This document shows, piece by piece, positions 1 to 40,778 of a stretch of 40,778 bases of DNA. Within the stretch, counting starts at the first letter, position 1; each line of letters opens with the position of its first letter. The stretch comes from Candidatus Brevefilum sp. (GTDB taxonomy: Bacteria > Chloroflexota > Anaerolineae > Anaerolineales > Anaerolineaceae). The notes under the pieces are model-generated. The model made no database searches and was not told the DNA's origin. It saw only the letters and a program-made list of their open reading frames with translations. The translations under genes were made by a program, and so were the position numbers. The stretch lies in contig JARGGB010000025.1 of the NCBI GenBank assembly GCA_029210815.1, positions 1 to 40,778 on the forward strand, in the 5' to 3' direction.

Positions 1-197
1 TAAATCGGCGATTCTTGATTTTGCAGAAATGATAAAACCGCTGTACTTTTCCCGTAGCCCGTACCTGCATGCAGGATGGTCAAAGGATAGTTAAAAGCCT
101 GATCCAAACGCGCTTCGATTCTGTCCCGATGAAGAACTCTGGCGTTTGGTGCTGGGGGATTTAACTGGCTTAAAATGATCAGGTGACGTATCGACAT
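1..197 (-). CDS. MalT-like P-loop transcriptional regulator, N-terminal fragment (cut by window edge)
   Basis: The minus strand is open from an ATG at 197 to the left edge, giving 65 codons. The fragment starts with a short basic lead, then an 'NPPAPNARVLHRDRIEARLD' stretch, then 'LTILHAGTGYGKSTAV'. GTGYGKST at residues 45-52 is a Walker A P-loop. The spacing of the 'P-x-x-x-R-V-L-H-R-x-R' segment before the P-loop matches the N-terminus of MalT-type STAND ATPases, which are large LuxR-family or BTAD-linked transcriptional activators. In that family ATP and an inducer drive oligomerisation and DNA binding. The DNA-binding and sensor parts would lie outside the window. It follows recD2 on the same strand with a gap of 118 bases, so it probably has its own promoter. 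Other STAND or AAA-like ATPases cannot be excluded from 65 residues. Confidence 0.6.
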   Translation of the reverse strand, partial: MSIRHLIILSQLNPPAPNARVLHRDRIEARLDQAFNYPLTILHAGTGYGKSTAVLSFLQNQESPI

Positions 198-315
198 AAA
201 TAAAATTTGAAAATCCCTGGTTCGTTAACAGAAAATAAATTACTGTATGACCTTACCATATTTTTGGATCACTAATAATTATAATGGGGAAAAATTGATT
301 CTCACCAAATCGCAC

Positions 316-2544
316 TTAAAGGTACGGTAACTTTAATCTTTCAGCAAGCTTTGAATTTCTTTGGGTAATTTTATTGTTTCTAACCGCGATATTAAGGGCT
401 TTGTAATTCCCAACGAGGATACAGAGTTGTTCTGCACGGGTAATCGCTGTGTAGATCAAATTCCTCTGCAGCATGATGTAGTGCTGGGTAATCACAGGCA
501 TAACAACTGCAGGAAATTCCGAACCTTGCGACTTATGGACTGAGACCGCATACGCAAGGACTACTTCATCAAGCTCTGAAAAATCATAGCTTACTTTTCT
601 AACGCCATCAAAAAGAATCGACAAACTCTGGTCAATTTTATTGATCTGACTTACTCGCCCGATGTCACCATTAAAAACATCTTTATCATAATTATTTCTA
701 ACCTGCATCACTTTGTCGCCAATTCTAAATGTTTGGCCGAACAATTTAACATCTGACTTTTGCTTATCTTCGGGATTCAGCGCATTTTGCAAAAGTTCGT
801 TGAGTGAACTCACCCCTGCCTTACCCCTGTACATGGGTGATAAAACTTGTATATCCTCAACCGGATCCATACCAAACTGATTTGGGATGCGAGTGGCAAG
901 CAGATCAATGATCCAAGCTGCTGCATCCTCGTCATTCTCTGCTGGGAAAAGGAAAAAATCTCCTGCTGTTGTTTTTGAGAATGAAGGTAAATTCCCTTTG
1001 TTAATGCGATGAGCATTGGTGATGATCTTTGAATCTTCAGCCTGTCGATAGATTTTTGTTAATCGAGATACCGGAACCGCATTGCTGTCAATTATATCTC
1101 TCAACAAGTTGCCAGCACCAACGGGTGGCAGTTGATCTACATCACCGACAAAAACAAGCTGGGTTCCTGGTCGAAGTGCTTGTAGAAGATGATGTGCCAG
1201 TAAGATATCCAGCATCGAAGCCTCGTCAATGACCAGAAAATCAATTTTTAAGGGATGCTTTTTATGATGCTTGTACCCCGTTCCCGGCGAGAAAGCTAAG
1301 AGTCGATGGATCGTGCTGGCAGGTCTATTTGTGGCTTCTGAGAGGCGCTTGGCGGCTCGACCTGTAGGTGATGCTAATGCATACCGAATATTTTGACGCT
1401 CTATACACTGAATTAATGCCTTCAAACAGGTCGTTTTGCCGGTACCCGGTCCCCCAGTGATGACACTAACAGGGTTGACAATAGATGTTTGCAGCGCATT
1501 TTTCTGCTCGTCTGACAGGTGCTCTCCATCGATGATCAGCTGTCCTTGTCTTGGATCGGTTGAATAGGCATTTAACTCGTTGATTTTTTCTGCCACACCT
1601 TTTTCACTATGGTAAAAGGGTGTAAGGTAAACAATCTGTTTGCCATATTCTACAGGCTTCTCGGCGATGACAGAACCGCTGCCAGATCGATCGGTACCAG
1701 CATTGAAATCATTGATTGACCTGACACGATCCCCCGTTGAAAGTCGTTCCAAACCGGATGAGATCATATCTGAAGACACCTCTAGGAGTTCTGACGCCCT
1801 CTGTGTCAACAAATCAACAGGCAAATAGACGTGCCCCTCATTAAGTGACTCGTTTATTGCATATACGATTCCAGCTTCAATTCTTGACGGATGATCCTGG
1901 GGCAATCCCAAATCCTGTGCCAATTTGTCGGCTGTTTTGAATCCAACCCCGTAGATATCTTCTTCAAGTTGATAGGGATTTTCTTTAAGAATATCCAGAG
2001 ATTGCTCTCCATAGGTTTTATAAATTTTCACTGCTAAATTTGTACTGACACCATGCCCATGCAGGAAAAGCATGATTTCCTTGACCCTTTGTTGTTCTTC
2101 CCATGCTGCTTTTATTTTCGCGGTTCTATCCTCGCCGATTCCGGGAACATCACTCAATCGTTGTGGTTCATTTTCGATGATTTCTAATGTCTGTTCCCGG
2201 AAAACATCGACAATCCGTTTTGCTAGTTTGGGACCAATCCCTTTGATGAGACCCGAACCAAGGTATCTTTCGATAGCAGTGCTGGTAACTGGCGTTAGTT
2301 TTTCACATTTTAATGCCTTAAATTGCAGTCCGTGTTTTGCGTGGGTTGTATAGTCCCCTTCAAGGCGAATGCTTTCTCCTGGTGACAGCTCAGGTAAATT
2401 ACCAACCACTGTTAGCAAACCTTCTAAGTTCAAACCTGGCATCCGATTATTTCGACCAGATTTTGGACGCAGCCTGAGAACTGTATAACCATTTTCTTTG
2501 TTGTAGTAAGTAATTCTTTCAACGCTTCCTTCAATTTGTGTCAT
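316..2544 (-). CDS. recD2: RecD2-type (RecD-like/YrrC) 5'-3' DNA helicase
   Basis: This is an ATP-dependent SF1B helicase of the RecD2 family, which works without RecBC and takes part in DNA repair and replication-fork maintenance. The 742-residue length is normal. An N-terminal OB-like region is followed by tandem helix-hairpin-helix segments (about 95-150, with GIGPKLAKRI and VPGIGEDRTAKI). The helicase core has Walker A GGPGTGKTT (364-372), Walker B VIDEAS (438-443), motif III GDVDQLPPVGAG (467-478), the UvrD-like VSVHKSQGSEF (667-677) and motif VI YTAITRAEQ (698-706). All key motifs look intact. The ATG at 2544 has no Shine-Dalgarno sequence but has TATACT 7 bases upstream, so the mRNA may be leaderless. 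No recB or recC homologue is visible nearby. Confidence 0.95.
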   Translation of the reverse strand: MTQIEGSVERITYYNKENGYTVLRLRPKSGRNNRMPGLNLEGLLTVVGNLPELSPGESIRLEGDYTTHAKHGLQFKALKCEKLTPVTSTAIERYLGSGLIKGIGPKLAKRIVDVFREQTLEIIENEPQRLSDVPGIGEDRTAKIKAAWEEQQRVKEIMLFLHGHGVSTNLAVKIYKTYGEQSLDILKENPYQLEEDIYGVGFKTADKLAQDLGLPQDHPSRIEAGIVYAINESLNEGHVYLPVDLLTQRASELLEVSSDMISSGLERLSTGDRVRSINDFNAGTDRSGSGSVIAEKPVEYGKQIVYLTPFYHSEKGVAEKINELNAYSTDPRQGQLIIDGEHLSDEQKNALQTSIVNPVSVITGGPGTGKTTCLKALIQCIERQNIRYALASPTGRAAKRLSEATNRPASTIHRLLAFSPGTGYKHHKKHPLKIDFLVIDEASMLDILLAHHLLQALRPGTQLVFVGDVDQLPPVGAGNLLRDIIDSNAVPVSRLTKIYRQAEDSKIITNAHRINKGNLPSFSKTTAGDFFLFPAENDEDAAAWIIDLLATRIPNQFGMDPVEDIQVLSPMYRGKAGVSSLNELLQNALNPEDKQKSDVKLFGQTFRIGDKVMQVRNNYDKDVFNGDIGRVSQINKIDQSLSILFDGVRKVSYDFSELDEVVLAYAVSVHKSQGSEFPAVVMPVITQHYIMLQRNLIYTAITRAEQLCILVGNYKALNIAVRNNKITQRNSKLAERLKLPYL

Positions 2545-2551
2545 GGTTAAA

Positions 2552-2557
2552 AGTATA
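2552..2557 (-). promoter_or_regulatory. -10 box of recD2, 7 bases from the ATG
   Basis: The minus strand reads TATACT, then 7 bases, then the recD2 ATG. A sigma-70-type start point would fall at or next to the ATG, leaving no room for a ribosome-binding site. No good -35 hexamer is seen, so the call rests on the -10 box and its position. Confidence 0.4.
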
Positions 2558-2730
2558 CAATAATCTTAAGCATGCGTGTCTCTGTTCATCTATTTTTTAA
2601 GCCAACAATACTTGAAAGGATCACCCTGAACAAATCCCTTGCACGTCAAGTCCCTAGTGCGCATGCTATACGAATGTTCTACCATACAGGCTTTCACAGC
2701 GGTTGGTAGTAAATAGAAATGGGATAAAAA

Positions 2731-2904
2731 TTGAACATTGAAGGGGACACCGACCCATTTCCGCAGGCTTTTGTTATTTTTCAGGGCATCGGCTATACGA
2801 AAATAAGCGAATTTACTCAAGAGGTCGGTGCGGAAAAAGCATATTTCATTCCTCCCGATTCAGATCATGTCCTCTGGAACGAAGAGAAAAGCTTTTGCAA
2901 TTGA
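2731..2904 (+). pseudogene. Possible gene remnant or small unknown ORF
   Basis: The frame from TTG 2731 to TGA 2904 encodes 57 residues of balanced, protein-like composition, including 'QAFVIFQGIGYTKISEF' and 'AEKAYFIPPDSDHVLWN'. A stop codon lies just before the TTG, and there is no clear Shine-Dalgarno sequence. I do not recognise the family. It could be the tail of a decayed gene, a real small protein or chance. It lies upstream of glnA on the same strand but ends about 75 bases before the glnA -10 box. Confidence 0.2.
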
Positions 2905-2978
2905 TTTATCTCACATGGGGAGAAAAGGCGTAAGTTCAAGGTGAAAATGAAAGCCTAAATGCGTTGCGAGCTTCATAG

Positions 2979-2984
2979 TATAAT
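2979..2984 (+). promoter_or_regulatory. Likely -10 box of glnA
   Basis: A perfect TATAAT lies 39 bases before the glnA start codon, leaving an mRNA leader of about 30 bases that contains the GAGGTG ribosome-binding site. No convincing -35 hexamer stands at 16-18 bases, so an activator may be needed. Confidence 0.45.
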
Positions 2985-3023
2985 CGTTCTTGAATATTAT
3001 TTTCACTAAATATCTGAGGTGTA

Positions 3024-4448
3024 ATGAAGAAATTTTCTAATTTTGGGGACGTTAAAACCTTTATTGACCAGAAGAACATTCGCATGATTGATTTGAAATT
3101 CAGTGATCTTTGGGGGCATTGGCGTCATGTTACTGTTCCTTCGGCACATTTTGATGAAGAAGTATTGACGCAAGGTATTGGCTTTGACGGCTCAAGTGTT
3201 GGTTTTAAAAACGTTCATTCCGGAGATATGGTCCTTATTCCTGATTTTTCAACGGCATTCATTGACCCTTTCTGGCAGGAATCAACCCTGTGCTTTATTT
3301 GTAACACGGTAGAGGCAGATAACAAACAGCTTTTTGAGGGCGATCCAAGGCAAGTTTTGAAAAAAGCGGACCAGTATCTCAAAACAAGCCAATTGGCGGA
3401 TGAGAGTTTGTGGGGACCTGAATTTGAATTTTATGTCTTTGATCAGCTTGGTTTCCACAACGAGATTAACACCAGTAGTTATCATGTCAATTCTTTTGAA
3501 GCAAATTGGAACAGCGGCATTGATGGAAATGGCTACACCCTCCCCCTTCAGGGCGGCTATCATGCAATTCCGCCGAATGATAAGCTTTTCAACCTGCGCT
3601 CTGAGATTTCGCTAAACATTGAGAATGCTGGTATTCCTGTTAAATATCACCATCATGAAGTTGGCGGACCCGGGCAATGTGAAATCGAAACCCCAATGAT
3701 GCCGCTGCAACAAGCCGCGGATTCTATCATGATTATAAAATATTTCACACGCATGACAGCCCAGGCGCACGGGCAAATAGCCACTTTTCTGCCTAAACCG
3801 CTATTTGGTGAAGCAGGAAACGGGATGCATTTTCACCAACAGCTCACATTGAAGGGCGAAAATGTATTTTATGATGCGGCGAACCCTATTTTGTTAAGCG
3901 AGACTGCGCGCCATTACATCGGCGGCTTACTAACGCATGCGGCATCTGTATTGGCGTTTACAAACCCAAGCACAAATTCATATCGCCGCCTTATTCCAGG
4001 CTTTGAAGCGCCTGTGAATGCATTTTTCTCGAGTGGAAACCGCAGTGCTGCAATTCGCATTCCAAAATACGCAACACAGCCTGACCAGGTACGTTTTGAA
4101 TTTCGCCCACCAGATGCCACCTGTAACCCTTATTTAGCTATGGCTGCAATGCTCCTTGCTGGATTGGACGGAATAAAAAAGGAAATTGATCCAACAGAAG
4201 CCGGCTTTGGACCGATTAATGAGGATATTTTCTCCTGGCCGTTGCAGAGACAAAAATCCATCAAAAGCCTGCCGACATCGCTTCATGATGCGCTTAATGC
4301 TCTTGAAAATGATATGGATTATCTGCTGGTGGAGAATATATTCCCAACTTCGCTGATTGAGCAATGGCTTATAAAAAAATACAAAGAGGACAAAACAGTT
4401 CGATCAAGACCTCACCCTTATGAGATCGAGTTATACAGCGACATTTAA
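3024..4448 (+). CDS. glnA: Type I glutamine synthetase
   Basis: This enzyme makes glutamine from glutamate, ammonia and ATP in the cytosol and is the main route of ammonia assimilation. The 474 residues contain the expected signatures: GFDGSS (53-58), PEFEFYVFD (132-140) and GPGQCEIE (215-222) for metal binding, GNGMHFH (265-271) for nucleotide binding, NSYRRLIPG (318-326) and RFEFRPPD (357-364). The region aligned with the adenylylation loop reads NEDIFSWP, with Phe403 where adenylylated enzymes have the modified Tyr. Covalent control by GlnE is therefore unlikely. GAGGTG precedes the ATG by two bases. The gene stands alone, and its stop is three bases from that of the convergent lipoprotein gene. 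No glnB or glnR is visible nearby. Confidence 0.96.
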   Translation: MKKFSNFGDVKTFIDQKNIRMIDLKFSDLWGHWRHVTVPSAHFDEEVLTQGIGFDGSSVGFKNVHSGDMVLIPDFSTAFIDPFWQESTLCFICNTVEADNKQLFEGDPRQVLKKADQYLKTSQLADESLWGPEFEFYVFDQLGFHNEINTSSYHVNSFEANWNSGIDGNGYTLPLQGGYHAIPPNDKLFNLRSEISLNIENAGIPVKYHHHEVGGPGQCEIETPMMPLQQAADSIMIIKYFTRMTAQAHGQIATFLPKPLFGEAGNGMHFHQQLTLKGENVFYDAANPILLSETARHYIGGLLTHAASVLAFTNPSTNSYRRLIPGFEAPVNAFFSSGNRSAAIRIPKYATQPDQVRFEFRPPDATCNPYLAMAAMLLAGLDGIKKEIDPTEAGFGPINEDIFSWPLQRQKSIKSLPTSLHDALNALENDMDYLLVENIFPTSLIEQWLIKKYKEDKTVRSRPHPYEIELYSDI

Positions 4449-4451
4449 GGA

Positions 4452-5294
4452 CTAAGGCTGGGGCCATGAAATTTCGGTGGGCTGTGTGAAACCGTGTTTC
4501 TCAACGGTAAAAATCTTTCCTGAAGATGGCGAATGACAGCCTGCCTCGTCAATCACTGAATAACTTGTTGTGAACTGGTCAGGAAACGATACCGTCCACC
4601 AGATATATGAGCCATTCTGACATACCCAGGCTTCGATTAAATATCCGCGATCATCATCGGCTGTCATATTTACCCGATCCCATGTGATGGTAACCCTGTC
4701 TCCTTCACGAGTTGCCCGTACATTTTGTGGTGGGTTGTAGAGAGTCGATGGGATGCGCTCTAAACCGATTTCCGCATATCCAATAGTCGATATATCGCCT
4801 TTGATGTCAATGACATACGGTGATACCCAGCAGCGATAATTAATTTTGTCCCATTTGACATACAGCCAATCACTGTAACGAAATCGCCCCTGAACGATGC
4901 CATGATCACCTTTATAAAGATCTGCAGCATGCAGATATGCCTTAGATGGGCCGTATCGGCAATGGGCTGCAGCCAGATTAACAACCACATCAGGGTAAGC
5001 AAAGGTCGGAGTCAAAGTGATAGTGGGCGTTGTCGTTACCGTCGACGTCATTGTGTTTGTGGCACTCGAAGTTATGCTTGGTACAGGTGATTCCGTGTTA
5101 GTTCGCGTTGGCTCAGGTGTAAATGTATTAATTTCTTGAATCAGGGTCGACTCGTGTGAAGTGAAAGTAGCTGAAAGCCCGTCATTTTCTTTCCCGATCC
5201 CAAAATACGCGTTGCAGCTTATAAGAAGATCAAACAGGATAATTACAATTATGAGACAAGCTACTTTAGGCACTAATTTTTTTGTTTTGTTCAT
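4452..5294 (-). CDS. Surface lipoprotein with Ser/Thr-rich linker, SH3-like and FnIII-like domains
   Basis: A positively charged N-terminus and a hydrophobic stretch end in the lipobox LLISC (Cys27 from the Met at 5294), so the protein is predicted to be lipid-anchored outside the membrane. Residues of about 45-96 are a Ser/Thr/Pro-rich linker. Then comes a region of about 60 residues with 'HCRYGPSKAYLHAADLYKGD' and 'WLYVKW...CWVSPYV', which resembles bacterial SH3 domains that bind cell wall or peptides. A C-terminal part with 'PPQNVRATREGDRVTITWDRV' resembles a fibronectin type III fold. Two Met codons lie upstream in frame (5315 and 5357); 5294 was chosen because it gives a compact lipoprotein signal, but no start has a strong ribosome-binding site. 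The specific function is unknown. It is convergent with glnA. Confidence 0.75.
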   Translation of the reverse strand: MNKTKKLVPKVACLIIVIILFDLLISCNAYFGIGKENDGLSATFTSHESTLIQEINTFTPEPTRTNTESPVPSITSSATNTMTSTVTTTPTITLTPTFAYPDVVVNLAAAHCRYGPSKAYLHAADLYKGDHGIVQGRFRYSDWLYVKWDKINYRCWVSPYVIDIKGDISTIGYAEIGLERIPSTLYNPPQNVRATREGDRVTITWDRVNMTADDDRGYLIEAWVCQNGSYIWWTVSFPDQFTTSYSVIDEAGCHSPSSGKIFTVEKHGFTQPTEISWPQP

Positions 5295-5622
5295 GATCTT
5301 CAAAATTTTACGCATGAGAAAGTAAATTTTAGTAAAATAAAAAGCATCGTTAAGCACAGTATCTTATCAATAGTATCAAGAAAAGAAAAAACACCCAAAT
5401 ACAAGTTATGGAATTTCAGGTTAAGTAATATTCAAATAATCACCCTCCAAAGTTTTCTTAACAAATGCACCTCTATCGGGTACAATCATTATACAAATGT
5501 CGTTTTGTCAAAGGTTTAAATAAAAATTTTGCGCTTGTTATATTATTGGGGATTGCCCATACAAAAACAAGTTTCACAAATTACCTTATCAATAATCATT
5601 ACCCATAAGTTACTGGAGGATT
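5295..5622. other. AT-rich divergent promoter region
   Basis: This 328-base stretch separates the lipoprotein gene (minus) from the CarD-like gene (plus). It is AT-rich, with several -10-like hexamers (for example TACAAT near 5480 and TATATT near 5540), but none pairs with a clear -35 at standard spacing. I see no RNA fold or small gene. Confidence 0.4.
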
Positions 5623-6168
5623 ATGGTCGCTAAGGAAAGCTCACGGTTCAATGTAGGTGATTGGATCGTTCATTACTATCATGGTATTGGCCAGGTGAAA
5701 GAGATAGTGGATAAAGGTTTGGACGGGAACGAAAAAACCTTTTATAAAGTTTCCACAAAGGAGATTGACTACTGGATCCCCATTGATGATGCAGATTCTG
5801 ATCACTTAGAACCAATTCGATCAAAAGAGGATTTCGAAGATGCTTTAGAAATTCTTGCTACGAAGCCTGAGCCGATTGCAAAGCATCATAAATCAAGGAA
5901 GAAAAAGATCCATGATCGCTGGATGGAAGGCAAATTAATCTCTCGTGCAAAATTAATGCGAGATCTCAACGGACGTTTGAAGCTTGAAAAATTGAGTTTC
6001 AGTGAGAAAAGTATGCTGGAAAAAGTACGCAAGTACTTCATCAATGAATGGATCATCGTTGATGGAGATTTAACGAAATCCCAGGCAAAAAAGCAAATAC
6101 GCAAAGCTTTGAAATTGGGTGTGAATAAAGCGAAAAAAGAACGGAAGAAAGATAAAGAATTATTGTAA
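5623..6168 (+). CDS. CarD/CdnL-type RNA polymerase-binding regulator
   Basis: CarD/CdnL proteins bind the RNA polymerase beta subunit and stabilise open promoter complexes. The N-terminal part (about 8-65) has the Tudor-like CarD/TRCF fold signature, with 'FNVGDWIVHYYHGIGQVKEI' and 'DYWIPIDDAD'. The rest (about 75-181) is helical and very rich in Lys and Arg, ending in KERKKDKELL, as expected for a DNA-contacting C-terminal domain. The length of 181 is close to that of known CdnL proteins. GGAGG precedes the ATG by three bases. The gene is monocistronic, closed by a strong terminator at 6187. Paralogues in this family differ in role, so the target promoters are unknown. Confidence 0.85.
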   Translation: MVAKESSRFNVGDWIVHYYHGIGQVKEIVDKGLDGNEKTFYKVSTKEIDYWIPIDDADSDHLEPIRSKEDFEDALEILATKPEPIAKHHKSRKKKIHDRWMEGKLISRAKLMRDLNGRLKLEKLSFSEKSMLEKVRKYFINEWIIVDGDLTKSQAKKQIRKALKLGVNKAKKERKKDKELL

Positions 6169-6186
6169 AGTCAAACGATCACAATG

Positions 6187-6215
6187 GGCTGCTGGCAAAT
6201 CCCAGCAGCCTTTTT
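6187..6215 (+). terminator. Intrinsic terminator after the CarD-like gene
   Basis: A perfect 9-bp stem (GGCTGCTGG / CCAGCAGCC) with a 6-base loop is followed by five T residues. It lies 18 bases after the stop codon of the CarD-like gene. Confidence 0.9.
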
Positions 6216-6319
6216 ATCTTTAAAGTTATAAGTCATTTTCCTGTGCTACAATAGCTTCCTGGACAGTACGCTGGCATGATTTATTAATTCAAGTTTAACC
6301 ATTGGTTTAATATGCGATT

Positions 6320-7447
6320 ATGAACCGAAAATTTATCCTTTTTGACATGGACGGTGTTTTATTATCACCAGAGGGTTACAAACACGCATTGATTGAATCA
6401 GTAAAAAGAGTTGGTCAAGCCCTGGGTATGCCCCATGTTTCTTTGAGTGAAGCACAAATCGCCCGTTTTGAAACCTTAAGTGTGACAAATGAGTGGGATA
6501 CGTTGGCTATCTGTACGGCAATTATGCTGATTGAGATATGGCAAGAGAACCCTTCAATTCGGTATACAGGGGAAATAAGCCAAACATCCCAGGAGAGCAC
6601 AACAATACTCCCCAAATTTGATTATTTTCTCTCAAAATTTCCTGGTGATGGAGATTTACCAGGACATGAGGCTTGTGAAATTATTTTAAGAGAAAATCCA
6701 TCCCTGAACAATTCTCAAAAATTCCATCTGACAGACATCCTCTTTAATTGTCGTGATATTTACCAATCCCTGACGCTGCCGCTCCACTTGGAAAGAGTTT
6801 TGGGAAGTGGGCTGTATAAAGACTATTATGGTTTAGAACCGCAATTGAATACGGAAAGTTTCCTCTTAAAATATGATCGCCCCTCAATATCAGAAGAACA
6901 AAAGCTCTCGCTATCTACATGGTTGGCTTCGCCCCCGCATTTTGCTGGGATTTTAACCAATCGCCCGAATAGAACGCCAAAGCAATTTATCAGTGCACCC
7001 GAAGCGGAATTGGGTGTCAAATTGATCGATATGAAATATTTGCCTATTTTAGGTTCCGGGACCTTAGGGTGGTATTCTGAAAACTATCAAGGAAATGAAG
7101 CTCACACCTTTCTGAAACCCAACCCGGTTCACAGCCTGGCACTATTGCAATTGTGTCTGGGGCTCGACTCTTATAATGCTATCAAAATTGCGGTTAACTT
7201 ATTACAGAATATTGGAAATCAAGATAACTGGCACCAATTTGATGGTGACAAAATCATTATTTTCGAAGATTCTGCAAAAGGCTTGATTTCCGCCAGACTG
7301 GCTGTGGATATATTACAAGACCGGGGTGTCAATTTAGATTTATTATGTGTTGGTGTTTCGAACAATCCCATCAAGATCAAGGCTTTAGAACCCCATGCCA
7401 ATATCATCATTGAAAATATCAATCAAATAAACTGGGATTCTCTGTAA
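6320..7447 (+). CDS. HAD-superfamily hydrolase with a large cap insert
   Basis: The haloacid dehalogenase core is clear: motif I FDMDG with nucleophile Asp9 and Asp11, motif II ILTNRPN (211-217), the motif III Lys in FLKPNP (Lys266) and motif IV IFEDSAKG (314-321). About 200 residues lie between motifs I and II, much more than in common phosphatases of this group. They include 'YYGLEPQLNTESFLLKYDRP', which I do not recognise. The protein is predicted to be a cytosolic phosphatase or phosphomutase-like enzyme of unknown substrate. There is no Shine-Dalgarno sequence before the ATG, and a TTTAAT hexamer 8 bases upstream allows a leaderless start. It is flanked by the CarD-like gene terminator and the S10 peptidase gene. 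Confidence 0.8.
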   Translation: MNRKFILFDMDGVLLSPEGYKHALIESVKRVGQALGMPHVSLSEAQIARFETLSVTNEWDTLAICTAIMLIEIWQENPSIRYTGEISQTSQESTTILPKFDYFLSKFPGDGDLPGHEACEIILRENPSLNNSQKFHLTDILFNCRDIYQSLTLPLHLERVLGSGLYKDYYGLEPQLNTESFLLKYDRPSISEEQKLSLSTWLASPPHFAGILTNRPNRTPKQFISAPEAELGVKLIDMKYLPILGSGTLGWYSENYQGNEAHTFLKPNPVHSLALLQLCLGLDSYNAIKIAVNLLQNIGNQDNWHQFDGDKIIIFEDSAKGLISARLAVDILQDRGVNLDLLCVGVSNNPIKIKALEPHANIIIENINQINWDSL

Positions 7448-7505
7448 ATTATTTTTTTCCATATTACAATTACTTTCACCAAATAATGATTGGAGGATAT
7501 TAGCC

Positions 7506-8975
7506 ATGCCGGAAGAAAAAAAGGTGCCTGAAAAAGCTGAGAAGGAAAATACTTCCAAAACCTCTGTAGAAGAAACCACATCACAAACCAAACACAGCAT
7601 TAAATTACGTGGAGAAAAGATCAATTATACGGTTACTACCGGAACAATCGTGCTGAAGGAAGAGGATGTTGAGGAGGGCGAAAAACAAAAAGCAAGCATT
7701 TTTTATGTCGCTTACATCAAAGATGATGGTGATTTTAATCGTCCTGTCACCTTTTCTTTCAACGGCGGGCCTGGTTCTTCCTCAGTATGGATGCATTTAG
7801 GTTTGTTAGGTCCCAAACGTGTACATATGGATGATGAAGGCATCCCAATTGGGCCACCTTATCAACTCGTTGATAACGAATTCTCACTTTTTGACGAGTC
7901 TGACCTTGTCTTTGTTGATCCGGTCAGTACGGGTTACAGCCGTCCTGTGCCCAAAGAAAAGCCCGAACAATTCCATAATGTTAAGAAAGATATTGAGATT
8001 GTGGGTGAATTCATCCGGGTTTGGACCACCCGAAATAGACGCTGGACCTCTCCCAAATTCATCATTGGGGAAAGCTATGGCACCACCCGAGCGGGAGGAC
8101 TTGCAGGTTATTTACACCAGAAGCATGGCATGTACTTGAACGGGATTATGTTTATTTCCTCAATTCTCAATTTCATCACTGCCCGGTTTAACGAAGGAAA
8201 TGATCTACCCTTCATATTGTTTCTTCCCAGCTATACCGCCTCTGCCTGGTATCATGGGAAGCTGCCTAAGGACTTGCAATCAGACCTCAATTTGGCGTTG
8301 AAAGAAGCCCGAGAATTTGCTTTGAATGAATACACCCTGGCATTGATGAAAGGTAATGACCTAAAAGGTGACGAACGGGAAAAGATAGTCCACCATTTAA
8401 CCCGCCTGACGGGGTTGTCACAGAAATATATCGAAGGGACGAATCTCAGGATCAACATCCACCGCTTCTGCAAAGAACTCCTGCGTGAAGAGGGTGAGAC
8501 AATCGGCCGTTTAGACAGCCGATATAAGGGGTTTGATCGGGACACTGTCGGTGAAGTCCACGAACTGGATCCCAGTTACGCAGCAATTTTAGGTCCCTAT
8601 ACAGCAACGATGTATGATTACCTGCGGCGTGACTTAAATTATGAGACCGATTTACCTTACGAAATTCTTAAATCACTCTATCAATCCTGGAAGTACGATA
8701 ATTATCAAAATCAATATGTCAACACGTCCGAGGATCTTCGTGTCGGTTTTCAGCTGCACCCGGGCTTAAAAGCGATTGTTTGCAATGGGTATTTTGATCT
8801 TGCGACACCATTTTTGGCAACCGAATATACTTTCAACCATATCCCACTCCCAGAGGAACAGCAAAAAAATATCAAGATGACCTATTACGAAGCAGGTCAT
8901 ATGATGTATTTGCACAAACCGTCTTTGAGCAAGCTGTCGGCAGATCTTCACGCGTTTATTAAGGATGCAATATAA
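7506..8975 (+). CDS. Serine carboxypeptidase-like peptidase, family S10
   Basis: S10 enzymes remove C-terminal residues from peptides with a Ser-Asp-His triad. The oxyanion region FNGGPGSSS (85-93), nucleophile Ser190 in GESYGT, Asp431 in NGYFDLATP and His465 in YEAGHMMY are all present in the right order. The N-terminus (about 1-35) is charged and rich in Lys, Glu and Thr, with no signal peptide or membrane segment, so the enzyme is predicted to be cytosolic or exported by an unknown route. Eukaryotic S10 enzymes are lysosomal or secreted, so this is unusual for the family as first described, though bacterial homologues exist. A GGAGG lies nine bases before the ATG. It probably helps degrade peptides. 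Confidence 0.92.
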   Translation: MPEEKKVPEKAEKENTSKTSVEETTSQTKHSIKLRGEKINYTVTTGTIVLKEEDVEEGEKQKASIFYVAYIKDDGDFNRPVTFSFNGGPGSSSVWMHLGLLGPKRVHMDDEGIPIGPPYQLVDNEFSLFDESDLVFVDPVSTGYSRPVPKEKPEQFHNVKKDIEIVGEFIRVWTTRNRRWTSPKFIIGESYGTTRAGGLAGYLHQKHGMYLNGIMFISSILNFITARFNEGNDLPFILFLPSYTASAWYHGKLPKDLQSDLNLALKEAREFALNEYTLALMKGNDLKGDEREKIVHHLTRLTGLSQKYIEGTNLRINIHRFCKELLREEGETIGRLDSRYKGFDRDTVGEVHELDPSYAAILGPYTATMYDYLRRDLNYETDLPYEILKSLYQSWKYDNYQNQYVNTSEDLRVGFQLHPGLKAIVCNGYFDLATPFLATEYTFNHIPLPEEQQKNIKMTYYEAGHMMYLHKPSLSKLSADLHAFIKDAI

Positions 8976-9033
8976 AGCTGCCAATCAACTGATTGCTGTT
9001 TAATAAAGGAAAATTCAAGCTTACAAAATAATT

Positions 9034-9975
9034 ATGTCGATATCAATTGTCATTCGCGCCAGAAATGAAGAAGATCACATTGGGAAACTTTTATTTGGCA
9101 TCATGCAGCAGACCGTCGAGGACCCTGAAATCATCCTTGTGGATTCAGGTTCAACCGATGGGACGCTTGCAGTAGCTTCACAATATCCCGTCAAAATTGT
9201 GCACATTCACCCAAAGGATTTTACATTTGGACGATCTTTGAATCATGGGATCGCAGCTGCCTCAGGGGAGTTTGTTGTTATCATCAGCGCTCATTGTTAC
9301 CCGGTCTATCCCGATTGGCTGGAGCAGCTTACAAACCCGTTGAAGGATGATACCTACGCATTAAGTTACGGCAAACAACGGGGTGGTGAGAGCAATCATT
9401 ACTCTGAACATCAAATATTCCACAAGTATTTCCCGGAAAATTCTGTATTGAAGCAAGGGCATCCTTATTCCCATAATGCCAATGCTGCAATTAAAAAATC
9501 TCTGTGGGAACAGCATCCTTATAACGAAAACCTTACAGGTCTTGAGGACCTCGCCTGGAGCAGTTGGGCGATGGAATCGGGTTACTCAATCGCCTACATT
9601 GCAGAAGCTGAGGTTATCCATCTCCATGAAGAAACCTACAAGCAGGTGCATAATCGCTATATGCGTGAGGCAATTGCAATGAAACAAATTTTACCAAACA
9701 GCAGCTTCTCATTTTGGGATTTTATTAAAAAATGGAATATGTCCATGATCAGAGATATGATGTATGCGCGGCAAAGCAGAACCTTGAAGGAGAATATTGG
9801 ATCAATCTTTATGTTTCGACTCATGCAGTACCTGGGCACATTGAAAGGCTATCGTTTTTCAGGAAAAGTTGATGCCCAACTCCATCGAAAATTTTACTAT
9901 CCACCCAATATTCTCGATGTTAAACTGCCAGAGCAGCGCCCTGTTAAGCCAATCTTCTATGATGAGGATAAGTAA
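9034..9975 (+). CDS. Family 2 glycosyltransferase
   Basis: The N-terminal GT-A fold is shown by 'SIVIRARNEE' (4-13) and VDSGSTDGT (36-44), the nucleotide-sugar binding part of GT2 enzymes. Where most GT2 enzymes have a DxD motif, this protein has SAHCYP (85-90). A catalytic-type ED pair sits at 171-172 in GLEDLAW. There is no convincing membrane segment, so it probably works at the inner face of the membrane in making a cell-surface polysaccharide or glycolipid. The sugar and acceptor are unknown. It is upstream of galK with a 73-base gap, but that closeness alone does not show a shared pathway. The start has no good ribosome-binding site. Confidence 0.88.
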   Translation: MSISIVIRARNEEDHIGKLLFGIMQQTVEDPEIILVDSGSTDGTLAVASQYPVKIVHIHPKDFTFGRSLNHGIAAASGEFVVIISAHCYPVYPDWLEQLTNPLKDDTYALSYGKQRGGESNHYSEHQIFHKYFPENSVLKQGHPYSHNANAAIKKSLWEQHPYNENLTGLEDLAWSSWAMESGYSIAYIAEAEVIHLHEETYKQVHNRYMREAIAMKQILPNSSFSFWDFIKKWNMSMIRDMMYARQSRTLKENIGSIFMFRLMQYLGTLKGYRFSGKVDAQLHRKFYYPPNILDVKLPEQRPVKPIFYDEDK

Positions 9976-10048
9976 GTTCCAATCATCTGGAAAAAGAATT
10001 GCATAATTCTGGTACAAAATCAAAGAGAGCGTCTGTCAATAAACAGCC

Positions 10049-11197
10049 ATGGAAGACATATTAAAAGAAAAAGTAGGAAAGAAATTTCGCAATTTATTTG
10101 GTGCGGACCCTGAATTTTTAGTTTTTGCTCCCGGTCGGGTTAACCTGATTGGTGAACACACCGATTATTCAGATGGCTTTGTGCTCCCCTTCGCGATCAA
10201 TTTGGGAATCGTCCTTGCGTTTTCACCAACTAATAATGACCAAATTGATATACATGCCATAGACTTCGACCAATTATTCAGCCAAAAGTTATCAAAAAAT
10301 TCAAAAGGTCCTGCTGATTGGACTGCCTACATTAAAGGCGTAATCTGGGCTTTAAAAAGTCAGATTGTCCAACTCAAAGGCTTCCAGGGCGTTGTGGCTG
10401 GTAACCTGCCAATTGGTGCAGGATTATCATCATCTGCTGCCCTGGAAGTAGTTGCGGCAAAAGCACTTTGCGCCTCAAGTGATATGGATATTTCAAGTCC
10501 AAAATTGGCTCAAATTTGCCAGCGTGCTGAGCGTGGATGGGTCGGTGTCAATGTTGGCATCATGGACCAATTAATATCTGCCTGCGGAAAACGTGGTCAT
10601 GCTGTTAAACTTGACTGCAGAACCCTTGACACGGAATATGTTCTTATTCCTGATGGAATTTGTTTTATTGTCCTTGATACCAATACCCGCAGAGAATTAA
10701 GTCATTCAGCGTATAACAAACGGTCTGAAGAAGTCGAATGGGCTGCGCAAATCTTGAAAGTACGAGCGCTTCGTGATGCATCCCTTTCTATGTTGATAAA
10801 AGAAAAGGATAAATTCCCCTCCACAATTTACCGACGAGCCAGGCATGTCATTTCCGAAAATGATCGCGTTCATGCATTTGTTAACGCCATGAAAAACCAT
10901 GATCTCCAAAAAATGGGGCATCTGCTCAATGAAAGCCACATAAGTTTGCGTGACGATTTTGAAGTGTCCAGCGAGGAATTGAACATCATCGTTGATATTG
11001 CAATAGCGCAGCCAGGTTGTTATGGTGCAAGGATGGCTGGCGCAGGTTTTGGCGGTTGTGCATTAGCAATGGTAAATGAACGCTTTCTGGATGATTTTAT
11101 TCATAAAGTTCAACATGAATATAAAAAACAAACAAATATCGAGCCGCACATCTTCAGCGTTAAAAGTTCAGATGGCGTTTACCTGGTCGGTTCGTAG
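10049..11197 (+). CDS. galK: Galactokinase
   Basis: Galactokinase phosphorylates alpha-D-galactose at C1 with ATP, the first committed step of the Leloir pathway. The 382-residue GHMP kinase has the galactokinase signature GRVNLIGEHTDYSDGFVLP (29-47), the ATP-binding LPIGAGLSSSAAL (120-132), the catalytic Asp173 in GIMDQ, and the C-terminal GARMAGAGFGGCAL. All active-site residues I can place are kept. No galT, galE or sugar transporter is next to it. The ATG lacks a clear Shine-Dalgarno sequence. Closely related GHMP kinases for other sugars are possible, but the galactokinase signature argues for galactose. Confidence 0.95.
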   Translation: MEDILKEKVGKKFRNLFGADPEFLVFAPGRVNLIGEHTDYSDGFVLPFAINLGIVLAFSPTNNDQIDIHAIDFDQLFSQKLSKNSKGPADWTAYIKGVIWALKSQIVQLKGFQGVVAGNLPIGAGLSSSAALEVVAAKALCASSDMDISSPKLAQICQRAERGWVGVNVGIMDQLISACGKRGHAVKLDCRTLDTEYVLIPDGICFIVLDTNTRRELSHSAYNKRSEEVEWAAQILKVRALRDASLSMLIKEKDKFPSTIYRRARHVISENDRVHAFVNAMKNHDLQKMGHLLNESHISLRDDFEVSSEELNIIVDIAIAQPGCYGARMAGAGFGGCALAMVNERFLDDFIHKVQHEYKKQTNIEPHIFSVKSSDGVYLVGS

Positions 11198-11356
11198 AAT
11201 AATACTTGACCATGAATCAACTGTTGATAGACAAAACCAATATGGCGGCGAAACTCATGTGAATGGTCAGTTACCGCATTTTTGGGGATTATTGAAGGTT
11301 TTTCGCGACTTTTTCTCACTCATATCGTATGTTATGTTAAGAGAAAAGGAGAAAAA

Positions 11357-11557
11357 ATGGTCAATTCAAGTAATAAGTTAAGGCGTTCAAGAAGAAACCG
11401 AGTGATTGCTGGTGTTTGCGGCGGTTTAGGTGAATTTTTCGGAATCAGTGCTTTTTGGTTCCGGTTATTATTTCTAATTCTCCTGCTGCCTGGCGCCTTA
11501 CCCGGAATAGTTCCCTACTTCATTATGTGGATAATTATTCCTAAAGCCTCACGGTAA
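11357..11557 (+). CDS. Small PspC-domain membrane protein
   Basis: The 66-residue protein has a basic N-terminus (KLRRSRRNRVIAGVCGGLGE), the hallmark of PspC domains, and one hydrophobic segment of about 25 residues ending in 'IMWIIIPKASR'. PspC proteins are linked to the phage-shock envelope stress response in enterobacteria, but stand-alone short forms are widespread and their role is mostly unknown. The start at 11357 is chosen because AAAGGAG lies five bases before it; a longer frame from TTG 11282 has no such site. It is closed by the hairpin at 11582. No pspA, pspB or pspF is nearby. Confidence 0.88.
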   Translation: MVNSSNKLRRSRRNRVIAGVCGGLGEFFGISAFWFRLLFLILLLPGALPGIVPYFIMWIIIPKASR

Positions 11558-11581
11558 TTTGGAAAAACAAAGATAGATACC

Positions 11582-11608
11582 AAAAAATGCGGATATTCCG
11601 CATTTTTT
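11582..11608. terminator. Bidirectional terminator between the PspC gene and the antiporter gene
   Basis: A perfect 12-bp inverted repeat with a 3-base loop has A-tracts and T-tracts at its ends (AAAAAATGCGGA / TCCGCATTTTTT). It lies between two convergent genes and can stop transcription from both sides. Confidence 0.88.
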
Positions 11609-11634
11609 AATTTCTTAAACTGTGTGACTTAAAT

Positions 11635-12669
11635 TTAATCAACTGAAAAGAAAATCATTCGGAAAGTGATGTAAATAAAATAGAGGGCGATCAGGTAGTA
11701 AGCACCCCATTTTCCTAATTTTCCTTTGCTAAACCAGAGGATCATCCACAAAATCGCACCTGTTACAGTCTCCCAGGGAAGGTCCCAGAAAACCAGGGGG
11801 CCAGGCACCCAATAACGGCTGATGATGGCACCGCCGCCAATAGCAACCAGGGGATTGGTAATGTTGCTGCCAACGAGTGTTCCTAAAGAAATGCCGCTGT
11901 CACCGTGGCGCACACCTGAAATTGCAGTGATCAGTTCTGGCAGTGCAGAAGCAACACCAAGGGTCATCACACCGATGAGAGATCCACCGATACCCGTGCG
12001 AGCCACGACCACTTCCGTTGCCTGTAAGGCAATCATTGCGCTGCCTACGGTTAATAATAATGCAAAAAGGGCAATAAATGCGTCTCGCCAGGCTTCTTTG
12101 CTGTTTTGTGGTACACCTTCGGGAGTCTCTCCTTCTTCACTAAATCCATGGTCTTCTTCTTTGTAATGCTTCCGTTCATCAGCATAAAGGTAGTACATGT
12201 AAGCTATAAATGTACCAAACAAGATCAATCCATCAACGCGAGAATAAATGCCATCCACACCCAACACTATACACATGATGGTGGTGACAATCATCGGGAT
12301 CATGCTTTTCCATAAGAAATACCTTTTAAAGTGCAAACCGCCAGCCATTAAAACTACAATTGCCATAATTAATGTTTGCTGTACAACATCTGAGCCAATA
12401 TTTGCACCTAACACGACAGCTGAACTGACTTCGAAATCCAGAGCACCACTTAGGATTCCAAAAGATGCTGTGTAATGCGCGGCAATTTCTGGAATGCTGG
12501 TTGCTAAAGAGACAACAGTCACGCCCATAAATGTTGTTGAAAGCCGAAAATAACCAGCTAAACCAGTTAGTTTCTTGACCGCAACATTTGAGCTCAAAAC
12601 TAATGCAGCAATTGAAATGGTGCCAAATAAAATCAACAGCCCTAAACTATCAGCTAAAAAATCAAACAT
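11635..12669 (-). CDS. Calcium/sodium antiporter family (CaCA, CaxA/YrbG-like) membrane protein
   Basis: The protein is a polytopic inner-membrane cation/cation exchanger with two alpha-repeats facing opposite ways. Repeat 1 has SLATSIPEIAAH (54-65) and VVLGANIGSD (85-94). Repeat 2 has GVASALPELITAISG (238-252) and LVGSNITNP (265-273). The paired acidic residues of the 'S-x-P-E' motifs bind cations. A hydrophilic acidic loop (about 164-192) separates the halves. The length of 344 is typical. The exported ion could be Ca2+ or another divalent cation; sequence alone does not decide. The ribosome-binding site GAGAGG is eight bases before the ATG. The gene has a leader of about 218 nt with a consensus promoter and an internal terminator, so it is likely controlled by attenuation. 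Confidence 0.9.
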   Translation of the reverse strand: MFDFLADSLGLLILFGTISIAALVLSSNVAVKKLTGLAGYFRLSTTFMGVTVVSLATSIPEIAAHYTASFGILSGALDFEVSSAVVLGANIGSDVVQQTLIMAIVVLMAGGLHFKRYFLWKSMIPMIVTTIMCIVLGVDGIYSRVDGLILFGTFIAYMYYLYADERKHYKEEDHGFSEEGETPEGVPQNSKEAWRDAFIALFALLLTVGSAMIALQATEVVVARTGIGGSLIGVMTLGVASALPELITAISGVRHGDSGISLGTLVGSNITNPLVAIGGGAIISRYWVPGPLVFWDLPWETVTGAILWMILWFSKGKLGKWGAYYLIALYFIYITFRMIFFSVD

Positions 12670-12710
12670 TTTTTATGCCTCTCACGCTCTTTATAATAAA
12701 TTTTTCCAAA

Positions 12711-12743
12711 CAAAAATCAGGGTCACAGAACCGTGACCCTGAT
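12711..12743 (-). terminator. Intrinsic terminator inside the antiporter 5' leader
   Basis: The minus strand forms a perfect 11-bp stem (ATCAGGGTCAC / GTGACCCTGAT) with a 6-base loop, followed by a run of T residues broken by one G and then three more T. It lies about 45 bases before the antiporter ATG and downstream of its promoter. It can therefore cut the transcript short before the gene. It is not placed to end any known upstream gene. Confidence 0.8.
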
Positions 12744-12887
12744 CATTTTTGATAAACCCAATTTCAAGGATTGTTCTGTGTGCGATTTTAGCCCTGAAGT
12801 TTCCCTTCAGGGTCATCTTGCACAGGCGCCTGGTACTCTTGAAATTTATCTAATAACATAATTTTTTATAATATATTTAGTTAATGC
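12711..12887 (-). ncRNA. Candidate riboswitch or attenuator leader of the antiporter gene
   Basis: On the minus strand the leader can fold as follows. A closing stem pairs 12850-12838 with 12768-12751 (9 bp, then 4 bp across a 5-base bulge). An inner 5-bp stem pairs 12824-12820 with 12783-12779. Inside it is an 8-bp hairpin (12812-12805 with 12799-12792, CCCTGAAG / CTTCAGGG, loop of 5). Then comes the terminator at 12743-12716. Segment 12815-12807 (TGACCCTGA) can instead pair perfectly with the terminator's upstream arm at 12742-12734, which would prevent termination. This is the form of a ligand-sensing switch that acts on transcription. I compared it from memory with the yybP-ykoY, M-box, fluoride, c-di-AMP and NiCo classes and saw no match. 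The ligand is unknown; a divalent cation would suit the gene. Confidence 0.6.
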
Positions 12888-12893
12888 GAAATG

Positions 12894-12922
12894 ATTATAA
12901 TCCGCATAATACATCGTGTCAA
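12894..12922 (-). promoter_or_regulatory. Consensus sigma-70 promoter of the antiporter gene
   Basis: The minus strand has TTGACA at 12922-12917, a 17-base spacer and TATAAT at 12899-12894. Both hexamers are perfect and the spacing is ideal. The predicted start point is near 12887, which gives an untranslated leader of about 218 nt. Confidence 0.85.
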
Positions 12923-13124
12923 TGAAAAATTGAATAACAAAAGATTAACGTTATTGAACTTTACACTTTTTCGTTGAAAAAAAATTACAATCCAAGGCTG
13001 AAAATATCAACAAGAAATTGACTATTCTACCTTTAACATCTGGTGTAATATTCACTGTAGGTCTAAGATTTTTTGCCGGTAGAATGAATTAGTGAATCAA
13101 AGAAGATATAAAAGGAAATAATTG

Positions 13125-14105
13125 ATGGCACTAAAAGTTCATTTTTATCGATTTGGCTTTCTGGACTATTCAAAGGAATTCAATTCATTGATAGATGCGG
13201 ATATCATATTCTCGCAAGGAAGTGACATCCCGCCTGGCGCTGATTATGAAGTGCTAGTTCACCCACGCCCTTCAAAAGATTGGTTGGATGCAAGTCCCAA
13301 TCTGAAAGCTGTTGTTGTACCCTGGGCAGGCATTCCAGAAGAGACCCGTGAAATTCTCTCTGGTTACCCAGATATCAGCCTACACAACCTGCATCATAAC
13401 AATTTTAACACTGCCGAGCTGGGTTTTGCCCTTCTGTTGGCAGCAGCAAAATATCTTGTTCCCCTTGATCAGAAATTGCGTGCAAACGATTGGCGACCAA
13501 GGTACGAGGCACAAAAAGCCATCATGCTCCGAGGTCGAACAGCCCTGATTTTGGGTTTTGGCGAAATCGGTCAAGCCCTGGCAGCCTACTGCACAGGTTT
13601 GGGTATGAAAGTAATTGCAACTAAAAAACACCCGGAATCCTATTCTGGCGAATTAAACGTTGATATTTACAGTAATGACAAACTTGCCGAATTGCTACCC
13701 AAAGCCGATGTCTTGTTGATTGCCTTGCCATTAACGGAAGAAACCGAAGATTTGATTGGTGAAGAAGAAATTACGCTTATGCCAGAAGGAAGTATCCTGA
13801 TCAACATTGGACGGGGACCAATTGTCAATCAACACGCCCTGTATAATGCTCTCAAATCCGGGCACTTACACAGTGCGGGGAGCGATGTTTGGTATAACTA
13901 CCCAAAATCAAAGGAGGAGCGAGAAAACACACCGCCAGCCGACCTACCGTTCGGTGAACTTGAAAATTTCGTCCTCAGTCCGCATCGCGGCGGAATGGTA
14001 AAAGAAGTTGAAATTCAACGGGCAAAAGCATTGGCAAACCTTCTCAATTCTGCAAGCCGAGGTGAACCCATTCCAAATAAAGTAGACATTGAGGCTGGCT
14101 ACTAG
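13125..14105 (+). CDS. D-2-hydroxyacid dehydrogenase family protein
   Basis: The enzyme belongs to the NAD(P)-dependent D-isomer-specific 2-hydroxyacid dehydrogenases, which interconvert 2-oxoacids and D-2-hydroxyacids. The Rossmann motif is GFGEIG (144-149). The catalytic Arg230 in NIGRGP and His287 in SPHRGG are present. The catalytic Glu, expected 29 residues after the Arg in DVYEGE-type motifs, is replaced by Tyr259 within SDVWYNYP. The substrate is therefore hard to predict. The ATG at 13125 has AAAAGGA about nine bases upstream, better than the TTG just before it. The alpha/beta hydrolase gene follows after 42 bases with a near-identical ribosome-binding region, so the two are probably one operon. 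Confidence 0.88.
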   Translation: MALKVHFYRFGFLDYSKEFNSLIDADIIFSQGSDIPPGADYEVLVHPRPSKDWLDASPNLKAVVVPWAGIPEETREILSGYPDISLHNLHHNNFNTAELGFALLLAAAKYLVPLDQKLRANDWRPRYEAQKAIMLRGRTALILGFGEIGQALAAYCTGLGMKVIATKKHPESYSGELNVDIYSNDKLAELLPKADVLLIALPLTEETEDLIGEEEITLMPEGSILINIGRGPIVNQHALYNALKSGHLHSAGSDVWYNYPKSKEERENTPPADLPFGELENFVLSPHRGGMVKEVEIQRAKALANLLNSASRGEPIPNKVDIEAGY

Positions 14106-14147
14106 TAACCATTGAACATGTTAAGTATGTCAAAAGGAACATCATTG

Positions 14148-15059
14148 ATGAAATATGAAAAATATCAAAGCCCAATGGAAGCCTGGCCAGCGATTAAATC
14201 GCTTGGGAAAAAAGTATTTCTTAAGAAAAACCAGCTAAATCTTTTTTATTATGAAGCTGGGATTGGCAACCTAAATCATATGCTTATGATCCATGGCCTG
14301 GGGGATGAAGCTGACACCTGGCGTCATGTGATCAATCCTCTCGCACGGGATCATCATGTATTAGCGGTGGATTTACCTGGGTTTGGCCGCTCCGATAAAA
14401 TTGATCGTGAATATTCACCGCAATTTTTTATTGATACCCTGCATGAATTTTTGACAATCCTTGATATCAAGAAGGCTTTTTTGATGGGGAGTTCACTGGG
14501 TGGAATGCTTGCGCAGGGATACGCAGTAGAACATCCAGAACAAATCGCGGGACTTATTCTTGTGGGAGGGTCGCTAATTCAGGAAGAAGCTAGCATTGAT
14601 TTGAGTTTGAAGTTGATGCAAATCCCATTGTTGGGCAAATGGCTGTACACAAGACTGCGTAAAAATCCAGGGGGCGCATTTGATTCCATGCGTAATGTTT
14701 ATCACGACCTGGACGCCATGCCCCAAAAAGACAAGGATTTTTTGTATAAGCGGGTTAATCAACGCGTATGGAGTGATGGACAGCGACATGCTTACTTTTC
14801 CACGCTGAGGGCTATGACCAAATGGGTTAAGAAGTCTCAAAAGGGATTAGCAGAAAAGCTCAGCTTGCACAATTTCCCCACCCTGATTATTCGCGGTGAA
14901 TTTGACGCCTTGTTTTCTGAAAATTATGCTGATTCACTGATACAAGCACAGGCGAATGCTGCAAAAGTAGTGGTTCAAGAATCGGGGCACCTACCCCATC
15001 AAGAGACCCCAACAGCATTTCTCGATGCAGTTTTGGTGTGGGAGAAAGACCAAATTTAA
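14148..15059 (+). CDS. Alpha/beta-fold hydrolase
   Basis: The 303-residue protein has an alpha/beta-hydrolase core with 'MLMIHGLGDEADTW' (oxyanion region, about 45-58), nucleophile Ser116 in GSSLGG, Asp253 in RGEFDALF and His281 in SGHLPHQE. The triad is complete. There is no signal peptide, so it is cytosolic. Esterase, lipase or C-C hydrolase activity is possible; the substrate is unknown. Three earlier in-frame starts exist (14112, 14118, 14127). The ATG at 14148 is chosen because AAAAGG stands ten bases before it, in the same arrangement as the preceding dehydrogenase gene. The pair may act on one pathway, but the sequence does not say which. Confidence 0.87.
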   Translation: MKYEKYQSPMEAWPAIKSLGKKVFLKKNQLNLFYYEAGIGNLNHMLMIHGLGDEADTWRHVINPLARDHHVLAVDLPGFGRSDKIDREYSPQFFIDTLHEFLTILDIKKAFLMGSSLGGMLAQGYAVEHPEQIAGLILVGGSLIQEEASIDLSLKLMQIPLLGKWLYTRLRKNPGGAFDSMRNVYHDLDAMPQKDKDFLYKRVNQRVWSDGQRHAYFSTLRAMTKWVKKSQKGLAEKLSLHNFPTLIIRGEFDALFSENYADSLIQAQANAAKVVVQESGHLPHQETPTAFLDAVLVWEKDQI

Positions 15060-15061
15060 AT

Positions 15062-15092
15062 AAAAAAAAGAGCGGCGATTTTGAACCGCTCT
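15062..15092 (-). terminator. Intrinsic terminator of bfr
   Basis: On the minus strand a 7-bp stem (AGAGCGG / CCGCTCT) with a 10-base loop is followed by eight T residues, 14 bases after the bacterioferritin stop. Read on the plus strand there is no proper T-tract, so it mainly serves the minus-strand gene. Confidence 0.8.
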
Positions 15093-15106
15093 ATCTTCTA
15101 CAATAA

Positions 15107-15571
15107 CTATGCTTGTTTGTTGAGGTAACGCTCGTAACCCATTTGCTCGATCTGATCTAATTGCTCTTCAATCCAATCAATATGTTCTTCCTCTTCAGTC
15201 AGGATTGATTCAGCTAAAATCTTGCTGCCGTTGTCACCAAGTTGGGAAGTCAAAGCCACAGCATCGTTGTACATTTTAATCGCACCATTTTCAGCTTCAT
15301 GATCATTCTGAAGCTGCTTCAAAACGTTTTCACCGATTGTGATTTTGTTGAGTTCAGAAACAACCGGGCGACCTTCGAGGAACAAAATCCGCTCAATCAG
15401 TTTTTCCGCATGTTTCATTTCCTGGATAGAACGAGCCTCTAAGGTTTCATGCAATTTATCGTATCCCCAATCGCCGCACATTTCTGCATGAAGGAAGTAT
15501 TGATTAATTGCCGTCAACTCATCAGCTAACAACTCATTTAATTTATCGATTACTTCTTGCTGGCCTTTCAT
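15107..15571 (-). CDS. bfr: Bacterioferritin
   Basis: Bacterioferritin forms a 24-subunit shell that oxidises Fe2+ and stores iron, protecting against iron-driven oxidative damage. The 154 residues keep every ferroxidase ligand at the classical positions: Glu18, Tyr25, Glu51, His54, Glu94, Glu127 and His130. The haem ligand Met52 is also present, which separates it from non-haem ferritins. A strong AGGAGG precedes the ATG. The gene is alone on the minus strand between the hydrolase and LCP genes. No ferredoxin (Bfd) or Fur gene is adjacent. Confidence 0.96.
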   Translation of the reverse strand: MKGQQEVIDKLNELLADELTAINQYFLHAEMCGDWGYDKLHETLEARSIQEMKHAEKLIERILFLEGRPVVSELNKITIGENVLKQLQNDHEAENGAIKMYNDAVALTSQLGDNGSKILAESILTEEEEHIDWIEEQLDQIEQMGYERYLNKQA

Positions 15572-15686
15572 ATTTTATCCTCCTGAATCTGAATTTTTTT
15601 GGTGAACATGTTAAAGTTCTAACTATTCAATTTTACTAGATTAATCATACAACCACAAAATTATTTTGCAGTTCATGCAAACAGAA

Positions 15687-16673
15687 CTAAGGCGTGATTT
15701 CAAAATTCAAGGCTTCTTGCAAAATCCCCTGGATGGCTTCTATATGGGGTAAGAGAACAGCCCCACCATCAGGTGTCGTCCAGCTTGTGACAACTTCAGG
15801 ACCAATTGTGAAACGGCGAATATCTTTATCGCTGTTGAAATTCAAACCTGCTTGAGAAAGAGCAAATATTTGATCAGGGTTGATATTACTCTCTACCTCA
15901 GTGTCATAGATTCTTGTCAGATCCGCAATTTTCAGCATACCGGTTGGTGAAGCCATTTTGTCAATGACCGCCTTGACCACCTCCTGCGTTCGACGCATAC
16001 GGTCAAAATCGCTTGAATTGTAACGTGCACGTACATACCAAAGTGCCCATTGGCTGTCCAAAGTAACCGTTCCAGGACCAACTTCACACCATTTGTCAGG
16101 GTCTAGTTCTTTTTCGCAGGCATCTGCCGTATAGGAATCCGTTTCAAAGCTAATGCCGCCCAATACATCGATAACATCAAGGAAACCCTCCATGTCAATC
16201 ATTGCATATTGGGTTGGATAAACCCCAAAATTGTACTGCAAGGTATCCGCTAAAAGTTGAAACCCGTCAGTTTGCATAACCGTATTGATGCGCTGCTCGC
16301 CATAGCCAGGGATTATTACCCACAAATCTCTTGGAAAGGAAACAAAGCTCATTCTTCCTGAGCTTTTTTCCAGTGCAATCAGTAAAAGGACATCAGTCCG
16401 GAATCCGGATTGAGGACGATAATCGGATCCAAGCACCATGTACAGGCTTACCGATGGGTCCGTTTCAAAGTCGATAACTCCTTCATTTGGTGTGGGTTCA
16501 GGACCAATGATTACGGATACTTCGTCTTGACTGTCGATTAACTGAAAGAATGGAAGTTGAGATCGGAACACAGTGCTTCCAAGGTAGATCAAACCAATTG
16601 CCGTTATAAAAATCACAAATAAAAAACTTATCAGAATTAATTGTTTTCTCGCTCTGTTTTTAGTTGTTCTCAT
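15687..16673 (-). CDS. LytR-CpsA-Psr (LCP) family envelope ligase
   Basis: LCP proteins attach polysaccharides or other glycopolymers from lipid carriers to peptidoglycan outside the membrane. A short basic N-terminus is followed by one membrane segment (about 11-33) and then the LCP domain, with LGSDYRP (81-87), FRTDVLLLIAL (91-101) and SFPRDLWV (112-119). These Arg and Asp residues bind the pyrophosphate and metal. A late 'MRRTQEVVKAVIDK' segment is also typical. The ATG at 16673 is chosen because GGAGG lies nine bases upstream; the longer frame from 16739 has no support. An upstream glycerate kinase gene is on the same strand, but 184 bases separate them. Confidence 0.93.
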   Translation of the reverse strand: MRTTKNRARKQLILISFLFVIFITAIGLIYLGSTVFRSQLPFFQLIDSQDEVSVIIGPEPTPNEGVIDFETDPSVSLYMVLGSDYRPQSGFRTDVLLLIALEKSSGRMSFVSFPRDLWVIIPGYGEQRINTVMQTDGFQLLADTLQYNFGVYPTQYAMIDMEGFLDVIDVLGGISFETDSYTADACEKELDPDKWCEVGPGTVTLDSQWALWYVRARYNSSDFDRMRRTQEVVKAVIDKMASPTGMLKIADLTRIYDTEVESNINPDQIFALSQAGLNFNSDKDIRRFTIGPEVVTSWTTPDGGAVLLPHIEAIQGILQEALNFEITP

Positions 16674-16857
16674 ATTTAAACCTCCAAAACGACTTTTCTT
16701 CCAATCGTTTTTGATAGCTGTAGTTATACCCCACCGCAATTAAATAAATAGTACCCATCTATTTAAGCTGAATAGGCCAAAGTTGTTTATTTGGATATCA
16801 TTTATCAGTTTCAAAATATTACTATTCGAAATATCACGAATTAATGCTTCGGGAGGA

Positions 16858-18264
16858 TTAAGCCAATTTATCTATAAGAATCACAATCAGATCATTCACA
16901 TTTGTCCCGGTTGCTCCAGTCTTTATTAATGCCCCGGTTTGCTCTAAATAATGGTAGGCATCATTATTTTCTATATATTTTTGAACTACCAATTCTTGTA
17001 TAAAAGCACCATCATTATAAAGAAGGCCGTCGACTGCCCCACCTGCCGCATCTGTCGGCCCATCATCTCCGTCTGTGGCAAAGGATATAAACAGGATGCC
17101 CTCTTTTCCCGCCAGCCTCTGCACCATGTGCAATGCGAGATCCTGATTTCTGCCGCCCAAACCACTTCCAGTTAACTTAACAGTGGTTTCACCACCGAGA
17201 ATTAAGCAAGCTGGCTTCTTGATAGGTACATTATGAACAATATCTGTTTCAATGATGCCGCCTAAGAATTCAGCAACATTTTTTGTTTTTCCTGTCAGGT
17301 GCGTAGAAATGATCTGGCTGTTATAACCAAGCATTTTTGCTTTCTTGCAGGCGGCTTTTGCTGAGGTAAAGTTAGATCCTATTAATACATGATTTGCTTC
17401 AAAATATTTTCCTGGACCAGCTGGTATTGAATTACCTATCTCATCGCCAATTTCCTTTTTCAAGTGAAGTAAAATGGATTCAGGCAATTTACCTTCCATT
17501 TTGTATTTCGCAATAATCCTTAACGCATCTTCGGTGTTGGTCGAATCCGGAACGGTTGGACCAGATGCAATCATATCCAAATGATCACCGATGACATCGG
17601 ATAGAATCAGCGTATGCACCTGGGCTGGGTGCAGTATCTTAGCCAGGCCGCCGCCTTTTACTTCGTCCAATCGCTTTCGCAGGGTGTTTATCTCCCTGAT
17701 GTCAGCCCCGCATCTCAGCAATAATGATGTCATGCATTGAATATCTCCCAAGCTGATGCCAGGTGCAGGTAATGTGAAAAGCGCTGATCCCCCACCTGAA
17801 ATTAGGACAATCACCAAATCCTTCGACGTCAGTGTTGGAATAATTTTAAGAATTTTTTTTGTTGCTTCTATGGAAGCGTTTGATGGTACAGGATGGTCAC
17901 CTAAATGAACTTGTAATAAGCCGCCATAACCATTTTCCAATAAAAACCTTTGATCCTTGGTGACAATTGCTGCAAATTCAATTTTTCTTCCTAATACATC
18001 GATAACAGCTTTTGCCATTGGCGGAGAAGCTTTTCCCATGCCAATAACAAAAATCCGATCGTATTCACTTTCTGAAATTTCACACTTTCCAATTCGGATA
18101 ACACCACTATCATTAGAAATTGTATTGATGACGCATTGATAAGGGTCAGCAGCCTGGATGGCTGATGCAATGATCTCACATGCATCCTGACCTATTTTTC
18201 CGTTTCTTTCTATGACCTCATTCTTGATAAAATCAGGCGTAAATTGGTTTCTATTATTAGTCAT
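16858..18264 (-). CDS. Glycerate 2-kinase, MOFRL family
   Basis: The enzyme transfers phosphate from ATP to D-glycerate to give 2-phosphoglycerate, feeding glycerate from serine, glyoxylate or sugar-acid breakdown into lower glycolysis. The 468-residue protein has the N-terminal MOFRL-associated domain with GMGKAS (75-80), ISGGGSALF (155-163), 'NTLRKRLDEVKGGGLA' (193-208) and LSDVIGD (221-227). The C-terminal MOFRL domain has 'SGLGGRNQDLAL' and 'SFATDGDDGPTDAAGG'. GAGGA lies seven bases before the ATG. It is divergent from the acetate-CoA ligase gene. The family also contains hydroxypyruvate reductases by old annotation, but the kinase role is better supported. Confidence 0.92.
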   Translation of the reverse strand: MTNNRNQFTPDFIKNEVIERNGKIGQDACEIIASAIQAADPYQCVINTISNDSGVIRIGKCEISESEYDRIFVIGMGKASPPMAKAVIDVLGRKIEFAAIVTKDQRFLLENGYGGLLQVHLGDHPVPSNASIEATKKILKIIPTLTSKDLVIVLISGGGSALFTLPAPGISLGDIQCMTSLLLRCGADIREINTLRKRLDEVKGGGLAKILHPAQVHTLILSDVIGDHLDMIASGPTVPDSTNTEDALRIIAKYKMEGKLPESILLHLKKEIGDEIGNSIPAGPGKYFEANHVLIGSNFTSAKAACKKAKMLGYNSQIISTHLTGKTKNVAEFLGGIIETDIVHNVPIKKPACLILGGETTVKLTGSGLGGRNQDLALHMVQRLAGKEGILFISFATDGDDGPTDAAGGAVDGLLYNDGAFIQELVVQKYIENNDAYHYLEQTGALIKTGATGTNVNDLIVILIDKLA

Positions 18265-18404
18265 ACGATAATCCTCATTAATTCATCTGTAATTTGTCAT
18301 AATCATTCATATTAAAACAAATTATAAGGTACAATAGCCGATGGCATTGATGAAATTATTCGTTAACCAAAAAAGAAAAAATATCTAATCATTAGGAGGA
18401 TCTT

Positions 18405-20513
18405 GTGGACGAAGTTATTACCGGTCTTCTCAGACCAAAAGGGATCGCAATTGTTGGTGCCTCAGCGACATCAGGGAAAATTGGTCATACAGTTGTTAAA
18501 AATCTCATCGAAAGCGGTTATAAAGGTGGTATTTACCCCGTCAACCCATCTGCCGATGAGATTTTAGGTTTAAAAGTCTATAAATCTGTGCTTGATATTC
18601 CAGATCCTGTCGAGGCAGCAGCTATTACAATTCCGGCAAAATATGTGCTGGATGCTGCTAAAGAATGCGGTGAAAAAGGAGTCAAGGGCTTAATCGTCAT
18701 CACTTCTGGTTTTAGCGAAGTCGGTGATGTTGAGCTTGAAAATCAGCTTGTTCAACTTGCACATGATTATGGAATGCGGGTTTTAGGCCCGAATGTTGTT
18801 GGCACGCTCTCTAACTCCGACGATATGAATGCTTCCTTTGCACCATTCCTGCCGCTTGAGGGTTCTGCCTCACTCGTCTCTCAAAGTGGTGCATTATTAA
18901 TTGCCATTGATGCGATTACTTACACACGTCGGATTGGCTTCGATAAATTAGTTTCTATCGGAAACATGTCTGATGTTAATTTTGGTGATATGGTTGCATG
19001 GCTGAACGAAGACGAAAACACCAAATGCATCTCACTGTACATTGAGGGCTTAAAAGATGGAAGCCGATTTATTCATGAGTGTTCTAAAGCATCAAAACCG
19101 ATTGTTGTACTGAAAGCTGGCGTTTCTGAGCACGGAGCTGCTGCTGCTGCTTCGCACACAGGGTCCTTAGCTGGTGCACAAAAAATTTACGGCGCTGCTT
19201 TCCAGCAGGCGGGTGTTATTGAAGCAACCGATCTATCAGATCTCTTCGACAGCACTCTCGCGCTTTCTTTAGAACCGCCAATGCGTGGGGATAACCTTCT
19301 CGTTCTGACAAACGGCGGCGGTGTTGGCGTTCTTGCCACAGATGCAGCAGAAAAAGCTGGCGTTCCCATGAAATTTGCCCCTGAATCCGTCCAGGAAGAG
19401 CTCAAAAAGCACATGCCTTCCTTTGGTTCTGCTAAAAACCCTGTGGACATGACGGGTATGGCTGGCAATGAATGGTACCATGATACAACGAGATTCTCCT
19501 ATGCCCATGATTGGGTAGATGGGCTTGTGGTTCTTTACTGTGAAACTGCAATGACCAACCCTATGGAAATTGCAAAATCAATTTACAATGCTGTCACAGA
19601 AACGGGTATTACTGACAAACCAATCACAGTTTCATTCGTGGGTGGTGAACGCTGCGATGAAGCCATGCAGTGGCTTGTAGAGAAAGGCATTCCTGCCTAC
19701 AATGCACCAGATCTCGCAGTTAAAGCCATGGGCAAATTACGCCAATATGCCCGGCTTCAGGTCTTAAAGTCCGAGCCCGCTGAAGAAAACCACAATGCTG
19801 ATAAAGAAACAGCTCGCAAAATTATTGCGGATGTTCGTGCCAATGGTCGGACAGCATTAACCGAGATCGAATCTAAGAAGATATTCAAGTCTTACGGTTT
19901 ACCGACAGTTCAAACTGAACTGGCAACCAGCGAAGAAGAAGCCGTCAGGATGGCTGAAGAAATTGGTTATCCTGTGGTATTGAAAATTGTCTCACCAGAT
20001 ATCCTCCACAAATCTGATGCAGGCGGCGTGAAAGTTAATATCCAGGATGAAGCTGGCGTCAGAGAAACCTATAACACGATCCTCGAAAATGCTAAGAAAT
20101 ATAAAGCCGATGCTGACATTCATGGCATTGTGATCCAGGAAATGGCGCCCTGGGCGACGGAAACCATCGTAGGCTCTGTCAATGACCCCACATTTGGTGC
20201 CACCTTGATGTTTGGGCTTGGCGGTATTTTTGTTGAAGTATTGAAGGATGTTACTTTCCGAGTTGCGCCGATCTCTACCAAAGAAGCTGAAAACATGTTG
20301 AACGAGATTAAAAGCGCACCTATTCTGGATGGCGTTCGTGGCGAAACCCCACGCGACAAAGCTGCTTTAGCCAAAGTCCTGACAAATTATGCCTTCATGG
20401 TCACAGATCTTGCAGATGAAATATCAGAATCAGATGCGAACCCGGTTTTGGTCTATGAAATGGGACAGGGTGTTAAAGTTGTTGATGCACGCATCATATT
20501 AAAAAAGAAGTAA
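18405..20513 (+). CDS. acd: Acetate-CoA ligase (ADP-forming), fused alpha-beta
   Basis: This enzyme converts an acyl-CoA, ADP and phosphate to the free acid, CoA and ATP, and so makes ATP at the end of fermentation. The 702 residues combine a CoA-binding Rossmann domain ('GIAIVGASATSGKIGHTVV', 13-31), a succinyl-CoA ligase-like middle with 'ASHTGSLAG', where His251 is the likely phospho-carrier, and a C-terminal ATP-grasp domain (about 480-700) with 'GYPVVLKIVSPDILHKSDAG' and 'DANPVLVYE'. In archaea the two parts are often separate subunits; here they are fused. A GTG start at 18405 is backed by AGGAGG five bases away. The natural acid may be acetate, propionate or branched chain. A terminator follows. 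Confidence 0.93.
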   Translation: MDEVITGLLRPKGIAIVGASATSGKIGHTVVKNLIESGYKGGIYPVNPSADEILGLKVYKSVLDIPDPVEAAAITIPAKYVLDAAKECGEKGVKGLIVITSGFSEVGDVELENQLVQLAHDYGMRVLGPNVVGTLSNSDDMNASFAPFLPLEGSASLVSQSGALLIAIDAITYTRRIGFDKLVSIGNMSDVNFGDMVAWLNEDENTKCISLYIEGLKDGSRFIHECSKASKPIVVLKAGVSEHGAAAAASHTGSLAGAQKIYGAAFQQAGVIEATDLSDLFDSTLALSLEPPMRGDNLLVLTNGGGVGVLATDAAEKAGVPMKFAPESVQEELKKHMPSFGSAKNPVDMTGMAGNEWYHDTTRFSYAHDWVDGLVVLYCETAMTNPMEIAKSIYNAVTETGITDKPITVSFVGGERCDEAMQWLVEKGIPAYNAPDLAVKAMGKLRQYARLQVLKSEPAEENHNADKETARKIIADVRANGRTALTEIESKKIFKSYGLPTVQTELATSEEEAVRMAEEIGYPVVLKIVSPDILHKSDAGGVKVNIQDEAGVRETYNTILENAKKYKADADIHGIVIQEMAPWATETIVGSVNDPTFGATLMFGLGGIFVEVLKDVTFRVAPISTKEAENMLNEIKSAPILDGVRGETPRDKAALAKVLTNYAFMVTDLADEISESDANPVLVYEMGQGVKVVDARIILKKK

Positions 20514-20530
20514 ATCAGCAGTCAGTCACA

Positions 20531-20571
20531 AAAAGCTACTGCAGTTTGAATATGCAGTGGCTTTTCTTTTT
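20531..20571 (+). terminator. Intrinsic terminator after acd
   Basis: A 13-bp stem with one G-T pair (AAAAGCTACTGCA / TGCAGTGGCTTTT) and a 9-base loop is followed by a T-rich tail, 17 bases after the stop codon. Confidence 0.85.
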
Positions 20572-20697
20572 AATATAAATTATTGAATATACTCATCTTT
20601 AATACCAATCATTAACTGTGACTTAATAAAATTATCTATGAAAATTTTCGAACATACTGTAAAATTACAACATCATAGTTAAGAAAAAGGAATAAAA

Positions 20698-21471
20698 ATG
20701 AAAAACTTCATCATTGATATGGATGGTGTTCTCGTAAAAGAAAATTTGATTATCCCGGGTGCGGATAAGTTCATTAAAAAATTGATTGTTCAGAAACGAA
20801 AGTTCCTGCTGCTGACAAATAACCCTGTTTACACCCCCAGGGATTTAGCGCATCGATTGCAGGAAAATGGTATCCAAATCCAGGAAGACCAGATTTTTTC
20901 ATCTGCGCTTGCGACCGCTTCTTTTCTCCATCGGCAAAGACCAGGGGGCAAAGCCTTTGTTTTAGGTGAAAGCGGACTGACCGAAGCAATTCACAATATT
21001 GGTTATATCATCACTGATATCAACCCGGATTACGTCGTTTTAGGTGAAACCCTTGCCTATAATTTTGAAATGATCAAAAAAGCGATTCGTCTCTTACATA
21101 ACGGCACAGCGCGCTTCATTGCAACAAATCCGGATGCATCAGGCCCAAGTAAAGGTGGTATCGTTCCGGCTTGCGGCGCAATGGCAGCCTTGATTGAAAA
21201 AGCAAGCGGCGTATCCCCCTTCTTTATCGGCAAACCCAACGCCTTGATGATGCGAACTGCCCTGAACTACCTGGATGTCCACTCTGAAAACACGATAATG
21301 ATTGGTGATCGGATGGACACAGACATCGTCGCCGGCGTTACGAGCGGTATGGAAACAATTTTGGTCTTGAGCGGCGTTACCAAGGAAGAGGATATCGATA
21401 AATATCCTTATTTGCCCACCCACATCAAAAAATCTGTTGCGTATATCGAGCCAAAAGATTTTGACGATTGA
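20698..21471 (+). CDS. HAD-superfamily class IIA (NagD-type) phosphatase
   Basis: The 257-residue protein has motif I IIDMDG with Asp7 and Asp9, motif II LLTNN (38-42), the Lys in FFIGKPN and motif [12 protein letters not shown]. The cap between motifs II and III, with '[20 protein letters not shown]' and '[13 protein letters not shown]', is the C2A type of NagD, 4-nitrophenylphosphatase and phosphoglycolate phosphatase relatives. It probably removes phosphate from small metabolites such as sugar phosphates or nucleotides; the true substrate cannot be read from the sequence. An AAAAAGGA lies before the ATG. The ykuD gene follows after 34 bases but has its own promoter, whose -35 overlaps this gene's stop codon. 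Confidence 0.9.
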
Positions 21472-21497
21472 CGCATCATAAATATTATTGGTATAAT
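21468..21497 (+). promoter_or_regulatory. Promoter of the YkuD gene, giving a leaderless mRNA
   Basis: TTGACG (21468-21473), an 18-base spacer and a perfect TATAAT (21492-21497) end 8 bases before the ATG at 21506. Transcription should start at or within about two bases of the start codon. There is no Shine-Dalgarno sequence. The -35 box overlaps the stop codon of the preceding gene. Confidence 0.7.
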
Positions 21498-21505
21498 CCC
21501 TATAT

Positions 21506-22540
21506 ATGACAAATAAGACCTTTTCACGCAGAAAATTTATTAAGCTTGCTGCGCTCAGCCTTGGGTCGCTTGCTTTTAAACCTGGTTTAGACCAGCAACG
21601 ACTGACTAACATGCACAAGCTGGTCAGGGTTGCCGGCAGCGGCAATATCAATTCTGTAAGCATCCATAAGCAAGCCAATGAAGAGAGTCTTATCCTCTAC
21701 CAGCGTTACAAAGATGATCTGATTAATGTTTATGACGAGGTTGAATCAGAGTTTGGCCCAGAATTCAATCCTATCTGGTATCGGGTTTGGGGTGGTTATG
21801 TTCATCGTAAATGGCTGGTTGAGGTCGACACTGTTCTGAACCCGCTGACTGACAGCATACATGAAGATGGGCAATTGGGCGAAATTACTGTGCCATTCAC
21901 CAGGGCTTATCGTTATTCCTCTTTTTATGGGTGGGAACCCGTCTATCGCCTGTATTACCACTCCTATCACTGGATAAGAGACATCGTCACCGGTCCGGAT
22001 GGAATGCCCTGGTATGAACTTGAAGATGAATTGTTGCGACTGAGGTTTGCAGTGCCTGCGGAGCAAATGCGCATTGTGCCTGATTCTGAATTTGAACCCA
22101 TTTCGCCTGATGTACCGCCAGAGGAAAAGAGAATTGATATTTCCATTTTCGATCAAGAATTAACAGCCTACGAAGGTGATATAGCTGTTTTCCAAACAAA
22201 AATTTCAAGCGGTGCGCTAACGCCAGTCAAAAGAACTCCAATTGGTGATTATCGGGTTGGTATAAAAATGCCCTCAAAACACATGGGGAATGGACAGGTT
22301 ACAACGGACATCATGGCGTACGAATTGCTGGGCGTACCCTGGAATTGCTTTTTCAAATTAGATATCGGTATTGCCACACACGGCACCTATTGGCATAATA
22401 ATTTTGGAACACCAATGAGCAGTGGTTGTATCAACATGCGCAACCATGATGCAAATTGGCTATTCCGGTGGACCAATCCTGTTTGTGAACCGCATGTATG
22501 GACCGCTAATGGCGTTGGCACGCGGGTTCACGTGGCTTAA
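21506..22540 (+). CDS. Tat-exported L,D-transpeptidase (YkuD domain)
   Basis: L,D-transpeptidases make 3-3 cross-links in peptidoglycan or attach proteins to it. The N-terminus has a twin-arginine signal with SRRKFIK (7-13) followed by a hydrophobic 'LAALSLGSLAF', so export in a folded state through the Tat system is predicted. After a middle region of about 200 residues without a clear family comes the YkuD domain from about residue 210, with the active site HGTYWHNNFG (His292) and SSGCIN (Cys308). All catalytic residues are present. The gene has its own promoter right at the ATG. Its stop codon directly abuts that of the convergent hemW gene, with no bases between. Confidence 0.93.
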   Translation: MTNKTFSRRKFIKLAALSLGSLAFKPGLDQQRLTNMHKLVRVAGSGNINSVSIHKQANEESLILYQRYKDDLINVYDEVESEFGPEFNPIWYRVWGGYVHRKWLVEVDTVLNPLTDSIHEDGQLGEITVPFTRAYRYSSFYGWEPVYRLYYHSYHWIRDIVTGPDGMPWYELEDELLRLRFAVPAEQMRIVPDSEFEPISPDVPPEEKRIDISIFDQELTAYEGDIAVFQTKISSGALTPVKRTPIGDYRVGIKMPSKHMGNGQVTTDIMAYELLGVPWNCFFKLDIGIATHGTYWHNNFGTPMSSGCINMRNHDANWLFRWTNPVCEPHVWTANGVGTRVHVA

Positions 22541-23722
22541 TTAAACAAAAGCCATAAACACCCGGTTTGCAAGGAAAATCCCCCGCCTTGTCAAATGCAA
22601 TTTCCTTTCCTCACCTTCTGACCACTCAATCAAACCCTGATCAATTAGCCTAATAATCTCTTGAGAAAATATTTCAGTCATTGATCTGCCGAATAATTTA
22701 CTGAACCTTCTTTCTGAAACCCCCTCCTTAACCAACCTTAACCCCACCATCATGAAGTCCGACATTTGAGTTTTCAGATCAATTGCATCCATTGAAATTT
22801 GGGCTGGCGTTCCAGGGAAAGGCACTGGCATGTGATTTTCCTGGCTCATCCGCTCAATATAATCATGAATGGTTAACGTGTTAATGGTTCTAAAACCATT
22901 CGAAAATCCATGGGCACCAGCGCCAATCCCTAAATACGGATAACCCAACCAGTACTGTAAATTATGACGGCACCTGAAATCCCGGTTTTGATCTTTTTTC
23001 GCCCAGTTTGAGATTTCATAATGGCCATAATTAGAACCCTTTAATGTATCAATGGTCAGCTCATACATATCTGCTTCCAGGTCCTGATCCTGCTGCTTTA
23101 TCAATCCTTTTTGATACCAGTTAAATAATGGTGTGCCGGGCTCAATAATTAGAGAGTAAATTGAGAAATGTTCAGGTGATAGGTCTATGGCTCGAAGTAA
23201 TGTTTTTCTCCATGTCTCTAAATCTTGCCAGGGTAAACCAAAAATTAAATCAAGGTTGATATTGTCAAAACCTGCAAACCTTGCATAACGGACACTTTCC
23301 AAGACATCCCAAATTGAATGAATTCGGTCCAATCTGACAAGATCAAATGGATCCAGGGATTGCACGCCAATGCTGATGCGATTGAAACCCAAACCATAAA
23401 GGCCAGTCAAATACTCCTGATTTAACGTGCCTGGATTGGCTTCAAGGCTGATTTCACAATCCGAACTCAGCTTAAAGCCAGCCTTGATTGCATTGAGTAT
23501 TTTTTCATACATTGAAGCAGGGATTAATGACGGTGTACCCCCACCAAAATAGATTGAGTGGATTGGGATATTCGGTTTAGCCAGGCTTACTATACGAAGT
23601 TCCTTAATTAATGCTTCAATATACGCTGGGATTAACCCACTTTGACCGGTAGAGGTATTAAAATCGCAGTAATGACAGCGATGTCGGCAAAAAGGTATGT
23701 GGATATAAAGACTGTGGTCCAT
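22541..23722 (-). CDS. hemW: HemW-like radical SAM protein
   Basis: HemW is a radical SAM protein related to coproporphyrinogen III dehydrogenase (HemN) but works as a haem chaperone. The cluster motif is C12-x3-C16-x2-C19, followed by Asp-Phe and not by the fourth Cys seen in HemN, which favours HemW. GGGTPS (59-64) binds SAM. The conserved 'GVQSLDPFDLVRLDRIH' and the C-terminal HemN-type domain with 'GAGAHGFSNG' are present. The length of 393 is normal. The ATG has no Shine-Dalgarno sequence; TATAAA ends six bases upstream. The gene is divergent from the LysM gene and abuts ykuD at its 3' end. Old annotations call such proteins oxygen-independent coproporphyrinogen oxidases. Confidence 0.92.
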   Translation of the reverse strand: MDHSLYIHIPFCRHRCHYCDFNTSTGQSGLIPAYIEALIKELRIVSLAKPNIPIHSIYFGGGTPSLIPASMYEKILNAIKAGFKLSSDCEISLEANPGTLNQEYLTGLYGLGFNRISIGVQSLDPFDLVRLDRIHSIWDVLESVRYARFAGFDNINLDLIFGLPWQDLETWRKTLLRAIDLSPEHFSIYSLIIEPGTPLFNWYQKGLIKQQDQDLEADMYELTIDTLKGSNYGHYEISNWAKKDQNRDFRCRHNLQYWLGYPYLGIGAGAHGFSNGFRTINTLTIHDYIERMSQENHMPVPFPGTPAQISMDAIDLKTQMSDFMMVGLRLVKEGVSERRFSKLFGRSMTEIFSQEIIRLIDQGLIEWSEGEERKLHLTRRGIFLANRVFMAFV

Positions 23723-23728
23723 TGCTTA

Positions 23729-23734
23729 TTTATA
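23729..23734 (-). promoter_or_regulatory. Possible -10 box of hemW, 6 bases from the ATG
   Basis: The minus strand has TATAAA six bases before the hemW ATG, which would give a leaderless mRNA. A second candidate, TATACT at 23749-23744, would leave a leader of about 14 bases without a ribosome-binding site. Neither has a good -35. Confidence 0.3.
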
Positions 23735-23811
23735 CCATTTTCAAGTATAAACATGATTGTGCTCATGTTGTATAAATTTTAATCCATGAGGTATACTGGT
23801 CGAGAATTATT

Positions 23812-24954
23812 ATGAGTCAAGAAACGAACACTTCAAAAACAAAACTTTGTCCGGTGTGCGGTACTCGATTAAACGACTCCGCTACCAAATGCATCGTGTG
23901 CGGCACTGAATTGGAAAGCACAGCCAGCACGAAAAAAGCAGAACAAATTCGAGCAAAACGATTACCTGAGATCACATTGAGCCTTCCCGCTGCCTTGGGC
24001 ATACTGGCATTAGTGATCACATTAGGTGCTGCTATCGTTTTCCTTATCATCCAGGGAGGCCTAGCAGCCGAAGCTGGTGATGCCACGCCAATTGCAGAGG
24101 TGGGTACAGCCACACCCAGCCCAACAATAACCATCACACCTACCGTCACAGCGACCGCTACCCAGGCACCAACCTGGACGCCCCTCCCACCGCTTGATTA
24201 CACGGTAAAATCATTGGATACTTGCGCTGGTATTGCAGCTTCATTTGGAATTTCGGTTCAAAGTATTATCCTGGAGAACAATCTTTCAGCAAATTGTGAT
24301 TTATACGAAGGGCAGCCATTACTTATCCCGCAGCCCACACCAACCGCTTCTCCGCAACCCACAGCAACGTTAAGTGATGCCCAGAAGACTGATATCGCTT
24401 GTGAAACAATTAACTATGAAGTTCAAGCCAACGATACGCTGAGTTCCATTGCTGACACTTATAATGTCAGCATGACAACGCTCCGAGAGTATAACGGCTT
24501 GTTGAACGACACCGTCTTTGAAGGGCGATCGCTGCAGATTCCCCTTTGTCAGCGTGAACCAACCCCTGGTCCAACGCCGACCCCCACCCCATTACCGCCA
24601 TATCCGGCTCCAAATTTGCTGCTGCCATCAAATGGCGCATCTTTTATATCAAGAACAGATGTGATAACGCTCCAATGGGCTGCTGTTGGTGAATTGGAAG
24701 CAAACGAGGCTTACGCTGTAACAATTACTGATTTGACCAGTGATGATGATGCAACGATTGTTGAATATGTAAACGATACATCCTTCATCGTCCCTGATGC
24801 ACTTCTTCCGACGGATGGAAAGCCGCACGTGTTCCGATGGTCTGTTTATATCGTAAAGCAATTAGGTGGAGAAGAAGGGGACGAAAATTGGGAATCAGCT
24901 GGAAACGTCAGTGAATTAAGAGTGTTTAGCTGGTTTGTAGCAAACCCTGAATAA
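23812..24954 (+). CDS. Zinc-ribbon, single-pass membrane protein with two LysM domains
   Basis: The cytosolic N-terminus carries a zinc ribbon (C13-x2-C16 and C27-x2-C30). One membrane segment (about 58-82) follows, then Thr/Pro-rich linkers and two LysM domains: 'YTVKSLDTCAGIAASFGISV' at about 130 and 'YEVQANDTLSSIADTYNVSM' at about 201. LysM domains bind peptidoglycan. A last proline-rich linker leads to a beta-rich C-terminal part (about 265-380) that resembles an Ig or FnIII fold. The protein would tie the membrane to the cell wall. TATACT ends 14 bases before the ATG and there is no ribosome-binding site, so the leader is very short. The gene ends in a strong terminator. The exact role is unknown. 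Confidence 0.87.
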   Translation: MSQETNTSKTKLCPVCGTRLNDSATKCIVCGTELESTASTKKAEQIRAKRLPEITLSLPAALGILALVITLGAAIVFLIIQGGLAAEAGDATPIAEVGTATPSPTITITPTVTATATQAPTWTPLPPLDYTVKSLDTCAGIAASFGISVQSIILENNLSANCDLYEGQPLLIPQPTPTASPQPTATLSDAQKTDIACETINYEVQANDTLSSIADTYNVSMTTLREYNGLLNDTVFEGRSLQIPLCQREPTPGPTPTPTPLPPYPAPNLLLPSNGASFISRTDVITLQWAAVGELEANEAYAVTITDLTSDDDATIVEYVNDTSFIVPDALLPTDGKPHVFRWSVYIVKQLGGEEGDENWESAGNVSELRVFSWFVANPE

Positions 24955-24972
24955 AACAAAATATTAAAAACT

Positions 24973-25003
24973 AAACCCGGAGTACTATGCTCCGGGTTTT
25001 TAT
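24973..25003. terminator. Bidirectional terminator between the LysM gene and trxB
   Basis: A perfect 10-bp stem (AAACCCGGAG / CTCCGGGTTT) with a 7-base loop is followed by T residues on the plus strand and by TTT plus further T-rich sequence on the minus strand. It sits between convergent genes. Confidence 0.88.
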
Positions 25004-25021
25004 GTAAATGAAACATCCGTA

Positions 25022-25975
25022 TTAATTCGTTTCTTCTAATTCCTCTAAATATCTCGTTGCCTGGATAGCTGCAGCAGCTCCCATGCCTGCAGAAGTTATC
25101 ACCTGGCGAAAATTTGGGTCCGCAACTTCACCAGCTGCAAAAACACCCGGTACGGTTGTTTCCATATATTTATCAATCAAAACGTAACCCAACTCATCCA
25201 GCTCGAGCTGTCCTTTGAACATATCCGTATTGGGATCGTGTCCAATAAATATAAATACGCCGTCCGTATTGTGGATAGTCACTTCACCTGTCTTTACATT
25301 TTCTAACTTCACAGACTGAACGGTATCATCACCCATGATCTCCTTGACGACTGTATCCCAGATGAATTTCATTTTTGGGTTAGAAAAAGCACGATTTTGA
25401 AGGATTGCACCCGCTCTTAGCTCGTCCCGTCTGTGAATGACCGTGACAGAATTAGCGAAACGTGTCAGGAATAACCCTTCTTCAAGCGCACTGTCGCCGC
25501 CACCGACAACCACTATTTCCTTACCTTTGAAGAACCAGCCATCACACGTGCCGCAATAAGAAACACCCCTGCCAGCAAACGCCTTTTCACCAGGAACGTT
25601 CAATTTTCTGTGGGTTGCGCCGGTGGTAATGATCAAAGATTTTGCCTCAAATTTCTTCCCGAATGTTTCGACCACAAAAGGTGTTTTCGACAGGTCGACA
25701 TTAATTGCCTGGTCCATTTCAACCACGGCGCCAAAACGCTCAGCCTGGGTTTGGAATAGCTGTCCTAGCTCAGGACCGCTTATCCCTTCAGGAAAACCCG
25801 GGTAATTTTCAATAATATCCGTTGCTCCTGCCTGCCCATGTAAGATCATCCCAGTTAATACTAAAGGGTCCAGGTCAGCCCTGGCTGCGTACAGAGCAGC
25901 AGCAAGCCCAGCAGGTCCAGATCCCAAAATAATTAATTCACGTTTTTCTACTACTTTTTCGTTCTGATTCGCCAT
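25022..25975 (-). CDS. trxB: Thioredoxin-disulfide reductase
   Basis: This flavoenzyme moves electrons from NADPH through FAD and a redox disulfide to thioredoxin. The FAD-binding motif is ILGSGPAGLAAALYAARA (16-33). The active-site disulfide is Cys141-x2-Cys144 in SYCGTCDG, and the NADPH motif is VVVGGGDSALEEGLFL. The C-terminal FAD segment 'GVFAAGEVADPNFRQVITSA' closes the family pattern. The length of 317 is typical of the low-molecular-weight type. An AAAGGAG lies about ten bases before the ATG. No thioredoxin gene is adjacent. It is divergent from the dipeptidase gene. Some family members use ferredoxin or F420H2 in place of NADPH, which cannot be excluded. Confidence 0.95.
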   Translation of the reverse strand: MANQNEKVVEKRELIILGSGPAGLAAALYAARADLDPLVLTGMILHGQAGATDIIENYPGFPEGISGPELGQLFQTQAERFGAVVEMDQAINVDLSKTPFVVETFGKKFEAKSLIITTGATHRKLNVPGEKAFAGRGVSYCGTCDGWFFKGKEIVVVGGGDSALEEGLFLTRFANSVTVIHRRDELRAGAILQNRAFSNPKMKFIWDTVVKEIMGDDTVQSVKLENVKTGEVTIHNTDGVFIFIGHDPNTDMFKGQLELDELGYVLIDKYMETTVPGVFAAGEVADPNFRQVITSAGMGAAAAIQATRYLEELEETN

Positions 25976-26129
25976 AAATAATTCACTCCTTTAATTTGCC
26001 AACATTCATTATGATGCGAATATACCAAATTGGTTACACTGATTTTAATTATCTCTTATGTCGCTTGCACCGTCAATTAATTAAATGATTTATTGATAAA
26101 TATCTAATACTGTCATTTGAGTGTAAATA

Positions 26130-26159
26130 TTGTCAAAATTTTGAAAGATAACTTATAAT
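26130..26159 (+). promoter_or_regulatory. Promoter of the M20 dipeptidase gene
   Basis: TTGTCA (26130-26135), an 18-base spacer and a perfect TATAAT (26154-26159) lie 33 bases before the ATG. The leader contains AAAGGAAGGA as ribosome-binding site. Confidence 0.7.
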
Positions 26160-26192
26160 CTATTAGTCAAAATGAAAGGAAGGAAATAATCA

Positions 26193-27563
26193 ATGTCGAA
26201 TAAGGATCAAAAAATCAAGAAGGCAATCCAATACTACCAGGGAAATTATCAAAATCTGCACAAGGAATTCCTAAATTTTCTCAAGATCCCTTCAGTTTCT
26301 ACAGCGGAAGATCACCAGGATGACATTCAAAAAGCAGCAGATTTTCTCGTTAAAAAATTATCAATTCTTGGATTTGATAAAGCAGCGCAACATCCAACCC
26401 CAAAACACCCAATTGTTTATGGCGAATATATCGTTGATTCAAATATGCCAACCGTGTTGATTTATGGCCATTATGATGTACAACCGCCAGATCCCCTCAA
26501 TGATTGGCACACACCCCCATTTGAACCAGCTGAAAGAGGAGAATACCTGTTTGCCCGAGGAGCTTCGGATATGAAGGGACAAATTTGGGCGACCATTTCA
26601 GCGCTTGAAGCCATTATTACAGCAGGGCAGCCTGGCATGAACATAAAACTCTTATTTGAAGGTGAAGAGGAAATTGGCTCTCCAAGTTTAGATGCTTTTT
26701 TGGAATCACATAAAGCCTTATTACAAAGTGATTTTGTATTAAACCCCGACGCAGGGATGATTGCCCCTGACAAGCCCACGATAGTTTATGGACTGCGCGG
26801 TTTAGCTTATTTTGAGCTTCGGATTTTTGGTCCAAAGGCAGATCTTCACTCCGGCATTTTTGGCGGCGTGGTCGCCAACCCAGCCAACGTTCTTTGTAAG
26901 CTAATTGCTGGTATGCATGATGAAAACGGAAAAGTAACTTTGCCTGGCTTTTATGATTATGTTCGAGATCTCACTGAAAATGAAAGAGAAGAACTATCCA
27001 GAATTGGCCTTGATGACAATTTCTACAAAGAAATGTCCGGGGTTTCAGCTCTACATGGCGAATTAGGTTATACACCTGTTGAAAGAGCCTGTGCAAGACC
27101 AACCTTGGATGTCAACGGCTTTTATGCTGGTTACATTGAAAAAGGGGCAAAAACAATCATCCCAGCTTTTGCCACAGCAAAGATCTCAACACGTTTGGTC
27201 CCGAATCAGGATCCGATACTTGTCCATGAGGGCATGAAATCTTACCTGGAAGCCAATGTGCCTGATACTGTAACATGGGAACTGGAATATATGTCAGGGG
27301 CACCAGCCTATATCAATGCTGAAGAAACCCCAGGTCTTGAATTGTTTATTGAAGCACTTAAAGAGACATGGCATATGCAACCATTGATGAAACGCGAAGG
27401 AGGCTCCATTCCCGTTGCAACATCGATGAAAGAAATATTAGGTGTTGATTCTATCATCACAGGTTTTGGTCTTCCAGGTGATCAAATCCATTCGCCAAAT
27501 GAAAGATTACACTTGCCAACCCATCGAAAAGGTGTTGAAGCATTAATTCGATTTTTTGCCTAA
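26193..27563 (+). CDS. M20-family dipeptidase
   Basis: The 456-residue protein is a two-zinc peptidase of the M20 family that cuts dipeptides or related amides. Metal and catalytic residues are in place: His93 and Asp95 in YGHYDVQP, Asp126 in ARGASDMKG, the Glu158-Glu159 pair in FEGEEEIGS, Asp186 in NPDAG and the last His in DQIHSPNE. The dimerisation (lid) domain, with 'FGPKADLHSGIFGGVVANPA', lies in the middle. There is no signal peptide, so it works in the cytosol. The form is closest to the carnosinase-like dipeptidases. The gene has a good promoter and ribosome-binding site. The DUF1385 gene follows closely, so the two are likely cotranscribed. Confidence 0.92.
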   Translation: MSNKDQKIKKAIQYYQGNYQNLHKEFLNFLKIPSVSTAEDHQDDIQKAADFLVKKLSILGFDKAAQHPTPKHPIVYGEYIVDSNMPTVLIYGHYDVQPPDPLNDWHTPPFEPAERGEYLFARGASDMKGQIWATISALEAIITAGQPGMNIKLLFEGEEEIGSPSLDAFLESHKALLQSDFVLNPDAGMIAPDKPTIVYGLRGLAYFELRIFGPKADLHSGIFGGVVANPANVLCKLIAGMHDENGKVTLPGFYDYVRDLTENEREELSRIGLDDNFYKEMSGVSALHGELGYTPVERACARPTLDVNGFYAGYIEKGAKTIIPAFATAKISTRLVPNQDPILVHEGMKSYLEANVPDTVTWELEYMSGAPAYINAEETPGLELFIEALKETWHMQPLMKREGGSIPVATSMKEILGVDSIITGFGLPGDQIHSPNERLHLPTHRKGVEALIRFFA

Positions 27564-27587
27564 TTGTTGAGAAAAAAGGAAATTAAA

Positions 27588-28475
27588 TTGGAAAACAAAA
27601 TTCCATCTTATGGCGGCCAGGCTGTCATTGAAGGCGTCATCATGCGAGGAAAATCATCAGTCGCAATGGCAGTCCGCTCCCCTGAAAACGAAATCATCAC
27701 TTTTCAAGAAAGATTAACAGGGATCTATAAAAGTAAAATTGCAAAACTCCCATTTTTGAGGGGATTAATTGTATTGTGGGATTCCCTGGGCTTGGGTATG
27801 CGTTATTTGACCATGTCAGCCAATGTGCAGACCGGTGAAGACGAAAAATTAGAAGGCCTGGCGCTGTATTTGACGCTGGCATTTTCGTTAACCCTCGGCG
27901 TCGGCTTGTTTTTTCTGTTGCCTGCATTTATCTCCGGACTTTTGGCCAGGTATGCTTCTCTGAACGCATGGGAAAGCAATTTAATCGAAGGTGCCTTAAG
28001 ATTATTCCTCTTGATCGGTTATCTTTGGGTAATTGGTAAAATGCCGGAGATCAAACGCGTTTTTATGTATCATGGCGCAGAGCACAAAACAATCAATGCC
28101 TTTGAGGATGGCATTGATTTGACACCTGAAAATGTGATGCCCTATTCCCTTGAACATCCTCGCTGCGGCACCTCTTTCATCCTGACCCTGGTGCTTCTAT
28201 CTATTTTGATTTTCTCATTGTTTGGACCAATGACTATTTATTGGCGATTAATCTCAAGATTATTACTGATCCCCGTTCTGGCGGGCATTTCATACGAATA
28301 CATCCACTTTCTATCCAAACATTTAGACTCGCCAATTGGCAAGCTCATCGTCAAGCCCAACCTTGCCATGCAAAAATTGACCACACGTGAACCATCTTTA
28401 GAGATGCTTGAAGTATCAATAAATGCTTTTAATTTGATGTGCTCAATGGAAAACATCCCAGATACAACCTCATAA
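27588..28475 (+). CDS. DUF1385 family (YqhQ-like) membrane protein
   Basis: The N-terminus 'YGGQAVIEGVIMRGKSSVAM' is the hallmark of DUF1385, a family often described as predicted metal-dependent enzymes. 'MYHGAEHKTINAFE' in the middle holds conserved His and Glu residues that could bind metal, and 'EHPRCGTSFIL' follows. Several hydrophobic segments (about 90-125, 140-155, 195-220 and 230-245) mark an integral membrane protein. The biochemical role is unknown. The TTG at 27588 is chosen because AAAAAGGA lies seven bases upstream; the TTG at 27564, touching the preceding stop codon, is less well placed. The comEA-like gene follows after 28 bases, and the gene probably belongs to the same operon as the dipeptidase. 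Confidence 0.85.
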   Translation: MENKIPSYGGQAVIEGVIMRGKSSVAMAVRSPENEIITFQERLTGIYKSKIAKLPFLRGLIVLWDSLGLGMRYLTMSANVQTGEDEKLEGLALYLTLAFSLTLGVGLFFLLPAFISGLLARYASLNAWESNLIEGALRLFLLIGYLWVIGKMPEIKRVFMYHGAEHKTINAFEDGIDLTPENVMPYSLEHPRCGTSFILTLVLLSILIFSLFGPMTIYWRLISRLLLIPVLAGISYEYIHFLSKHLDSPIGKLIVKPNLAMQKLTTREPSLEMLEVSINAFNLMCSMENIPDTTS

Positions 28476-28503
28476 CACTTACAAGACAAAAAGGGGTCTG
28501 TGT

Positions 28504-29115
28504 ATGAAACAATACCAACATATCATTTTTGGGGTTCTATTCGGTCTACTCGCAGCTGGATTGATCTTGTTAATTTCAAAACCTGTCGAAGGTGAGCCGA
28601 TTTCCCTCTCTCCAGCGCCGACTCCTACCAACACATTAGCCCCAAAACCCACAAGCACCGAAGTGCCAATCCTTGTTCAGGTTGAAGGAGAAGTGAATGA
28701 CCCCGGGATCTACAACCTTCATCAAAATGCAAGGCTGGAAGACTTGATTGATTTGGCAGGCGGCTTAACGGATTATGCTGACAACAATCGAATCAACCGG
28801 GCTTTATTACTTAGAGATGGTGATTATATTTTTATTCCCGGGCTTGATCAAGAAATCCCCAATATTGCAAGAAATGCCCCGATCAACCTGTCTGAAGACT
28901 CGGATAATTTATACAACTATCCATTAAACATCAATGAAGTTGACCAGCTTGCCTTAGAATCCCTGCCGGGTATTGGTCCAGCGAAGGCGTCTGATATCAT
29001 TGCATATCGACAAATGCTAGGCGGCTTTACCAGCCTGGACGAACTTTTAGATATCAGTGGCATTGGACTGGCAACCCTGGACTCACTGCAAGATTACTTA
29101 ATTTGTGAGCCCTGA
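28504..29115 (+). CDS. comEA: ComEA-like protein (SLBB plus helix-hairpin-helix)
   Basis: ComEA binds incoming double-stranded DNA outside the membrane during natural transformation. The 203 residues have an N-terminal membrane anchor (about 7-25), a Pro/Thr-rich linker, an SLBB domain ('VQVEGEVNDPGIYNLHQNAR' at about 58-77) and a C-terminal pair of helix-hairpin-helix motifs ('LESLPGIGPAKASDIIAYR' and 'LLDISGIGLATLDSLQDYL'). The layout is that of ComEA from monoderm bacteria. AAGGGG precedes the ATG. No comEC or comEB is seen next to it, so a role in DNA uptake is likely but unproven. The next gene starts two bases after the stop. Confidence 0.88.
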   Translation: MKQYQHIIFGVLFGLLAAGLILLISKPVEGEPISLSPAPTPTNTLAPKPTSTEVPILVQVEGEVNDPGIYNLHQNARLEDLIDLAGGLTDYADNNRINRALLLRDGDYIFIPGLDQEIPNIARNAPINLSEDSDNLYNYPLNINEVDQLALESLPGIGPAKASDIIAYRQMLGGFTSLDELLDISGIGLATLDSLQDYLICEP

Positions 29116-29116
29116 C

Positions 29117-29749
29117 ATGAAAACAAAATACCACGTTGAAATTACACAAAATATACTTCAAGAATATTTCAGTCAGGTAAACCTTGAAAAAATTATCAGA
29201 TCAAATATTCAACAAGATCGAATAAAATATCAATTTGGGCACGATTACATACATTTTGACGGCAGTGCTTTTTCTGAAGGTTTTTCCTACATAGAAGAAC
29301 ACGAAGCGATATTACTTAAATCCCTTGAAGATTCTGATTTTGAAACAGCCATGGCGGCCTTAGGAAAAATCCTGCACAGCTGGCAGGATTTTTACAGTCA
29401 CAGCAACTACGTTCAACTGTGGTATCAGAAAGATGGGCGCTTAGATGCTGAAGAAATTGATCACAACGACCCGGATATATTCAATTCCGCTGAACTGCAA
29501 TCCGGAAAGAATTATGGTCTTTTTGAGCTTTTTGCATTGCTCCCATGGATTTCAAGAATCATCAAACCCTTTATGCCAGAAGATTCCCATGCGAAAATGA
29601 ACCTGGACAGTCCAAAATCGGGACCTTTCTTTCAATATGTTTATATTGCAGCCCGAAAAAGAACGAAGCATGTCGTAGATACGCTCCTTGAACAAATGTA
29701 TTATCGAAACATGAAGACCGAGCTCATTCAAGCATTCTTGGGAAAATAA
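29117..29749 (+). CDS. HET-C / zinc-dependent phospholipase C-like protein
   Basis: The 210-residue protein has 'LGKILHSWQDFYSHSNYV' (82-99), the H-x3-D-x3-H signature of the HET-C and zinc-dependent phospholipase C superfamily, with His87, Asp91 and His95. A later 'EDSHAKMNLDSP' (155-166) matches the family's second His/Asn/Asp-containing segment, and His42 and His46 may add metal ligands. No signal peptide is visible, which is unusual for a phospholipase C. The ATG at 29117 is preferred; a GTG at 29105 would overlap the comEA-like gene by 11 bases. It is probably cotranscribed with that gene. Enzyme activity is inferred only from the motif. Confidence 0.6.
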   Translation: MKTKYHVEITQNILQEYFSQVNLEKIIRSNIQQDRIKYQFGHDYIHFDGSAFSEGFSYIEEHEAILLKSLEDSDFETAMAALGKILHSWQDFYSHSNYVQLWYQKDGRLDAEEIDHNDPDIFNSAELQSGKNYGLFELFALLPWISRIIKPFMPEDSHAKMNLDSPKSGPFFQYVYIAARKRTKHVVDTLLEQMYYRNMKTELIQAFLGK

Positions 29750-29765
29750 ACCGCTTAAGTGAAGG

Positions 29766-29771
29766 TATAAT
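29766..29771 (+). promoter_or_regulatory. -10 box of the yqeY operon, 7 bases from the ATG
   Basis: A perfect TATAAT is followed by 7 bases and then the ATG at 29779. There is no ribosome-binding site. The mRNA of this four-gene run may therefore begin at the start codon. No strong -35 is seen at 16-18 bases. Confidence 0.5.
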
Positions 29772-29778
29772 CATACCT

Positions 29779-30228
29779 ATGAAACTAAAAAATGAAATTC
29801 AAACTGCATTAACCGCAGCGATGAAAGCAAGAAAGGAAGACACAAAACGCACATTGCGGTTGGTTATGTCTTCTATAAAACTTTCAGAAGTTGAAGACCG
29901 TGGAGAATTAGATGATTCACGCATCTTGAGCATTCTTCAAAAGGAAGTAAAAACGCGAGAAGATTCAATTCAGGAAGCCAGGCAGGCAGGAAGGGAAGAC
30001 CTTGTCAAAGCTGCAGAGAGAGAAATTGAAATCCTTAATCAGTTTTTACCAAAACAAATGGCAGCAGATGAGCTTAAGGTGCTTGCGAAACAGGTCATTG
30101 AAGAGACAGGTGCAACCAGTATTAAGGACATGGGAACGATTATGAAAAATCTCATGCCCAAACTTGAAGGACGCGCTTCAGGTCAAGATGCGAGCAAGAC
30201 TGTTCGTGAATTATTACAAAACAACTGA
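29779..30228 (+). CDS. yqeY: GatB/YqeY domain protein
   Basis: The 149 residues match the stand-alone YqeY family, which resembles the tRNA-binding tail of GatB, a subunit of the glutamyl-tRNA amidotransferase. Typical segments are 'MKARKEDTKRTLRLVMSSIK', 'LQKEVKTREDSI', 'LNQFLPKQM' and 'MGTIMKNLMPKLEGRASG'. The protein is soluble and helical. Its precise function is unknown, although tRNA-linked roles are often proposed. It heads a tight run: pgpH starts five bases after its stop. YqeY next to PgpH and YbeY is a familiar arrangement in monoderm bacteria. Confidence 0.92.
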   Translation: MKLKNEIQTALTAAMKARKEDTKRTLRLVMSSIKLSEVEDRGELDDSRILSILQKEVKTREDSIQEARQAGREDLVKAAEREIEILNQFLPKQMAADELKVLAKQVIEETGATSIKDMGTIMKNLMPKLEGRASGQDASKTVRELLQNN

Positions 30229-30233
30229 GTCTC

Positions 30234-32366
30234 ATGAACCATTCTCTGAGGAACAAAACGCGGGTTATTCCTAACCGATTTCTCAAGATTATTATTTTGA
30301 GCCTGTCGGGAATGATTGCATTCTTTGCACTGATCCTGCCTGAAACCTTTAGCCAGTCGTCATTTTTAATGGAAATTGGTGATGTCGCACCACAGGATAT
30401 CCTTGCGCCATATTCTTTAACCTATGAGAGCGAAGTGCTTACGGAACAAACACGGCAGGAAGCGGCTAATGCTGTTAGCCCGATTTATTTACCCACAGAT
30501 CCCAGCATTGGACGCCGGCAGGTTGAAAGACTGCGAACCGTCCTTTATTATTTAACGACAATTCGACAGGACATCTATGCCTCAAAAGAAGAAAAATTAG
30601 GTGATATCAACGCTTTAGAAGACGTCAATTTCTCTGATGAGACAAAAAACCGAATTCTTGAAATCAGCGATGCTCGGTGGGATGCCGTTGAATCAGAAGC
30701 AACGATCGTTTTAGAACAAATCATGCGGAATACATTGAGAGAGTCAGACATTTACGCTGCAAAAGCAAATATCGCTTCTCTGATTGATTTCTCCTTTCCC
30801 CAGGATCAAGCAGCTGTTGTTGTTGAATTGGTCGAACCATTTATTGTGCCTAACAGCCTGTACAGCGAAGAACAAACCCAGGAAGCAAAAAATCAAGCAC
30901 GACAATCAATTGAGCCAGTTATTCGCTCATTTATCTCGGGCGAAACCCTAGTTAGGCGCGGTCAAATTATCCGGGAAGTTGATTGGGAAGCCTTACGTCG
31001 CTATGGACTAATTCAACCCAATAATCGAACACAGGATATTATTGGTGCAGGAATTTTCACACTCTTTTTAAGTGTTTTGGTTGGTTTATATTTCACCTTT
31101 CAAAAAGCGCATGAAAATTATTCAGTTGAAGCGGTGTTGATAATTGCTGGCACATTCTTGGTTTTCCTGGTCGCTGCAAGGTTTGTGATTATCGATCGCA
31201 CTATATTGCCGTATATTTTCCCAATAGCAGCCTTTGGTTTGACCCTTTATGTCATATTCAATTTTGAGATAGCAGCCTTTTTATCCCTGATATTAGGCGT
31301 AATGACAGCTTATGGGATGCCAAGCGGATTTGATTTAACGATATTTTACGTTTTACCCGGAATCATTGGTATTTTGGTGCTTGGAAAAGGCAGGCGAATT
31401 GCAGCTTTTTTTGGCGCAGGAATAACGATAGGGCTTGCCGGTGCGGCGATTATTCTTGCCTACCGTTTGCCTGATACATACACTGATTGGATTGGTATTG
31501 CTACTTTAGCTGGTGTTTCAATGCTGAATGGTATTGGCGTTGCTGGACTAACCCTTCTCCTACAATACGGCTTCTCACAAATATTGGGCATGACAACAGC
31601 GCTTCAATTACTGGATACATCGCGTCCCGATCATCCATTGCTGCAGCAAATACTTCGTAACGCACCCGGAAGTTATCAGCATTCCCTTCAGGTGGCAAAC
31701 CTGGCAGAACAAGCTGCGGAAGCGATTGGTGCAGACAGCCTGCTTGTCCGTGTTGGGGCGATTTACCATGACTGCGGCAAATCCCGTAATCCGCAGTTCT
31801 TTATTGAAAACCAAATTCAAGAGGAACTTAATCCTCATGATGACATCGACCCCATTATTAGTGCCCAAACCATCATCAGCCATGTGATAGATGGCGTTGA
31901 ACTGGCAAAAAAGAACCACCTGCCAAACCGGATCATTGATTTTATCCGGGAACATCACGGCACCATGTATACACATTATCAATATTCTCAGGCATTAAAA
32001 GATGCTGAAAATGCGTCTGACGTCGATAAAAGCCTGTTTACCTACCCAGGACCCAGACCGCAATCTCGTGAAACAGCATTGTTGATGTTAGCGGATGGTA
32101 CAGAGGCACGTGCGCGTTCGGAAGTGCCACAAGATGAAGAAGAGCTCAGGTCCCTAATTGATGTTGTTTTCGATTTCTACGAAAGAAACGGTCAATTAGA
32201 TGATACCAACCTGACTTTAAAGGACCTTCAAACAGTTAAGAATTCATTCTTCCAAACATTGATGGGAACTTATCACCCAAGAGTAAAATATCCCGGTTTG
32301 GGAAAACCCGAGGAAGAAATTACTCAAAAAATTCCTGAAAAAGCAGGACAGACCAGCAAGACATGA
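30234..32366 (+). CDS. pgpH: PgpH-type 7TM-HD cyclic di-AMP phosphodiesterase
   Basis: PgpH breaks down cyclic di-AMP, a second messenger that controls potassium and osmolyte balance. The 710-residue protein has an N-terminal membrane segment (about 18-40), an extracellular domain (about 45-260) with 'DVAPQDILAPYSLTYES', a block of about seven membrane segments (265-455) and a cytosolic HD domain with His483 in GSYQHSLQV and His512-Asp513 in YHDCGK, followed by 'IREHHGT'. The motif YHDCGK has Cys where most relatives have Ile; metal ligands are kept. Its last four bases overlap the ybeY start (ATGA), so the two are translationally coupled. Confidence 0.94.
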   Translation: MNHSLRNKTRVIPNRFLKIIILSLSGMIAFFALILPETFSQSSFLMEIGDVAPQDILAPYSLTYESEVLTEQTRQEAANAVSPIYLPTDPSIGRRQVERLRTVLYYLTTIRQDIYASKEEKLGDINALEDVNFSDETKNRILEISDARWDAVESEATIVLEQIMRNTLRESDIYAAKANIASLIDFSFPQDQAAVVVELVEPFIVPNSLYSEEQTQEAKNQARQSIEPVIRSFISGETLVRRGQIIREVDWEALRRYGLIQPNNRTQDIIGAGIFTLFLSVLVGLYFTFQKAHENYSVEAVLIIAGTFLVFLVAARFVIIDRTILPYIFPIAAFGLTLYVIFNFEIAAFLSLILGVMTAYGMPSGFDLTIFYVLPGIIGILVLGKGRRIAAFFGAGITIGLAGAAIILAYRLPDTYTDWIGIATLAGVSMLNGIGVAGLTLLLQYGFSQILGMTTALQLLDTSRPDHPLLQQILRNAPGSYQHSLQVANLAEQAAEAIGADSLLVRVGAIYHDCGKSRNPQFFIENQIQEELNPHDDIDPIISAQTIISHVIDGVELAKKNHLPNRIIDFIREHHGTMYTHYQYSQALKDAENASDVDKSLFTYPGPRPQSRETALLMLADGTEARARSEVPQDEEELRSLIDVVFDFYERNGQLDDTNLTLKDLQTVKNSFFQTLMGTYHPRVKYPGLGKPEEEITQKIPEKAGQTSKT

Positions 32367-32812
32367 TTACGATACAGAAATCACGACATAATTTGGCTGA
32401 GATCGATTTATCATTGATTAAAGCCGCTGTTAAAAATACGCTTGCCTATCTGGATCAATTAGAAGTGGACATCACCATCCAATTGACGGATGATCGAGAG
32501 ATTGCTGAAATCAATCAAAGCTATCGGGGTGAAGCAAAAGCGACCGATGTACTTTCCTTCAACCAGGATTTCACTGACCCCGATACCGGTCATTTATACC
32601 TGGGTGACATCCTTATTTCAATTGAAACGGCAGCAGAACAAGCGCCTGATTATGACCTATCCCTTGACGAAGAAATTGCTTTTTTAGCAATTCACGGCAC
32701 GCTTCACTTATCAGGTTTTGATCATTATGAGCCCGACGAAAAAGAGGAAATGTGGAAGATTCAGGATAAAATTTTCCTGATGACGATTAAGCAATTTCAG
32801 GAGAAATTCTAA
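32363..32812 (+). CDS. ybeY: Endoribonuclease YbeY
   Basis: YbeY is a zinc endoribonuclease needed for 16S rRNA 3'-end maturation and ribosome quality control. The 149 residues contain the metal site HGTLHLSGFDH, with His111, His115 and His121, and the family's 'SYRGEAKATDVLSFNQ' (53-68) and 'LGDILIS' segments. The start overlaps pgpH by four bases and the stop shares one base with the next start (TAATG). This is a classic neighbour of pgpH or phoH in bacteria. Confidence 0.95.
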   Translation: MITIQKSRHNLAEIDLSLIKAAVKNTLAYLDQLEVDITIQLTDDREIAEINQSYRGEAKATDVLSFNQDFTDPDTGHLYLGDILISIETAAEQAPDYDLSLDEEIAFLAIHGTLHLSGFDHYEPDEKEEMWKIQDKIFLMTIKQFQEKF

Positions 32813-33654
32813 TGAAATCAAAAATAAGCTACACAACCTTGGGAAAAATCTTGATTGTTTTATCCTCTTTGGGTTTGATTTTTTCAATTGCTGGAATAAT
32901 TCTCAGTTGGGTCATTAAACCCGGGTTTCAGCGGAGTTTATCGGGAATTAGCGAATCAATTGAAGATACCCTCGTAAATACAGACCAGGGATTAATTGTC
33001 CTGGACAGTGCCCTTGACAATGTCAACGCCAATCTTGGTATTATCATTTCAACCCTTGATAATCTTGACGGAACAATTAATGACATTTCGAGCTCTATGG
33101 AATCTTCTGCTGTGCTGGTTGGTGATGACCTTCGCCAAACCCTTATTGAGACTCAAGTGGCGTTATCCTCTGCCGCGACCAGCGCTGAGCTGATTGATCG
33201 CACCTTATCGATCATTGCAGCAATCCCTTTTTTAGGTGCTAAATATCAACCCGAAGTGCCTTTACATACCAGCCTTGATTCTGTTGCCAGCAGTATGGAT
33301 GACATACCCGAATCTCTTGAAACAATGGAAATCAGCCTTTCTGACACTTCAGAAGGTTTGATTTTGCTCAACGATAATTTATCTGAATTATCAGATGAAA
33401 TGTCTAAATTTGAAACCGATATGGAAGATGCCCAGGATATTTTGGTAGAATATCGAAGGATAATTGAGGATACTGAAAGCCAGGTTCGGAATTTTAACAA
33501 ATATTTACCAAGGAACCTTGTGTTGGTAAATTTGTTTATAACCGGTATCCTCTTTTCTCTGGGGATTGCACAATTAATCACTCTCTTTCAGGGGATTGCC
33601 TTTATCGAGGGAGAAAAACGAGTTGTCAATCTTGCGGATATCTCGCGAGAGTAA
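32812..33654 (+). CDS. Two-TM membrane protein with a helical extracellular domain
   Basis: I do not recognise a family. The 280 residues have a membrane segment at about 11-35, a long stretch (40-240) rich in Ser, Leu, Asp and Glu with heptad-like spacing ('DTSEGLILLNDNLSELSDEM', 'LDSALDNVNANLGIIISTLD'), and a second membrane segment at about 243-265. This looks like a membrane-anchored coiled coil, somewhat like methyl-accepting sensor ectodomains or MCE-type helices, but no signalling domain is present. It shares one base with ybeY and is probably the last gene of the yqeY-pgpH-ybeY run. The function is unknown. Confidence 0.8.
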   Translation: MKSKISYTTLGKILIVLSSLGLIFSIAGIILSWVIKPGFQRSLSGISESIEDTLVNTDQGLIVLDSALDNVNANLGIIISTLDNLDGTINDISSSMESSAVLVGDDLRQTLIETQVALSSAATSAELIDRTLSIIAAIPFLGAKYQPEVPLHTSLDSVASSMDDIPESLETMEISLSDTSEGLILLNDNLSELSDEMSKFETDMEDAQDILVEYRRIIEDTESQVRNFNKYLPRNLVLVNLFITGILFSLGIAQLITLFQGIAFIEGEKRVVNLADISRE

Positions 33655-33690
33655 ATTAAAGTATTTAACCCACCTTAATCAGGAGATTTT

Positions 33691-34626
33691 ATGAAACACT
33701 TTCTTGACATAGCCGATTTCTCACAACAGGAAATCAACGAATTGCTTGATTTGAGTGTAAAACTCAAAAAAGAATTGAAATCAGGCATATTTCGACCTAT
33801 TTTAAAAAACAAAGTCCTTGCGATGGTTTTTCAAAAACCTAGCTTGCGAACTCGGGTCAGTTTTGACATGGCAATGCGAACACTGGGAGGCGATGCCTTA
33901 TATCTCTCACCGCAGGAAATTGGATTAGGCAAACGCGAGTCCATTGCTGATGTAGCAAGGGTTTTGTCAGGATATGTTCAAGTAATCATGGCAAGAGTCT
34001 TTTCCCATGATCACATTCTTGAACTGGCAAAATGGTCGCAAGTTCCAGTAATAAATGGGCTCAGCGATTATAACCATCCATGCCAAGCAATGGCGGATGC
34101 ACTCACCATATACGAAGAATTTGGTGATCTTACAGGCCGAACTGTTTCTTATATCGGTGATGGTAACAATGTTGCTGTTTCCCTAATGAAAGTCGTCACA
34201 AAATTGGGTGCGGATTTCCGTATTGCCAATCCTGAAGATTATGATATGCCCGAGTCGGATATTCAGTTAGGAAAGAAATTCGCGGCAATCGCTGGCGGTT
34301 CGGTAACAACCATGCACGACCCGAAGGAAGCTGCAGAGGGAGCAGATGTCATATATACAGATACCTGGACAAGTATGGGACAGGAAGAAGAAGCTAAGAA
34401 ACGAGAAAAAGTATTCCCACCCTACCAGGTGAATCAAAGTATCGTTAATCTTGCAAAACCTGAAGTTATCGTCATGCATTGCCTTCCCGCCCATCGAGGT
34501 CAGGAAATTACCGACGAAGTGGCAGATGGCCCCCACTCACGTTTGTTCGAACAGGCTGAAAACAGGATGCATGCTCAAAAAGCAATTTTAGTTGATTTAC
34601 TAGGTGGAGATCATGATGCCAAATAG
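33691..34626 (+). CDS. argF: Ornithine carbamoyltransferase
   Basis: The enzyme joins ornithine and carbamoyl phosphate to citrulline, or runs in reverse in arginine breakdown. The 311 residues have the carbamoyl-phosphate site SLRTR (51-55; most enzymes have STRTR), [11 protein letters not shown] (126-136) with the HPxQ motif, '[11 protein letters not shown]' for ornithine binding and '[15 protein letters not shown]'. An AGGAG precedes the ATG. The next gene, an ornithine aminotransferase, starts inside its end, so the two are coupled. This pairing allows ornithine to be used either for arginine synthesis or for conversion to glutamate semialdehyde. No argG, argH or arcA is in the window. 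Confidence 0.94.
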
Positions 34627-35821
34627 CAATTACTATATCGAACTTGAAAAAGAATACGGTGCCCATAATTACCATCCCCTCGATGTTGTCATTGAGAAAG
34701 GAGAGGGTGTTTGGGTTTATGATGTCGAAGGGAATAAATATTTAGACTGCTTAAGTGCTTATTCGGCATTAAACCAGGGTCATAACCATCCGAAAATAAA
34801 GGAAGCCATGATCGACCAGCTTAACAGGCTGACCCTGACATCCAGGGCTTTTCGTAATGACAAACTTGGTGTATTTTACAAAAAGCTTTCTGACATGACG
34901 GGTTATGAGATGTCATTACCTATGAACAGCGGTGCCGAAGCTGTTGAAACAGCAATCAAAGTTGCCAGAAAATGGGCATATGTCATCAAGAAAATCCCTC
35001 GATACAAAGCGGAAATTATTGTTGCTGAAGGCAATTTTCACGGCAGGACAACCACCATCATATCTTTCACGACGACAGAAGAATATAAATATGATTTTGG
35101 GCCCTTTACACCCGGTTTTCCTGTCGTTGAATACGGCAGCATAGAAGCGATCAAAGCAGCGATCAATGAAAATACAGCGGCAATAATGCTGGAACCGCTC
35201 CAGGGGGAAAATGGCATTATCCTTCCTCCCGATGGGTATTTGAAAGCTGTTGCAGAGATTTGTAAAGAAAACAATATCTTACTGATTGCTGATGAAATCC
35301 AAACTGGACTTGGGCGCACTGGGGCATTGTTTGCTTCCAATCACGAAAATGTCCGACCGGATATTACTGTGATCGGAAAGGCACTTTCAGGAGGTTTCTA
35401 TCCTGTCTCTGCTGTGCTGGCAGATAAAGATATTCTTGGTTTAATTCAACCCGGTGAACATGGTTCGACTTTTGGCGGTAACCCACTTGCTGCAGCTGTG
35501 GGGATAGCAGCACTCGAAGTCATCGAAGAAGAACACTTGATTGAGAAAGCTCGAAAAATGGGCGAGTATATTCTTGAATACCTTGAGGAAATACCAAAAA
35601 AGAACATCAAGGATATCCGCGGCAAAGGTTTATTAATTGGCGTGGAGTTAAAACACGAATTAGGCGGGGCACGGCGTTTTGCTGAAGTGTTAAAGAAAAA
35701 AGGGATCCTTGTCAAAGAGACCCATAAACACATCCTTCGCCTGGCACCGCCCCTGATCATCGATCAAGAAACCGTGGATTGGATGCTGCCCATATTGCGG
35801 GAAGTTCTCTTATTAGATTAG
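34613..35821 (+). CDS. rocD: Ornithine aminotransferase
   Basis: This PLP enzyme moves the delta-amino group of ornithine to 2-oxoglutarate to give glutamate semialdehyde and glutamate. The class III fold is clear: '[18 protein letters not shown]', 'NFHGRT', '[15 protein letters not shown]' and the PLP-binding Lys256 in [12 protein letters not shown], followed by '[15 protein letters not shown]'. The [11 protein letters not shown] and SRAF segments are typical of ornithine aminotransferase rather than acetylornithine aminotransferase. The ATG at 34613 overlaps argF by 14 bases and is preceded by AGGTGGAG; ATG 34616 is equally possible. The ribosome-binding site lies within argF, which supports coupling. 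Confidence 0.92.
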
Positions 35822-35846
35822 TATTCATTATTCAAGGGAGTTGACC

Positions 35847-37295
35847 ATGGATCGTTTTGCAAAAATTGTGTGTACTTTAGGACCAAGCAGCAACACCCGG
35901 TCTATGATACAGTCTTTGATCTCCGCCGGTATGAATGTTGCGCGGCTAAATTTTTCCCATGGCACGCATGAAGACCATGCCAGGCTTATCGACCTGATTA
36001 GAGAAATTGCCGATGAAATGGGGGTGGCAATAACAATTCTTCAAGATCTGCAAGGGCCAAAACTTCGCATTGGTAAACTCCCTGAAGGAAAAATCGAGTT
36101 AAAAGCTGGTGACCAGGTAACTTTAAGCTCATCAGAGTCCTTTATGGTTGATGAAGAGGATATTTTTATTCCATTTGAAATTCCGGATCTTCACAAAGCA
36201 CTCAAGCCGACCAATCACATCCTTCTCGATGATGGACAAATTGAGATGGAAGTTCAGTCCATCGATGGAGAACGAATTGAAGCAGTGGTTACCCTGGGTG
36301 GCACGCTCAAATCCAATAAAGGCGTTAACCTGCCAGGCGCGAACCTGACGATGCCCAGCTTTACTGAAAAAGATCGTGAAGACTTGAAGTTTGGCCTTGA
36401 AAAAGGCGTTGATATGGTTGCCATATCCTTTGTAAAGGAAGCTCAGGACATCCTTACTGTAAGAAATGAGATAAAAGAATTTGCGCCAAATAGCTGGGCT
36501 GCAAGAACACCAATTATTGCTAAAATAGAGCGTCCTGAAGCATTAGATGATTTGGATGAAATCATGAAGGTGACGGATGGGGTCATGGTCGCACGAGGTG
36601 ATCTTGGTGTTGAAATGTCACCAGCGGCAGTTCCTATAGCGCAAAAAGAAATCATAGCTAGTGCGAATTCCCATGCCAAGCTGGTAATCACAGCAACGCA
36701 AATGCTGGATTCAATGATCAACAACCCGCGCCCCACTCGCGCTGAGGCCACGGATGTTGCCAATGCTGTTTTTGACGGCACAGACGCAGTCATGTTGTCA
36801 GGAGAGACCGCTGCCGGTCACTATCCCCTGGAAAGTGTCACAATGATGTCCTCTATCATCAAAACCGCAGAGGAAAATTTATCAAAATGGGGAAATGTCT
36901 CCTTCAAAACAGAAATGGCAGAGCAAAGTGACCCCGTCTCTATTACAAGGGCAGCCAGGGAATTGGCAAACGACCGGAATGTCGCTGCTATTGTTGTCTT
37001 TACGCAATCTGGCAGAACTGCAAGATTGATGTCTAAAACTCGACCTGATGTGCCCATACTTGCATTTACACCTGAACTTTGCACTTACCAACAAATGAGT
37101 TTATATTGGGGTGTCACACCGCTCCTGGTCCCCTACGCCGATACCCTTGAAATGATGATCAAACATGTAGAAACAGCAATTGCAACGACGACCAGGCTAA
37201 AAAAGGGTCAGCAGGTCATTCTGATTTCTGGATTCCCGGTAGGCGCTTTCAGACAGCCTAACCTCGCCCTTTTGCATACGATAGGTGATGTCTAA
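35847..37295 (+). CDS. pyk: Pyruvate kinase
   Basis: Pyruvate kinase makes ATP and pyruvate from phosphoenolpyruvate. The 482 residues include 'KIVCTLGPSS', 'MNVARLNFSHG', 'ILQDLQGPKLRIG', the metal-binding 'MVARGDLGVEMSP' and 'VITATQMLDSMINNPRPTRA'. The C-terminal domain, with 'ARELANDRNVAAIVVFTQSG', is also complete. There is no extra PEP-utiliser domain at the C-terminus. The ATG at 35847 has AAGGGAG six bases before it. It follows rocD by 25 bases and may be cotranscribed with it. A terminator closes the run. Confidence 0.96.
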   Translation: MDRFAKIVCTLGPSSNTRSMIQSLISAGMNVARLNFSHGTHEDHARLIDLIREIADEMGVAITILQDLQGPKLRIGKLPEGKIELKAGDQVTLSSSESFMVDEEDIFIPFEIPDLHKALKPTNHILLDDGQIEMEVQSIDGERIEAVVTLGGTLKSNKGVNLPGANLTMPSFTEKDREDLKFGLEKGVDMVAISFVKEAQDILTVRNEIKEFAPNSWAARTPIIAKIERPEALDDLDEIMKVTDGVMVARGDLGVEMSPAAVPIAQKEIIASANSHAKLVITATQMLDSMINNPRPTRAEATDVANAVFDGTDAVMLSGETAAGHYPLESVTMMSSIIKTAEENLSKWGNVSFKTEMAEQSDPVSITRAARELANDRNVAAIVVFTQSGRTARLMSKTRPDVPILAFTPELCTYQQMSLYWGVTPLLVPYADTLEMMIKHVETAIATTTRLKKGQQVILISGFPVGAFRQPNLALLHTIGDV

Positions 37296-37314
37296 TACAT
37301 TTTTATGTAAAGAA

Positions 37315-37350
37315 AAACCGGCACTGAGTTTCAGAAGCCGGTTTCATTTT
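37315..37350. terminator. Bidirectional terminator between pyk and korB
   Basis: An 8-bp outer stem (AAACCGGC / GCCGGTTT) with an inner 4-bp stem (CTGA / TCAG) is flanked by a T-rich tail on the plus strand and by TTTTTCTTT on the minus strand. It lies between convergent genes. Confidence 0.82.
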
Positions 37351-37364
37351 TAGTGGGTAAATTG

Positions 37365-38399
37365 TTATAGCATACTTTGATTAATTTTTTGCAACGTTTC
37401 CCAATTCGGGCGTAATTTTTCTGAAGATATCCGATTGAGAGGCTCCTCAGTCAGATCGAGATAATCATAAAGCGTGGGTTGTTCAGGGTCGACATAAATT
37501 AATCCCGTCAAAAGCCAGCGATTTTTTTCTGCTTCTTCAAGCATTTTCAGCGCCTGCCATTTTTCTGTTGGGTCATACTCATGCTCAAGTTTTTTCAAAA
37601 TCACAACTGACCCATCATGCAGTGTAACCTCTTTAGTTTCACCTTCTTTAAACTCGTCCAGGATAATTGCTCGCCGGGTGGGGACATAAGCGATGTCATG
37701 TAATGGTGCTTCATGTTGACGGCCCCACTGGTAGGAGTGTAAGGTGTCTTCACGGTTATTGAAGCTGACGCAAGGACTGATGATGTCAAGGACGGCTGTA
37801 CCTCGATGACTGAATGCTGCTTTGAGTAATTCTCGCACTTGCTTTGGATCCCCGGCAAAAGAGCGTGCGACAAAACTTGCATTCCCAATCAAAGCTTCTT
37901 TAGCGATATCAATGGGCAAAAATGGGTTTTGTCCCTGGTGTTTTAATTCCAGACCTCTTTCAGAAGTCGCAGAAAATTGACCTTTGGTAAGTCCATAAAC
38001 GCCATTGTTTTCCACAATGTATACCATTGGTAAATTCCGCCTGACAAGATGCTTAAATTGCCCAAGCCCAATGCTGGCTGTGTCCCCATCCCCTGAGATT
38101 CCCAGAACCTTCATGGTGGTGTCGGCAAAAGCAGCGCCTAAAGCCATCGAAGGCATACGCCCATGCAAACCATTAAAACCAAAGGACTGGCTTAGAAAAT
38201 AAGTTGGGCTTTTACTTGAGCAGCCAATCCCACTAAACTTCACGATTTGATGAGGATCAATACCCATTTCATAGCAAGCTGTGAGGATTTGAGCTGAAAT
38301 TGTGTTGTGACCGCAGCCAGGACACAGTGTTGATCGTTCACCGCGATAATCAGTGCGTGTCAAACCGATAGCGTTTGTATCTGATTTATTTTCAGACAT
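37365..38399 (-). CDS. korB: 2-oxoacid:ferredoxin oxidoreductase, beta subunit
   Basis: The beta subunit binds thiamine diphosphate and a [4Fe-4S] cluster and passes electrons from a 2-oxoacid to ferredoxin. The 344 residues have cluster Cys26 and Cys29 in LCPGCGHN, Cys60 in GIGCSSK and Cys210 in SPCVSFNN. The thiamine site is GDGDTASIG (103-111) with NNGVYG (131-136). The start directly follows the alpha subunit stop, so the two are one operon. The 2-oxoacid could be 2-oxoglutarate, pyruvate or a branched-chain acid. The gene name is the usual default for this two-subunit form and does not fix the substrate. Confidence 0.92.
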   Translation of the reverse strand: MSENKSDTNAIGLTRTDYRGERSTLCPGCGHNTISAQILTACYEMGIDPHQIVKFSGIGCSSKSPTYFLSQSFGFNGLHGRMPSMALGAAFADTTMKVLGISGDGDTASIGLGQFKHLVRRNLPMVYIVENNGVYGLTKGQFSATSERGLELKHQGQNPFLPIDIAKEALIGNASFVARSFAGDPKQVRELLKAAFSHRGTAVLDIISPCVSFNNREDTLHSYQWGRQHEAPLHDIAYVPTRRAIILDEFKEGETKEVTLHDGSVVILKKLEHEYDPTEKWQALKMLEEAEKNRWLLTGLIYVDPEQPTLYDYLDLTEEPLNRISSEKLRPNWETLQKINQSML

Positions 38400-40232
38400 C
38401 TAAATGTCCTCCTTTTCGGAAATCGCCTGGATTATGTAATTGGCGGTCATTGGCAAACCATCGATGTATGCCAGTGAATACAAAGGTGAAATTTCTTCAC
38501 AGTAATCCGTGATCAAGATTTGTCGCAGCTGACCATCTTGATTTAATTCGATAACGTAATTTCGCTCATGCGACTTGATAAATTCAAGCACTTCTTTCGA
38601 AGTTGGCAGTGCCCTAATTCTCATGTAATCTGTAGCAATTCCCATCGCAAGCAATTTATCTTGTGCCTCTAAGATTGCAGGCTCTGTTGAACCCATGGCA
38701 ATTAACCCAATTTTTGCATCATCTTGCATGTGAAATACAGGTTTTGGCAAATGTTCTCTGGAATTTTCCAATTTTAGTTTTATACGATCAAGATTCTGCC
38801 GCCAGACATCAGGATCTTCGCTGTAATTACCAAATTCATCGTGACCGGTTCCCCTGGCAAAATAAGCAGCTTTTTCATGACGGTTTCCCATTAGTGTTCG
38901 ATATGGGATGCCATCACCATCCACATCAAGGTACCTGCCCCAATCACGTTTGAAGTTTTCCAAATCTTCTTCCCACAGAACCTTACCACGATCCATAGGT
39001 TCGTCAGGATATTGAAATTCCTTGGTCATCCAAATATTCATTCCTAAATCAAGGTCACTCAACACAATGACAGGTGTTTGGTATTTTTCAGCAATATCAA
39101 AAGCACGCCAGCCAAATTCGAAACATTCGTTGACGGTTGAAGGAATGATTACGATATGTCGTGTGTCGCCGTGACCAAGGTAATAATCTAACAATAAATC
39201 GCCCTGCCCCGTCCTTGTAGGTAAACCGGTGCTGGGACCAACTCGCTGCACGTCCCAAACAACAACCGGGACTTCTGCAAAGTATGCCAGGCTCATATAC
39301 TCCGTCATCAAACTGATCCCTGGGCCCGATGTTGATGTCATTGAACGAAGCCCTGCCCAGCCTGCGCCGACTGCCATACCAATTGATGCAAGCTCATCTT
39401 CCGCCTGGACAATGGCAAAATTATTCTTTCCTGATTTGGGATCTTGTCTTAGTGTTGGGGCGAAAATATTCAGGGATTCTGCCAGGCTGGTTGCCGGTGT
39501 AATTGGATACCAACCGCAAAATTGGAAACCGCCATAAATAGCGCCTAAGGCACCTGCAGTGTTGCCATCTGCCATGATGTAGCCCTCTAATGGCGGCATC
39601 GTTTCAACACGATATTTATCTTTCTTTTCAAGGTTTTCTTTTGCCCAATCTGCTGCTAATTTCACCACTGCAAAATTGGACTCAGCAACCGAAGTTTTTT
39701 GTTTAAATTGGCTTATTAAGGATTGATAAACGACATCTATCTCAATACCTAAAATCTGGCTGACGATGCCTACATAAATCATATTTTGCATGTATTCCTG
39801 CAAATTTCTTGGCACATCGGCTTGTTTAATCAGGTCCTGAACCGGCATTGGGTAGGCAATTACATCATCACGATCAATGGTCGTGTCAATATGATCTGCG
39901 TAAAAGACAACCCCGCCGGAAACATTGAATTTCAAGTCCTCTTTAAAAGTCATCGGGTTCATTTGGACGATGATGTCATCGTGTGCAACCCGGGCAAGGT
40001 AGCCATCCTTTGAGACACGAATGGAAAACCATGTTGGCAAGCCTTTGATATTAGAGGGAAATATATTCTTCCCGGAGACCGGGATTCCCATATGGAACAA
40101 GGACCTCAGCAAAGTGGTGTTCGCTGTCGCACTACCAGAACCATTGACAGTGCATATTGTCATGCAAAAGTCATTGACGTTCGTTCCTTGTGGGGGTCCG
40201 TCTTTATGTACTGTTTCTACATCTTTAACCAT
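38400..40232 (-). CDS. korA: 2-oxoacid:ferredoxin oxidoreductase, fused gamma-alpha subunit
   Basis: The 610-residue protein joins a gamma-type domain (about 1-200, 'GSGSATANTTLLRSLFHMGI') to the alpha-type pyrimidine-binding domain ('GWYPITPATSLAESL', 'AEDELASIGMAVGAGWAGLR', 'TSTSGPGISLM') and a transketolase-like C-terminus. Together with KorB it makes acyl-CoA, CO2 and reduced ferredoxin, or runs in reverse for CO2 fixation. The start at 40232 is chosen because GGAAGGAG lies five bases before it; the TTG at 40247 is inside that site. The GntR-type gene ends 20 bases upstream on the same strand, so regulator, alpha and beta form an operon. Confidence 0.92.
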   Translation of the reverse strand: MVKDVETVHKDGPPQGTNVNDFCMTICTVNGSGSATANTTLLRSLFHMGIPVSGKNIFPSNIKGLPTWFSIRVSKDGYLARVAHDDIIVQMNPMTFKEDLKFNVSGGVVFYADHIDTTIDRDDVIAYPMPVQDLIKQADVPRNLQEYMQNMIYVGIVSQILGIEIDVVYQSLISQFKQKTSVAESNFAVVKLAADWAKENLEKKDKYRVETMPPLEGYIMADGNTAGALGAIYGGFQFCGWYPITPATSLAESLNIFAPTLRQDPKSGKNNFAIVQAEDELASIGMAVGAGWAGLRSMTSTSGPGISLMTEYMSLAYFAEVPVVVWDVQRVGPSTGLPTRTGQGDLLLDYYLGHGDTRHIVIIPSTVNECFEFGWRAFDIAEKYQTPVIVLSDLDLGMNIWMTKEFQYPDEPMDRGKVLWEEDLENFKRDWGRYLDVDGDGIPYRTLMGNRHEKAAYFARGTGHDEFGNYSEDPDVWRQNLDRIKLKLENSREHLPKPVFHMQDDAKIGLIAMGSTEPAILEAQDKLLAMGIATDYMRIRALPTSKEVLEFIKSHERNYVIELNQDGQLRQILITDYCEEISPLYSLAYIDGLPMTANYIIQAISEKEDI

Positions 40233-40252
40233 AAAAGCTCCTTCCAAAAGCT

Positions 40253-40778
40253 TTACTCAAAACGAATCAGTGAATTTTCCTGATCACGTTGAAATAATAA
40301 GTCCATATGTGCAATTAATGCTTGATAGCCTGAAAGGAAGTCATTATTTGTAATTGAGTCCACCATTTGCTGATGGTAATCCCAAACCCTTTCCAGGTAT
40401 TTTTGATCTTCAAAAACATTTAATCCTACGGCTTCGTAAATATCCCAGTACGATTCCAAAATACCCAAAACAAATACATTGTCCAACCGTCGATAAATAG
40501 AAAGGTGTAGTTGACGATGCTCCTCATGAGGGATTTGAATAGGATCAGATTTTAATTTTCTTTGGGCATGGAGAATAATTTGATTGAGTTCGTAGTGATC
40601 ATCTTCAGTCAGTTTGCTGACTGCCTGGTACCAGTAAGAAGCTTCCACGTGGCTTCGCAAATCAGAAAATTGTCGAAAGAATTCTTTGTTCGTGCTTACT
40701 GCAAAGGCTAAACTTTTTGAAACAGAAGGCGTGAAAGAATACGGCAAGCACTTTATCCCAACCCTTGGCTTAACCTCA
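40253..40778 (-). CDS. GntR-family regulator with FCD domain, C-terminal part (cut by window edge)
   Basis: The frame is open through the right edge, so the apparent TTG start at 40747 is not real. The edge residues 'EVKPRVGIKCLPYS' match the linker after the winged helix in FadR-type GntR proteins. The rest (about 150 residues) is all-helical and fits the FCD effector-binding domain, with 'HEEHRQLHLSIYRRLDN' and 'YHQQMVDSITNNDFLSG' holding the His and Asn/Asp residues that often bind a metal and a small acid. The DNA-binding part lies outside the window. It is transcribed together with korAB and probably controls them in response to an organic acid. Confidence 0.72.
   Translation of the reverse strand, partial: EVKPRVGIKCLPYSFTPSVSKSLAFAVSTNKEFFRQFSDLRSHVEASYWYQAVSKLTEDDHYELNQIILHAQRKLKSDPIQIPHEEHRQLHLSIYRRLDNVFVLGILESYWDIYEAVGLNVFEDQKYLERVWDYHQQMVDSITNNDFLSGYQALIAHMDLLFQRDQENSLIRFE

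Follow-up and report, generated by a model that had tools for sequence, protein, structure and literature searches.

A conserved upstream open reading frame ahead of a CaCA-family cation antiporter of Anaerolineae, most likely a transcription attenuator rather than a riboswitch

The window (the whole stretch of 40,778 nucleotides from Candidatus Brevefilum sp. that was analysed) encodes on its minus strand a cation antiporter preceded by a leader with a promoter, an upstream open reading frame (uORF) and a terminator (Table 1). The gene codes for a YrbG/TIGR00367-type CaCA antiporter: the product matches the Pfam Na_Ca_ex domain (PF01699) at 2.3e-30, above the gathering score, in agreement with the first-pass annotation of this DNA; it matches TIGR00367 at 2.5e-41, yet under the cut-off of that model; and the closest solved sequence is NCX_Mj, a distant likeness at 2.3e-11. 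The promoter (TTGACA at 12922-12917, a 17-nt spacer and TATAAT at 12899-12894) is the perfect one that had been described, and transcription would be expected to start at about 12887, which places approximately 218 nt of leader before the ATG at 12669, as also described. The promoter is notable for its strength and not for the number of such sites, because it is the only site with at least 9 of 12 matches in 12000-13600 and shuffled sequences average 3.9. The terminator and its T-rich tail were likewise borne out, with 12-13 pairs instead of the 11 first counted. The leader DNA is single-copy in its own genome. The uORF (12859-12788) is absent from the first-pass annotation, in which the leader was put forward as a candidate riboswitch and possibly a new cation-sensing RNA.

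Table 1. Features of the antiporter gene and its leader, in order of transcription (positions in the window)
Feature	Position	Strand	Remarks
Sigma-70-type promoter TTGACA-17-TATAAT	12894-12922	minus	12 of 12 consensus matches
uORF, 23 aa, MLLDKFQEYQAPVQDDPEGKLQG and stop	12788-12859	minus	shared by all 7 antiporter-bearing genus genomes; 19 leaders in all; translation predicted
Closing stem, 5' strand, within uORF	12838-12846	minus	pairing in 93.2% of cells (7 genus leaders)
Core codons P-V-Q-D-D-P-E-G	12803-12826	minus	core of 18 leaders; slowing or loss of the ribosome proposed at DDPE
Segment 1, CTGTG in uORF	12821-12825	minus	potential pairing with CACAG in segment 2, as a possible anti-antiterminator
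Hairpin over DDPEG codons	12792-12812	minus	pairing in 82.1% of cells (7 genus leaders); both-sided change at 1 pair
Segment 2, CACAGAAC-aat-CCTTGA, directly past uORF stop	12764-12780	minus	complementary to terminator; proposed 5' strand of antiterminator
Segment 3, TCAGGG-tcacg-GTTCTGTG, within terminator	12724-12742	minus	proposed 3' strand of antiterminator; GTTCTGTG unchanged throughout the 7 genus leaders
Intrinsic terminator hairpin and T-rich tail	12715-12744	minus	13 pairs; -19.0 kcal/mol for 12743-12716
CaCA-family cation antiporter, 344 aa	11635-12669	minus	PF01699; TIGR00367 below cut-off; NCX_Mj

Homologous leaders were gathered from 147 genomes of the family, 88 of them with an antiporter match at E 0.001 (mostly weak), of which the best 30 were made into loci; from genome contigs (32 loci); from 396 genomes of the class Anaerolineae (30 matched at E 1e-60); from one further family (10 of 24 genomes matched); and from a sample of 400 genomes of the phylum, in which the 7 matches at E 1e-50 were all within Anaerolineae. 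Matches beginning past residue 35 or 40 of the antiporter, those with less than 60 nt upstream and duplicates were left out, giving a deduplicated set of 58 upstream regions, a few shortened by contig ends. A short ORF containing D-D-P-[ED] is present in 18 of the 58 and was not found in the other 40, in a few merely because the contig ends. The 500 nt before the Pelolinea submarina homologue (L017/L047) likewise gave no DDPE uORF. A nineteenth leader (L108, genome G019) completes an antiporter locus cut by a contig end (L032), so that uORFs with variants of P-[VI]-[QEK]-D-D-P-E-G are known from 19 leaders in ten groups of Anaerolineae. Within the genus the antiporter was found in 7 of 16 genomes, some of the others being incomplete. 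When the uORF is read from the farthest 5' ATG within 40 codons (one leader has GTG instead), DDP begins at residue 13-22. The core is held in most of 18 leaders (P 15, V/I 15, E/Q/K 16, D, D, P, E 17, G 14), the exceptions including S or A for the first P (L040, L060, L085) and R, H or S for G (L035, L010, L085, L025). No clear Shine-Dalgarno sequence was seen by eye before the uORF of the window; AGGA-like stretches, which the leader of the window lacks, were noted, also by eye, 5' of the start in L036, L010, L040, L042, L025 and L069. A best-match search run without a control placed promoter matches of 9-12 of 12 positions 8-57 nt upstream of the chosen start in all 18 leaders; matches of 10-12 positions (16 of the 18) lie 10-57 nt 5' of it, and both L043 leaders reach just 9. 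The two L043 loci (526 and 2001) are tandem antiporter copies, both preceded by a DDPEG leader and terminator of their own, and L054 has two tandem copies that lack a DDPEG leader.

Across the 396 Anaerolineae genomes the pattern CCNNNNVARGAYGAYCCNGARGG has 16 sites in 16 genomes, of which 6 are antiporter leaders and the other 10 were judged unrelated by reading frame alone, with 4 sites for the same pattern written backward; of the 16 genus genomes, 7 contain GAYGAYCCTGARGG, at 10 sites in total, 6 of which are leaders and the other 4 apparently unrelated, and its control has none. These pattern searches within Anaerolineae turned up no recognisable DDPEG leader before a different gene.

Comparison of 15 codons shared by six uORFs of the genus demonstrates, at the level of the aligned sequences, that a short ORF between promoter and terminator is under coding constraint: the variable columns at codon positions 1, 2 and 3 number 2, 2 and 9, and pairwise codon differences comprise 58 synonymous and 26 nonsynonymous changes. 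Since the motif served to collect the leaders, some of the constancy of the first two bases in the DDPE codons follows from the selection itself.

The same comparison bears on the proposed riboswitch, in which the closing stem, inner stem and hairpin would form an ion-binding aptamer controlling the terminator. Consistent with a structured RNA, the folding energy of the leader (12890-12700) is -53.7 kcal/mol, compared with -35.4 (sd 3.9) in shuffled sequences (z -4.7; 0 of 200 equally good); the leader lies before an ion-transport gene, and the core (12856-12745) alone has z -3.2 (1 of 200). All three predicted elements form in the fold of the core, namely the closing stem (AATTTCAAG at 12846-12838 with CTTGAAATT at 12768-12760), the inner stem (CTGTG at 12825-12821 with CACAG at 12780-12776) and the 8-bp hairpin (12812-12805 with 12799-12792); the closing stem is missing from the fold of the whole leader. 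As the first-pass annotation had suspected, the leader resembles no known RNA class: a covariance-model search of the whole window against Rfam gave no match at the gathering score, and a relaxed search of 12600-13000 gave 9, all far under their gathering scores and at E 0.89 or worse. Scored over the 7 genus leaders, the proposed structure with the terminator pairs in 86.3% of cells, shows both-sided changes at 3 pairs and has a covariation score of 0.132, values that 17, 19 and 12 of 500 shuffles, respectively, also reach. This covariation is modest, and 2 of the 3 both-sided changes are in the terminator, leaving a single aptamer-side pair, in the hairpin. The inner stem has its full five pairs in only 3 of the 7 leaders (62.9% paired across them; an alternative register, GCGCC/GGCGC, was noted by eye in L034 and L035). 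An unsystematic look by eye outside the genus found no counterparts of the closing and inner stems, though the DDPE peptide persists there. The loops that had seemed to belong to an unrecognised aptamer are mainly codons, as the amino-acid conservation and codon-position bias of the uORF indicate: AGTACCAGGCGCC encodes mainly E-Y-Q-A-P and AAGATGA mainly Q-D-D, and CTAAAATC holds the uORF stop codon. Conserved non-coding loops together with covarying aptamer stems were not found among the 7 leaders of the genus. Since conservation follows codons, with bases drifting mainly at third positions, the ion-binding aptamer was rejected, and a cation-sensing riboswitch appears very improbable. What endures of the original proposal is a conserved leader with a terminator, outside the Rfam classes, before a cation transporter; this real, conserved leader is most likely an attenuator operated through the uORF rather than a riboswitch.

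How the uORF might control the terminator is suggested by complementarity between them. Segment 2, which also supplies the inner and closing stems with their 3' strands, contains CACAGAAC, complementary in the genus to GTTCTGTG of the terminator loop and 3' arm, and CCTTGA, which could pair with TCAGGG of the terminator 5' arm. Like GTTCTGTG, CAGAAC is unchanged in all 7 genus leaders, and the opposite arm of the terminator varies, mostly keeping a G-U pair; CACAGAAC reads CGCAGAAC in three leaders, and two leaders differ by one base. Non-standard pairs occur in two leaders: L108 has two in the terminator and one in the antiterminator, and L006 has one in the terminator and one in the main helix of the antiterminator, the second helix being partly affected as well. 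Covariation of the antiterminator within the genus does not exceed that of shuffles (96.8% paired, 1 both-sided change, 131 of 500 as high); the genus leaders alone cannot prove it, and the case for it therefore depends on comparison between groups.

For that comparison, ten groups were formed by leader similarity, each contributing one median p with failures included, and contiguous helices were obliged to cover the terminator loop, with non-cognate segments and terminators as controls. The letters differ between groups and complementarity is retained in six of the ten (CACAGAAC/GTTCTGTG, GCGAACTTT/AAAGTTCGC, GCTACAGAATGA/TCATTCTGTGGC, TGCAATAAG/CTTATTGCG, CGCAATAAG/TTTATTGCG and TCACGCTGCAC/GTGCAGCGTGA), four being individually below 0.05: the genus at 0.08 (the window itself at 0.036), L040/L060 at 0.038, L042 at 0.004, L011 at 0.094, L025 at 0.012 and L085 at 0.002. 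In these six, non-cognate terminators were equally good in 0-2 of 12-17 cases and non-cognate segments in 0-3 of 12-17. The helix was no better than shuffles in the remaining four groups, L036 (1.0), L010 (0.82), L043 (0.66) and L069/L070 (0.48); an interrupted match, CACAG and GCAC, was seen by eye in L069/L070. Fisher's combined p over the ten groups, against mononucleotide shuffles, is 1.4e-4, a guide only, because the test was designed after the pairs had been noticed in the same sequences. It replaced a first duplex test that was too permissive, joining many small helices; that test gave p 0.003-0.013 in 5 of 6 genus leaders (0.35 in L006), one value of 0.043, one of 0.050 and others above 0.1 in 12 leaders from outside the genus, and combined p of 2.3e-6 (18 rows) and 0.005 (the 11 less related rows). 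L108 stands outside both tests, and the terminator of the second L043 leader, too wide in the first, was bounded by hand. In the window the DDPE codons TGACCCTGA (12815-12807) are also fully complementary to TCAGGGTCA of the terminator 5' arm (12742-12734), a further possible alternative pairing seen by eye in some other genus members.

Sequence comparison across the leaders establishes a uORF under constraint, its DDPEG motif, a predicted terminator and, in the genus and five further groups, a complementary segment near the uORF end. In the six supporting groups segment 2 overlaps the uORF stop or sits at most 17 nt from it, so that a ribosome at the stop codon would cover it wholly or partly. 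The arrangement also bears on whether the peptide might instead act in trans as a small protein, the terminator being an ordinary one. The peptide core is indeed kept at the amino-acid level, but uORF length and both ends differ widely between groups, and the uORF lies just 5' of a terminator-like hairpin in 18 of 18 leaders, its end region matching that hairpin in six groups; a function in trans is accordingly about as improbable as the riboswitch, if not slightly more so. The leader is probably, and with good confidence, a transcription attenuator controlled by translation of the uORF, whatever the signal.

An attenuator of this kind would operate as follows: RNA polymerase would start near 12887 and a ribosome would translate the 23-codon uORF; if translation were smooth, the ribosome at the stop would cover segment 2, the terminator would form and the antiporter would be off; if the ribosome were slowed or lost at DDPEG, segment 2 would be free to pair with the terminator and the antiporter would be on. 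Folding calculations, with assumed ribosome footprint sizes, give the helix of segments 2 and 3, for a transcript ending at 12724, a probability of 0.98 when no ribosome is present, 0.99 when one stands at Asp16/Pro17 and 0.00 when one is at the stop, and for a transcript ending at 12721 the values are 0.23, 0.89 and 0.00 (0.96 with the ribosome at Asp16/Pro17 when just the RNA 3' of it is folded). From 12719 onward the terminator reaches at least 0.90 at equilibrium in every ribosome state. Since the terminator wins at equilibrium, and the antiterminator stands at 0.98 at 12724 even without a ribosome, the switch would need to be kinetic. The calculated order of events fits an attenuator acting during the passage of RNA polymerase, but does not show the antiterminator to persist.

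The proline codon of DDPE (12811-12809 in the window) is CCT in 18 of 18 leaders, although the collection allowed CCN; L108 is excluded from this count because its search pattern fixed CCT. CCT makes up 6-36% (smoothed) of the proline codons in the same antiporter genes, and the other core proline codon is CCG in 6 leaders, CCT in 4, CCA in 4 and CCC in 1. CCT-GA always yields TGA in the minus-one frame, which, besides tRNA effects, was considered as a possible reason for CCT. The codons of E. coli mgtL read GAA CCT GAT CCC, with CCT and CCC for proline. As excerpts of the respective papers describe it, the EPDP sequence of MgtL destabilizes ribosomes at low Mg2+, through early acidic residues and proline (PMC11282234); a second proposal invokes slow decoding of CCC/CCU when the Mg2+-dependent TrmD is short of Mg2+ (PMC6335274); and Asp/Glu codons of the mgtQ uORF of Salmonella cause ribosome loss followed by a switch from a 1:2 to a 2:3 stem (PMC8092293). 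Decoding specific to CCU is weakened as an explanation because ribosome profiling of m1G37-deficient E. coli, according to the excerpted report, shows pauses at all four CCN codons (PMC8384417).

Like MgtL, which precedes mgtA in E. coli and Salmonella, the leader described here has a short acidic and proline-containing peptide, CCU/CCC codons (here CCU) and a divalent-cation transporter downstream, and in both, as far as the excerpted sources go, leader translation decides or is proposed to decide transcriptional read-through. The two differ in that MgtL controls Rho-dependent termination of a Mg2+ importer, whereas here an intrinsic-terminator-like hairpin precedes a CaCA antiporter, and in that the MgtL motif is at residues 2-5, here at 13-22. 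Comparison by eye with E. coli MgtL found acidic-proline character alone in common and gave no indication of homology; the leader may work like MgtL, yet it falls outside the MgtL family. The proposed ribosome loss on acidic codons and stem switch would be shared with the mgtQ uORF before mgtB of Salmonella, which, in the excerpted account, differs in being 8 aa long and intergenic and in controlling translation rather than termination. TnaC and the trp/leu attenuators, to judge from excerpted descriptions, let ribosome behaviour on a leader ORF decide termination, as is proposed here; in contrast to them, the leader here has no run of codons for a single amino acid and no known small-molecule ligand.

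By analogy with EPDP in MgtL, which does so for Mg2+, slowing at the acidic-proline motif might report disturbed divalent-cation balance, either low Mg2+ or an excess of Ca2+ opposing Mg2+, a step proposed with less confidence than the switch itself. A divalent cation is the best single, though tentative, guess at the signal, and other translation stresses are an equal rival: the same attenuator, differing in signal alone and already counted within the confidence placed in the attenuator, might respond with comparable plausibility to ribosome-targeting drugs, to a shortage of EF-P or ABC-F factors, or to a shortage of charged Pro, Asp or Glu tRNA. The anatomy is the same as that of drug- and amino-acid-responsive leaders, and translation comes to require the ABC-F factor EttA when acidic residues stand early in the chain (PMC11282234, in excerpt), but a single-codon run like that of amino-acid attenuators is absent and the target is an ion transporter. 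That the nascent DDPEG peptide itself senses divalent-cation balance in Anaerolineae, low Mg2+ or excess Ca2+ slowing or dislodging the ribosomes that make it and so switching on the CaCA exporter, is a narrower proposal that we consider less likely than not.

Other leader peptides precede the antiporter elsewhere in Anaerolineae. In four antiporter leaders (L057, L059, L097 and L101) we observed by eye unrelated peptides that end, immediately before the stop, in GFGEQGPP, GFGEQGPP, GFGHQSPP and GYGDQSPPS, respectively, each followed by a hairpin with a T-run. Ribosomes are known to stall where two prolines precede a stop codon. The pattern G[FY]GxQ[GS]PP(S) before a stop (related loci L119-L123) has 6 sites in 5 of 396 genomes, against 4 for the backward control; the six are the four leaders, a duplicate of the L057 leader that lies where a contig of the same genome ends (L123) and a site apparently inside a different gene (L118). 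With this second, unrelated peptide, the antiporter seems to have come under the control of leader peptides on more than one occasion. L009 has yet another candidate, the third, which reads MFEKMHEFQHPGCDIAAVAACAVLLP and a stop; it lacks DDPE and has a similar N-terminus (HEFQHP, compared with QEFQAP), and by eye AACTGCGG of the terminator region matches CCGCAGTT within the uORF. Among open-licence papers, as far as their titles and the beginnings of their abstracts go, we recognised none that deals with leader peptides in Anaerolineae or ahead of CaCA antiporters.

The claim of a riboswitch thereby gives way to a testable ribosome-based switch, and the leader gives a first handle on the possible regulation of this antiporter family. 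The short, defined motif and the CCU codon kept throughout make the leader amenable to toeprinting. If the nascent DDPEG peptide is itself the sensor, a principle like that of MgtL would have come about independently in a second phylum, in which further lineages place an unrelated peptide ending in GxQ[GS]PP before the same gene; and if the cation part of the attenuator reading is right, divalent-cation sensing by acidic-proline leader peptides would extend beyond enterobacteria to Chloroflexota, and to an antiporter.
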